Assembly (NCBI RefSeq): GCF_033115175.1
Contig: NC_084827.1
Span: forward strand, 122,791,701-122,855,700
Direction of reading: 5' to 3'
Source of the DNA: Lepus europaeus
Lineage: Eukaryota; Chordata; Mammalia; Lagomorpha; Leporidae
DNA length: 64,000 bases
Shown here: positions 1 through 64,000 of the stretch, piece after piece
Layout: each line of letters begins with the position of its first letter
How positions within the stretch are numbered: the first letter of the stretch is position 1
Translations under genes and position numbers: made by a program
The notes under the pieces: generated by a model
Databases searched by the model: none
What the model was told of the DNA's origin: nothing
The model's input: only the letters and a program-made list of their open reading frames with translations

Positions 1-1884
1 GTTTTGAAATCAAAAAGCAATAGTGTCAGTGACTTGGGTTGGCAGAGTTTAATAAATGATGTACATATTTTACCAGTAACTAATTTCAAGAGCTTAACAT
101 AACTTCTTGTTCAAAGCAACCATACTTATATTTTAAATTACGGAGCAATTCCTTCTTTAACTGAATCTCTCTCTCTGGCCTTCCATACAGCTAAAAGCTG
201 TTCAACTAGAGAATAAGTAAAAAAGCATCTCTGGATGTAAAGGTAATTTTTGCATTACTATATACAAGGCCACTTTATGTCCCTTTCTTTCCCATAGCCA
301 GAAACTACACAGGGATTAACCTGGTTATGTTTGCTAGGAGTGCAGGGAAATTCAACCATGGAAGGTGTGTGTGTGTGTGTGTGTGTGTGCAGACAGCAGC
401 TAACTGCTATGTCTGAAAGGCATATACCAACCTTGGGGAAAACGGTGGGAAATTTCTAAATAATCTGTGGTTAACTGGTAATTGAACGTCTTCGTGTTTT
501 GGGTACCTTCCTCAAAAGGATTACTTCATTATGTCTTGTCTCCTTATTCCTTTCAGGAAGTGTCTTCACTGCCTCCACTTCAGTTAAGCGGGAGATGAAG
601 GACGCCTGGATCAATCAAGGTTTCTCAAAGCTCTACCATTTTATGTATTTAAAGTCAGTCATAGAACCTCTTGAAACACAGGATTTTATTTTAGTCCTTC
701 TCCTGGGCTGCTACGTTACCAACAGAGCTTCAATTATCACAGATTATAGTTGCTTCAAGAAACAGAGAGCACCACTTTTCACACAAGATTCTATTCATTT
801 AAGGTCTTTCATTCACTCACCTGGAGATGACTTAGGGAAAACATTTTGACAGTCCCCAGATGACTTGAACAGTCACCTTTTAGAAGACTTTAAGTTCCCT
901 TGGATTTCAAATAAGGGAGCTATTCCCAGGGGGCAACATCAGGGATGTATCCAAGAGCTGTTTTCATGTTTTTAGTACTGAAATGCCATTCCTTACTCCT
1001 GTACGTACTCCCCCTGGCTTTCTGCACATGCATGATAATGAGAAGGTCTCACATTAGGATGCACCAGCCAGCCGCTGCCTGCCTAATAGCAGCACTACGT
1101 TTGAATGCCCTCGACTCGTGAAAACCACCTTGGAACAATTAAGAAAGTTGTTATTCTTTTTACAAAATCGTGCTTGTATCCCTTCCCCCATCCTGTGGGG
1201 AAGGGGAACAGCTTGCCTCCCAAAAGATTCAGATTGTGGCTAGTATTGCCTTGGAGCAGGCTGACTCGTTTGAGTCTCTTATTTAGCCAAAATGCAAATT
1301 ATGATCTCCCCAAAATGACTTGAGTCTGGGCAAAGAATGCTGATCAAGAAAATGGAAAATACATACATGTATCAGCAGACCCTGCCACCCAAAAGCTCTG
1401 CTCCTGTGAACACTTCAGGCTGAACCCGGCACGCAGTGCTCACCCCAGCACTGAAAGCCAAAAGGCTGCACTGCAAGACTGGCCAGGGTCTTGGTTCAAG
1501 AATCTTAATCTCTCAGCATGATGTTAAAAATGAAGACTATAGAATTCCTTTGCCTAGTTCTGGTAAATTTAAAGCAAGATACTACATGTAAAGTGACTGG
1601 AATACTGTCCACCCTATGTTTAACATTTGATAAAATGTTAGATACATCTTATTATGAATGCCCTTTTAGGAATGGGGTGGGAAAAAAATCCCTAACTTGA
1701 AACCTTTCTTAATATGATAACTACTTCACAGAAACAATTATTTATCTCCAATATAGGATCTCTGAGACCCACCTTACGTGGCATTCCTTTATTAAAACTT
1801 AATGTGAAAACTTTAAAGCATGCCCAAAAGTAGAGAAAACAGCGTAGCTCATTCCAAGTTCTGCAACTGTCATCTTGTGTTTCA
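1..1884. other. Anonymous non-coding stretch
   Basis: No repeat family, RNA gene or credible coding exon was recognised. The 116-codon open frame at 499-849 has no recognisable domain and is within chance expectation. A short (TG)n microsatellite lies at about 365-389. It could be intronic or intergenic. Confidence 0.5.
365..389. repeat. (TG)n microsatellite
   Basis: About 12 uninterrupted TG units are visible in otherwise non-repetitive sequence. Confidence 0.9.
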
Positions 1885-2640
1885 CACATCCTCCCTGTAG
1901 ATTATTCTGAAGCAAATCTCTGAAGAATATCATTTTATTCATAAATATTTCAGTATGTCTGGAAAATTTTTTTAAAAGCCACAATACTGTTGTCACACTT
2001 TTACAGTTAATAATTCCTTAATAGCCAATGTTTAAATTTCCCAGTTATCATATATGTTTTACTGCCATCTTTCCATTTGAAAAACTTTCAAATTTTATTG
2101 TATTTATTTGAAGGTGGGAGGGTAGAGAAAAAGAAAGTGAAAGAAATCTTCCATCCCCTAGTTCAATCCCCAAACGCCTGCAAACGCCAAAGCTGGACCA
2201 GTCTGAAGCCGAAAGCCAGGAATTCGTCTAGGTCTCCCACAAATGTGTCAAGAACCTAAGGAATCAAGCCACTGCCTGCTGCCTCCCAGGATGTGCATTG
2301 ACAGAAAACAGAATCAGAGGTCGAGCCGAGACTCAGGCCCAGGTAATCCAGTGTGGAATACGGCATCCTTACCACACCATAACCACTGTGCCAAACACCA
2401 CCTCACACACAGGTATTTTTCTTCTAGGTATTTATTGAAATAGGATCTGAATAAAGTTCAAATATTGCAATTGGTCAATTAAAACTATTTTTGTCTATAA
2501 TTCCTCTTATCTCTTTTTTTTTCCCTTTGCAATAATTTTTATGGAAGAAACCAGGTTGTTGGTAGTTTAGAATTTCCCAAGGATAGATTTTGGTAACTGC
2601 AAATGCATCCTTTTACTTATTTTGCTTAACTTTTTTAAAG
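1885..2640. mobile_element. Ancient L1M-like fragment, split by a CSINE
   Basis: The flanks of the CSINE at 2091-2398 contain phrases such as 'tattctgaagcaaatctctga', 'aatatttcagtatgt' and 'tctgaataaagttcaaatattgcaattggt'. These resemble a widespread ancient L1 3'-region repeat in placental mammals. The same family appears again at 11,225-11,600. The match is from memory, so subfamily and orientation are not assigned. Confidence 0.4.
2091..2398 (-). mobile_element. CSINE, old divergent subfamily
   Basis: Reverse-strand copy: a T-rich tail and 'atttatttgaagg' lie at the left and a degraded tRNA-like head at about 2340-2395. It shares the 'tgcatccc'-type body of the older copies at 43,387, 52,811 and 56,984. 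It is heavily diverged. Confidence 0.7.
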
Positions 2641-3540
2641 TATGTTAAACAACACAGAAAAGTATAAAGAATTAGATTTCACAATTTTTAACATTTTGCT
2701 AAATTTCATATGTAAATATTATATACACAATTTTTGTCTCTAAAATTGCTCATTAGAGAGTAGCTTTAAATCTACAAAACAAAAACTGTGTAGTAGTATG
2801 GAGTTCTCATGTACTCCACACCCAGATCCCTCTATTCATATATTAGTATATACATCATAATCCATAAACCACACCCAACTTCCCCTACTTTTCCTCCAAA
2901 CTCTATCCCTCCTGCTCTTCCAGCCTCTAGCAATCAACATTCTGTGTTCATATTGAGGGGCCTGGGGTTTTTTAGACCCCACATAGAGGGAGAATGAGCA
3001 GTACTTGTCTATGTTTGGCTTAACATAGCATCCTCCAGCTCCACCCATTCTCCTGCACATGACAAGATTTCATTCTGCATTATTCCTGAGCAGTATTCCA
3101 CTGTGCAGACACACCACGTTTTCTTTGCCCATTCATCTAACAATGGACACCTTGGCTGATTTCATCTCTTGGCTATTGTGAACAGCACTGCAATAACCAT
3201 GGTGGAGCAGGTATCTTTTGTGTACATACCCAGTAGTGGAACTGCTGGATCATTTGGCAGGTCTAATATTTTAAGAAATCTCCAATTGTTTTCCACAGTA
3301 GCTACACTAATTACATTCCCACCAACAGCCTCTAAAAGGTCTTCTTTCTCCTCATCCTCACCAGCATTTGCTACTTTCTTTTTGGTAACAGCCATTCCAA
3401 CAGGGATGAGGTGATATCTCACTGTGGTTTTGATATGCATTTCCCTGATAGCGATGTCCAGAATTCTTTTCATATGTAAGTTGGCTATTTGTATTTCTTC
3501 TTTTGAGAATTACCTGGTAAGGTTCTTTGCCCATTTTCTT

Positions 3541-3874
3541 TCCTTTTTTAAGATTTTTTATTTATTTATTTGAGAGGTAGAGTTACAGACAGCGAGAGGA
3601 AAAGGCAGAGAGAAAGGTGTTCCTTCTATCGGTTCACTCCCCAAATGGCCCCAACAGCCGGAGCTTTGACGATCCGAAGCCAGGAGCCAGGTGCTTCCTC
3701 TTGGTCTCCCATGTGGGTGCAGGGCCCAAGCACTTGGGCCATCCTCCACTGCCCTCCCAGGCCACAGCAGACAGCTGGATTGTAAGAGGAGCATCCAAGA
3801 CTAGAACCGGCACCCATATGGGATGCCAGCGCAGTAGGCAGAGGATTAACCCACTGCACCATGGCGCCAGCCCC
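3541..3874 (-). mobile_element. CSINE
   Basis: Reverse-strand copy with an AAATAAATAAA-type tail. An imperfect target duplication flanks it: tgcccattttc at 3528-3538 and tgcccactttc at 3875-3885. It is inserted in the old antisense L1. Confidence 0.93.
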
Positions 3875-4209
3875 TGCCCACTTTCATAATCATGTTGTTG
3901 TTGAGTTTTTGAGTTCTTGATATATTCTGGATACTAATACACTGAAAGATAAGTAGCTTGTAAATATTTTCTCCCATTCTGTTGGATCTCTCTTCACTCC
4001 ATTATTTCCTCTGCTGTACAGAATCTTCTGAGCTTGATAAAGTCCCATTTGTCTAGAAATTATTATCTACATCAACATCTTGAAGCCATTTCACCTATGT
4101 TCTCTTTTAGAAATTTCATAGTTCCAAGTCTAGTTATTTAGATCTTTGATCCATCTTGTGTTAATTTTTCTACATGGTGAGAGGTTAGGGATCCTCCTGC
4201 ATACAGACA

Positions 4210-4234
4210 TACATACACACACACACACACACAC
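4210..4234. repeat. (AC)n microsatellite
   Basis: An AC/ATAC run in the old antisense L1, just left of a CSINE. Confidence 0.85.
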
Positions 4235-4279
4235 TGTTTTGCCAATACCATTTGTTGAAAAAATTCTCCAATATTCTTT

Positions 4280-4631
4280 TATTTTAATTTTTTAAAAATT
4301 TTTTTTGACAGGCAGAGTGGACAGTGAGAGAGACAGAGAGAAAGGTCTTCCTTTGCCGTTGGTTCACCCTCCAATGGCCGCCGTGGCCGGTGTGCTGCAG
4401 CCAGCGCACCGCACTGTTCCGAAGCCAGGAGCCAGGTGCTTCTCCTGGTCTCCCATGCGGGTGCAGGGCCCAAGCACTTGGGCCATCCTCCACTGCCCTC
4501 CCGGGCCATAGCAGAGAGCTGGCCTGGAAGAGGGGCAACCGGGACAGAATCTGGCGCCCCAACCAGGACTAGAACCCGGTGTGCCAGCACCACTAGGTGG
4601 AGGATTAGCCTGTTGAGCCATGGCGCCGGCC
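4280..4631 (-). mobile_element. CSINE, young poly(A)-tailed subfamily
   Basis: Reverse-strand copy with the young-type TTTTGACAGGCAGAGTGGACAG start (reverse complement of CTGTCCACTCTGCCTGTCAAAA) and a GGCGCCGGCC head at the right. The imperfect duplication is ccaatattctt (about 4267) versus tcaatactctt (about 4634). It is inserted in the old antisense L1. Confidence 0.93.
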
Positions 4632-5400
4632 TCTTCAATACTCTTGACACCACTGTAAATATCAGTTGGCTGTATCGTGTGTTCATGGGTTAATTTCTGG
4701 ACCCTCAATTCTACTTCATCAATCTATATGTTAGTTTATATGCCAGTATCATGCTATATTAATTACTATAGTTTTGTAGTATGCTTTGAAGTCCAGTATT
4801 GTGATGCCTCCACCTTGATTTTATTTTCTCATGATTACTCGGTTATTCTGGGTCTTTTGTGGGTCTATGTAAATTTTAGAATTTTTTTTCTAATTCTGTA
4901 AAGAATGCCATTGGTATTTTGATTTAATCTGTAGATTGCTTTAGGTAGGATATTTTAGTGATACTAATTCTTCCGATCTGTGAATACAGAATATCTTTTT
5001 TTGTGTGTGTATCCTTATCCTTGATGACTTATTATAATTTTCACTGTAGAGAACTTCACCTTTTACTTCTTTGATTACTTCTTGCAATACAAGAGATTGT
5101 TTGGTAGCTATCATGAATGGGATTTGTTTCTTGATTTTTCATTCAGCAAGATCATCCTTGGTACATAAGAAAGCTATTTTTGTATGTTGATTTTGTATCC
5201 TGCAACTTTACTAAATTTGTTTACCAGTTCTAACAGTTTTTTGGAGGAGAATGTAGCATTTTTCCACAAACAGAATCATGTCATCTGCAATCACAGAAAT
5301 TTTGAGTTTCTCCTTTCCAATTTTGATGCCCTTTATTTTTTTCTCTTCTCTAACTGCTCTTGCTAATGCTTCCAAAACAGTTTTACCAATAATGATTCTT

Positions 5401-5718
5401 GGGGCCAGCATTGTGGCTTATCAAGTAAAGCTGCCCCTATGATGCCAGCATCTCATACTGGTGCTGGTTCGTGTTCCTGCTACTCTACTTACAATCCAGC
5501 TTCCCGATAATGGCCTGGGAAAGGCAGCAAAAGATGGCCCAAGTGCTTGGGTCCTTGCCACCCACATGGGAGCCCCAGATGAAGCTCCCGGCTTCAGCCT
5601 GGCCCAGCACTGGCTATAGCAGCCATCTGGGAAGAGAACCAGTGGATGGAAGACATCTCTCTCTTCCCTCTCTGCAACACTTTCAAAATAAATAAATAAA
5701 GCTTTTTAAAAAAAAAAG
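5401..5718 (+). mobile_element. CSINE
   Basis: Forward copy from 'ggggccagcattgtgg' to an AAATAAATAAAG-type tail and A-run. It lies between two separate old antisense L1 pieces. Confidence 0.92.
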
Positions 5719-6837
5719 AGTATGGATTTCTTCCAAAGCAGTGATGAATATATGAATACCAAATAATTTCAGATTCATGGCAAAGAACATAAATGATATT
5801 TCGTTATGCAAGGGTATAATTCAGTTAACATTTATTAATAACTATTCCAAATAATAGGGCATCTACATAATTTTATACTGTAAAATGCATTAACTTCCAC
5901 ATATGAGAGGAAACATGGTATTTATATTTCTGTGGCTGGCTTATTTCACTTAGCAAAATGATCCACAGTTCATCCATTTCATTACAAATGCCAAGATTTT
6001 ATTCTTTTTTATAGCTGAATAACATTCCATGTGTGTATACGTACGTATTCACTTTTTTTATCCAATCATCCATTAACGAACATTTAGGTTGACTCCATAT
6101 TCTTTCTATTGTGAATTTGGTTGCAATAACATGGCAGTGCAGGTATCTCTTTTATATATTGATTTCATTTCTTCTGTATGTATTTCAAGTGGAATAAATA
6201 GCTGGGTCGTATGACAGATCTTTCAGGTTTTTCAGCAATCTCCATGCTGTGTTCCATACAGCTGTATTAATTTGCATTCACACCAACAGCATATTAGGGT
6301 TCCCTTTTCTCCACATCCTCACCAGCATTTGTTATTTTTGATTTCTGAATAATAGTCATTCCAACTGGAATGAGATGATACCTCATTGTGGTTTTTATTT
6401 GCATTTTCCCAATAGCTAGTGATACTGAGAATTTTTTTCATGTATTTGTTGGCCACTTGCATTTCTTCTTTTAAAAATGTCTCAAATCCTATGCCCATTT
6501 CTTAGTTTTTATTGTTGTTAAATTTCCTGACCTCCTACTATATGCTGAATGTCAATCCTTTATCAGATGCACAATTTGCAAATGTCTTCTTGCATTATGT
6601 AGGCTGTCTCTTCACTCTGTTAACTGCTTCTTTGCTGTGCAGAAGCTTCTTAGTTTGATATCATTATATTTGCTTATTTTATTGTCTGTGCTTTTGGGGT
6701 CTTATGCAAAAATTCACTGCATATCCCAATGTCTTAGAATGTTTCCCTTATGTTTTCATAGTGTCAGGGCTTACATTTAGATCCTCGATCCATTTTCAGT
6801 TGATTTTAGTACCTTTGCTAAAGACAAGCTGATTGTA

Positions 6838-7155
6838 GGGGCCAGTGTTGTGGTGCAAAAGGTTAAGCCACAGCCTCCCTGCAAAACTCCAGCATCCCAT
6901 ATTGGTGCTGGTTTAAGTCCCAGTCACTCTGCTTCCAAACAACCTCCTTTGCTAATGCACCTGGAAAAGCAATGGAAAATAGCGCAAATGCTTAGGTGCC
7001 TTCCAGACATGTGGAAGACTAGAATGGAGATCCAGGTTCCTAGTGGGATCCTGACCCATCACGGATATTTGGGAGGTGAACCAATGAATGAATTCGCTCT
7101 GTGTGTGTGTGTGTGTGTGTGTAACTCTGCCTTTCAAATAAATACGTCTTTTTAA
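6838..7155 (+). mobile_element. CSINE with internal (GT)n
   Basis: Forward copy starting 'ggggccagtgttgtgg'. Its CT-rich region has become a (GT)n run at 7100-7122. The tail 'caaataaatacgtc' abuts the next, opposite CSINE. Confidence 0.9.
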
Positions 7156-7474
7156 ACTTTTTATTTATTTACTTGAGAGACAGGTTTACAGACAGTGAAG
7201 GGATTGAAAAAGAGAAAGGTTTTCCATCCAGTGGTTTACTCCCCAACTGGCCGCAATGGCCGGAGCTACACCAATCCAAAGCCAGGAGCCAGGAGCTTCT
7301 TCCAGGTCTCCCACGTGAGTGCAGGGGCCCCAAAACTTGGCCATTTTCTACTGCTTTCCCAGGCCATAGCGAGAGCTGGACTGGAAAAGCAGCAGCTGGG
7401 ACTAGAATTGGTGCCCATATGGGATGCCAGCACTGCAGGTAGAGGACTAACCTACTGTGCCACAGAGCCAGGCC
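7156..7474 (-). mobile_element. CSINE, tail-to-tail with its neighbour
   Basis: Reverse copy from 'ttttatttatttacttgagag' to 'ccacagagccaggcc'. It directly abuts the tail of the 6838-7155 copy, as expected if a second insertion used the A-rich tail of the first as target. Confidence 0.9.
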
Positions 7475-7590
7475 GACTTAAAAAAAAAAAAAAGTCAATG
7501 GCAGAAGCACAATTTATTTAGAGGGTTTCTATTCTATTCCATTGGTCTATTAACTTTTGTGCCAGCGTCATATCGTTTTGGAAATGCATT

Positions 7591-8680
7591 ATTTTACTTT
7601 TCTTTATGAACACTGACAGGAAGGTGTGGAGGCTTGATCACACGGAGATCTGATCTTTGTTATGAGAAAGTTCCATGACTTCCATCAAGAGGCACGTGAT
7701 GCTTTCTTACCTTTTTATGACATTAGTAGTTGCTTGGTGGGCATTACCTCAATCTGCTCTCACAAAATGATAATATTCTAATTCAATCACTTTTTCCTCA
7801 CTTAGTAGCTAGGATACTCATACAAAAAGTAAACCCTTTCATCAATTCTGTATTATTCCAGGGCACAGAGTATATAGAAAAGTCAGGAAAATTGCTTTTT
7901 CCCCCTTATTTCAAAATACTGATTTGGTTCACTAGAATTCTCCATAGGGCGCCATTGAAAAGACTTCTTTTTTTGAGTATCATTATAAACTTATAGATTT
8001 TAACATTTCTGATGTGTTTCAGTCTATTATGAATGTTATGTTAATATATAATCAAATTGTTCTACCTTTGATTAGTAAGAATCTGTTGAAGCTGATTTTT
8101 GAGTCCTTTTGTTACTAACCTATTAGCCTTCAGAGCATCCCTTGCTTTCTATTTTTTCTTTGTTTCCTACCCTGTCCTATAATTGACCATTTCCCCAAGG
8201 ACCCTAGTTCCTTTTCGTAGGAAATGTCACTTAGGGACCACAATTGAGGGCTAAGGGTGCTCACTGCTATGCAATTAGTCATAATTTCTAGGCCTTTTCA
8301 ACAGGCACAGCTAGGAAATGTTTCTACTAATACCTTACTTAAATTCAGGACTACAAGATTTCCATCAACCTCATTCATTTTCATCTTCATATTCCTTCTC
8401 CAGCACACAAAATGCCAGAGCTCAAGGACAACATAATATTTTATCTGCTTTTTCCCTACCATACTTGTGTCAGAATCAAATATTAACTAATGACCCCCAA
8501 AACACACTCATTTAAAGAATTAAACGTTTGGCATTTTTTTTGTTCATACAGTATGAATGTTAGTAGGTACAAGTATAGCCAAACTACCATTGCTTAAGTT
8601 CCTTTGCATGTGGTTATGCCACCAATTTGTTACACAGATTACTTGATTCACTTTGCTTCTGACTTTCGAGATTTGTTTTT
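7591..8680. other. Anonymous non-coding stretch
   Basis: AT-rich DNA with no repeat or gene that I recognise. Confidence 0.5.
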
Positions 8681-8694
8681 TGGATTTAATCTTT

Positions 8695-9022
8695 TTTTTT
8701 TTTTTTGACAGGCAGAGTGGACAGTGAGAGAGAGACAGACAGAGAGAAAGGTCTTCCTTTTGCCGTTGGTTCACCCTCCAATGGCCGCCACAGCCAGCGC
8801 ACTGCGCTGATCCAAAGCCAGGAGCCAGGTGCTTCTCCTGGTCTCCCATGGGGTGCAGGGCCCAAGCACTTGGGCCATCCTCCACTGCGCTCCCTGGCCA
8901 CAGAAGAGAGCTGGCCTGGAAGAGGGGCAACTGGGACAGAATCTGGCGTCCCAACCGGGACTAGAATCTGGTGTGCCAGCGCCGCTAGGCGGAGGATTAG
9001 CCTGTTGAGCCACGGCGCCGGC
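8695..9022 (-). mobile_element. CSINE, young, with 14-bp TSD
   Basis: Reverse copy with a poly(T) left end and a CACGGCGCCGGC head at the right. Flanking duplication tggatttaatcttt is at 8681-8694 and 9023-9036. Confidence 0.95.
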
Positions 9023-9036
9023 TGGATTTAATCTTT

Positions 9037-9721
9037 AATAATTATTTAGGATTTTTATGTTATTCCAAAATTATATCTACAAAAAAAGTTATACTCAGGG
9101 AGTTCTGATATCTACTTGCACCTTATTTTCCTTTTAAGAAAAGTTTTATTACTTAATGGCTTATTCATTCTATTTTTCATAGACATGAATGTGTGCCCTT
9201 CTCAGACGAATGGTAATGGTTGTATGCTATCCACACATTTATTCACCTTGCTTATTTTACAGGATTGTTTCCTGCACCACATAACTTCTTGATTATCACA
9301 CTAAAACAATTGCTTCTGCTGCCTAAGATAATGTAATGGATGATTAACAGACAGTATTGTCACTATGAGATTCAGCAATGAGGTCAGATGAACAAGGTAT
9401 CCTGCGCCATGTTTAATCCCATCAATTCTTTAACAGTGCACCTCAGGTCCTCATTGAAGGGTCAGTGTTACAAGGGAACAATTGTAATCCATTTTTCTTA
9501 AAAACTGGCTGTTTCCATTACAGTCAGTGTTGTATTTCTTTACATTAAAACCTGCCAAAAAAATTCTGTGCAAATTCTCACTTTTAGGCTTTTGTAAGAA
9601 TAAACATCCTACGCACCAAAATTTTGAAATATATGTATATAAAGAGCTCTATAATGATCCTAAGTTATTTTCTTTTTTACAAGTCTCTTGCCTGTGGAAA
9701 TTTATAATGAAATTTTTATAA
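9037..9721. other. Anonymous non-coding stretch
   Basis: No recognisable repeats or coding potential. Confidence 0.45.
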
Positions 9722-10310
9722 TGGAAAAATCTGGAGTCAGAAAAACTAAATAGAAATGTTAGATAAACTGCCGGCGCCGCGGCTCACTAGGCTAATCCTC
9801 CGCCTTGCGGCGCCGGCACACCGGGTTCTAGTCCCGGTCGGGGCACCGATCCTGTCCCGGTTGCCCCTCTTCCAGGCCAGCTCTCTGCTGTGGCCCGGGA
9901 GTGCAGTGGAGGATGGCCCAAGTGCATGGGCCCTGCACCCCATGGGAGACCAGGATAAGCCCCTGGCTCCTGCCATCGGAACAGCGCGGTGCGCCGGCCG
10001 CAGCACGCTACCGCGGCGGCCATTGGAGGGTGAACCAACGGCAAAAGGAAGACCTTTCTCTCTGTCTCTCTCTCTCACTATCCACTCTGCCTGTCAAAAA
10101 AAAAAAAAAAAAAAGAAAGAAATGTTAGATAAACTAACTAGCTGAATGACTGCAGTCACGTCATTTCACTTCTTAAGAATTTGTGGTTTTCTCATTAGTC
10201 AAATAGAGATAATACTTTCAATGCCAGAGTGTTGTTGTGACAATGGAATATTTATTTGAAAGCAACATATATACCCCAAAGCACTCTGCAAATGTAAAGC
10301 ATAATAAACA
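9722..10310 (+). mobile_element. MIR, split by a young CSINE
   Basis: Left part at 9722-9769 ('aatctggagtcag') and right part at 10,136-10,310 ('ctagctgaatgactgcagtc', 'ttctcattagtcaaatagag', 'gtgttgttgtgac', 'gcactctgcaaatgtaaagc') follow the order of the MIR consensus on the plus strand. The CSINE at 9770 landed inside it. Confidence 0.65.
9770..10118 (+). mobile_element. CSINE, young, with perfect 17-bp TSD
   Basis: Forward copy from GCCGGCGCCGCGGCTCAC to a poly(A) tail. The perfect duplication gaaatgttagataaact is at 9753-9769 and 10,119-10,135. It is close to the apparent CpG-rich young consensus (compare 43,896-44,237), so it is among the most recent insertions here. Confidence 0.97.
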
Positions 10311-11224
10311 GGGAATCAAATGGCTGGTTTGCTAAAATCCAATTTTAAAGCTTTAATTTGTTTGTTTAAAATGATGGCACCAGTGACTGTGAATGAGATC
10401 TTTGCAATCATCCAAGCTACAGTCTGGAAACTGAGTTTTTGCCTGAACAGAACTCAGTTATAAATATCTGTCTTTGGATTTGACATTCCATTCTGAGATG
10501 AACTGAACATGCTTCAGAATTTTAATCTGACATCCAAGAGCTAAAACTCTGAAAGCAGATAAAACATTTTGGGGGAAAAAAAAAAGCCACCTGCTAATCT
10601 CAACTGACTTTGAATTCCAAACCTGATTATTCAACATAGAAAACATATCTTCAGATAGAAACTCATTTCTGAAAATTCATCTAGAAAGCTTTTATATAAG
10701 TTTATGTCAAGAGAAAATAAACACTACAATTAATAATTTCTCTCTGAAAACTTTTAAAACAGTCACATACTTCAATAAAAAAAGAATTACTGTACTTCAT
10801 AGCCTCTGAATGTAATTCTACAAATGATAAAGCAACAGAAATGAGTAAGATTTATGACACTGCATTAAAGATCAGTTATCTTCATAGCTGCCTTTTTTGG
10901 ACACTACAAATCATGCCCATTGAAATTATTCATTCTTGCAAAAAATCTCTGAACATGATTCCTGTATGGAACTGAAGCTGAAGAAATCTGATTCTCAGCT
11001 TGCATTTAAACAAAAACTTGCTTTGGGGATTGCATACTGAAGGGTTACACATAAGCTCACATCAAAAATCAAAACCAATATTGCATACAGATTTTTCATT
11101 TCTAAACTTTACAGTTGCCTATTATTTTCCTCCTTCCAATTAACTCCTGCGCGTTGCCAACAGTCATACATCTTAACTACCAACCTTATCATAAACACAC
11201 TGGAGGAGGGAACACAGAGAAGTT
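10311..11224. other. Anonymous non-coding stretch
   Basis: AT-rich DNA in which no repeat, RNA gene or exon was recognised. Confidence 0.45.
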
Positions 11225-11600
11225 TAGTTCTGAAAAACTTCAAATGCATACAGAAGCAGAGAGAAGAAGTCAATGAATCTCCACATATCCACAACCCAGA
11301 CACCATTATGAACTTGCCACATTCATCACATGTTTATCACTGTGTGGAAAAACTTTTAAAACAAAGTTCAGACTTTGGGCATACTTCAGTGTGTATCTAT
11401 CTCTAAAAACGACATTTTCTTACATAATTGCAGTGTGATTTCTTCACATTAAAAAGTTCAGTGTTTCCTGGATGTCATCTGTTACCTAGTTTATAACCAA
11501 ATTTTCTAACTGCTTCAAAATAGCCCACCTTAGAGTTGGTATGTCCAAATTAGGACCCAAACAAGGTCTACACATTCCATTTGGAATCCCTCTCTTTCTT
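11225..11600. mobile_element. Ancient L1M-like fragment
   Basis: Phrases such as 'atgaacttgccacattcatc', 'gggcatacttcagtgtgtatc' and 'aggacccaaacaaggtctac' resemble the same ancient L1 3'-region repeat as at 1885-2640. No functional part remains. Confidence 0.4.
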
Positions 11601-12194
11601 TTAATTCTTGAGTGCCTTTTACTTGTGAGGTGCTTTTGCATGTACCAGCTAATTTAAGAATATCCTCAGCAGGTAACGTGGCAGAGACATCACCCAAAGC
11701 TTTCTCATGGGTACGGAGCTGTTGCTGGGAAGTAGCTGCCCGCGGGCTTGACCAAGGTGGGGGCTGGTCTGTTGCACTTCTCAGCATTTCACACCACATT
11801 ACTCTTGGTCTTAACTGGAGATTGGCCCCAACAGTGATTGTCTCCAGCAACTTATGCTTACCTAGGGATGTAGCCTCAGCAAGGTGATTTGAGGGCATAT
11901 TCGATGATAAACACATCCTCCCAAGACAAAGTTCCTAACTCCCTTGCCTGGGCCAATATGCTATGTCACATTTTTATTATAACACTTCTGGAATTTTATT
12001 GGCATAATGTCTGTCTTTAACCCACACCATAAATCCCAACAGGATAGAAATGACAACTTTGAATCTCCAGGGCTTAGCATAGCAACTAGCATATTAAAAA
12101 AAACTGTGGAATTTTAAAAATACAATGAAATTAATCAATTACACATAACACAATAGGTTAGAGTTTTAGGAGGCAGCTGTATCATTTGTCCAAG
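11601..12194. other. Anonymous non-coding stretch
   Basis: A 128-codon antisense open frame overlaps 11,530-11,916 but shows no family features and is treated as chance. Nothing else was recognised. Confidence 0.4.
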
Positions 12195-12204
12195 AAGAAC
12201 TCTT

Positions 12205-12510
12205 TTTTTTTTAAGATTTATTTATTTGAGAGGTAGAGTTACAGAGAGAGGGAGCGACAGAGAGAGATCTTCCATCTGCTGGTGCACTCCCCAAAAAGCT
12301 GCAATGGCAGGAGCTGAGCTGATATGAAGCCAGGAGCCAGGAACTTCTGACAGGTTTCCCAAGCACTTGGGCCATCTTCTACTGCTTTCCCAGGCCATAG
12401 CAGAGAGCTGGATCGTAAGTGGAGCAGCTGGGACTAGAATCTGCACCCATATGGGATGCAGGTGCTGCAGGTAGCAGCTTCACCGTTATGCCACAGTTCT
12501 GCTGGACCCA
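12205..12510 (-). mobile_element. CSINE with 10-bp TSD
   Basis: Reverse copy, AAATAAAT-tail class, with part of the centre missing around 12,340-12,360. Duplication aagaactctt is at 12,195-12,204 and 12,511-12,520. Confidence 0.93.
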
Positions 12511-12520
12511 AAGAACTCTT

Positions 12521-13795
12521 CTAGGGCATCCGCAACATAAACCATAGCATGATAGAGAAACTGAGGAATGCAAAGTGACGATGCAAAAAATTCAGAACAT
12601 CTTGAAGGAAACAAAGACAAAGAGTGATAGGGGAAGAAGTCAAGAGAAAATTTTATGTACCCAAGAAATTGCTCTGAAATAGTACAAGATAGGGCAAACC
12701 AAATTGTAGCTAATCAGAGGCCATAAACCCATCACCTTGTCTTTGTGTGGGGACATCACTGACTACTTGATACTTAAGACAGTTTGCAGGTTTACCAGAT
12801 AAACATAACAAAATTGAAACCCAAGTTCAGCAGTCTTTATTGTGGAGAAAGACTAGCCCAAATTGTGTGCATTTCAGTTGAAGCACATTTCTTATTCCAC
12901 CCTGGGAGGTGAGCAGCTGGCTGCCATGCTAAGCAGAGCTCTTTATATACTCTGAGACCCTCCAAACATGCACTGCTTATTCCAGTCTTTAAAATATGCA
13001 GCCCTCTTCACACCCTTCTTTAAGCATCCTGTTGGGACTGTTCCATTATGTAACTCGTCATTTGAAATCATTTTCTCTACATTCCTTAACTTCACCTCTC
13101 CCAAACCCCTTCTGTTAACGTCTCCAATTCCATTTACTACGTTAATTCCTTCCCCTCTCAAATTTGCATTCTACATTCTACATTGTAACAGAAGGGCTTA
13201 TGTTAGATAATAATTTACCTTACATTTCATTCCTTGTTTTGAAATGTCCGATGATAAAATTAAAACAGTCCCAATCAGAATCATGAAACCAACCTTAAAA
13301 CAGTCTCCATCTGTCTTAGGAAGATTTGCTTTGCTGGAGATGTGTTGATGAATTTTTAGCACACAAAATCATTCCTCAAGTATTCTACAAGTATTCCATA
13401 CTTCTGCCATTATGTCACCCTCAGATACTTTTGAAAGGGGCAGCCATTTTGAAACTGAATATTATCCACTCAAACGACCCTGCTTACAACTTAGAGAGCT
13501 GGTGAAATTTTCTGGGAGGTAAAAAATCATTGGTCTAAGAGAAGTTGTTCAGCCAGTGTTCTCTAAGACATTATATTGCTTATTGTAATGTTTATTTTTC
13601 TGCTTTCCTTCACTGCGACTTAAAACATTTGGCAGATAAAGCTAGTGATAAAAATTGAGCTAAAAAGATGCCTTTTCTAGCCTTAGAAACGAGAAGTAAA
13701 AAACACCAGGGCTACCCCCTGATTTACTTCCCTTGCAACAGTGAAGTAACTCATTCAATGGTTAACACACTCCATCTTTAGAATACACTATGAGG
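12521..13795. other. Anonymous non-coding stretch
   Basis: No repeat family, RNA or exon recognised over about 1.3 kb. Confidence 0.45.
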
Positions 13796-13960
13796 GGGGC
13801 TGGCACTGTGGCACAAAAGGTTAACCCTCCACCTGCAACTCTGGCATCACATATGGGTGCCAGTTTTGAGTCCCAGCTTGATCCAGCTCCCAGCTAATGT
13901 GCCTGGGATAGCAGAGGAAGGTGGCCAAAGTGCTTGGGCCTCTGCACCCACATGGGAGAC
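13796..13960 (+). mobile_element. CSINE 5' part, broken by L1 sequence
   Basis: Forward CSINE from 'ggggggctggcactgtggc' to 'cccacatgggagacct', where L1 5'UTR sequence begins. The missing 3' part of a CSINE ('ctcctgacttcagcctggcc...cagatggaag') reappears at 15,047-15,108, on the other side of the L1 ORF1 block. The two pieces are probably one split SINE. Confidence 0.85.
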
Positions 13961-14187
13961 CTAAAAGAAGAGAGAGAGAAAGATTTACCACGCCAAACCT
14001 GGGTGTGTCACCACTGGCACACCCCTAACCCTGAAGAACTGAACAGAGCTCTCTGGCCACTCCTACCATAAGTCTCTAGAGATTCACCAAAAGCAGACAG
14101 TCCACTTAATCTAGAATCATAGTATAACAAGAAAAGCCGCCACAGCAAGGGAAAAAGAAGAAGAAAAGACCAAAGGATATCTTCACA

Positions 14188-15046
14188 ATGCCATACAACA
14201 AATGCAGAAACTAAGGAAACAAGAACAAGGAAGACATCATGACACTCCCAAATGAAAATGATACTCCAATAAAACATTATGAAGATGATGAGATAGAAGT
14301 ACAAGATACGTATTTCAAAAAATTTATGATTAGAACATTTAGAAGTTATCAAAAACAAATGCATGAACTACAGAAATCCATAGAGGACAGGACAGAAAAT
14401 CTCTCTCATGAAAATGAAATCTTGAGGAGGAATCAAAATGAAATGAGGAATTTAATAGAACATAAAACTGAGATATTGAAGAGAAACCAAAATGAAATGA
14501 AGAATTCAATAGAACAAATGAAAAACACATTTAAGAGTCTTAAAAACAAAATCAGTGAGGTAGAAAAGAAAATATCAGACTTAAAAGAAAGAGCACAGGA
14601 AAGTATACAGTCAAACCAAAGAAAAGAAGAGGAAATCAGAAATCTAAAAAATATTGTTGGGAATCTTCAGGATGCTATTAAAAAACCCAACATTCGGGTT
14701 CTAGGAGTTCCCGAAGGCATGGAGAAAGAAAAAGGATTATAAGGCCTTTTTAGTGAGATACTAGCAGAAAACTTCCCGGGTTTGGAGAAGGATACAGACA
14801 TCCAAGTACAGGAAGCACATAGAACCCCTAGTAAACATGACCAAAAGAGATCCTCAGAACACACTGTAATCAAACTCACCACAGTGAAACATAAAAATAT
14901 TCTAAAATGTGCAAGAAAGAAAAATCAGATTACTCTCAGAGGATCTCCAATTAGACTCACAGCTGACTTCTCATCAGAAACCCTACAGGCTAGGAGGGAA
15001 TGGCGAGATATAGCCCAAGTACTAAGAGAAAAAAAACTCGCTCCTG
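14188..15046 (+). pseudogene. L1 ORF1 remnant (copy A)
   Basis: ORF1p is the L1 RNA-binding chaperone: N-terminal coiled coil, RRM, C-terminal domain. The start ATG at 14,188 matches the start of the intact ORF1 at 61,190. A TAA at codon 9 closes the frame, where the intact copy has CAA (Gln). The main open block is 14,239-14,742, covering the coiled coil and the RRM start (NIRVLGVPEG). It ends at a second TAA at 14,740-14,742, where the intact copy has GAA (Glu). Copy B has the same second stop. The C-terminal domain (GSPIRLTADFSSETLQARRE) is recognisable at about 14,940-15,000, after which the sequence jumps to SINE DNA. Confidence 0.9.
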
Positions 15047-15108
15047 ACTTCAGCCTGGCCCAGCCCCAGCTGTTAAGGACTTTTGGGGAGTTAACCAGCA
15101 GATGGAAG
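15047..15108 (+). mobile_element. CSINE 3' fragment inside L1 copy A
   Basis: 'ctcctgacttcagcctggcc' through 'aaccagcagatggaag' is the last third of an older-type CSINE without its tail. It is probably the continuation of the CSINE at 13,796-13,960. At its right end it meets antisense L1 5'UTR at a short shared 'ggaag'-like stretch. Confidence 0.8.
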
Positions 15109-15465
15109 TAATTCCACTCAGCTGAGCTCTTCTCCTCGATGGCAATCAGTACCTGAGCACTAGCCCAGTGGGTATAATATTTGTCTGCTCTGTCCCAAGG
15201 ACCACACAAAGGATCTGTGCAGTCCTCAGTGTAAGCTCAGATTCCCCTGCAATGTCTCTCACCGGGTAGCCAAAGATGTCCAAATTTGTGGCATCTCCCA
15301 TTAAGACTACTCATGTCTCAGCCACACCATGAGTTCTCCCACACACCCTGGTTTGTTTTGTTTTGTTTTTTTCATAGTCCCAGTTCATAAGCTCCACACA
15401 CTCACTAGGTCTTAGTCTCCTGTTATTTCTCCCCACCAGATTCAGGATTTTCTGCAGGCAAAGAT
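15109..15465 (-). mobile_element. Antisense L1 5'UTR block in copy A
   Basis: The reverse complement matches the lagomorph L1 5'UTR seen in sense at 20,580-20,860 and 60,780-60,985. Landmarks in order are GGGGAGAAATAACAGGAGA, GTGTGTGGAGCTTATGAACT, TTTGTGTGGTCCTTGGGA and CAGCTGAGTGGAATTACTTCC. It is therefore an inverted segment, not a new element. The cause could be a twin-priming inversion, a separate insertion, or later rearrangement. Confidence 0.8.
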
Positions 15466-17410
15466 AAGCAAAACAAAGAGCTGGTTTTTTGAAAAAAATA
15501 AACAAGATTGACACACCCATAGCCAGCATCCTATTGAATGGGGAAAAGTCGGAAGCATTTCCACTGAGATCTGGTACCAGACAGGGATGCCCACTCTCAC
15601 CACTGCTATTCAATATAGTTCTGGAAGTTTTAGCCAGAGCTATTAGGCAAGAAAAAGAAATTAAAGGGATACAAATTGGGAAGGAAGAACTCAAACTATC
15701 CCTCTTTGCAGATGATATGATTCTTTATTTAGGGGATCCAAAGAACTCTACTAAGAGACTGCTGGAACTCATCGAAGAGTTTGGCAAAGTAGCAGGATAT
15801 AAAATCAATGCACACAAATCAACAGCCTTTGTATACACAGGCAATGCCACGGCTGAGGAAGAACTTCTAAGATCAATCCCATTCACAATAGCTACAAAAG
15901 CAATCAAATACCTTGGAATTAACTTAACCAAGGACATTAAAGATCTCTACAATGAGAATTACAAAATCTTAAAGAAATAGAAGAGGATACCAAAAAATGG
16001 AGAAATCTTCCATGCTCATGGATTGGAAGAATCAATATCATCAAAATGTCCATTCTCCCAAAAGCAATTTATACATTCAATGCAATACCAATCAAGATAC
16101 TGAAGACATTCTTCTCAGATCTGGAAAAAATGACGCTGAAATTCATATGGAGGCACAGGAGACTTCAAATAGCCAAAGCAATCTTGTACAACAAAATCAA
16201 AGCCGGAGGCATCACAACACCAGATTTCAGGACATACTACAGGGCAGTTATAATAAAAACAGCATGGTACTGGTACAGAAACAGATGGATAGACCAATGG
16301 AACAGAATAGAAACACCAGAAATCAATCCAAACATCTATAGCCAACTTATATTTAATCAAGGATCTAAAACCAATTCCTGGAGCAAGGACAGTATATTTA
16401 ACAAATGGTGCTGGGAAAACTGGATTTCTACATACAGCAGCATGAAGCAAGACCCCTACCTTACACGTTATACAAAAATCCACTCAACATGGATTAAAGA
16501 CATAAATCTATGACCCGACACCATCAAATTATTAGAGAACATTGGAGAAACCCTGCAAGATATTGGCACCGGCAAAGACATTTTGGAAAAGACCACACAG
16601 GCATAGTCAAAACCAAAATTATCAATTAGGATTACATCAAATTGAGAAGTTTCTGTACTGCAAAAGAAAAAGTCAGGAATGTGAAGAGGCAACTGACAGA
16701 ATAGGAAAAAATATTTGCAAACTATGCAACAGATAAATGGTTGATAACCAGAATCTACAAAGAAATCAAGAAACTCCACAACAACAAAACAAACAACCCA
16801 CTTAAGAGATGGGACAAGGACCTCAATAGACAATTTCCCAAAGAGGAAATACAAATGGCCAACAGACACATGAAAAAAATGTTCAAGATCACTAGCAATC
16901 AGGGAAATGCAAATCAAAACCACAATGAGGTTTCACCTCACCCCGGTTAGAATGGCCCACATTCAGAAATCTACTCACAACAGATGCTGGTGAGGATGTG
17001 GGGAAAAAAGGACACTAACCCACTGTTGGTGGGAATGCAAACTGGTTAAGCCACTATGGAAGTCAGTCTGGAGATTCCTCAGAAACCTGAACATAACCCT
17101 ACCATACAACCCAGCCATCCCACTCCTTGAAATTACCCAAAGGAAATTAAATTGGCAAACAAAATAGCCGTCTGCACATTAATGTTTATTGCAGCTCAAT
17201 TCACAATAGTTAAGACCTGGAACCAACCCAAATGCCCATCAACAGCAGACTAAAGAAATTATGGGATATGTACTCTATAGAATACTATACAGAAGTTAAA
17301 AAAAAATGAAATCAGGTCATTTAAAAAAAATGGAGGAATCTGGAAAACATCATGCTGAGTGAATTAAGCCAGTCTCAAAGGGACAAATATCATTTGTTCT
17401 CCCTGATTGG
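15466..17410 (+). pseudogene. L1 ORF2 remnant (copy A): RT to C-terminus
   Basis: ORF2p supplies the endonuclease and reverse transcriptase for target-primed reverse transcription. Here the sequence starts at the RSWFFEKINKID-type linker (about 15,480) and skips into the RT palm. The catalytic FADD motif is at 15,705-15,716. The thumb, C-terminal region and Cys-rich segment follow with frameshifts at about 15,978, 16,340 and 16,510. The endonuclease domain is absent. Between about 15,530 and 15,890 it is almost identical to copy B. Confidence 0.9.
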
Positions 17411-18624
17411 TGAAAACTAACCGAGCACCTAAAAAGAAACCTGTTGAAGTGCAATGCACACTATGAGAAACAATGACTTGATCAGCCCTTGTACTAACTG
17501 CTGAAGAACAACTTACTATTTTATTCCTTTTAGTATTTTTTTGTTATACTTATTACCATAGGTTGAACTCTTTAATTAATATACAATTATTCTTAGGTGT
17601 TTAACTGAAAAGTGATCCCTGTTAAATATAAGAGTGGGAATAAGAGAGGGAAGAGATGTATAGTTCGGCACATGCTCAATTGGACTTACCCCTAATGGTA
17701 GAGTTATAAACGTGCCAGGGGATTCCAATTCAATCCCATCAAGTGGCATGTACCAATGCCATCTCACTAGTCAAAGTGATCAGTTTCAGTTAATAAGTGA
17801 TCATAATCATAGAATTAAGTGTCAAAGAGATCACATAAAGACGACTAGTGTCTGCTAATACTAACTGATAGAATTAAGGAGAGAACAATCCAATATGGGA
17901 AATGGGATACACAGCAGACTCATAGAATGGAAAATGTCCTAAACAGCCAGCACTCTGGCCTAAGAATCAGCCCTTAAGGCATTTGGATTCAGCTAAAATC
18001 CCATGAGAGTATTTCAGGCATGGAAAGCCAAGACACTCTGGAAAAAAAAACAAAAAAACAAAAAAAAACCTAAATGAAAGATCTCTGTGAGTGAGATCCC
18101 AGCACAAAGAATGGGCCATCAAAGAAGGAGGTGCCTTTCTCTGAAGGGAGGAGAGACCTTCCACTTTGACTATGGCCTTGTCTAAATAAGATCAGAGTTG
18201 GTGAACTCAAGAAGCTTCCATAGCCTTAGCTCATGACAAGAGCCTAGGGTGATTACTGACGCCATAAACAAGAGTGTCAATTGTTGAATCAACAACAGGA
18301 GTCACTGTTCACTCACTCCCCATGTAGGATCTCTGTCCTTAATGTGTTGTACTATGTGAATTAACGGCACAACTAGTACTCAAACAGTACTTTATATTTC
18401 GTGTGTCTGTGTGGGTGCAAACTGTTGAAATCTTTACTTAGTATATACTAAACTGATCTTCTGTATATAAAGATAATTGAAAATGAATATTGATGTGAAT
18501 GGGATGGTAGAGGGAGTGGGAGATGAGATGGTTGCAGGTGGGAGTGAGGTAATGGGGGGAAAAGCATCTATAATCCAAATTTGTACTTTGGAAATTTATA
18601 TTTATTAAATAAAAGTTAAAAAAA
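17411..18624 (+). mobile_element. L1 3'UTR, single-module type (copy A)
   Basis: About 1.2 kb of non-coding 3'UTR. It has one copy of the module beginning 'catgtaggatctctgtcctt' (about 18,320), the G-rich polypurine tract at about 18,500-18,558, and the 'tttattaaataaaagtt' end with a short A-tail. Copies B and E carry the module twice. Confidence 0.88.
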
Positions 18625-19021
18625 AGCAACTCAATATACATGGAAGAGATGATAAATAAGCTATCTGTGTTAAGGAAACCCAAATAGTTTAGAACATAAT
18701 TCAATAATAATCCAGGTTAACATGCTTATAAATTTTAAATAACAGGATATTACATGATTGTCAATTAGCTTCTTCCCCTCTGCTTAGACCACTAGTGAAA
18801 AATATCTTCTGAGAAAGACACAGATGCAGGGTGGATGTGGGGAGAATAAAGATCTCTCAATCTCCAGATTTTTCAACCCCAATCTTTCCAGATGTGGTTA
18901 ACTACAGCCATTTATTTTTCAATAATGCCACATGATATTTTACACAGTTGAATTTCTGCACCCCACTTAGCACACTGTCGTGATACTTTGACATTTTACT
19001 TAAGGTGAGACAGGTGTAAAA
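18625..19021. other. Anonymous non-coding stretch
   Basis: Right flank of L1 copy A. No clear target duplication of that L1 and no recognised repeat. Confidence 0.4.
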
Positions 19022-19147
19022 GATTTTCATGTATTACCTCAGAACACCACCATAATTAGGCATGATTATGACCCCAGTGTTACCACTGAGTTACAAACTG
19101 GTGATCAATCTGAAACCACGCAAAGGAGTCAGGATTCACACCCAAGC

Positions 19148-19522
19148 TGTTGAAGTTGATTCGTTCTGAGAGGAGGAGTGTGGTGGTAGCAAGAGGCACA
19201 GAGCCACCACACAGACCCCGGAAGTCGGGTGAAAGCGGGCCAGAGGCCAGCAGCCCACAGATTCATTTATTTCAATTGGTACAGCAGCTTAAATAGCCAA
19301 GGCAGCCAATCCGGTCAAGGGGCAGTGTATGCCCTAACCAATCACAGCCTGTTGCCAGGCAGTATCTGAGGCCATCCAATCACAGCCTGTTGCCAGGTAG
19401 GCTCTGTTGCCAGGTGGGTTTCTCAGGGGGCTTTCCAGGGGGTTTCTGAAGCCACTACTGAGTAACTGATGCTCGCTTGCCAGCAGCTATTTTAGTTAGC
19501 ATGGCCTTCTCATTCCACCACA
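19148..19522 (-). mobile_element. Solo ERV LTR with 6-bp TSD
   Basis: A 375-bp element whose minus strand starts TGTGGTGG and ends CTTCAACA, giving TG...CA ends. The perfect duplication ccaagc is at 19,142-19,147 and 19,523-19,528. On the minus strand it contains a U3 with two CTGTGATTGG (inverted CCAAT) boxes inside a repeated module, a TATA-like CTATTTAAG at 19,296-19,288, and AATAAA at 19,271-19,266. No internal retroviral sequence is present, so it is a solo LTR left by LTR-LTR recombination. A 6-bp duplication is typical of class II (beta-like) ERVs; that class is inferred. Confidence 0.85.
19338..19397 (-). promoter_or_regulatory. Duplicated CCAAT-box module in the LTR U3
   Basis: The 22-bp string ccaatcacagcctgttgccagg occurs at 19,338-19,359 and 19,376-19,397, 38 bp apart. 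A third partial copy (ctgttgccagg) follows at about 19,404. On the LTR's strand each unit carries ATTGG upstream of the TATA-like box, a plausible U3 promoter/enhancer repeat. Confidence 0.7.
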
Positions 19523-19589
19523 CCAAGCTACCTGATTCCAGTACCCAACTCTTAGCTGTATGTTAATATTGCTTGTAAATGTATAATTT

Positions 19590-20156
19590 CTAAAAAGAGG
19601 CTCAGTCTCATTAGTAATCAGGGAAATGCCAAATTGGAAAACGAAGTCTCATACTAGATGCAGGCAGAATGGCAACCAATTTTATTTAAAGATTTATTTG
19701 AGGAATAGTAACCAAGCAAAGAACACCATGAGGATTTGGAGCAATGGTAAACTATTCTCTATTCTAGCCCATGATGCAGCATATTCACCTATAGGGATAT
19801 ATGGTACAGAAAATGTGTGCCAAGGAAATCAGTAGAGAAATGTTCATTTGAATCATGTTTTTATATATGTACTCTTCAAAATGTTCATGGAAAATGAGTA
19901 TTATGAAAAAAAGCATGCACACACTTAAAACTCCTTTGCATCAAAGCAAATATCTTCTAACTCCCTTTTCCACAAACTTTCTGAAGCAGTCTTATATGTA
20001 ATCATATATATGAATAATTTATATAATTGATATATGCATGTATACTTGTGTAATACACAAATATCTTCCCATTTACATGTACAAATGTTCATAAATGAAA
20101 CACTACATAAATCTGGGTTAGTCACACAATGGAGTGCTAATCAACAATTGAAACTA
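19590..20156 (+). mobile_element. Old L1 ORF2 3' part, left of copy B
   Basis: 'attagtaatcagggaaatgcc' and 'cacacaatggagtgctaatc' match the C-terminal ORF2 region of old mammalian L1s. Copy B inserted at 20,156, and the old element continues at 27,392. Confidence 0.65.
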
Positions 20157-21076
20157 GAGTGAGGGCACGCACCAATAGTCCAGGAAAAGATAGTTTAATA
20201 AAAGTGGAATTACTGTAGCCTTAGGAAAAGATTCAGGAAAAAACCGCAGAGGAAACTCTTCCGGATCTAGTGGATGTGACATGGAGGACCTTAGGGGAGA
20301 GCAAGGTCGCCCACCGCGTGGAAGCCCTGTCGCAGAGTCTGCGCGCCAGCACTGGAAGGGGAGGTGAGACAAAACCTCAGTAACCCGAGACAATGTCGGG
20401 GAAAGGCAGAACAAGGCCTGAGGCCCCACTGGGGAAAATTCACCAGGCTGATTGGAGGAGAGAAAAAAATGAATAAATAAGGGGAACCCGCACGGAAACT
20501 AGCCTCTCTCCACTCACCTTACAAAGCCGAGCAAGACAAAGAGCATTAGCCAAGCAGAAAAACCTAACTCTGTTGGGGAGAAATAATAGGAGGTTAGGAT
20601 CTAGTGGAAGTGTGTAGAGCTAACGAACTGAGACTGTGAAAATCTGGGGGGGGGCGGGGGGGGCAAGAGAACTCACTGAGTACACAAACTCGGTAACCTT
20701 GGCAAAACGATGAGAGACTGCGGAGAAATTTGAGACCACAATGAGGGCTGCATAAACTCTTTGTGTGGTCCCAGGGGTAGATCAAACGAATACCCACAGA
20801 GGCCAGATTTCGTACATCAACTACCCTCAATTCCACTCAGCTGTGCAGAATTACTTCCCTTTTGAATCAAAAAAAAAAAAAAAAAGAGCGACCAAGAAAA
20901 CAATCTGGGTGAGTCACCTTTCGCACACCCCTAACCATAAAGAACCAAACAGAACTCTCCGGCCATACCCCTTACAGTCTCTAAGGATCCATCCAAAGCA
21001 GACAGTCCACTTAATCTAGAGTCATAGTATTATGAGAAAAAGCACCACAGCTAAGGAACCAAAGAATATCTCCAAT
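20157..21076 (+). promoter_or_regulatory. L1 5'UTR (copy B)
   Basis: About 920 bp collinear with the 5'UTR at 60,275-61,189 ('cagaggaaactcttccgga', 'ttcaccaggct', 'cactcacctt', 'tgtgtggtcc'). Compared with that copy, the first 20 bases have lost the CAAGATGGCGG motif, and about 50 bp carrying GCGCCATTTTG and TACGTCA are missing near 20,540. A G-rich run lies at 20,647-20,667. Confidence 0.85.
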
Positions 21077-22101
21077 ATGCCAAACAAATGCAGAAACCGA
21101 GGTAACAAGAGCAAGGAAGACACTATGATGCCCACAAATGAAAAAGACACCCCAATTCAAGATTATGAAGATGATGAGATAGAAGAAATGCAAGAAGTGG
21201 ATCTCAAAAAATTGATAAGAACATTAAGAAGTTCTCAAAAACAAATTCTTGAACTACAGAAATCCTTAATGACAAGGTAGAAAATCTCTCTTGTGAAAAT
21301 GAAATCTTGAGGAGGAATCAAAAAGAAATGAAACAACTAGTAGGACATGAAACTGTGACGAGAAATCGTAATGAAATGAAGAATTCAACAGATCAAATGA
21401 CAAACACATTAGAGAGTCTTAAAAACAGAATGGGTGAAGCAGAAGAGAGAATATCAGACTTAGAAGACAGAGCACAGGAAAGTATACAGTCAAACCAAAG
21501 AAAAGAAGAGGAAATCAGAAATCTAAGAAATATTGTTGGGAATCTACAGGATACTCTTAAAAAACCCAACATTCGGGTTCTAGGAGTTCCTGAAGACATG
21601 GAGAGGGAGAAAGGATTATAAGGCCTTTTTAGTGAGATACTAGCAGAGAACTTCCTGGGTTTGGAGGACAGAGACATTCAAGTACAGGAAGCTCATAGAA
21701 CCCCTGGTAACCATGACCAAAAGAGATCCTCACCATGACACGTTGTAATTAAACTCACCACAGTGAAACATAAAGAAAAGATCCTAAAATGTGAAATAGA
21801 GAAACGTCAGATTACTCTCAGAGGATCTCCAATTAGACTCACAGCTGACTTCTCATCAGAAACCCTACAGGCTAGGAGGGAATGTCGAGATATAGCCCAG
21901 GTACTAAGAGAGAAAAACTGCCAGCCAAGAATATTATATCCTGCAAAGCTCTCATTTGTGAATGAAGGTGAAATAAAGACCTTTCACAGCAAACAGAAAT
22001 TGAAAGAATTTGTTGCCACTCGTCCAGCCCTGCAAAAGATGCTTAAAGATGTGATACACACAGAAACACAGAAACACAGTCGTCAATATGAAATAAGGTA
22101 A
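21077..22101 (+). pseudogene. L1 ORF1 remnant (copy B)
   Basis: The start ATG at 21,077 (MPNKCRNRGN) aligns with the intact ORF1 start at 61,190. A 1-nt deletion near 21,272 (ATGACAAG versus ATGGACAAG) shifts the frame. The continuing frame runs from 21,307 to a TAA at 21,619-21,621, exactly where copy A also has TAA and the intact copy GAA. A further TGA lies near 21,737. The C-terminal domain follows to 22,101 with RGSPIRLTAD, QARRE and YPAKLSF motifs. Confidence 0.92.
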
Positions 22102-22169
22102 AGGAAGGAAACCTCACAGCAAAAGATCACAGGAATCTCAAACCATATATTAGAAACTATCTTTGGCAA

Positions 22170-25100
22170 ATGGCAGGGCAAAGTTACTACTTATCAATAG
22201 TCACATTGAACGTTAATGGCCTGAACTGTCCAATTAAAAGACACAGATTGGCTGATTGGGTTAAGGAACAAAACCCATCTTTTTGCTGCTTACAAGAAAC
22301 ACATCTTTCCAACAAAGATGCATACAGACTGAAAGTGAAAGGCTGGAAAAAGATATACCATGCCAACAGAAAGGAAAAAAGAGCGGGCGTAGCCATCTTA
22401 ATATCGGACAACATAAACTTTACCACAAAAACTGTTAGGAGAGACAAAGAGGGGCACTATATTAAGGGATCCACTCAACAGTAAGATATAACGATTATCA
22501 ATGTATATGCACCTAATTATACAGGGCACCGGTTTACTTAAAAGATTTGTTAAGGGACCTAAAGGGAGACTTAGACCCCAATACAATAGTACTGGGGGAC
22601 TTCAATACTCCACTCTCAGAAATAGACAGATCAATAGGACAGAAGATCAACAAGGAGACAGTAGATTTAAATGACACTATAGCCCAAATGGATCTAACAG
22701 ATATCTACAGAACTTTTCATCCTACACATAAAGCATTTACATTCTTCTCAGCAGTACATGGAACCTTCTCTAGGCCAGAAAGCAAGTCTCAGCAAATTCA
22801 AAAGAATTATAATCATACCATGCAGCTTCTCAGACCATAAAGGAATGAAGTTGGAAATTAGCAACTCGGGAATCCCTATAGCATATACAAACACATGGAG
22901 ACTGAACAACATGCTCCTGAATGAACAATAGGTCATAGAAGAAATTAAAAGAGAAATCAAAAATTTTCTGGAAGTAAATGAGGATAACAGCACAACATAC
23001 CAAAACCTATGGGATACAGCAAAAGCAGTGTTAAGAAGAAAGTTTATATCAATAGGTGCCTACATCAAGAAATTGGAAAGGCATCAAATAATGAGCTTTC
23101 AATTCATCTCAAGGACCTAGAAAATTGGCAGAAAACCAGACCCAAATCTAGTAGAAGAGAAATAATTAAAATCAGAGAAGAAATCAACAGGATTGAATCC
23201 AAAAAGAATTACCAAAAAATCAGCCAAACGAGGAGCTGGTTTTTTGAAAAAATAAACAAAATTGACACCCCATTGGCCCAACTAACTAAAAAAAGAAAAG
23301 ACCCAAATCAATAAAATCAGAGATGAAAAAGGAAACGTAACAACAGACACCACAGAAATAAAAAGAATCATCAGAATTACTACAAGGACTTGTATGCCAG
23401 AAAACAGAGAAATCTATCAGAAATGGATAGATTCTTGGACACATACAACCTACTTAAATTGAGCCAGGAAGACATAGAAAACCTAAACAGAACCATAACT
23501 GAGACAAAACTGAAATAGTAATAAAAGCCCTCCCAACAAAGAAAAGCCCAGGACCACATGGATTCACCGCTGAATTCTACCAGACATTTAAAGAAGAACT
23601 AACTCCAATTCTTCTCAAACTATTCAGAACAAGCGAAAAAGAGGGAATCCTCCCAAATTCTTTCTATGAAGCCAGCATCACCTTAATTCCTAAGCCAGAA
23701 AAAGATGCAGCATTGAAAGAGAATTATAGACCAATATCCCTGATGAACATAGATGCAAAAATACTCAATAAAATTCTGGCCAATAGAATGCAACAACACA
23801 TCAGAAAGATCATCCAACTAGACCAAGTGGGATTTATCCCTGGTATGCAGGCATGGTTCAGTGTTCGCAAAACAATCAACGTGATACACCACATTAACAG
23901 ACTGCAGAAGAAAAACCATATGATTCTCTCAATAGATGCAGAGAAAGCATTTGATAAAATACAACACCCTTGGGCTAATGCTGTGGCTCAACAGGCTAAT
24001 CCTCCACCTAGCGGCACTGGCACACCAGGTTCTAGTCCCGGTCGGGGCACCGGATTCTGTCCCGGTTGCCCCTCTTCCAGGCCAGCTCTCTGCTGTAGCC
24101 CGGGAGGGCAGTGGAGGATGGCCCAAGTGCTTGGGCCCTGCACCCCATGGGAGACCAGGAGAAGCACCTGGCTCCTGGCTTCGGATCAGTGCGGTGCACT
24201 GGCTGCAGCGCGCCTGCCGTGGCGGCTATTGGAGGGTGAACCAACGGCAAAGGAAGACCTTTCTCTCATCTCTCTCTCTCTCTCACTGTCCAATCTGCCT
24301 GTCAAAAAAAAAAAAAATACAACACCCTTTCATGATGAAAACTCTAAGAAAACTGGGTATGGAAGGAACATTCCTCAATACAATCAAAGCAATATATGAA
24401 AAACCCACGGCCAACATCCTATTGAATGGGGAAAAGTTGGAAGCATTTTCACTGAGATCTGGTACCAGACAGGGATGCCCACTCTCACCACTGCTATTCA
24501 ATATAGTTCTGGAAGTTTTAGCCAGAGCTATTAGGCAAGAAAAAGAAATTAAAGGGATACAAATTGGGAAGGAAGAACTCAAACTATCCCTCTTTGCAGA
24601 TGATATGATTCTTTATTTAGGGGATCCAAAGAACTCTACTAAGAGACTATTGGAACTCATCGAAGAGTTTGGCAAAGTAGCAGGATATAAAATCAATGCA
24701 CACAAATCAACAGCCTTTGTATACACAGGCAATGCCACGGCTGAGGAAGAACTTCTAAGATCAATCCATTCACAATAGCTACAAAAATAATCAAATACCT
24801 TGGAATAAACTTAACCAAGGACGTTAAAGATCTCTATGATGAAAATTACAAAACCTTAAAGAAAGAAATAGAAGAGGATACCAAAAAATGGAAAAATCAA
24901 GGACAGTCTATTCAATAACGGTGCTGGGAAAATTGGATTTCCACGTGCAGAAGCATGAAGCAAGACCCCTACCTTTCAGCTTACACAAAAATCCACTCAA
25001 CATGGATTAAAGACATAAATCTATGACCCGACACCATCAAATCATTAGAGAGCATTGGAAAAACCCTGCAAGATATAGGTACTGGCAAAGACTTCTTGGA

Positions 25101-25938
25101 AAAGACCCCAGAAGCACAGGCAGTCAAAACTAAAATTAACATTTGGGATTGCATCAAATTGAGAAGTTTCTGTACTTCAAAAGAAACAGTCAGGAAAGTG
25201 AAGAGGCAACTGACAGAATAGGAAAAATATCTGCAAACTATGCAACAGATAAAGAATTAATAACCAGAATCTACGAAGAAATCAAGAAACTCCACAACAT
25301 CAAAACAAACAACCCACTTAAGAGATGGGACAAGGACTCAATAGACATTTTACAAAGAGGAAATACAAATGGCCAACAGACACCTGAAAAAATGTTCAAA
25401 ATCACTAGCAATCAGGGAAATGCAAATCAAAACCACAATGAGGTTTCACCTCACCCCGGTTAGAATGGCTCACATTCAGAAATCTACCAACAATAGATGC
25501 TGGAGAGGATGTGGGGAGAAAGGGACACTAACCTACTGTTGGTGGGGATGCAAAGTGGTTAAGCCACTATGGAAGTCAGTCTGGAGATTCCTCAGAAACC
25601 TGAACATAACCCTACCATACAACCCAGCCATCCCAATTCTTGGAATTTACCCAAAGGAAATTAAATTGGCAAACAAAAAAGCCGTCTGCACATTAATGTT
25701 TATTGCAGCTCAATTCACAATAGCTAAGACCTAGAATCAACCTAAATGCCCATCAACAGTAGACTGGATAAAGAAATTATCGGACATGTACTCTATAGAA
25801 TAATATACAGCAGTCAAAAACAATGAAATCCAGTCATTTGCAACAAGATGGAGGAATCTGGAAAACATCATGCTGAGTGAATTAAGCCAGTTCCAAAGAG
25901 ACAAATATCATTTGTTTTCCCTGATCGGTGACAACTAA
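22170..25938 (+). pseudogene. L1 ORF2 remnant (copy B): EN, RT, C-terminal
   Basis: Begins at ATG 22,170. The endonuclease keeps LNVNGL (Asn), QETHL (Glu), GDFNTPLS (Asp/Asn) and, after a frameshift, FSDHKG (Asp-His). RT motifs include [18 protein letters not shown] and the motif A region ([11 protein letters not shown]), broken after IQHP by the CSINE at 23,972. It resumes at FHDENSKK with FADD at 24,592-24,603. About 0.4 kb present in copy A (16,010-16,385) is deleted at 24,890. The C-terminal Cys-rich [16 protein letters not shown] stretch lies at about 25,535-25,585. Not functional. Confidence 0.93.
23972..24313 (+). mobile_element. CSINE, young, in the L1 RT domain
   Basis: Forward young-type copy with poly(A) tail. 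Duplication aaaatacaacaccctt is at 23,956-23,971 and 24,314-24,329. It splits the RT reading frame of copy B, so it postdates that L1. Confidence 0.96.
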
Positions 25939-27380
25939 CTGAGCACCAAATGGGAAACCTGTTGAAGTGAAACGGACACTATGAGAAACAGTGACTTGAT
26001 CAGCTCTTGTCCTGACTCTTGATGTACAATGTAATACTTTATCCATTTTAGTATTTTTGTTGCTCTAGTACTAGTGGTTGAACTCTGTAATTAACACACA
26101 ATTATTCTTAGGTGTTTAAATTTTAACTGAAAAGTAATCCCTGTTAAATATGAGTGGGAAAAAGAGAGGGAGGAGATGTACAAAAATTTGGGATATGCTC
26201 AAGCTGACTTGCCCCAAATGGTGGAGTTATAAACGTGCCAGGGGATTCCAATACAATCCCATCAAGTTGGCATGTACAAATGCCATCTCACTACTCCAAG
26301 TGATCATCTTCAGTTCACAACTGATCACACTGATAGGTCTAAAAGTCAAAGGGATCACACTAACAAGACTAGTGTCTGCTAATACTAACTGATAGAATCA
26401 AAAAGGGAGAGAAGGATCCAACATGGGAAGCGGGAGACACAGCAGACTCATAGAATGGCAGATGTCCTAAACAGCACTCTGGCCTCAGAATCAGCCCTTA
26501 AGGCATTCAGATCTGGCTGAAGAGCCCATGAGAGTATTGTAGGCATGGAAAGCCAAGACACTCTGGGAAAAAAAAAAAAAAAAGAAGACCTAAATGAAAG
26601 ATCTCTGTGAGTGAGATCCCAGTGGAAAGAACGGGGCCATCAAAGAAGGAGGTACCTTTCTCTGAAGGGAAGAGAGAACTTCCACTTTGACTATGACCCT
26701 GTCGGAATAAAATCGAAGTCGGCAAACCCTAAAGGCTTCCATAGCCCTGGCAACTCATGACTAGAGCCTAGGGAGATTACTGACGCCATAAACAAGAGTG
26801 CCAAATTGTTAAATCAACAACAGGAGTCACTGTGTACTTACGTCTCATGTAGGATCTGTCCTTAATGTGTTGTCCAATGTGAAGTAATGCTATAACTAGT
26901 ACTGAAACAGTATTTTTACACTTTGTATTTCTGTGTGGGTGCAAACTGATGAAATCCTTACTTAGTATATACTGAATCGATCTTCTGTATATAAAGATAA
27001 TTGAAAATGAAAAAAATAACCTTGGTTTTAAATTGGAAATTGCATAGAAAATTAATCAATTTTTAAAAAAATATATCATGTAGGATCTCTGTCCTTAATG
27101 TGCTGTACACTGTGATTTAATGCTATAAATAGTACTCAAACAGTATTTTTCACTTTGTGTTGCTATGTGGGGGCAAACTGTTAAAATCTTTACTTAATAT
27201 ATACTAAACTGATCTTCTGTATATAAGAGAAATGAAAATGAATCTTGATGTGATTGGAAGGGGAGAGGGAGCGGGAAAGGTGAGGGTTGCAGGTGGGAGG
27301 GAATTACACGGTGGGGGAAGCCATTGTAATCCATAAGCTGTACTTTGGAAATTTATATTCATTAAATAAAAGTTAAAAAA
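25939..27380 (+). mobile_element. L1 3'UTR with duplicated module (copy B)
   Basis: The module starting 'catgtaggatct' and ending near 'ttgaaaatga' occurs at 26,846-27,012 and 27,077-27,241. They are separated by an AT-rich spacer containing 'taaattggaaattgcatag'. A G-rich polypurine tract (about 27,255-27,303) and 'attaaataaaagtt' follow. Copy E has the same arrangement and spacer. Confidence 0.88.
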
Positions 27381-27476
27381 AATTGAAACTAATGAATCGG
27401 AACTACTAGTTATGTAAGAAAGAAATTTAAAATAATGTCAATTTAAATAAGTTGAAGATTTGTATGGAGGTGACCA

Positions 27477-27809
27477 TTTTTTAAAAAAAGATCTAGTTAT
27501 TTATTTGAAAGGCACAGTTACAGAGAGGAGGGAGAGACAGAGAGAGAGATCTTCCATCCACTGGTTCACTCTTCAAATGGCCACAACAGCCGGAGCTGGG
27601 CCAGTCCAAAGTCAGGAGCCAGGAGCTTCTTCCTGGTCTCCCACATGGGTGCAGGGGCCCAAAGACTCATACCATTCTCCACTGCTTTTCTCAGGTGCAT
27701 TAGCAGAGAGCTGGATCAGAAGTGGAGCAGCATGGACTTGAACCGGCACCCACATGGGATGCCGGTGTTGCAGGCAGTGGCTTTACCCACCACACAGAGT
27801 GTCGGCCCC
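27477..27809 (-). mobile_element. CSINE
   Basis: Reverse copy from 'tagttatttatttgaaaggc' to 'gagtgtcggcccc', standard AAATAAAT-tail class. Confidence 0.92.
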
Positions 27810-28020
27810 TGGAGGCTACCATATATATAAGTACATGAAAATATCTTACGTAATTCCTAAATGATATGTGCATATATATTAAAGTACATACTGAAGAATG
27901 GAGATGATAAGCACAACATTCAAAGCTATAGTTACCTCTAGAGATAAAAGCAAGGAGGCAAAGACACACAGTAGCTTCAACTGTATCTGCAATGTAGAGC
28001 TGTCTTTAAAAAACTGATCA

Positions 28021-28330
28021 GGGCCAGCATTGTGGCATAGCGGGTTAAGCTGCTGCCTGCAATGCCATCATCCCATATAGGTACTGGTTCAAGTCCTGAT
28101 TGCTCCATTTCTGATCCAGCTCCCTGCTAATGTGCCTGGGAAAGGAGCAGCAGATGGCCCAAGTATCTAGGCTCCAGCCACCCACATAGGAGGCCCAGAA
28201 GAAGCTCCTGGCTCCAACCTGGACATTATGGCCATCTGGGGAGTGAACCAGGGAATGGAAGATTTCTCTGACTCTCCTTCTCTCCCTGTGTAATTCTGCA
28301 TTTCAGATAAAAATAAATAAATCTTTAAAA
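28021..28330 (+). mobile_element. CSINE
   Basis: Forward copy from 'gggccagcattgtggc' to 'aaataaataaatctttaaaa'. Confidence 0.92.
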
Positions 28331-28721
28331 TTAACTAAGGGAAATATTTTGAGACAATAAAACTTGATGACAGGTGCAAGGTGTTAAGTTAGTTTGTATA
28401 CATGTCTGTAAATTTAAAGTATTTCATAATAAAATATCCAAATGAAATATGGTATAACAGAGAACAGTCTAAAAATAAATGACAAAAAAAAGGTGATTTC
28501 CATATATTTCATTGCAGTCCTTTTTTGAGAAATACTGCTTACAGGAGCATCTGTTACTATGTCTAGGTCCTTAACTTTGAAGGGGCCTGTCTCCCTTCAG
28601 AGACTCACAGAATGAACTATTTCTACTACAGCAATTACATTACAGTTTTGCATAAAACAACAAAGTGAGAATAATCACAAAATACATATTATGAATAACA
28701 GGAAAATAAAAGCAGTAACAA

Positions 28722-29069
28722 TTTTTTTTAATTCATTTTTATTTGAAAGGCAGAGTCACACACACACTGAGATCAAGAGAGGGGTGGGGTAGAGAGACAA
28801 AAAGAGATTTTCCATCCAAGAATTCACTCCCTAAATGGCTGCAAGAGACAGGGCTGGGTCAGGCCAAAACCAGGAGCCTGAAATTGCATCTGGGTCTCCC
28901 ACGTGGATGGCAAGGGCCCAAGCACTTGGGCCATCTTCTGCTGCTTTCCCATGTGCATTAACAGGGAGCTGGATCAGAAGCAGAGCAGCCAGGACTTGAA
29001 CTGTGGATCCCATATGAGATGTGAACATTGCAAGTGGCAGGTTAATCCACTGTGCCACAATACTACCCC
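28722..29069 (-). mobile_element. CSINE
   Basis: Reverse copy from 'attcatttttatttgaaagg' to 'gtgccacaatactacccc', diverged standard type. Confidence 0.9.
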
Positions 29070-29615
29070 AAAGCAAAATGTTTATAAAAATATTACCAAT
29101 GTGTTTGTCCTATGCTGGCAAATATCCCACAGGACAGGTAACAGCAGATGAAATACAGAAATTAAATATGTTTTGACCACTCTAATAGAGATTTGGCAGT
29201 TCCTCTTCTATTCAGAAAACACTGAGGTGATGATTTTGAGTAACACTGGCAACTGTCAAGCTGTCATAAAATTTTCTAAAACATCAAAAGGTGAAAGTTC
29301 AGAGATGAAAAAACTCACTTGGTGTCCAAGTAAGAGTTTACTGGCCTATTATTCTGCATGTTCATATTCTACCATCTATATTTCAGGACACAAAGTGATT
29401 CAGTGACAAATTCTGAAATTTTGTTACAAGGAAGAACAGATCAAGAAGTATGTAGAACTTTGCCTCATGAAGAGAACTCAAGACAGCAAAACTGTTTTCT
29501 ATTTGTTGTCCACGAATTATGCCCCATTTCCTTTCATAGCTTCTTCAAATTCATGTGTCTTCATGTTCAAACACAATGGCACCACACTTAACCAATGTCA
29601 TGAAAATGCAATCCA
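29070..29615. other. Anonymous non-coding stretch
   Basis: No repeats or exon recognised. Confidence 0.4.
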
Positions 29616-30722
29616 GAGGCTCGCACTACAGTATAATGAGTTAAACCACCATCTGTAGTGCTAGCATCCCATGTGGGTATGGATTCGAGTCCCAGTTGCT
29701 CCATTTCCAATCCAGTTCCCTGGTAATGGCCTGGGAAAGCATCAGAAGATGGCTCAAGTGTTTGGACCCCTGCTCCCATGTGGGAGACCTGGATCAAGCT
29801 CCTGGCTCCTGGCTTCAGCCTGGCCCAGCCCTGGTCATACAGGGGAGTAGACAAGTGATAGAAGATCTCTCTCCTATGATTCAACATGGGAAGCAGGATA
29901 CAGAGCAGACTCATAAAATGGCAGATGTCCTAAACAGCAGTCTGGCCTCAGAATCAGCCCTTAAGGCATTCGGATCTGGCTGAAGAGCCCATGAGAGTAT
30001 TTTAGGCATGGAAAGCCAAGCCACTCTGGGGAAAAAAAAAAAAACACCTAAATGAAAGATCTCTGCAAGTGAGATCCCAGTGGAAAGAACGGTGCCATCA
30101 AAGAAGGAGGTACCTTTCTCTGAAGGGAGGAGAGAACTTCCACTTTGACTATGGCCTTGTCAAAATAAGATCAAAGTCAGTGAACTCAGGGGGCTTCCAT
30201 GGCCTTGGCAACTCATGACTAGAGCCTGGGGAGATTGCTGACGCCTTAAACAAGAGTGTCAATTTGTTAAGTCAACAACAGGAGTCACTGTGCACCTACT
30301 CCTCATGTAGAATCTCTGTCCTTAATGTGTAGTTCAATGTGAATTAATGATATGACTAGTGCCCAAACAGTATTTTGCACTTTGTGTTCTGTGTGGGGGC
30401 AAACTGATGAAATCTTTACTTAATATATACTAAATTGATCTTCTGTACATAAAGATAATTGAATATGAATCTTGATGTGAAAGGAATGGGAGAGGGAGCG
30501 GGAGATGGGAGGGTTGCGGGTGGGAGAGAAGTTATGGGGGGAAGCCATTATAATCCATAAACTGTACTTGGGAAATTTATATCTACTAAATAAAAGTTTA
30601 GAAAAAGAAAAAAAAACAACAACAAACAAACAAAAAAAGAAGATCTCTCTCCTCTCTCTCTCTCTCTGTCTCTCCTTCTGTCCCCATTACTCTGACTTGC
30701 AAATAGATAAATAAATCTTTTT
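29616..30722 (+). mobile_element. CSINE split by L1 copy C
   Basis: SINE pieces lie at 29,616-29,875 and 30,654-30,722 (CT-rich end and 'aaatagataaataaatc' tail). The 15-bp gaagatctctctcct of the SINE is duplicated around the inserted L1. Confidence 0.93.
29876..30638 (+). mobile_element. 5'-truncated L1 (copy C), perfect 15-bp TSD
   Basis: Only the last ~0.76 kb of the L1 3'UTR, single-module type, with the G-rich tract at about 30,485-30,540, 'actaaataaaagttt' and an A-rich tail. Duplication gaagatctctctcct is at 29,861-29,875 and 30,639-30,653. This is a clean example of L1 insertion into an existing SINE. Confidence 0.95.
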
Positions 30723-31120
30723 TAAAATCAATCCAAATTACATGAAAAAAGACTTTGCATAGCAAAAATGATCTTAATCAAAAAGAACAAAGCTGGAGGC
30801 ATCACTACAGCAGGATTCAAAAATACACTATAAAGGTATAGTAATCCTAACAGCATGACACTGGCATAAAAAAGATAAAACAGAATAGAGAGGCCAAAAA
30901 TAACTCACACATCTATGGTCATTTGATTTTTGACAAAGGTACCATGAACACACTCGGAAAGGACAGTCTCTCCAATAAAGTATGTTGGGAAAACTCATTA
31001 TCTACAAACAGAAGAATGAAATCAAACTCTTATCTCAACCCTTATACAAAAATCAACTCAAAATGGATTAAACACAATAAAACTACTAGAAGAAATCATC
31101 AGGAGAAAAGCTCCAGGACG

Positions 31121-31469
31121 GCCGGCGCCGTGGCTCAACAGCTAATCCTCCGCCTTGCGGCGCCGGCACACCAGGTTCTAGTCCCAGTCGGGGCGCCGGA
31201 TTCTGTCCCGGTTGCCCCTCTTCCAGGCCAGCTCTCTGCTGTGGCCCGGGAGGGCAGTGGAGGATGGCCCAAGTACTTGGGTGCCTGCACCTGCATGGGA
31301 GACCAAGAGAAGCACCTGGCTCCTGGCTTTGGATCAGTGCGGTGCGCCAGCCGCAGTGCACCGGCCACGGTGGCCAATGGAGGGTGAACCAATGGTAAAG
31401 GAAGACCTTTCTCTCTGTCTGTCTCTCTCACTGTCCACTCTGCCTGTCAAAAAAAAAAAAAAAAAAAAA
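31121..31469 (+). mobile_element. CSINE, young
   Basis: Forward copy from GGCCGGCGCCGTGGCTCAAC to poly(A), with near-perfect duplication gctccaggac (31,111-31,120) versus gctccatgac (31,470-31,479). Confidence 0.96.
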
Positions 31470-32330
31470 GCTCCATGACATAGTAGTAGTTCTGGGCAGT
31501 ATAGATTTCATGTATATGATCCCCAAAACACAAGCAATGAAAGCAAAAACAGACAAAAAAAGACTTCACGAAATTAAAAGACTCCTGCACATAAGAAAAA
31601 ACAAGTAATCAAATGAACAGATAATCCACAAATTGGGAAAAAAATTTACGTGCCACATCAGACAATGAGCTAACCCCAGAATACACAAGGAATTCAATCA
31701 ACTGCTTAATAAAAGGATAACAACCAATCTTATTTTAAAAAGGGTTTGAACAAGTATTTCTCAAAAGACATACAAATGTCTAAGACTTAAAATCCTCAAC
31801 ATATCTAATTTTTAGTGCAGTACAAATGAAAACCATAGTGAAATCACTTCACAACTATTAGATTTGCTATTACCAAAAAGATGAAAGATAACAAATGTTA
31901 GTGAGGATGTAAAAAACAGGAAACTCTTACACACTGTTAGATATATTGCAAGTTAGCCATTTTTGAAAACAACCTGGAAATTTCTCAAAAAAAGAAATAA
32001 ACACACCAAAAATTACCAAATGATCCAGCAGTCCCACTACTAGGTATATATGCCCAAAGAAAGTAAAATGACTATGTCCAAAGGATGTTTTCATTCTCAT
32101 GTTGACTGTATCATTATTCACAGTAGCTAATATATGGAAACACAGGTAAATGGAGTTTAAAAATGTGTATACAACAGAATACTACTCAACCTTAGGAAAA
32201 AAAACCAGAAAATTCTGCAAGTTACAACGTGGATGAACCCAGAGGATATTGTGTTAAGTGAAATAAGCTACACACAGAGACATATATCACATAATCTCAT
32301 TTACATATGGAAAATAAAAAAGTCAAATTC

Positions 32331-32636
32331 AGGGTTGGCACTGTGTGCAACAGGTTAAGACACCACCTGCGATGCCAGCGTCCCAAATCAGAGTAGTGGT
32401 TCGAGTCTTGGCTGTGCTGCTACTGAGCCAGCTCTCTGTTCACATTCCTGATAAAGCAGAAGTTGGCCTGAGTACTTGAGCCCTGCCACCCACGTGGGAG
32501 ACAGATGGTATTCTAGGCTCCTGGCTTTGGCCAGACCCAGGCCTGGTCACTGAAGCTGTCTGGACAGTGTAGTGACCCAGCAAATGAAACATATCTCTCC
32601 CTGTCTCTCTGTTACTCTTTCAAATAAATACTTTTT
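32331..32636 (+). mobile_element. CSINE, older type
   Basis: Forward, diverged copy ('cgtcccaaatcagagtagtgg') with short tail. Duplication aaaaagtcaa is at 32,316-32,325 and 32,637-32,646. Confidence 0.85.
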
Positions 32637-32950
32637 AAAAAGTCAAGGCCACTGAAGTGGAGAATAGAATGATGGTTATGCCAGAGGCTGGGGACAAGGG
32701 AAACCACTGGAGAAAAGAGAGATGATGTTCAGCAGGTGCAAAGTTACAATCAGGAAAAAGAAGCTAACTGTGGTTGGTAATAATGTATTCTATATTTCAA
32801 AATAGCTAAAGGAGAATTTTAAATGTTCTCACCACATCTGAAGTAACAGTTATGCTAATTACTATAATTTAATCATGTAGGTATTTAAATACCACTTCAT
32901 ATCCCCATAAAGATGTCCAATTTTTATTTGTCAATTAAAAATATGATGAA

Positions 32951-33260
32951 GGACCAGCATTGCAGTGCAGCAGGTTAAGCCTTCACTTCAGTGCTAGCAT
33001 CCTGTTATCACAGTGCTGGTTCCAGTCCCAGCTGCTCCACTTCTGATTCATCTTCCTTCTAACAGGCCTGGGAAAGCAACAGATGATAGTCCAAGTATTT
33101 GGGTCTTTGCCACCAGGTGGGAGACCAGGAAGAAGTTCCTGGCTCCTTGCTTTGGCCTGGTCCAGTCCTGGATGTTGAGTTCATTTGGGGAATGAACCAG
33201 CAGATAAAAGATCTCTCTTTCTCTATTGTTCTGCCTTTCAAATAAATAAATATTTTTTAA
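32951..33260 (+). mobile_element. CSINE
   Basis: Forward copy from 'ggaccagcattgcagtgc' to 'aaataaataaatatttttt'. Confidence 0.92.
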
Positions 33261-34044
33261 AATGAAATTTGAAAAAATAATTTAAAAATTATATGAAACA
33301 TGGCAATGACAAGAAATATAAATGAAAGACTCAAGAATAATCAAAATATAAGGGTGAGATTTCAATCATTTAGTCCCACTATATATACAATGTTAAGGAA
33401 ATGAGTCACTTGATTCCACTGCTGAGAGGAATCACTTAAAAAGACATAGCTGTAACATCTGGAGGTATCACTAAAGGAAGATATGGAGAGAAAACACACA
33501 TCTGTCACAGAAACTTCAGAAAACTTGATCATCATGAGCCACGTAGAACATATACAAAGAAAATTACCATGTCTGGATAACTCAGTATCTACAACGACTC
33601 ATAAATAATCATGGCATTGAGTTACCAAGAAAAGAATAAGTGACTTCATTCATGGAATATGGAGAAATGACTCTAAGCTCCTAACGCAAAAATTCACCTG
33701 GAAAACTACATGTCAATGATTTTTTAAAGTAATGAGAGGATTCTTCCCTTTAGTATTAGGATACACTATAAGGATGTAATAATCCAAAGAATGAGGTAAC
33801 ATCACAAGAACACACAACTGGAGCGATGTGGCGCACTAATCTCCAGACAGGAGATGGAAGTTAGTGATCGTTGATTAAGGAGCATCAGGACTCAGTAAGT
33901 GACTGCCTAATTAACGATACAGAAACACTTGGTCAACTATTGTAAATATTGTTTCTTTGGGGGACTTACAGTCTTACCTCAAACCACAGCAAATAAATTT
34001 CAGATGGGAAGAGTTTTTAAAAAGCTTTCAAAGAAGGTCATGAT
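33261..34044 (+). mobile_element. Possible old L1 ORF2 remnant
   Basis: From about 33,760, 'acactataaggatgtaataat' and 'acttacagtcttacctcaaa' resemble the ORF2 region upstream of the C-terminus in old L1s. The first half (33,261-33,700) is not assigned. Weak call. Confidence 0.35.
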
Positions 34045-34310
34045 TGGGAATGGCACTGTGATGTAGAGGGTTAAGCCACCACTTGTGGCGCTGGCATCCC
34101 ATATGGGCACCAATTCGAGTCCCAGCTGCTCCACTTCTAATCCAGCTCCCTGCTAATGTGCCTGGGAAAGCAGTGGAAGATGACCCAAGTCCCTGGGCCC
34201 TTTGCACTGATGTGGCAGACTCAGATGAGGCTCCTGGCCTTGGCCTGGCCCAGCCCTTGCCATTGCAGCCATTTGGGGAGTGAACTAGCAGATGGAAGAC
34301 CTCTCACTAC
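34045..34310 (+). mobile_element. CSINE, short-tailed
   Basis: Forward copy from 'tgggaatggcactgtg' to 'gatggaagacctctcac'. The AAATAAAT tail is missing, so the 3' end is truncated or replaced. Confidence 0.88.
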
Positions 34311-34762
34311 AAGAAAGACCTCTACAAGAAAGCTTACTATTTTCCTCTTTATCAAAGGGTAATTTTGGGTGTATTCTCCCCTTCCTTAGCCACAGTCTAG
34401 ATACATGTGGCTCTATCACCATGCCTGAGTCATTTCCATTAAACATAGATTATTGTCCAAAAGATGTGGGAATTCTTGTCCTTGAGATCTATCTTTCTTT
34501 ACAATCTGTTGATCAAGCAGAGTGGGAAAAATATGATGGTGTAGCTCCTGGAAAATATACCACTGTCTTGGGCGAGGCTAAGCTGGGCTTCTACACAGAT
34601 ACATAAAACACCAACTCTGACCGTAGTTCAAAACCTTATGGAGACAAATAGCATTTCCTATGATCATACTGAGGTTGGAAGCAGCTAGAAGTCGGAACAA
34701 GACAACCACTAATAAATCAGTATTTATGAAGACTAATTTGATGCAGCTGTTTGAAGAGTCTT

Positions 34763-35107
34763 TTTTTTTTCTTTCTTTTTTTTTTTTTTTTTTGACAGGC
34801 AGAGTTAGACAGTGAGAGAGACAGAGAGAAAGGTCTTCCTTTTTCCATTGGTTCACCCCCCAAGTGGCCTCTATGGCCGGCGTGCTGCACTGATCCAAAG
34901 CCAGGAGCCAGGTGCTTCCTCCTGGTCTCCCATGCAGGTGCAGGGCCCAAGGACCTAGGCCATCCTCCACTGCCTTCCCAGGCCGCAGCAGAGAGCTGGA
35001 CTGGAAGAGGAGCAACCGGGACAGAATCTGGCACCCCGACCAGGACTAGAACCCGGGGTGCTGGCGTTGCAGGCGGAGGATTAGCCAAGTGAGCCATGGC
35101 ACCAGCC
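34763..35107 (-). mobile_element. CSINE, young, in the HMGCS1 pseudogene
   Basis: Reverse copy with a long poly(T) start. Perfect duplication ttgaagagtctt is at 34,751-34,762 and 35,108-35,119. It splits the pseudogene's LFEES codons. Confidence 0.95.
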
Positions 35108-36109
35108 TTGAAGAGTCTTAATAATATAGATATAGAAGGAACAGATACAACTAATGCAATTGCTATCTTCCATGCTATCGACTGGATTGAGTCCAGCTCT
35201 TGAAGGATGATATGCCAAGGTGGTTGCAGAAAATATCACCATATAGGCCACAGGAAATGCCAGAACAATAGGTGGACTTGGAGCCATAGCTCTGCTACAT
35301 GGACCAAAGCTCTTTAAATTTTTGAATGAGGGCTTTGTGAGACATATATGCAACATGCCTATGACTTTCACAAGCCTGATTTGCTCTCTGAATATCCTAG
35401 AGCAGACAGAAAACTCTCCATAGAGTGCTACCTCAGTGCATTAGACCACTGCTGTTGTGTGTACTGTGAAAAGATCCACACCCAGTGGCAGAAAGAGAGA
35501 AGCAGTAAAAGTTTCACCTTGAATGATTTGGGGTTCATGTCTTTTCACTCCACATATTGTAAACTAGTTCAGAAATCTCCAGCGTGGATATTGCTGAATG
35601 GCTTCCTTAATGACCAGAACAGAGACACAAAAAAAAAAAAAATCAGTATCTAGAATGGCCTGGAAGGCTTTGGGGATGTTATAGAAGATACCTATTGCAA
35701 CAGAGATGTGAAAAGGCATTTATGGAGGCAGGTTCCAAACTCTTTAACTAGAAAACAAAGGCATCTTTGCTTGTACCACAGCAAAATGGAAATATGTACA
35801 CATCCTCAGTTTATGGTTCTCTGGCTTCTGCTTTAACAGTACCCAACTCAGCAGCCGGCAGGGAAGAGGACTGGAGCATTCTCTTACGGTTCTGGTTTGG
35901 CTTCCACCCTGTGCTCTATCAGAGTTACTCAGGATGCCACACCATGCTCTCGATAAAACAATAACCAATTTACCTAATCTTAAATCAAGGGTTGACTCAA
36001 GCACTCATTTGGCAACAGGCACTTTGTTGAAAACATCAATCTCAGAGAAGATACTCATCACTTGCCCAACTATGTTTCCCAGTATTCAGCAGATTCAAAA
36101 AATATAGTA

Positions 36110-36410
36110 CTGGGGCTGGTGCTGTGACAGAGCAGGTTAAAGCCATGGCTTGCACCACCAGCATCCCATATGAGTGCCAGTTTTGAGCTCTGGCTGCTCA
36201 ACCTTCCCAGCTCCCTGCTAATGTTCCTGGGAAAGCAGTGGAAGATGACCCAAGTCCTTGGGCTCCTGCATCCTGGAAGAAGCTCCTGGCTCCTGCCTTC
36301 AGCCTGCTCCAGCGCCAGTCATTGCAGCCATTTGAGGAGTAAACTAGCAGATGAAGACCTGTCTCTCCTTCTGTAACTCTGCCTTTCAAATAAATAAAAT
36401 AAATCCTTAA
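36110..36410 (+). mobile_element. CSINE in the HMGCS1 pseudogene
   Basis: Forward copy from 'tggggctggtgctgtgac' to 'aaataaataaaataaatcc'. Pseudogene sequence resumes with 'agtatggtacctagttag' (WYLV codons). Confidence 0.92.
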
Positions 36411-36440
36411 AGTATGGTACCTAGTTAGAGTAGATGAAGA

Positions 36441-36756
36441 GGGGCTAGTGTGGTGGCACAGTGGATTAAGCTAAAGCCTGCAGCACCAGCATCCCATATG
36501 GGCATTGATTCAAGTCTCAGTTGCACCACTTCCAATCTATATCCCTACTTGGGAAAGCTGCAGCAGATGGCCCAAGTGCTTGGTCCCCTGCACCCATGTG
36601 GGAGACCCAGATGAAGCTCCTGGCTCCTGGCTCCTGGCTTCAGTCTGGCCCATCCCTGGCCATTGTGGCTATTTGGGGAGTGAACCAGTGGATGAAACAC
36701 TTCCCTCTTCCTCTGCCTTTGCCTCTCTGTAACTCTGCCTTTCAAATAAACAAATA
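36441..36756 (+). mobile_element. CSINE in the HMGCS1 pseudogene
   Basis: Forward copy from 'ggggctagtgtggtggc' to 'tttcaaataaacaaatagg', with a local triplication of 'ctcctgg' at about 36,615-36,640. Pseudogene sequence resumes at 36,757 with 'ttgggtgcctccctccaaat'. Confidence 0.92.
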
Positions 36757-36969
36757 GGTTGGGTGCCTCCCTCCAAATGATAAGGCTTGAATGAAGCAGT
36801 AAGACTTGTACAAATACAGCAGCTGAGATAATTCTAAGCCCTGCAGTAACAGAACCTTAAGTAGGTGTCATTAGTAACAGGGAACATTAGGATTTCATGG
36901 TGGGCTTAGCGATGGGAGGTGGAGGGCATGGGAATAGCTGGAGAAATGGGATATCTGAGGATTATTTTA

Positions 36970-37313
36970 TAGCTTTTTTTTTTTTTTGACAGGCAGAGTG
37001 GACAGTAGAGGGAGACAGAGAGAAAAGTCTTCCTTTTTGCTGTTGGTTCACCCTCCAATGGCCGCCGCGGTAGGCGCGCTGCAGCTGGCGCACTGCACTG
37101 TTCCGATGGCAGGAGCCAGGTGCTTCTCCTGGTCTCCCATGGGGTGCAGGGCCCAAGCACTTGGGCCATCCTCCACTGCACTCCCTGGCCACAGCAGAGA
37201 GCTGGCCTGGAAGAGGGGCAACCGGGACAGGATCGGTGCCCCGACCGGGACTAGAACCCGGTGTGCCAGCACCGCAAGGCGGAGGATTAGCCTACTGAGC
37301 CGCAGCGCCGGCC
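36970..37313 (-). mobile_element. CSINE, young, 16-bp TSD
   Basis: Reverse copy. Perfect duplication tctgaggattatttta is at 36,954-36,969 and 37,314-37,329. It sits in the 3'UTR-derived part of the HMGCS1 pseudogene. Confidence 0.96.
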
Positions 37314-37351
37314 TCTGAGGATTATTTTAAAGGGTTACATGACACTTAAAT

Positions 37352-37659
37352 TTTTTTTGAAGATTTATTTATTTACTTATTTGAAAGTCAGAGTTAGAGA
37401 GAGAGAAAGAAAGATCTTCCATCTGCTAGTTCACTCCCCAAATGGCCACAACAGCAGGGGCTGAGCTAGGTCAAAGCCAGGAGCTTCATTCAGGTCTCCC
37501 ACATGGGCGTAGGGGCCCAAGCACTTGAATCCCCCTCCATTGCTTTCACAGATGCAGCAGGGAGCTGGTTCAGAAGTGGAGCAGCCAGCAACTGGAGCCT
37601 ATATGGGATGCCAACACTGCAAATGGCAGTTTAACCCGCTGTGCCACAGCACTGGCCCC
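37352..37659 (-). mobile_element. CSINE
   Basis: Reverse copy from 'tttttttgaagatttattt' to 'ccacagcactggcccc'. Confidence 0.92.
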
Positions 37660-37844
37660 AATGCTTAAACTTTTATGTTACTGACATGTAATCTGGAAAA
37701 CTGTTCTGTTCTTGGGGAGTTCTCATTGCCCAATTTGCAACATGCTTTCTATTGTGTACTCAACTGATGTTTGGGCTCTGTGAAACTTCATACTTCTTTG
37801 GCCATTTGTATGCATGAAGTTAAGCTTTCATAACAGTAAAATGA
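37660..37844 (+). other. Probable tail of the HMGCS1 pseudogene 3'UTR
   Basis: Single-copy sequence between a CSINE and L1 copy D. It may be further HMGCS1 3'UTR, but I cannot confirm this by reading. Confidence 0.35.
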
Positions 37845-38466
37845 GAGTATTTCAGGCATGGAAAGCCAAGACACTCTGGCAAAAAAAAAAAAAAAAACCA
37901 CCTAAATGAAAGATCTCTGCGAGTGAGATCCCAGTGGAAAGAACAGGTCATCAAAGGAGGAGGGAGGAGGTACCTTTTTCTGAAGGGAGGAGAGAACTTC
38001 CACTTTGACTATGACCTTGTCTAGATATGATCACAGTCGGTGAACTCAAAAGGCTTCCATGGCCTTGGCAACTCATGACTAGAGCCTAGGGAGATTACTG
38101 ACGCCATAAACAAGAGCATCAAATTGTTAAGTCAACAACAGGAGTCACTGTGCACTTACTCCTCATGTAGGATCTCTGTCTTTAATGTGTTGTACACTGT
38201 TATTTAATGCTATAACTAGTACTCAAACATATGTTTCACTTTGTGTTGCTATGTGGGGGCAAACTCTTGAAATCTTAATATATACTAAACTGATCTTCTG
38301 TATATAAGAGAAATGAAAATGAATCTTGATGTGAATGGAAGGGGAGAGGGAGCAGGAAAGGGGAGGGTTGCAGATGGGAGGGAGGTTATTGGGGGGGGGA
38401 AGCCATTGTAATCCATAAGCTGTACTTTGGAAATTTATATTCATTAAATAAAAGTTAAAAAAAAAA
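37845..38466 (+). mobile_element. 5'-truncated L1 (copy D)
   Basis: The last ~0.62 kb of L1 3'UTR starting 'gagtatttcaggcatgg'. It has one module resembling the second unit of copies B and E ('gttgctatgtgggggc', 'ataagagaaatgaaaatg'), a G-rich tract at about 38,338-38,400, and a poly(A) end. Duplication acagtaaaatga (37,833-37,844) versus acaataaaatga (38,467-38,478). Confidence 0.92.
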
Positions 38467-38518
38467 ACAATAAAATGAATCATGTGTTTCTGCCTGAAAA
38501 AAAGCAGATATTCTAGTC

Positions 38519-38844
38519 TTTTTTTTTTTTAAGATTTTTACTTGAAAGGCAGAGCTACAGAGAAGCAGAGGCAAAGAGAAAGAGGACCTCCATCCGCTGG
38601 TTCACTCCTCAAACAGCCACAATGGCCAGAGCTGTGCTGAACCGGAGCCAGGAACCAAGAGCTTCTTTCAGGTCTCCCACGCAGGCGCAGGGACCCAAGG
38701 ACTCAGGCCAGCTTCCACTGCTTTCCCAGGCCACAGCAGAGAACTGGATCAGAAGCAGAGCAGCCAGGACTCGAACCGGCACCCACACAGGATGCCAGCG
38801 ATGCAGACCGGAGCTTTAACCTGTAGCGCCACAGCACCAGCCCC
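38519..38844 (-). mobile_element. CSINE
   Basis: Reverse copy from 'tttttttttttaagattttt' to 'gccacagcaccagcccc'. Confidence 0.92.
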
Positions 38845-38981
38845 ATTAAGTAATTTTTTTTAATGTGGAAAAATTGACATCTTCTTATGTTTGAGAATAT
38901 ATTCTTATTTTAGTGTATAAATTTCTAAAATAAAAGCACATATGCTTTTTTGTTACATAATAATACTTTTATAAAGTTTTA

Positions 38982-40398
38982 CTATAAGAAACAATGACCT
39001 GATCAGCTCTTGTCCTGACTCTTGATGTACAATGTAATACTTTATCCTTTTTAGTATTTGTTGTTGTTGTTGTTGTTGTTGTTCTAGTACTAGTGGTTGA
39101 ACTCTGTAATTAACACACAATTACTCTTAGGTGTTTAAATTTTAACTGAAAAGTGATCCCTGTTAAATTTCAGAGTGGAAAAAGAGAGGGAGGAGATGTA
39201 CAATTTGGGACATGCACAATCAGACTTGCCCCAAATGGTGGAGTTAAAAATGTGCCAGGGGATTCCAATACAATCCCATCAAGGTGGCATGTACCAATGC
39301 CATCTCACTAGTCCAAGTGATCAATTTCAGTTCACATTCGATGGCTCGGGTAGGTCTAAGAATCAAAGGGATCACACAAACAAGACAAGTGTCTGCTAAT
39401 ACTAACTGATAGAATCAAAAAGGGAGAGATCCAACATGGGAAGTGGGATACACAGCAGACTCATAGAATGGCAGATGTCCTAAACAACACTCTGGCCTCA
39501 GAATCAGCCCTTAAGGCATTCAGATCTGGCTGAAGAGCCCATGAGAGTATTGTAGGCATGGAAAGCCAAGACACCATGGAAAAGAAAAAAAGAAGAAGAC
39601 CTAAATGAAAGATTTCTGTGAGTGAGATCCCAGTGGAAAGAACGGGGCCATCAAAGAAGGAGGTACCTTTCTCTGAAGGGAGGAGAGAACTTCCACTTTG
39701 ACTGTGACCCTATCGGAATAAGATCAAAGTCAGCGAACTCTAAAGGCTTCCATAGCCCTGGCAACTCATGACTAGAGCCTAGGGAGATTACTGACGCCAT
39801 GAACAGGAGTGTCAAATTGTTAAGTCAGCAACAGAAGTCACTGTGTACTTACATCCCATGTGGGATCTGTCCTTAATGTGTTGCCTAATGTGTAGTGATG
39901 CTATAACTAGTACTGAAACAGTATTTTTACACTTTGTGTTTCTGCGTGGGTACAAACTGATGAGATCTTTACTAATTATATACTGAATCGATCTTCTGTA
40001 TATAAAGATAATTGGAAATGAAAAAAAAAAACCTGGTGTTAAATTGGAAATGGCATAGAAAATTAATTTTTTTAAAAAAATATTATGTAGGATCTCTGTC
40101 TTTAATGTGCTGTACACTCTTATTTAATGCTATAACTAGTACTCCAACAGTATTTTTTTTTTCACTTTGTGTTGCTATATGGGGGCAAACTGTTGAAATC
40201 GTTACCTAATATATACTAAACTGATCTTCTGTACATAAAGAGAATTGAAAATGAATCATGATGTGACTGGAAGGGGAGAGGGAGCGGGAAAGGGGAGGGT
40301 TGTGGGTGGGAGGGAAGTTTTGGGAGGGGGAAGCCATTGTAACCCATAAGCTGTACTTTGGAAATTTATATTCATTAAATAAAAGTTTAATTAAAAAA
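38982..40398 (+). mobile_element. 5'-truncated L1 (copy E), duplicated 3'UTR module
   Basis: About 1.4 kb of L1 3'UTR beginning 'ctataagaaacaatgacc'. Module units are at 39,857-40,020 and 40,084-40,252 with the same AT-rich spacer as copy B. The G-rich tract is at about 40,268-40,332. A (TTG)n expansion lies at 39,058-39,083. Duplication aaagtttta is at 38,973-38,981 and 40,399-40,407. Confidence 0.92.
39058..39083. repeat. (TTG)n microsatellite in L1 copy E
   Basis: Eight or so GTT units replace the 'tttttgttgctctag' seen at the same place in copy B. Confidence 0.85.
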
Positions 40399-40407
40399 AA
40401 AGTTTTA

Positions 40408-41289
40408 ATTTTCATATTAAGCAGCTCTATGTCAATAAATATAAACTAAAATGTTTTCATCATCATCACTTCCAAAGACTACACGTAATCTTACTCCATT
40501 AAAAGGAAACTTTGGGAATTAAAAACAAACAGCAACAAAAACAATTTTACCCTTCAACAATCTGGCTTTAAAAGTCAATTTTGGAAGTCGTTTTTCCTGA
40601 GTTTGAAACAGTTTAAACGCTCCTTGGATTAATGGTGACTGACTCAAGAGAGCCATTCATGAGCTACAAAGTGCTGAAAAGAAAAGCACATTTATATACT
40701 TCCAGATACTGTATTAATGGTTTGCATTTATTTTACTTCCTTTGAAAAGCAGTGGAGCTGGATTTTGAAATGCTTTTGAGTTATTAGTATTTCCTCCTTC
40801 TAAATTACTCTTTCATGTTTTTCGGTCAATATTCTTTCTGGAATTTAAAAGCGCTGATTTGTAGCAGTGCTCTCTTCTAACATTTCTGAATTATTAGTTT
40901 CCACAGGTGTTACAAATTATTTTCCTTGCTTGTCACTTGTTTACCTTTGTTAATTTTTTCTGGGTTGGAAGTTTTCAAATTGGTCACATTTTCCAAAATT
41001 TATCCTGATGTTTTCTACCTTTGTTTTATTTAGAAAGAACATCATTATCCCATAATTAAATATCCATTTAAATACTTTCACAGGTTCTTTTAAAACTATT
41101 TTAATTCTTAATGTACTTAAAATTTATTTTTAATTGAGTCTGAGAAAGAATCCTGACAAGGTCTGCCCTCAAATGCGGACATTTGTTTCCAATGAATTCA
41201 ATACTTTGAACGTAGACCAATTTCTTGCATTTGCTTAGGTCTTTTTGGAACTTGCAATTCTGCCCTCACTGTGTTTTTTTAATAAGTCC
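40408..41289. other. Anonymous non-coding stretch
   Basis: AT-rich single-copy-looking DNA. No repeat or exon recognised. Confidence 0.45.
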
Positions 41290-41740
41290 TGTCATTTGCA
41301 ACAAAATGAGTACAACTGAAAACCATTATACTTAGTGAAATAAGCCAGTCCCAAAAAGACAAATACTGTATGTTCTCCTTGATCTGTGGTAACTAATAGA
41401 GTACCTAAAAGGTAACCTACAGAAGCAAAATTGACACCTTGAGATGCATGATTGTTTACATCCCTTGTCTTGACTGTTGAGGAACAGTGGGTTTTTTTTT
41501 TTTTCCTTATTACTATGTGTTGAACTCTTTACTTAGTGTAGGGATTATCTTATGAGTATAAAGTTAACTGAAAATAGATCTTTGTAAAAAAGTAAGAATG
41601 GGAATAGGAGAGGAAAGGGTGGGAGTGAAGGTAGGAGGGAGGGTAGAATGGGAAGAATCACTATGTTCCTAAATTTGTATACATGAAATGCATGAAGTTT
41701 GTATACCTTACATAAAAGGTTTCTTAGTTAAAAAATAAAT
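41290..41740 (+). mobile_element. Older lagomorph L1 3' end
   Basis: 'gtcatttgcaacaaaatgag', 'gaaataagccagtccca' and 'tgttctccttgatctgtgg', then a G-rich tract at about 41,597-41,655. The order is that of the L1 end and 3'UTR in copies A-E, but more diverged and without the module. Confidence 0.8.
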
Positions 41741-41964
41741 TGCTCATCTGACTACATGAAACATTTAAATCAATGAAGTATAAAAGTAAAAGGCCACAAA
41801 CTAGAAAACAATATTGTAGCAAATATAACAAATGGTTGATAACATGAGTATGATAAATCATACAAGTCAATCAAAAACTGCCAAGACTTCATGGGTCAGG
41901 GGCAGGGACATGAAATTTGGGCAAAGAACAGTTGGAAGAAATTCATAAGAAAAATAAACAACTG

Positions 41965-42288
41965 GGGGCCAGCGCCGTGGCACAGTAGGTTAATCCTCCA
42001 CCTGTGGCACCGCCATCCCATATGGGCACTGGTTCTAGTCCTGGCTGCTCCTCTTCCAATCCAGCTCTCTACTTGAAAGCAGTAGAAGATGGCCCAAGTG
42101 CTTAGGCCTCTGCGCCCACATGGGAGACCAGGAGGAGGCACCTGGCTCCTGGCTAGGATCGGCGCAGCTCCGGCCATTGCAGCCATTTGGGAAATGAACC
42201 AGCAGAAGGAAGACTTTTCTCTCTGTCTCTCTCTCTCTCACTGTCTGTAACTCTACCTGTCAAATAAATAAATAAAATCTTTAAAAAA
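41965..42288 (+). mobile_element. CSINE, 17-bp imperfect TSD
   Basis: Forward copy. Duplication agaaaaataaacaactg (41,948-41,964) versus agaaaaataaataactg (42,289-42,305), one mismatch. Confidence 0.95.
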
Positions 42289-42356
42289 AGAAAAATAAAT
42301 AACTGATGTACACGTGTAATAGGAAGTTCACCCTCTAGTAACTAAATACATATTAA

Positions 42357-42691
42357 AGGCCAGTGCCGTAGCTCAATAGGCTAATCCTCCGCCTTGCGGC
42401 GCCGGCACACCGGGTTCTAGTCCCGGTTGGGGCGCCAGATTCTATCCCGGTTGCCCCTCTTCCAGGCCAGCTCTCTGCTATGGCCCGGGAAGGCAGTGGA
42501 GGATGGCCCAAGTCCTTGGGCCCTGCACCTGCATGGGAGACCAGGAGAAGCACCTGGCTCCTGCCTTCGGATCAGCGAGATGCGCTGGCCGCAGTGGCCA
42601 TTGGAAGGTAAACCAATGGCAAAAAGGAAGACCTTTCTCTCTCTCTCTATCCACTCTATCAAAAAATAAATAAATAAATAAATAAATAAAT
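42357..42691 (+). mobile_element. CSINE, young, with (AAAT)n tail
   Basis: Forward young-type copy whose tail has become an (AAAT)n tract (about 42,661-42,692). Duplication aaatacatatta is at 42,344-42,355 and 42,692-42,703. Confidence 0.95.
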
Positions 42692-42713
42692 AAATACATA
42701 TTAAGAAATGCAT

Positions 42714-43032
42714 GGGGGCCAGTATTATGGCACAGTGGGTAAAGCCACCATCTGCAATGCCAACATCCCATATGGGCACCAGTTCAAGTCCCAGCTGCTC
42801 CACTTTTTATCCAGCTCCTTGGAATGTGCCTGGGAAAGCGGTGGAAAACGGCCAAACTGCTTGGGCTCCTGCCCCCATGTGGGAAACCAGGAGGAAGCTC
42901 CTGGCTCCTGGTTTCAGTTTATCTCAGCCCTAGCTGTTGCAGCCATTGGTGGCGTGAAACAGCAGATGGAAGATCTCTGTCTCACCTTCTCTCTCTAACT
43001 CTGCCTTTCAAATAAATAAATCTTAAAAAAAA
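42714..43032 (+). mobile_element. CSINE
   Basis: Forward copy from 'gggggccagtattatggc' to 'aaataaataaatcttaaaa'. Confidence 0.93.
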
Positions 43033-43386
43033 TATACATGTAATTTGTTCTCTTTTTTTAATAAAAATTTTTAAAAGAAAAATTAACAAATGCTTAAAAA
43101 AAGAAATTAGATAACACTAACCTGTCAAACTATCAAGAATTGTTTCATAAAATAATTTTTAAAAGCTCTCAAAATTGAAAAGAATCCAATGAATCACTTT
43201 TAGCAGACTATAAACTGGCAAAATCACTTTTTTTTTTAAAAAACAATCTGGCAATATCTAACAAGAGCCATAAACCAGGAGAGATTCTTTGACACAGCAA
43301 TTTCCTGCAGATGTAGCAAAGAATCTGTAGTATTTCTGCACAAAGAAATTCATCTAATTTTATCTATATCAAAAACAGAACCCAGA

Positions 43387-43689
43387 GGAGGGTATTTGGT
43401 GCAGCAGCGAAGATGCCTTCATTCCATGTTGGAGTTCTAGTTTTCAGTTCTTGCTCTGCTTCTCACCCCAGTCTCCTGTTGATGCGCATCCTGGAAGACA
43501 GAAGGTGATGGCTGGGGTCCTTGGGTCTTTGCCAACTGTGTAGGAGACCTGGATTGAGTTCTAGGCCCCTGACTTTGGCCTGGCCCAGCCCTAACTATTG
43601 GAGATATTTGTGGAATGAACCTGCAGTAGGAAGATCTTGCTCTCTCTACCTTTCAAACAATTAAATAATCAATAAAAAAAATTTTTTAA
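43387..43689 (+). mobile_element. CSINE, old divergent subfamily
   Basis: Forward, heavily diverged copy: 'ggtgcagcagcgaagatgcc' head, 'tttggcctggcccagcccta' body, degraded tail. Confidence 0.78.
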
Positions 43690-43895
43690 GTAATCTAAAA
43701 ATAGAAACTAGACAAAAATTCTATAATACATGACTACATAAATCATAGCACATCACAAGATCAAACATTCTAGCTATTTTACTAGGTATTTACAAGATTA
43801 TTTATCACAATATTATGATATTACTGTAAAAAATTTAAATGTCTATATATAGCTGGATCCTAATTGGTAAAAATAGATAGAAAAAACTGAATGGA

Positions 43896-44237
43896 GGCCG
43901 GCGCCGCGGCTCACTAGGCTAATCCTCCGCCTTGCGGCGCCGGCACACCGGGTTCTAGTCCCGGTCGGGGCACCGATCCTGTCCCGGTTGCCCCTCTTCC
44001 AGGCCAGCTCTCTGCTGTGGCCAGGGAGTGCAGTGGAGGATGGCCCAAGTCCTTGGGTCCTGCACCCCATGGGAGACCAGGAGAGGTACCTGGCTCCTGC
44101 CATCGGATCAGCGCGGTGCGCCGGCCGCAGCGCGCTACCGCGGCGGCCATTGGAGGGTGAACCAACGGCAAAAAGGAAGACCTTTCTCTCTGTCTCTCTC
44201 TCACTGTCCACTCTGCCTGTCAAAAAAAAAAGAAAAA
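43896..44237 (+). mobile_element. CSINE, young, CpG-rich, 16-bp TSD
   Basis: Forward copy from GGCCGGCGCCGCGGCTCACT to poly(A). Perfect duplication gaaaaaactgaatgga is at 43,880-43,895 and 44,238-44,253. Nearly identical to 9770-10,118, so probably very recent. Confidence 0.97.
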
Positions 44238-44264
44238 GAAAAAACTGAATGGAAAATACAAGTG

Positions 44265-44597
44265 GGGGCCGGCGCTGTGGCACAGCCGGTTAAAGTTCTG
44301 GCCTGAAGCGCCAGTCTCCCATATGGGGCCAGTTTGAGATCCGGCTGCTCCACTTCTGATCCAGCTCTCTGCTTTAGCTTGGGAAAGCAGTAGAAGATGG
44401 CTCAAGTCCTTGGGCCCCTGCACCCACTTGGGAGACCCAGAAGAAACTCCTGGCTCCAGATCGGTGCAGCTCCAGCCATTGCGGCCATTTGGGGAGTGAA
44501 CCATCGGATGAAACACCTCTCCCTCTCTCTGCCTCTCCTTTTCTCTCTGTGTAACTCTTTCAAATAAATAAATCTTTAATAAAAAAAAAAGAAAAAA
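44265..44597 (+). mobile_element. CSINE
   Basis: Forward copy. Duplication gaaaatacaagtg (44,252-44,264) versus gaaaacataagtg (44,598-44,610). The left duplication overlaps that of the preceding SINE, so the two insertions hit the same few bases. Confidence 0.93.
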
Positions 44598-44713
44598 GAA
44601 AACATAAGTGAACATAATAATGATCATCTCTGAGAAATGAAATTTATAGGTGACTATGAGTTTTTGAATTCTTCATTTCCTTACGTACAAACTATTTTTA
44701 TATTTCGAAATCT

Positions 44714-45031
44714 GTTTGTTTATTTATTTATTTATTTATTTATTGGCAGGCAGAGTTAGACAGAGAGACAGGCAGAGAGAAAAGTCTTCCTTTACCATTG
44801 GTTCACCCCTCAGTGGCTGCTGCAGCCAGCGCACCACGCTGATCCGAAGGCAGGAGCCAGGTGCTTCTCCTGGTCTCCCATGCAGGTGCAGGGCCCAAGG
44901 ACTTGGGCCATCCTCCACTGCCCTCCCGGGCCACAGCAGAGAGCTGGACTGGAAGAGGGGCAACCGGGACTAGAACCCGGTGTACCAGCGCCACAGGCGG
45001 AGGATTAGCCTATTGAGCCTCGGCGCTGGCC
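44714..45031 (-). mobile_element. CSINE, young-type, (TTTA)n start
   Basis: Reverse copy beginning with a (TTTA)n tract at about 44,717-44,744 and ending 'gagcctcggcgctggcc'. A short internal deletion removes part of the head region near 44,970. Confidence 0.93.
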
Positions 45032-45745
45032 TATTTTTCTTTTTAACATTTATTTACAAGGGGAACAAATTCCATGTGTTTCTTACATACAGTTTAAAGA
45101 ACATGATGATCTTCTAACCCTATGCTCTCTCCTCCTTCTTTTTAAATTTTTACAATCCATACTTTCAATTTACTTTATAATCACAAGTCTAACCCTCCAC
45201 GAGAAAGAATTCAGCAAGTAGTAGGCAGAAAAAACACTGTTCCTCAAGAGGACAAGGGCTATAAACAATAATCAAATCTCAAAATGTCAATTTTACTCAT
45301 TCATTACATTTTTTTGTACTCTGTACATCAGCTACCACAAACCAAGGAAAACATGGTATTTGTCTTCTTGGGATTGGCTTATTTCACTAAGCACAGCGGT
45401 GTCCAATTGCATCCACTTTGTTGGGAATGGATTTCATCCACTGTACAGCTGAGCAGTATTCCACTGTGTAAGATACCACAATTTCTTCATCCAGTCATCA
45501 GCTGATGGACATCTGGATTGACCCTATATATTAGACATTGTAAGTTGAGCTGCTATAAACATGGGGGTACAGATAACTCTTTCATATGCTGATTTCTTAC
45601 CCTTTGGGTAAATTCCCAGGAGTGGAATGGCTGAGTCATATGGTAGATCTATTTCTGAGGAATCTCCATTCTGTCCTTCCATAATGATTCCACTTTTGGT
45701 GGAATATAAACACATCCTTGCCAGCATTTGGTTTTTGACTTTTGT
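45032..45745 (-). mobile_element. Old L1 3' end, antisense
   Basis: The minus strand reads an L1 3'UTR and ORF2 C-terminus: 'ggcttatttcactaagcaca', 'gagcagtattccactgtgt', 'ttgagctgctataaacatgg', 'tgggtaaattcccaggagtg'. More diverged than copies A-E. Confidence 0.8.
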
Positions 45746-45769
45746 TAATTTTCAAAATATACCCAGATC

Positions 45770-46030
45770 TAACCACTTCTCCCTACCTGCATCCTAGAGC
45801 AAGCGTTCATTCACCTCCTATCTGAAACACTTTGGTCCCCCACAGGGCCTTTCCCTCATCTCTTAGCCTTCACAGTCTGTTCTCTCGGCTGTATCCAAGG
45901 TAATTCTTCAAAGAACCAAAACCAGATCATGTCACGTCTCTGTTCCTAACTCTTCAGACTACTCGTTACAACCAAAGTAAAGATGAGGCCCTAAAGCCCC
46001 CACAAAATCAGGCTCCTGCTCCAAGGAGGG
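45770..46030 (+). mobile_element. L2-like fragment
   Basis: 'cagatcatgtcacgtctctgt', 'aactcttcagactactcgtt' and 'aaagtaaagatgaggccct' resemble L2 sequence upstream of its 3' end. Short and diverged. Confidence 0.45.
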
Positions 46031-46170
46031 AGGATCTTCTGCTTAGGTTCCCACATGGGTGATGGTTCATTTCTCTAGAGACCCCACCAAGTACGGGCTT
46101 CCTCAAACAGAAGTTCAACATTTCCCCAATTTTTCTCACTCAAATAGCAAAACTAAGAAAGTAACTCATG

Positions 46171-46485
46171 CAGCCAGCATTGTGGCACCATGGGTAAAGC
46201 TGCCGCCTGCGAGGCTGGTATCCCATATGGGTGCTCCACTTCTGGTCCAGCTTCCTGCTAATGGCCTGGGAAAAGCAACAGAAGATGGCCAAGGTGTTTG
46301 GACCCTGGTAACCTGTGGAAGACCTGGAAGAAGCTCCTGGCTCCTGGCTTTGGCTTGGCCTAGCCTGGCCGTTGTGGCCATCTGGGGAGTAAACCAGAAG
46401 ACAGAACACCTTTCTCAACCTCTCTCTGTTTCTTCACCTCCCCCTCTTCATAACTCTTCCAAATAAATAAATATTTCTTTAAAAA
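46171..46485 (+). mobile_element. CSINE
   Basis: Forward copy from 'cagccagcattgtggcac' to 'aaataaataaatatttc', missing part of the B-box region near 46,225. Confidence 0.92.
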
Positions 46486-46950
46486 TAAGGTGATCCTTAT
46501 TAAAATAAAATGTTTTAAATCTCACAATTTTTAAACATGGTATTTCAGAAACATTAGTAGGGCCTTCCAGGATATAATGTATTATACCATCACTACCATT
46601 CTCTCATTTCAATTTTTTTTACAAGAAATGTACCAATGGACTGATGTGATTTATGGGGGGAGATTTTCCCCTTTTTCTCCTTCACTAGTAACAAAATCTC
46701 CGAAGTGTGATCCCTTGGTTTTCCTGAAGAAACACAGCATTCAAGGCTGCTTCCCAATCTTTAACACACAGAAGTGGAGCTTTTACTATGAAGAACAGTT
46801 GACATTTTCAACTCTGTTGAAAATGGAAGAGAGATAACCCATCTGTCCTTACACAGAAAATTCTCAACTCCAGAAAAGCCAGTCAACTGCCTACTTTGTC
46901 ATTCAACCCCCTACAGAAATACTAAGTATTCTTCTTTCCTTTTTTTTTTT
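46486..46950. other. Anonymous non-coding stretch
   Basis: An 86-codon open frame at 46,577-46,837 has no recognisable domain. Nothing else seen. Confidence 0.4.
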
Positions 46951-46972
46951 TTTAAATACAGATGCCTTTATT

Positions 46973-47261
46973 GGGGCCAGCACTGTGGCATAGTGTGTAA
47001 AGCCGCCACCTGTGACACCAGCATCTCATATGGATGCTGGTTCAAGACCCGGCTGCTCCACTTTCTATCCAGCTCCTTGCTAATGTGCCTGGGAAAGCAG
47101 CAGAGAACGGCCCAAGTGCTTGGGCCCCTGCACCCATTTGGGAGATTGGGAAGAAGCTCATGCCTCCTAGCTTCAACCTTGCCCAGTCCTGGCCATTGAG
47201 GTCATTTGAGGAGTGAATGAGCAGATGAAGATCTCTCTCTCTCTCAGATAAATAAATAAAT
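46973..47261 (+). mobile_element. CSINE flanked by an inverted 12-mer
   Basis: Forward copy from 'ggggccagcactgtggc' to 'ataaataaataaatgc'. The 12-mer aaatacagatgc before it (46,954-46,965) recurs inverted as gcatctgtattt at 47,262-47,273, at the junction with the next, opposite CSINE. Confidence 0.92.
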
Positions 47262-47269
47262 GCATCTGT

Positions 47270-47587
47270 ATTTTTTAAAAGATTTATTTATTTATTTGAA
47301 AGGCAAAGTAACAGAGACAAGAGGGAGAGGAAGAAGGAAACAGGGAGAGAATATCTTCCATCTGCTGGTTTACTCCCCAGTGCTCACAATAGATGGAGCT
47401 GGCCCAGGCTGACACCAGAAACACAAACTTCCACTTGCATCTCCTATTTCTGTGGCTGTCTTCTTCCATTGACTTTCCCAGGGTGATAGACTGAAAGCAG
47501 AGCAGCCAGGACTTGAACTGGCACTCTGATAAGGCATGCAGTTCTGCAGGTCAGCAGCTCAGCTCACTGTGCCACAATGCTGGCCCC
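47270..47587 (-). mobile_element. CSINE, tail-to-tail with its neighbour
   Basis: Reverse copy from 'ttttttaaaagatttattt' to 'gtgccacaatgctggccc'. Confidence 0.92.
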
Positions 47588-49172
47588 CAAACACCAAGTA
47601 TTTCTTAATCAGCTGACTGTCATTATCAATAAAAACACAACTCAGCACAAACTGATACAAAATAAACAATTATTTGCAATATTGCAAAATAGAGAATTGC
47701 TTCCTAAAGGTCATGATATTTTCTTTACGAATCTGTCCTGTGACCCTATAAACTCAACAAACATGGATGAAAGGCAATTTTCTCATCTACTTACATTAAC
47801 ATTCACATATTAAAGCAGAATAAGTTCATCAAGTTCTTTCACTTAAACTACATACAAGGAAGAAAAATGAGCCAGAATCAGCAATCTCACTCCAAGTGTC
47901 ATCAAATGAAGTAACTGGTCTGAGTCACTCAGCTCAAAGTCAGAATCAAGAACACATAAGCCAAAGACAGAAAAGTCATAATAAGTCAGCTACAAAAGGT
48001 GAGGAGAGAAAAAACAAAAAAACCAGAGCATAGCTGTGTTTGTGCCGGCATCACTTGTGTGTGTGTGTATGTGTGTGTGTTGTCTTGTGAGAGAAAGTAT
48101 GTGTCAACATTAGAGAAAGTGTATATGTATGTTAGCAGACATTTTTATGAGGTGCAGATACAGTGAGCTAAGAATTTGTGTATATATGTCCATTAGCTTG
48201 AGAAAGCAAGCCGTACTGGGGGTGGGGAGGAATCTGTCAGTGTACAGCAGACTGAATGTGTGTGTGAGTGTCAATGCGTCAGTGAGTAAGCATGTGTGTC
48301 TGTGTACGTGTGTCAGCAAGCACTGCAGAGACTCCATCTCCCTACATCCTGTGTGATGGCGGGGCTTCGTAATCATCACATAGAGTTTTATTAACACTGG
48401 CCTTTCCTCCATAGAGCAAGTTCCTTCCAGTGTCTTAATTAACCTCAGTGTAAATTATGTGTGAAAAATACCCTACCATGACTTAGCAGTAGTGCTTGGA
48501 GAATTCAATCAATTTAAACATTACTACTTTATAAGTTAGCAGAATGCTATTTTTCTTTCTGTTTAAAATAATCTGTTAAGATTCTTTTCCTTCACTAAAC
48601 AGCTCTTTAAATCAATATTACAATTGATTGATGTCTTTTGATTAAACATCAGTTTGTTTTAAAGTAGGGCTTAACAGATAAATAATTTCTGAGCATTCAC
48701 AGTTAAGTCTCCTTCTGTTGTGTAAACGTAAACATGAAAGATATCCTTGCCAGGAATGCTTTTACTTTTAAAACTAAGGCCCAGGAAGCACTGACAGTAT
48801 TCTGGGTTACGATTTCATTTCAATTGTTGCAACACACTTCCGGTCAGTTCATTCTGCCTCGCTCTACTGAGCTGGCTGGGAAGGAGTGCACCACACACAG
48901 ACCACTCACCATCTGTCTGCCCAACAGGAAGGAGAGGAAGATTTTATCCTCAAGGCTGGCACCAGGTTTTACAAACCCCAAGAGAAATGTGGAAGAGCAT
49001 CTAAGTTCTCCAGGGGAGGCATTCTTCCCCAGAGCTCTAGCTGCACAGGCCCCTTCATCAGACTGGGAATAACCAAGGCTGCCTTTCTCTTTAGAACAAT
49101 AAAATTGTTTAAAATTCCTTTTAAACAATAAAATCTTCTAGCATTTTGAATTTGTCTAGAAAAAGAGTTTTG
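47588..49172. other. Anonymous stretch with TG-rich patch
   Basis: About 1.6 kb without recognised repeats apart from a TG-rich zone at 48,054-48,310, including (GT)n at about 48,055-48,080. No exon recognised; a 112-codon open frame at 48,734-49,072 shows no family. Confidence 0.4.
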
Positions 49173-49510
49173 AGGGCCAGCACTGTGGCATAGTGGGTAA
49201 AGCCACCACCTGCAGTGCTGGAAGCCCATATGGGCGCTGGTTCAAGTCCTGGCTGCTCCACTTCCAATCCCACTCTCTGCCATGGCCTGGGAAAGCAGTA
49301 GAAGATGGCCCAAGTCCTTGGGCCCCTACACCCTCGTGGGAGACTGGGAAGAAGCTCCTGGATCCTGGCTTCAGATCAGCTCAGCTCCAGCCGCTACAGC
49401 CAACTGGGGAGTGAACCAGCAGATGGAAGACCCCCCACCCCCACCCTGGCCTCTCCTTCTCTCTCTGTGTAACTCTGACTTGCAAGTAAATAAATAAATA
49501 TTTTTAAAAA
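49173..49510 (+). mobile_element. CSINE
   Basis: Forward copy from 'gggccagcactgtggcatag' to 'aaataaataaatattttta', with a C-rich variant of the CT region at about 49,430-49,450. Confidence 0.93.
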
Positions 49511-52325
49511 GAAGAAAAAATTTTTGACTGTAACCATAAATCAGATATGCAGTTTTCTTCTCTAATTACTTTCTTAACAGTCTACAACTGTATTTTAGTT
49601 CCTCATTGACATGGTAGTTTTAACTATTTACTGTAGAAATTTTCAGAGTTTTACAAGAGTTGGGGGAGGGAGGGCGGATGTTTGCTTTCTCTGAGAATAT
49701 TCTAAGTCTGGAAGAGGAATTTTGTGAATGGAGGCTCTATCTAAGATATTAAAACTCTGGTGAGATTATTAGGTATTAGTAAGGCTCCACCTACTCCACA
49801 TTTCTTTTTCCTATTCTATTCTAGAAACAACTACAAAATTTTCTATTTATGCACTTCAACTGTCAAAATTGAAAAGAGATTTCAATTGGAAATATTTGCA
49901 AATGTTTCCTAAGAGACACATTTCTCTTTTTCTTCACAAAGTGTGTATTGAAGGAAAGACTGCTAATCTTCACAGCTAGTCCTTGAGTTGTACTGTAGGT
50001 GTAAGGGCACAGGGCACACTGGACACAAATTCCTGAGGGTCAAGGTATAAGACCTCTGCCACACCCTCCCTCTCTTACCGTCTGCCCACAACATTTCATA
50101 GTCATCAAACGTGTTGACATTTGGGGGCAAATAAAACAATTCTCATGGTAGAAATTCTTTAAAGGCCTTTACCATCAGAAATGTTCACTTTACCAATTTA
50201 AAATATGGTCCTGGAAATATGGATTTCCTCCAGCAAAGGATGTGAGGAGAGTTCAGGAGGCTGGGAACAAGGCATAGGCTGCGGAGAAATAAGTAAAGCT
50301 TCCATCTCAGTGTTCGGTTGTTTTAATATTTGTTTTATAGCCCTTGGTTTAAAAAAAAAATACATGCAAGTAAAAACAATACTTGTAGAAAATGACTTCC
50401 ACTTTGGCTACGACACTTTCACAGGACACTTTCAGACCTTTGAGATCAAAATCAGAGGCAATTTTAAGATGTCATTCCTTATCAAGCCATTTTGCAAAGA
50501 CACATTTCACACAAGATGGATCACATGATAACCTGTTTACCCCTCTTCCGCAGGTGTCAGAGAAACTAGGATTCCAAGTTCTACCTTGACTGTAGTTCTT
50601 GCAGAATGTGATTAATGACATATTCCAAGTACAATCCCCAGGGAAAATATTTTTCTCCTAATTCTTATTATCTTAATGACTTGCTATGGTTCATAAATCA
50701 TAAATGTGACCGCAGTGACAAAAGAGGCTACAAGGGGGGGGAAAGCCTGTACAGTGTCCACAGAAACGAAGTTGAGGTAATTCATTAGCAACAACATATG
50801 CCAAGAATTCACTATATTCCACTGCATAGCACAAGGCTTCCTGTGAAAAACAAAAGCAAGAAAGATCATGCTCCATCTTTGGAGGAAAATGACCAACACC
50901 AAAGAAGTCTGCAGAATGCTCACTATGCAAGTAATTGAAATTCCTGATTTTCCACAAAAGCAAACTTTCTACATCACATATTCCTAAAATGCATATTATT
51001 CTAACGTAAGAAGTTAAATAAATCCACTGAGAACGGTGATTTATGAAAGACATTGGGGACGGGTACACTAAGAGCCTTTTGGTTTCCTTTCCAGGTTTAT
51101 TTTGCCTCCTCTTCAAAGAAGATTGCCTGCTACTCTTCTTAACCATACATTGCCCACGTGTAAGACCATTCTACCATTTAGAGTTCTTAAGTTGTGGAGC
51201 TTACTACACCACTCTATATCAAACCAGTTTTTACTAAAGGCCTTTTTCTAACATGCAAAACCAATTTCTTTGGGTAAAGCACATTAGCATTCAAAGACAG
51301 CATGAAGCTAATAATGATGAGATTTGTAATATTCTGTCTGATATGGTATTATCTCAGCTACCAGCAGCAGCAGCAACACAGACTTTGGTGGTCAAGAGAA
51401 TCTGGTGGGGAAGGCACCTCTCCCAAGCCCTGAAAGGCACCTGCACTCTGAATGGCAGCTCGGCACACTAAACCTGAAAACACTCCCTGGATTTCTGAAT
51501 TTGAACCTGGATCTAAGGTCAGCATGTGAATGCCACCTGAGATGAATATAGGACAAAGAGAACTTACACATCTCCCTTAAGTAAAAGGCCAAAGATCTCT
51601 GATCACAAGCCTTAAAAATTAAAATTATTGGACTACTGCACCTTTTTCCATTGTAAAGAATTATTATTTTGCACACAAAAATGAACACATCAAAACAAGA
51701 ATTCTAGGCTTGTGGGAATAAGCCATCCATTACATCTAAAGCATGGCAACAGTCTCGGGCTTTTTGTAAACATTTTCTGAAAATAGGGTTCTGAAGATAT
51801 GAGAGTTCTGTTACTGATTATATAACTTTGGAAGTTATGAGGGGAAAAAAAGCAGGTTGCAGCCTGTGTATGGAAAATTTTCTCTACAGATGGGTTCTCT
51901 CCATTTGGGGATGGAAAAAAAGCAATATAGTGTTCAAGAGCTCAAAACTCATAATGAATCCAAAGGTAAGTTTACGCTGGTCATAAAGTCCCAGGCAAAG
52001 AAATATTCCAACTTGCTAACATTGATTCCATAAATGAGATAAAGTGGTTGAGGTGACAAGAGTGAGACTCGTTCTTTTGCCTCGATCTTGTCCCCACAAA
52101 TCAAACTTTTCACTTATCATAAAATACTGCATAGAATTGCTATGCTCCATTACATACCTGTAGTTCTAGCCTCATCAACAGATGAATTTTAGTTATAGGT
52201 AAGAGTGAAGATAGTGGATTTGACAAATTTAATTTTATACTAGCTATCTTTTTCAGGTATCAAAGTCCACAAAGCTGAGCTAATTTTTAAATCGCCCTTA
52301 GATTTTTGTCAAAATTTGTTTCATT
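49511..52325. other. Repeat-poor interval, 2.8 kb
   Basis: No CSINE and no recognised L1. The longest open frame (151 codons, minus strand, 50,691-51,146) has no domain I recognise and is compatible with chance in AT-rich DNA. The stretch could be conserved non-coding or intronic, but nothing in it proves that. Confidence 0.45.
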
Positions 52326-52622
52326 GGGGACTGGCCTAAGGGACACAGAAGGTAAAGGCACTGCCGGGGATGCCACCTTTATTTGTGTCCTGAATGCTCT
52401 ACTTCTGATCCGGTTCTCGGTAACAGTCTGGGAAAAGCAACAGAAGATGGCCCAAGTGCTTGGGGATCCTGCTGCTCATGTGGGAGACCTGGAAGAAGCC
52501 CCTGGCTCCTGGTTTCAGCCTGACCCAGCCCTGACCATCGTCACCATTTAGGGAGTGAAGCAGTGGATCAAAGGTCTCTGTCTCTCTGTCTCTGTAACTC
52601 TGCCTTTCGAATAAAAAAAAAA
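52326..52622 (+). mobile_element. CSINE, diverged
   Basis: Forward copy from 'ggggactggcctaaggg' to 'tgcctttcgaataaaaaa'. Confidence 0.88.
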
Positions 52623-52810
52623 ATATATTTGGTTCACCATCAAATATGTCTGTAATATATTTTCCTTAGTATTCCTTTCTTTTTTTGCCCCCACTCTTTT
52701 TCTGTAGGGTGCATCCTGATGGGATGGTCTTCCTTGCAGTGTGCAGTCCATCCTCTCTCTACCTCACTAATCTAACACTCAGCCTCTAAGACCTTTGTGT
52801 ATCAATCACA

Positions 52811-53148
52811 GAAATGGCACAGCATTGCTACGCTAGAAATCAGAGTGGACATGGTTAAGATGTCTGCATCCCAAATCAAAGCCGTGGGTTCGGTTCCTGG
52901 CTTCAGCTCTTTACTTTAGGGTCCTGCCAATGCACACACAGCCTGTGAGACAGCAGGTGATGGCTCAAGTAGTCAGGTTCCTGACCCCCAAACCTCCATG
53001 TTGGAGACCTGAATTGTGATACTGGCTTCTGGCTTCTCCCGACATGTCATACACACCATGCATTGCAGGCACTTGGGGAAATGAATCAGCAGTGGAAGGT
53101 CTCTAATGTTTTCTCTCTCTACCTCTCAAACAAAAAAATAATTTTTAA
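52811..53148 (+). mobile_element. CSINE, old divergent subfamily
   Basis: Forward copy: 'ggttaagatgtctgcatccc', 'ggtgatggctcaagtagtca', 'acctctcaaacaaaaaaata'. Same old class as 2091, 43,387 and 56,984. Confidence 0.78.
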
Positions 53149-55456
53149 AGTCAAATAATAGTTTTCAAACATTTGCTAATCATATGGTTTGCAATTATTT
53201 TAAAATCTCACTAATTATGGAGTCTTTGATTGTGAGTAACCAAAACTCCAATTCAACAGGCATGAGCAATGAAAGGAATTTATGGGTTCATGTAACAAAA
53301 ACCTCTAGAGACAGTTTGGCTTAATCTAGAAGCTTAACAATGCTACCAAAAGTATCTTTTATACCAACCTTGTGATTTTAGGTGCTACAGTCACTCGAAG
53401 CCTTTCTGTAAATATTCAGCTGATTTACAATACCTCCTAAGACTACAATCATTTCCAGTAGGAAAGTGGTCTGCATCCCAGTAGCTGAGAGGATGGAGCA
53501 CAGTAATTGCTTAAGGCAGTCAGGGCCTTTGGGCACTGAAGGAAAAGCCTGCTTACCCAGACTGCAAGCTGGAAAACTGGGTGACTGTATTTGGAAAAAG
53601 AAGGGATGCCTGGGAGTTAACCAACAAATGCTGACTGTAAAACTAAATCCACTTCCCTTACAATCGACCTCATACAACCATGAAATACTCTCTATATAGA
53701 AGGTACAATACGAGTAATGACATCAGTAAAACACAAACATAAGGAGAATAAGTGCTTGCTAAACTAATTCAATGCATTTAAGACTCATGAGAAGACAATA
53801 AAACTTGTGAATCACGTTTAATCAAATCTGGCATTTAAAAAGCTCACTGTGACTACAGGCCTAAGCCCCATGTTTTGTTTTTATTTCATTTTGTTTTTCT
53901 CACTTCTAAATCATTATCCATTTTGAAATGCATTTGGAAAGGACATTTGGTTCCAAGTATGACTTTATAATTTTGTTGGAGGATTTTTTTGAAACACAAA
54001 AATACAATTTTAAAGGGATAGCCATATATGCTAAATTGCCCAGGAGGTTCCTGGTTTATGCTTTTTGTCCCTAGGTTACTCACTCTCAAGACAGTCCCGC
54101 ACTGGACAATAAGTTATATGATCACCTAATTTTAAATAAGTATACAAACATGTTGACAACAGCTACATTATATTCTAAAGGAAATTTGAGACAAGAAAAC
54201 TACCTAATCAAATAAAAATAAAATAGGCATATTCTTTGTGCCAGTTTTTTAAAAAAGCTGAATTTATCACATTGTAAGATACATAGCACTGCTTCTGAAG
54301 TCTGAAAGAAAACTCATTTTGAAGCCACAGCTGTTGTGCTTTAGGGATTTGGATTAAAACTCATCATTATCTTCCTGTTAATACTCTTCCCTGGACCAAT
54401 CAGTGGTCATATGGTGTTTACAGACCCTGGATGCTAAACTGACTTGAATGGCCTTTGTATTGCAATACAATCAGATTAAGTCTAATCTAAATGCTATGTG
54501 TCCTTTATAGAACAGACAAATCCTAATCCCCCTTTTACAAAAGCAAAGCCAGTCTAGTCCCCAACGGCTGTCTAGTCACTCTTTCCTGTTTTGTTTTTAA
54601 ATGACAGAAATCAAAATAAATTTAAATTCAGAGTCTAAATTTAGTCCAAAACCAAATATTTGGTGGTTTTGAATTGTGGTTAAAGCACTTTGGGGGGGGG
54701 GGGTGTCTAAAACGTGTTGCCACAAAAATCACAATTCTTGTCCTTCCAAAAATACAGATTAACAAAATACGCTACCCACCCCACTAGTTAATACATATAA
54801 AGACAAGCTTAAAAAGCATCTCATTTCCTCTTTTCTAACCTACTTGAGAGTTTATCTTGAAGCTCAGATTAGTTAGCTGTGCCCCTCCTCTGGTTCAGCA
54901 ACAATGATGTTTCAAAAAGCAGGGGTCCCCACAAGATCCCCCCAACCATTGTCGAGGGGACCTGCCTTTCCCCACTTGGCTACACTGTTGCCAACTTCTA
55001 CAGCACCATGAGCCCCAGAGAGTAACTGACATGTTCAAGACAGCCAGAGGATGAAGCACCAGTGGTGGACATGCCCCTCCCTGCTCAACTCATGACTCTC
55101 AACATCCATCTGAAAGCCTTCCCCGACTTTCTTCTCATTCACCCATCAGTAATGTCCTGCCATATCCTTCCTCCCAGGACCCTAGAACTCCTTGTCAGTG
55201 TTCTGACGCTGTCTTCTCCCTCCGTTCTGCAAATCTGGGGGAATCTTTCAGTTTACAAAACTTTACATTGCCTCTGTGAAGCCATTTGACCAGGAAATAA
55301 GAATCTAAAATTAGAATAGGTGAATGAAGAAACAACTGAAGCTCAAACAGCTGTCCAGAACTGAGCTACCATTCTCATACACAACGGCCTCTGGAGCTTG
55401 GAGCTGTCCAACAGGAATAGAGTTTGATGTTTCAATGCATAAGGGAGAAATTTTTC
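53149..55456. other. Repeat-poor interval, 2.3 kb
   Basis: No CSINE or young L1. A run of 12 G lies at about 54,692-54,703. The segment 55,060-55,230 has a weak L2-like look ('gaaagccttccccgactttc'), not strong enough to call. No exon identified. Confidence 0.4.
54692..54703. repeat. Poly(G) run
   Basis: About 12 consecutive G residues in otherwise AT-rich DNA; liable to sequencing length error. Confidence 0.85.
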
Positions 55457-55457
55457 T

Positions 55458-55788
55458 TTTTTGAAACTTTTTTTATTTATTTGACAGGTAGAGTTATAGA
55501 CAGTGAGAGAGCGAGACAGAGAGAAAGGTCTTCCTTCCATTGGTTCACTCCCCAAATGGCCCCCACAGCCCACGCTGCGCCAATCTGAAGCCAGGAGCCA
55601 GGTGCTTCCTTCTGGTCTCCCATGCAGATGCAGGCGCCCAAGCACTTGGGCCATCCTCCACTGCACTCCAGGGCCACAGCAGAGAGCTGGGCTGGAAGAG
55701 GAGCAACCGGGATAGAATCCGGCACCCATATGGGATTCCAGCACCGCAGGTGGAGGATTAACCAAGTGAGTCACGGCGCCGGGCCCCC
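55458..55788 (-). mobile_element. CSINE
   Basis: Reverse copy from 'ttttatttatttgacaggta' to 'cacggcgccgggccccc'. Duplication aatttttct is at 55,449-55,457 and 55,798-55,806. Confidence 0.93.
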
Positions 55789-55806
55789 ATGGGGAGGAAT
55801 TTTTCT

Positions 55807-56983
55807 AAAGACATCAGAGAGGAAGAGAGTATTTTAACAGAGACTGACGGTGCTGTTTCTTGATACAACTCAATGAAGCCACAAATAAGACAACAAAACA
55901 AGCAAGAACTCTGATGTGCCCATGAGTTTTCTTCAGGTGGAGGGCAGCTTGTTAACAGAGAAAGACACCATTTCAACTCTCACTTGATGACTAGTTGTAT
56001 TCCTTTAGAAATACTCAGACGCCACTTACCCTGGCCCCATCCATTTCTACGAATCAAACCATCCTATTGATGGCTCAGCAAAAGAGTAAAAATATTCCCA
56101 AGAGGTAACTCCAAAGTACTTAAACAGGGATCAGTATGTAAAACATTTTTCCACAATACACACTACGGTTCTGGACCTAACATGTACTAGCTGCTATTGT
56201 TTTCTTTTTAAAACTTCTCTGTAAATTTTCCAGAATAAAATCCCTTAACTTGCTTAGTTTTCTCCCACTGCCTAACATCTACCCACAAAATACACTAAAA
56301 ATAACATCAACTACTTTTGCATCTATAATAATGTAACAAAGAAGGTAAATTTGGAGCTAAAAATTCACAAGACACACATCAAAGACAAACTCAGTTGGCT
56401 TCTGGTTTTTGTGTCTATTCAAAACATCAAATTCATTCAACTCTTATTAAACTCCCCAGGTTCTTTGTACTGGGTTAAACAAAAGACAAATTCAGAACTC
56501 ACACTATACTTAGTGATCTTAAAACCTAAAACAGAGACATACAATTACTCAGGGAGATAAAATGATACAGTGTACCAGGAGACATAAAGTCTTCAAGCTG
56601 CCTTCAATTTACCAACAGCCCAGCATATTCAGATACTGTTAAGTGTTAGAAAAGCAGCCATCAAAAATATGGAAATATGATGCTGATAGCGGAGAAAAGA
56701 AAGGCACAGGAACAGCAGGGGCAAAAACTTGTGGCTGCAAAACACCTGAGTGCTCAGGGAACTTCTAGCAGCTGAGGAGTTTAGAAAGAAACTGTGACAG
56801 GAAGGGCTGAGGAAAAAGAGGTAAACAGGGACCTGGAAGAATCTAAATTACACAGGTCCTTATCTGCTTCCAAGAAATCAGAATTTTGTCTGGTACACAA
56901 AGCTAAGTCATTGAAACTTTTAAAGAACCATCCCTGTCCCACTCATACAATGGTTTCAATGAGTTATATGTTTTTAAACCTTT
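55807..56983. other. Anonymous non-coding stretch
   Basis: No repeat, RNA or exon recognised. Confidence 0.4.
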
Positions 56984-57276
56984 TTTTGTTATTTTTAATT
57001 TATTTGAGAGAGACTGAGTGAGTGAGTGAGTGAGTGAGTTCCCATCTCAGTAGGTGGGAACTTACCACTCCCCAGTGCTCACAACAGAGCCAGGCGCTGG
57101 GCACGCAATTCAGGTCTCCCACAAGGGTGGTGAGAACCCAATTACTCAAGCCATCACCACTGCCTCCCCCAGGATCTGCACTGGTGAGAAGTTGGGAGTC
57201 AGCAGCCAGAGCTAGGAATTGAACTCAGGCATTCATATGCAGGAGGCAGGCATCCTAACCACTAGGCTAAATGCTT
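56984..57276 (-). mobile_element. CSINE, old subfamily, with (GAGT)n
   Basis: Reverse copy of the old class ('tgctcacaacagagccaggc', 'attgaactcaggcattcata'). A (GAGT)n expansion at about 57,013-57,040 lies in the segment that is CT-rich on the SINE strand. Confidence 0.8.
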
Positions 57277-57284
57277 ACTCCTCA

Positions 57285-57742
57285 TTAATTCAAATATTTA
57301 ATAGTTGCTTTCCTAATAGCATGAATATCATTTTAATAAAACGATGATGATTATGCATTTCCAACAGTGAGAAACTAGTATTTTACATTTATGTAAACAG
57401 GATAATTCATTAAAAATAATTTCTCAAATGTAAAATACATAGTGTAATTAAATATAATCTTTATTAAATAAACTAACCCTCAACATATTTACCACCAGAG
57501 CTGCCCCAAACTTTCTATCCCCTTATTTTAACTGCCACTTATTAAAAGCTGCCTTCACTGGAGCTAAAGTTGATTTAAACGTAGCCTTTCTTTATTTAGC
57601 ATGTTACTAAAACCTAATGTATATGCATATAGGAAAAATCACATAGTCTATGGATTGTTGCAAAGTACACATTGACTGACCTGTCTTCAAAGTTCCTATA
57701 TTTATTTTGAGTTTTGTTCATGTTGTTTATAGTTGTAAATCA
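57285..57742. other. Anonymous non-coding stretch
   Basis: AT-rich; nothing recognised. Confidence 0.4.
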
Positions 57743-57751
57743 TTCACTTTC

Positions 57752-57876
57752 TTTTTTTTTTTTAAGGTTTATTTATTTGAAAGTCAGAGTTATAGAGAGA
57801 GGAGAGGGAGAGAGAGGGAGAGAGGAGAGAGGGGGGAGCGGGAGAGAGGAAGGGGGAGGGGAGGAGGGGGGAGGGA

Positions 57877-57933
<57 letters not shown>

Positions 57934-58185
57934 TCCATCTGCTGGTTCACTCCCCAGATGGCCGCAACGGCCAGAGCTGCACCAATCCAAAGCCAGGAGT
58001 CAGGAGCTTCTTCTGGGTCTCCCAAGTGGGTGCAGGGGCCCAAGGACTTGGGCCATCTTCCACTGCTTTCCTAGGCCACGGCAGAGAGCTGGATTGGAAG
58101 AGGAGCAGCTGGGACTTGAACCAGCGCCCATATGAGATGCCAGCACGGCAGGCAGGGGCTTTAACCCACCGTGCCAAAGCACCGT
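57752..58185 (-). mobile_element. CSINE with expanded (GA)n tract
   Basis: Reverse copy, about 110 bp longer than usual because the CT-rich part has grown into a purine tract at about 57,793-57,930. Duplication ttcactttc is at 57,743-57,751 and 58,186-58,194. Confidence 0.94.
57793..57930 (+). repeat. Polypurine (GA)n / (GGGA)n tract
   Basis: About 138 bp of almost pure purine: mixed GAGG/GGGA units, then about 21 GA units. It derives from the CT-rich region of a reverse-strand CSINE. Mirror-repeat polypurine DNA of this kind can form triplex (H-DNA). Confidence 0.9.
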
Positions 58186-58194
58186 TTCACTTTC

Positions 58195-58754
58195 AATCTT
58201 ACATAGTATCACAGTGTATTAATATATCACAATTTATTTACCCAGTCTCCTGTAAATTGATACCTGAGGATTTTCCAACTGGGGCTATTACAAATGATGC
58301 TGCTATGAACACACTGTTTGGGGGCCACAGGTGGATGGGCCTGTCAAATTGCTGGGTCTGTCTTGTTTATTTTGTAAAATCCAGATATAGTGCTTTCACA
58401 CTGAAGGCAAAAAATGAGGCAGGGGTACGTGGGGAACCACACAAGACATAACTGGTAAAAAATATATCCTACAAAGAATAGGAGAATCAAAATTCAGAAA
58501 TTAGATATTAAATTGTTCATTAATTATTTCACTATGAACCCAACATATTATGTATTTTATACAGATATGATCATTAATTGTAGATTTATGTATTAAACTT
58601 ATTAAAAGTACAACATGACCCCATTTCTACCTTGTAGTTTAAGTCATATTTTTAAAAGACAAATCATCAAGTTTATCTTTCAGATAATTTGGCTCAATGC
58701 TAAGCAAACTGTCATAATGTAAATGGCTACATTACTGCTAATAAGAATGTAACA
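58195..58754. other. Anonymous non-coding stretch
   Basis: Nothing recognised. 'atgctgctatgaacacactg' at about 58,297 hints at an old antisense L1 3' end, but too weakly to call. Confidence 0.35.
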
Positions 58755-59081
58755 GATAAAGCCGCCTCCTGCAGTGCCGGCATCCCATATGGACACCAGT
58801 TCGAGTCCTGGCTGCTTCATTTCTGATCCAGCTCTCTGCTATGGCCTAGGAAAGCAGTGGAAGATGGCCCAAGTCCTTGGGCCCGTGCACACGCCTGGGA
58901 GACCCAGAAGAAGCTCCTGGCTTCATATCAGCTCAGCTTTAGCTATTGTGGCCATCTGGAGAGTGAACCAGCAGTTGGAAGATATATCTCTCCCTCTCTC
59001 CCTAGCCCTTGCCCTCGCCCTCACCCTCTCCCTCTCTCTGTAAATCTGCCTTTCAAATAAATAATAAAATCTTAAAAAAAA
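58755..59081 (+). mobile_element. CSINE, 5'-truncated
   Basis: Forward copy starting inside the tRNA-like head ('agataaagccgcctcctgc'), with a pyrimidine-rich (CCCT)n segment at about 58,990-59,036 and 'aaataaataataaaatc' tail. Confidence 0.9.
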
Positions 59082-59390
59082 AATGTACCTAGAGTCTAAA
59101 ATAAAACACTGAGATAAAAAACAGGTCTTGGTTTTCAAAGAGCTTGAGAGGATGTAAAATATATATCTTAGAGAAGAACTTTAAAACTTTTCCCTGAAAC
59201 AGGCCTGTACAATCCTATCACTGGCAACTATACTTCTGAAAATATTTCACAAAATCTGCCTGGTTTGAAATATATGGGTTTTATGGGTTGCCTGGGCTCT
59301 GTGCCTAGAAATATTTTCAGAGATCATCTCATGTTTTTATTCCTAGGATCAATAATGTCAGCAGATGTTAAGGTTTGCTAGCCAAGTATA
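59082..59390. other. Anonymous non-coding stretch
   Basis: No recognised element. Confidence 0.4.
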
Positions 59391-59406
59391 GTGATTTCCA
59401 AAAAGA

Positions 59407-59713
59407 AGATGGAGAGTGAGAGAGAGGAGGAGGAAGAGGAAGTGTTTATGATGATGAAGGAAGAGGAGGAGGAGTTGATGATGATGGAGGTGGAGGAAGA
59501 GCTGATGATGATGGAGGAAGAGGTGGAGGAGGAGGAGGTGGAGGAGGAAGAGGAGCTGATGATGATGGAGGAGTTGATGATGGTGAAGGAGGTGGTGGTG
59601 GTGAAGTTGATGATGATGGAGGAGGAGGAGGTGGAGGAGTTGATGATGACGGAGGAGGTGGAAGAAGAGAAAGAGGAGGGGAAGGAGGAAGGAAAAAGAA
59701 AAGGAGGAGAGCC
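59407..59713 (+). repeat. (GGA/GAT/GGT)n trinucleotide repeat block
   Basis: About 300 bp of purine-rich G-G-A, G-A-T and G-G-T triplets in irregular higher-order units such as 'gttgatgatgatggagga'. Because stop codons are rare in such repeats, frames on both strands stay open (Glu/Met-rich on plus; Ser/Pro- and Leu/His-rich on minus). I read it as simple sequence, not a gene. Confidence 0.9.
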
Positions 59714-60094
59714 AGTGATTCCAGCACTGCCCAAGCCAGTGACCCATAGCATGGAATGGATAAAAATGGAAGTTACAAAACAGCACAACTGTTTGAACAA
59801 AACGTTTGGAGGTTTTAGTTGGGAAAGACACCAGCTGTAAACCATATACACCATTTCACAGTCTTCCATAATCATCCTAAAATATATACAAAAATGTCAA
59901 AATGCTTCACTGGTAAATAATGCTATGTTCTGATAATATTGCTTCACATAGCTGGAGAGATTTTGCTTACTAGAAAAAAATTGTTTCTCATGTCTTCAGT
60001 GATTAAAATATATTCTTACAAATTTCTTCAAAAATAATGTTACTTCACAGGAGAGTAAAAATTAAATAATCTTACTTGCACATGCAAAAATAAT
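59714..60094. other. Anonymous non-coding stretch
   Basis: Nothing recognised between the triplet repeat and the old L1. Confidence 0.4.
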
Positions 60095-60274
60095 AATGTA
60101 GACATTAACCTTATACATTTTACCAAAAAATAACTTGAAATTGATCACAGAGCTAAATCTAAAACACAAAACTATACATCTTCTGGAACAGAACCTAGGA
60201 AAAATCCAGGTTCTTTGGATTCAGAGACAGGTTGTCAGATATAACACTAAAAAATCCATGAAGGAGACAGAACC
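60095..60274 (+). mobile_element. Old L1 ORF2 fragment, target of the next element
   Basis: 'tgatcacagagctaaatctaa', 'aaaactatacatcttctgga' and 'aaaaatccatgaaggag' match the ORF2 C-terminal region of old L1s. It is interrupted at about 60,274 by the full L1-type 5' end. Confidence 0.65.
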
Positions 60275-61189
60275 GAGGCGGCAAGATGGCGGAATAGGCA
60301 GGGAGCACACTTAGTCTGGGGGGAAAGAAAGTTTAATATAAGTGGAGATACTGCAGGGTCAAGGAAGAGTAGGGGATGAAACAGCAGAGGAAACTCTTCC
60401 GGAACTAGTGATTCACAGTGGACCTGCGTGGAGAGCATGGGAGCCCAAGTTCGGGACACCAGCGGCAGACTCAACGCACCAGCGCTGGAACGCAAGGTGA
60501 GCCGAACCTCCATAGCCCGAGATACCAGCAGGCAAGCGGAAAGAGGAGGCTAGAGGGAACGAGGCTTGAAACTCCGTGGGGAAAAGTTCACCAGGCTAAC
60601 TAGAAGAGAGAGAAAAAAAATAAAAAAAGTGACTGATACGGACACAAGTTTCTCTCTCTCCACTCACCTCTCAAAGGCGAGCAAGACAGAGCAGGCGCCA
60701 TTTTGAACATACGTCATAAGCAGGGCGACCTCAGGTCTGCACCGGCCCTGAGCCTAGCAGAAAAACCTGACTCTGTGGGGAGGGGTGAAATAACAGGAGA
60801 TTAGCATCTAACTTGGCAACCCAGTGGGAGACTGCAGGAGAATTGGAGCCCACACTGAGGGCAGCAGAGATTCCCTGTGTGGTCCTTGGGAAAGAGCTTC
60901 CGATCTCTGGCTCCTGTGGGTATATCATTTGCCTGCTAACTACCTCCAATTACGTTCAGCTGTGCGGAATTACTTCCCTTTTAAATCAAAAAAAGAAAGA
61001 GAGATTTACCACACCTAACCTGGGAGTGTCATCTTTGACACACCCTCAGCCCCGAGGAACCAAACACAGCTCTCAGTCCACACTCATCTCAAGCCTCTAA
61101 GGCTCCACCGAAAGCAGACAGTCCACTTAATATAGAGCCATAGTGTAACAAGAAAAAACACCACAGTGAAGAAACCAAATATCTCCAAC
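60275..61189 (+). promoter_or_regulatory. Complete L1 5'UTR with YY1-like start
   Basis: It begins GAGGCGGCAAGATGGCGGAA. CAAGATGGCGG at 60,282-60,292 parallels the YY1 site at the very 5' end of other mammalian L1s, where it positions transcription start. It is collinear with copy B's 5'UTR, but additionally keeps about 50 bp at 60,692-60,750 with GCGCCATTTTG (YY1-like) and TACGTCA (CRE-like, 60,710-60,716). An intact internal promoter is plausible; activity is inferred. Confidence 0.75.
60282..60292 (+). promoter_or_regulatory. YY1-like initiator motif CAAGATGGCGG
   Basis: The motif sits about 8 bp from the inferred 5' end, the position and sequence context known for the L1 YY1 site in primates (CCAAGATGGCCGAATAGG). 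Copy B has lost it. Confidence 0.7.
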
Positions 61190-62227
61190 ATGCCAAACAA
61201 CAAACGCAAAAACCAAGCTAACAAGAACAAGGAAGACACTATGACGCCCCCAAATGAAAAAGACACCCCAATTCAAGATTATGAAGATGATGATATCGAA
61301 GAAATGCAAGAAGCGGATCTCAAAAAATTGATAAGAACATTAAGAAGTTCTCAAAAACAAATTCTTGAACTACAGAAATCCTTCATGGACAAGATAGAAA
61401 ATCTCTCTCGTGAAAGTGAAATATTAAGGAGGAATCAAAATGAAATGAAACAACTAGTGGAACAAGAAACTCTGATAGTGACTAGAAATCATAATGAAAT
61501 GAAGAGTTCAATAGATCAAATGACAAACACATTAGAGAGCCTTAAAAACAGAATGGGCGAAGCAGAAGAGAGAATATCAGACTTAGAAGACAGAGAACAG
61601 GAAAGGAAACAGGCAAACCAAAGAAAAGAAGAAGAAATTAGAAATCTAAAAAATATTGTCGGGAATCTACAGGATACTATTAAAAAACCCAACATTCGGG
61701 TTCTAGGAGTTCCTGAAGGCATGGAGAGGGAGAAAGGATTAGAAGGCATTTTCAGTGAGATACTAGCAGAAAATTCCCCAGGTTTGGAGAAGGACAGAGG
61801 CATCTTAGTACAGGAAACTTATAGAACCCCTAATAAACATGACCAAAAGAGATCCTCACCACGACACATTGTAATCAAACTCACCACAGTGAAACACAAA
61901 GAAAAGATCCTAAAAGGTGCAAGAGAGAAACGTCAGATCACTCTTAGAGGATCTCCAATTAGACTCACAGCAGACTTCTCATCAGAAACCCTACAAGCTA
62001 GAAGGGAATGGCGAGACATAGCCCAGGTACTAAGAGAGAAAAACTGCCAGCCCAGAATACTATATCCTGCAAAGCTCTCATTTGTGAATGAAGGTGAAAT
62101 TAAGACTTTTCATAGCAAACAGAAACTGAAAGAATTTGTTGCCACTCATCCTGCCCTGCAAAAGATGCTTAAAGATGTCTTACATACAGAAACACAGAAA
62201 CATGGTCACCAATATGAAAGAAGGTAA
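61190..62227 (+). CDS. Intact L1 ORF1p, 345 aa
   Basis: RNA-binding nucleic-acid chaperone of L1, which trimerises and coats L1 RNA in cytoplasmic RNPs. I chose ATG 61,190 (MPNNKRKN) because the upstream in-frame extension contains only a GTG at 61,166 and copies A and B start at the same ATG. Domains: basic/acidic N-terminus 1-40; coiled coil about 41-165 with heptad-like EILRRNQNEMKQL and ERISDLEDRE; RRM about 166-255, starting NIRVLGVPEGMERE; C-terminal domain about 256-330 with RGSPIRLTADFSSETLQARR and NCQPRILYPAKLSF. Length and motifs fit mammalian ORF1p (about 340-370 aa). It has Glu at codon 185, where copies A and B have a stop. It is the only undamaged large frame in the window. Confidence 0.92.
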   Translation: MPNNKRKNQANKNKEDTMTPPNEKDTPIQDYEDDDIEEMQEADLKKLIRTLRSSQKQILELQKSFMDKIENLSRESEILRRNQNEMKQLVEQETLIVTRNHNEMKSSIDQMTNTLESLKNRMGEAEERISDLEDREQERKQANQRKEEEIRNLKNIVGNLQDTIKKPNIRVLGVPEGMEREKGLEGIFSEILAENSPGLEKDRGILVQETYRTPNKHDQKRSSPRHIVIKLTTVKHKEKILKGAREKRQITLRGSPIRLTADFSSETLQARREWRDIAQVLREKNCQPRILYPAKLSFVNEGEIKTFHSKQKLKEFVATHPALQKMLKDVLHTETQKHGHQYERR

Positions 62228-62261
62228 AGGAAGGAAACCTCACAGCAAAAGATCACAGGAA

Positions 62262-64000
62262 GCTCAATTTCTCTTTGACATAGAATTAAACTCTGATGCT
62301 CTGTTAAAGCAATGTGTTAAAGTAATCTATTATGTTCTCTTGATGTCTGTTAAATTCTAATTGTTCAAAAACAGCTGAATTTTTATTAAGAGCTATGGGT
62401 TATTTAAATATGTGCTTTTTTCAAAAATTTGAATAATCACCGTGTAACAATGATCAAATTTGGTCTATGTTATGTCATGATTTTAAGAAATCTTATTTCA
62501 ACCAGATATTTTGGATTTTGAGCCTTCTTGGCATTCTTGACAGGCATTCAAAAAATCAAAGTTTCAAACAATCTGGTCTCTAAAATTTCCAGTAAATCCT
62601 GGACTTTGGTTTTTCCAGTTTGGGCCCAACTGAAAAAATCGAAGGACCTACGTCTCTCATCTTATAGAGACACCAACTAATCAGTCTATTTGGAGTATAT
62701 TAGAAGTACTGTCAAGATGTGATGTGGTACCAGACTTTAAGTTTCTATAATGGAAAATGCTATTAATACAAATGTTTGAGAATTAAAAAGTCTAATGATC
62801 TTGTGTTACTAGACATGATAGTTATCTTAATGAGAAAGCCCCAGAGGCTTAAAGGGTTAAATACTTGTAAAATCCTACAGGTGCTTTCAAAAATACTGTG
62901 AAGTAAGCAAGTGCCTCTTGTTGGTTGATGAGTTTATAATTTTAAACATGGCAACTTAAAGTCTTTTGTCATCCACAGTTATATATGATGTGCTGCTCAT
63001 AAAACTAAAGCGTTGTTGGTTCTGTGTTTAGCTGTCCTCCTATAGGTTCCTATGGACTTTTTCCAGCCACTTTTATTGTATTCAGTACTTTGGGATGGCT
63101 CTGTAAACAGATGAAGCCAATAATGTATTAACAGTACCAACTGAGAGAAAGTATGGTTAACTGAGGTTACTAAAAAGAAAAAGCAATTCAAATCAATTGG
63201 CAATCTACAAAAAGAGTTAAAGATTTTAAAAACTATTATTAAAATTGCTATATTGGTCTATTATGCTATGTGATATGTGTGTACATATTGTATGTCCACA
63301 TGGGGAAATTTTATTATTAAGAGTTTTATTTTAAATGGCTTATAGATAAGATTGTCCATAAATTTAAGCTGCTAAAATCAATCAAAGATACATTTTAATT
63401 TGTGGGACCTGAATCTGTGTATCATATGTTTTAGACTTGTTGGTAGAAAGAAACTAAAAACATTTTAGATGGTTGTGCTTAAGTTTACTGGCTAAACAAA
63501 CTACACCATGTTAGATATTTAAGAGGTGTTTTCAAATACATGATTCTTAAAATTTATAGAAGGCATTGGAACTTCTGGTAAATGTTTTCTTAAGTTGTTA
63601 TCTAATGGTTGAAACGGTTTGCTAAGTATTCATGTGATATTGCTATTGTCAGCAAGCGATCTAGGACTTGCTCCCTCATTTCTCTATTCTAAGCCCAACT
63701 TGTTCTTTCATTTCTCTATTCTCTTCAAGGTAGGAAACTAATTCTATTACGAAGGAATCTGTAGGATGCACAATTTAATCTTTAGACCTTATAAAAGAGA
63801 TGGCTAACATTTTTCTGCAATAGCATAGCCAAAATAAGAACTTAAATAATAATCTCATAGCTAGATTCACTTTGCCATCAGCGAAGTATACAGTAAGTAG
63901 AAAAAACCTCCCTTTCAGACCAAAGGGAAAGAAAGTTTTAAAGTGAGAATATAATTTTCCTCATGGGCATTGTCTACCTTAGAAAAACTACTACAGAACA
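62262..64000 (+). other. Unidentified sequence downstream of ORF1
   Basis: At least 1,739 bp, AT-rich, with no open frame above about 70 codons and no CSINE, ORF2 motif (FADD, SDH, Cys-rich) or L1 polypurine tract that I can see. A short internal repeat (tttctctattct) occurs twice at about 63,679-63,725. It could be the 3' part of an ORF1-only element, another repeat family, or host flank reached by deletion. Confidence 0.5.

Follow-up and report, generated by a model that had tools for sequence, protein, structure and literature searches.

An abundant half-L1 family of Lepus europaeus with an unrelated segment in place of ORF2

In the window considered here, a stretch of 64,000 nucleotides from Lepus europaeus (NC_084827.1, positions 122,791,701 to 122,855,700), an L1-type 5'UTR and an intact ORF1 run into sequence that is not ORF2. 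The question raised by this locus is whether it is an L1 disrupted by a local rearrangement or a member of a family of ORF1-only elements. We consider it probable that the locus holds a copy of a non-autonomous half-L1 (HAL1-type) family that is large and was recently active, and whose members would make their own ORF1p and obtain ORF2p in trans.

The element and its copies

The features of the element are the following.

60,249-60,265, + strand: 5' target-site duplication AAAAAATCCATGAAGGA, a 17-bp exact match to the second copy
60,266 to about 65,379, + strand: whole retrotransposon, 5.1 kb; the window holds 60,266-64,000 and the remainder was read from L009
60,266-61,189, + strand: L1-type 5'UTR, common to copies c1 and c44
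61,190-62,227, + strand: ORF1, intact, 345 aa (345 codons plus stop)
62,228-62,267, + strand: L1 inter-ORF spacer, 39 of 40 bases equal to L1 copy B (22,102-22,141)
62,268-64,929 (window part 62,268-64,000), + strand: segment X, 2,662 bp of non-L1 sequence in the place of ORF2
From 64,930, beyond the window, + strand: last ~440 bp of the L1 3'UTR, by match to L1
Up to about 65,379, beyond the window, + strand: poly(A), read from L009
About 65,380-65,396, outside the window: second target-site duplication (L009/L016 coordinates, same genome)

The 5'UTR is partly alignable to that of L1 copy B (70%) and, by analogy with L1, may serve as the promoter. Both Pfam domains of L1 ORF1 are present in ORF1, and this homology points to an L1-derived frame that would encode ORF1p, as in HAL1. 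The sequence-only reading had recognized the intact ORF1, which was confirmed, but had set the start of the element at 60,275, whereas the 5' end is at 60,266, just after the first duplication. It had also placed the end of the L1 about 30 bp past the ORF1 stop, at 62,262; the early end stands, but similarity to copy B continues to 62,267, 40 bp past the stop. That the downstream sequence is neither ORF2 nor L1 3'UTR holds for 62,268-64,000, but the L1 3'UTR does follow outside the window, and the proposed search past 64,000 recovered it together with the poly(A) and the second duplication.

In the window's own genome the exact junction was matched 5,466 times, about nine times as often as the corresponding junction pattern of ordinary L1 (606), and the X-end 34-mer 8,522 times; the reversed-pattern control for the junction and the control for the X-end 34-mer both gave 0. 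Dispersed copies with the exact junction, named beforehand as the test of an element, were thus found. One search returned 4 junction copies, an undercount, because it passes over frequent words and evaluates a small number of candidates. All 19 further loci read, a subset of 39 further matches, have X, the L1 3'UTR and either a complete ORF1 or the 3' end of ORF1, at 94-98.9%. When 118 ORF1s were scored with rabbit ORF1 and 23 of them (the three top-scoring and 20 picked by hand down the list) were followed downstream, 18 led to X and 5 to ORF2. An L1 with an unrelated 2.66-kb segment replacing ORF2 has founded a lineage now at thousands of sites. Most young copies are 0.3-0.95% from the nearest sampled relative, in a sample skewed to close relatives of our own copy; L091-L093 are in addition biased towards ORF1s in a good state of preservation. 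The family is young and very large, and its activity is recent.

Evolution of ORF1

In a tree of 53 ORF1s with more than 1,000 bp matched, a set also used for the site analyses, the 21 X-bearing ORF1s form one group inside L1 among 32 ORF2-bearing ORF1s (base support 0.631), and the X family apparently has an independent origin within the lagomorph L1s. This set did not include c10 or copy A, nor ten ORF1s that were too short (L050, L059, L060, L061, L064, L007, L026, L032, L039 and L043). Among 37 of 41 ORF1s, leaving out L007, L026, L032 and L039, the change C243G is seen in the own copy, in c1 and in c44, and none of 34 L1s has it; D204G and H211Y occur in the same three copies and are nearly absent from L1s. 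The old copies L054 and N89 lack D204G and H211Y. The ORF1 motifs KGAREK / KDRGILVQE were found in 0 among the 120 relatives listed. Many young copies retain an open ORF1. Of the 15 loci with a complete ORF1, 8 have it intact; a frameshift is present in 6 of 18 young ORF1s.

The ORF1 changes fixed in the X family are mostly silent (9 nonsynonymous to 19 silent, 9N:19S) whereas post-insertion changes are not (34N:14S, p = 0.0016), and because of this difference the comparison suggests that ORF1 has been under selection after the loss of ORF2. The silent bias has the same direction in 8 of 8 site definitions (p 0.0016-0.054), counting only sites with at least 12 young and 20 L1 letters. Changes on the stem of the X family are 10N:14S; part of the bias is therefore as old as the founding or older. 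At 9 of 28 sites the old copies are in conflict, L054 and N89 having the derived state and c44 not, and therefore recombination or conversion with L1 ORF1 probably occurred. Such recombination could import silent changes, which is the main caveat on the selection signal.

It is fairly unlikely, in our judgement, that ORF1 is a passenger in a half-L1 family that receives both ORF1p and ORF2p in trans, with frames intact through youth and a silent bias imported by recombination. This would agree with the conflicting site patterns of the old copies, with the many derived ORF1 states shared by some of the 32 L1s, and with a 5'UTR that differs more between c44 and the own copy or c1 (10-11%) than ORF1 does (6%), a pattern that resembles an exchange of 5' ends. 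A cruder codon-position test on 15 young copies, with both basal copies agreeing, is also on its side (8 changes at positions 1+2 and 13 at position 3 against 32 and 27, p = 0.31; strict counts 5 and 5). However, the bias stays in the strict set, where the derived state is present in at most 1 of 32 L1s (3N:9S, p = 0.006 against post-insertion changes), and the divergences of ORF1 and X climb together, from 2.8% and 2.3% between the own copy and c1 to 5.8% and 5.5% between the own copy and c44.

Segment X and the manner of spread

Segment X is present in the family copies compared. Its window part, 62,268-64,000, has only weak, chance-level matches elsewhere in the window, where five L1 3' ends are present, and X does not match the L1s of the window and flanks. 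An ordinary L1 3'UTR is ruled out, the L1 match beginning only at 64,930. The longest open frame downstream of ORF1 in the whole element, read in L009, is of 113 aa and is open in 17 of 24 copies, comparison frames being few. It appears Gag-like by eye only, with 0 Pfam matches, 0 related proteins, one chance match in PDB and no relative by tblastn in phages. A coding gene was rejected on these grounds, X having 0 Pfam matches in the three frames scanned, and so was a known RNA: Rfam gave no match at gathering in the window part of the element and, at E up to 1 over the whole element, one sub-threshold match located in the 5'UTR and none in X. Neither X nor the junction was found in phages, plasmids, viral or genome contigs, collections that are not expected to contain lagomorph DNA, and no ORF1 relatives were confirmed in viral contigs. 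The donor locus of X was not found by DNA search, which gives family copies first.

A further reading, which seems to us quite improbable, is that the success of the chimera is driven by X through an RNA function of its own (export, packaging or stability), X being of host or retroviral origin and ORF1 secondary. Relative to post-insertion changes, fixed changes are scarcer in X (24:179) than at third positions of ORF1 (13:27; p = 0.0027, in 15 young copies), and the 3' half of X is retained in 4 of 4 short forms read, which were chosen by having the X-end pattern. The difference nevertheless vanishes when L1-shared sites are removed (p = 0.56), and constraint on X was rejected on this account; amplified classes without parts of the 5' half exist (for example, a spacing of 2,085-2,087 bp in 7 of 36 pairs), and the negative Pfam, protein and Rfam searches speak against it.

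Target duplications were sought in 14 copies only and found in 12, namely the own copy, c10, c44 and 9 of 10 others (L067 read by eye; that of L058 is partly poly(A)); none was found for c1. The 17 bp of the own copy exceed chance between 60-bp pairs (at most 8 in 95%, maximum 12, in at most 300 draws). The sequence GCAAGATGG lies within about 10 bases after the target duplication in 9 of 10 further copies, and L066 is without the standard 5' end. The half-L1 is multi-copy and dispersed with a shared junction, and in most copies checked the hallmarks of target-primed reverse transcription are present.

The high number of near-identical copies could suggest that they arose by segmental or satellite-like duplication instead of retrotransposition, but the probability of this mode is negligible and it was rejected: the main similarity of the own copy, c1, c10 and c44 ends at the element boundaries and the flanks differ, 12 of 14 copies have their own target duplication adjoining the poly(A), 5'-truncated copies occur (c10, L059, L060, L061, L064), and the junction counts point the same way. 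A local deletion or unequal recombination fusing the 5' half of an L1 to unrelated flank, the rival named in the sequence-only reading, could give the same picture at a single locus, but it is virtually excluded because the same junction is matched at thousands of dispersed sites, with target duplications and differing flanks; the HAL1-like, ORF1-only family with an intact frame which that reading proposed is supported instead.

Proposed mechanism and comparison with known systems

The founding most likely took place in genomic DNA, where transcription from a 5' L1 fragment would have crossed 2.66 kb of flanking sequence and entered a 5'-truncated L1 of about 440 bp lying downstream, a combination that could be transcribed as one chimeric unit. 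Transcripts of present copies would begin at the promoter in the L1 5'UTR and terminate at the signal of the L1 3'UTR. The half-L1 would make its own ORF1p, which would coat its own RNA, while ORF2p, with its endonuclease and reverse transcriptase, would come in trans from full-length L1s, as the target duplications, the poly(A) and the ORF2 frames suggest; it would be captured mainly via the poly(A)/3' end of the half-L1 RNA. Candidate helpers exist: of 150 scored, 3 have an ORF2 frame open over 1,290-1,300 aa. Since ORF1p would act mainly on its own messenger, selection may retain ORF1 without ORF2. We put forward only tentatively, and with somewhat less than even confidence, that the family is a hyperparasite and the chief user of the L1 machinery here, outnumbering the related full-length L1s about ninefold at the ORF1 boundary, its ORF1p being a cis chaperone selected for that alone and its ORF2p borrowed.

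The cis action of ORF1p, and the retention of ORF1 without ORF2, are hard to test on old HAL1 fossils. This young family offers numerous intact copies, a well-defined founding junction and deletion forms that were amplified in turn, with autonomous relatives present alongside it in one genome, and it permits tests of cis preference by reporter assay and by sequence evolution. It is an L1 parasite at very high copy numbers, and counts of intact ORF1 in such genomes do not gauge autonomous L1. If the hyperparasite reading is true, the family would show, as a natural case, that ORF1p can give a heritable advantage to the encoding RNA even when ORF2 is missing.

HAL1, or half-L1, elements are reportedly treated by Smit in 1999 and by Bao and Jurka in 2010. 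In passages of three papers they are L1-derived, with ORF1 and no ORF2, with poly(A) and target duplications, and presumed to use L1 ORF2p (PMC5753468, PMC5322556, PMC4859970), and one of these passages gives them several independent origins in mammals (PMC5753468). The hare element shares the L1-derived ORF1 frame, the absence of ORF2, the poly(A), the target duplications and the dispersed family; compared with HAL1 as described, it differs in its lagomorph host, in its apparently independent origin and, as it appears, in the 2.66-kb non-L1 segment replacing ORF2. For human HAL1 nearly 2,100 copies are quoted (PMC5322556), against the 5,466 exact junction matches here. For guinea pig and marmoset, a table of PMC3183009 lists young HAL1 families such as HAL1-1H_Cpo and HAL1-1C_Cja, and its rabbit and pika rows have no HAL1 among families less than 1% divergent; by table entry, rather than internal structure, recent amplification is common to both and the hosts differ.

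Autonomous lagomorph L1s (copies A and B and 36 further loci) share with the half-L1 the 5'UTR, ORF1, the spacer and the last ~440 bp of the 3'UTR, but they have ORF2, whose start is present in 36 of the 36 loci, and about one ninth of the junction-pattern matches. The half-L1 lacks the ORF2 endonuclease and reverse transcriptase, and is not an autonomous L1. SVA-type composites are mobilised by L1 and encode no protein; the half-L1 is likewise a composite and presumably mobilised by L1, but it keeps ORF1. 3'-truncated L1s without ORF2 can be inserted by the L1 machinery as tailless copies, according to a passage of PMC5322556, whereas the half-L1 ends in an L1 3'UTR with poly(A) and exists as a family. 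HAL1s are already known, and the present family is a very abundant lagomorph variant carrying a foreign segment.

Structure of the element

The element studied here carries an L1-type 5' end and ORF1, and in the place of ORF2 a non-L1 segment that we call X. The features at its 5' side are:

60,249-60,265, ahead of the 5' end: target duplication, AAAAAATCCATGAAGGA, repeated exactly (17 bases) after the poly(A)
first part of the element, ahead of ORF1: L1-type 5'UTR
61,190-62,227: ORF1, intact, 345 codons, open as the sequence-only reading had proposed

The ORF1 protein contains both Pfam L1 ORF1 domains and matched solved LINE-1 ORF1p structures. It has 1,639 relatives, the best among the 120 listed being L1 ORF1 of Oryctolagus cuniculus (90-92% identity). 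Likeness to copy B, an ORF2-type L1 of the window, stops at 62,267, which is 40 bases 3' of the ORF1 stop codon, and the following 1.7 kb has no match above chance level in the rest of the window despite the five L1 3' ends present there. Genome sequence read beyond 64,000 placed the 3' boundary of X at 64,929, and the stretch from 64,930 to about 65,385 consists of L1 3'UTR and tail and shares 75-91% identity with other L1 3' ends of the window and its flanks. The 3'UTR, the poly(A) and the 17-base repeat past the window therefore define an element of about 5.1 kb, organized as 5'UTR, ORF1, spacer, X (2,662 bp), 3'UTR and poly(A), which is inserted in the L1 manner. The earlier reading had put its start (60,275) and junction (62,262) a few bases off; it had been cut by the window edge on the 3' side, where the element actually ends in L1 sequence.

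No long open frame was found in X (the longest has 113 aa and no protein relative), nor any Pfam match in three frames or Rfam family at the gathering threshold. By eye only, part of X reminded us of a retroviral Gag zinc knuckle. Inside X, 62,406-62,511 is weakly and imperfectly self-complementary (60% over 106 bases). Just ahead of the insertion (59,382-59,840) there is a purine-rich GGA/GAT-repeat tract with long repetitive open frames. Elsewhere in the window copy A, another ORF2-type L1, is rearranged, carrying an inverted piece of L1 5'UTR past its ORF1 part (15,187-15,459, minus-strand matches).

Dispersed copies and size classes

The assembly to which the window belongs (2.93 Gb, 649 contigs; the window lies on contig C1) was searched for further copies. 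A 201-base junction query gave four full matches, the remaining 36 of the 40 scored matching the L1 part only and having ORF2 in every case (36/36); this is an undercount of the family. With X as query, the 40 scored out of 2,264 candidates showed 96-100% identity over at least 1,499 bases, and all 19 further loci that were read contained ORF1 (whole or 3' end), X and the 3'UTR at 94-98.9%. The exact 34-base junction pattern occurs 5,466 times genome-wide (2,809 + 2,657) and its reversed-pattern control never, which bears out the suggestion that a true element should have dispersed copies sharing one junction. A 34-base pattern for the end of X was found 8,522 times (4,374 + 4,148; control 0), and the equivalent ORF1/ORF2 pattern of ordinary L1s, with three degenerate positions, 606 times (325 + 281; control 0). 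The apparent ratio of about nine between half-L1 and ordinary L1 junctions is indicative only, since the site differs among L1 subfamilies and copying has to extend further to reach it in an L1. P0014, the rabbit ORF1 of the largest cluster (82 members), had a best match of 92% in this genome, which points to a lagomorph different from the European rabbit, probably a hare. Among 118 scored ORF1 matches, 23 were followed downstream and led to X in 18 and to ORF2 in five.

The copies are separate insertions. Between the studied element and copies c1, c10 and c44 the main similarity ends at the element boundaries, and target duplications of 17 bases (studied element), 22 (c10) and 10 exact (c44) were identified, while none was found for c1. 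Further copies have one in 9 of 10 cases, 12-18 bases long (that of L067 judged by eye from the element ends, that of L058 partly poly(A)); L066 is without the standard 5' end. Overall, 12 of the 14 copies examined bear a duplication. In up to 300 draws of 60-base pairs, 95% of the chance matches did not exceed 8 bases and the longest had 12. By length alone, then, the matches of c44 and of L063 (12) could arise by chance, although both sit at the expected place. L068 has inserted into an older member of the family. The 5'-truncated L061 and L064, with differing flanks, start at adjacent bases (62,217 and 62,218), and c10, L059 and L060 start nearby, a clustering that might reflect chance or a preferred reverse-transcription stop.

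On contig C1, pairing the first listed junctions (73) with the first listed X ends (100) gave 36 pairs and left 37 junctions and 64 ends unpaired. The spacing was full (2,622-2,642) in 19 pairs, 2,085-2,087 in seven, 1,791-1,796 in three, 1,648 in two and different in five. Four short forms (L114-L117) lack differing parts of 62,330-63,645 and keep the rest. From these recurring spacings and short forms it follows that deletion forms of X have multiplied and that its 5' half is at least partly dispensable; they are size classes, that is, subfamilies inside the half-L1. Relative to post-insertion changes, fixed changes were fewer in X than at third positions of ORF1 (24:179 against 13:27, p = 0.0027), a difference that disappears once L1-shared sites are taken out (p = 0.56).

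Origin, age and probable selection on ORF1

A tree of 53 ORF1s places the 21 X-bearing copies in one group within 32 ORF2-bearing L1s (base support only 0.631), where L054, c44, N89 and L052 branch off in that ladder-like order ahead of the young copies; a smaller tree joined the studied element, c1 and c44 with support 0.978. As the copies have junction and X in common, the family is in any case likely to derive from a single founding event. Over 62,200-65,250, nearest-neighbour divergence was 0.26-0.95% in 16 of 24 copies, 1.1-2.9% in c1, c10, L051, L052 and L053, and 3.1-5.2% in N89, L054 and c44. At a mammalian substitution rate of about 2.2e-9 per site and year, the youngest copies would date back less than about 1 million years and the oldest in the sample some 10-20 million. 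Among L049-L068, 15 loci have a complete ORF1, which is intact in 8 of them, and L066 is likewise open.

Selection was assessed by comparing site states between groups, with no ancestor reconstructed. Changes counted as within-family where young X copies share a state other than the L1 majority and at least one old X copy keeps the L1 state, and as post-insertion where private to one young copy. Within the family there were 9 replacement and 19 silent changes, against 34 replacement (one a stop) and 14 silent after insertion (odds ratio 0.195, p = 0.0016); neutrality would give 75% replacement or stop, to which the post-insertion counts come close. Restriction to derived states in at most 1 of the 32 L1s gave 3:9 (p = 0.006 against private changes), and eight site definitions all pointed in the same direction (p 0.0016-0.054). 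A three-copy count had given 2 replacement and 7 silent changes. Three observations weaken this reading. A codon-position version in which both basal copies agree gave 8:13 versus 32:27 (p = 0.31). The family stem has 10 replacement and 14 silent changes, and the silent bias is therefore not limited to the later phase. The old copies carry conflicting states at many sites, an indication of some recombination or conversion. Taken together, we regard these counts as good, though not conclusive, evidence that ORF1 was required by the copying lineage after the loss of ORF2.

Proposed mechanism and relation to known half-L1s

The family is very numerous and was recently active, its copies bear L1-style insertion marks and one founding junction, and ORF1 is open in many of the young ones. 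Transcription would use the L1 promoter and the L1 terminator, ORF1p would act in cis on the RNA that encodes it, and ORF2p would be borrowed from full-length L1s; candidate helpers, with ORF2 frames of 1,290-1,300 aa, were 3 of 150 scored. At the founding, transcription of a 5' L1 fragment probably ran across adjoining DNA and on into a short L1 end downstream, giving a chimera. ORF2-bearing L1 pieces are repeated at C8:82.924-82.962 Mb and at C635:0.223-0.251 Mb, evenly spaced by about 8.86 and 9.6 kb, which suggests tandem arrays containing an L1.

HAL1s are described as ORF1p-only L1 derivatives with several origins in mammals (PMC5753468), bearing poly(A) tails and target duplications, with nearly 2,100 human copies (PMC5322556). 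Young families are tabulated for guinea pig and marmoset, and none is entered there for rabbit or pika (PMC3183009). Among the papers listed by full-text searches on half-L1, HAL1 in rabbit, rabbit L1, hare or Lepus, guinea pig and purifying selection, none has a title or abstract opening that describes a lagomorph half-L1. The family presented here has the HAL1 features that could be tested, plus the foreign segment X, and we class it as of the HAL1 kind with an added foreign segment.
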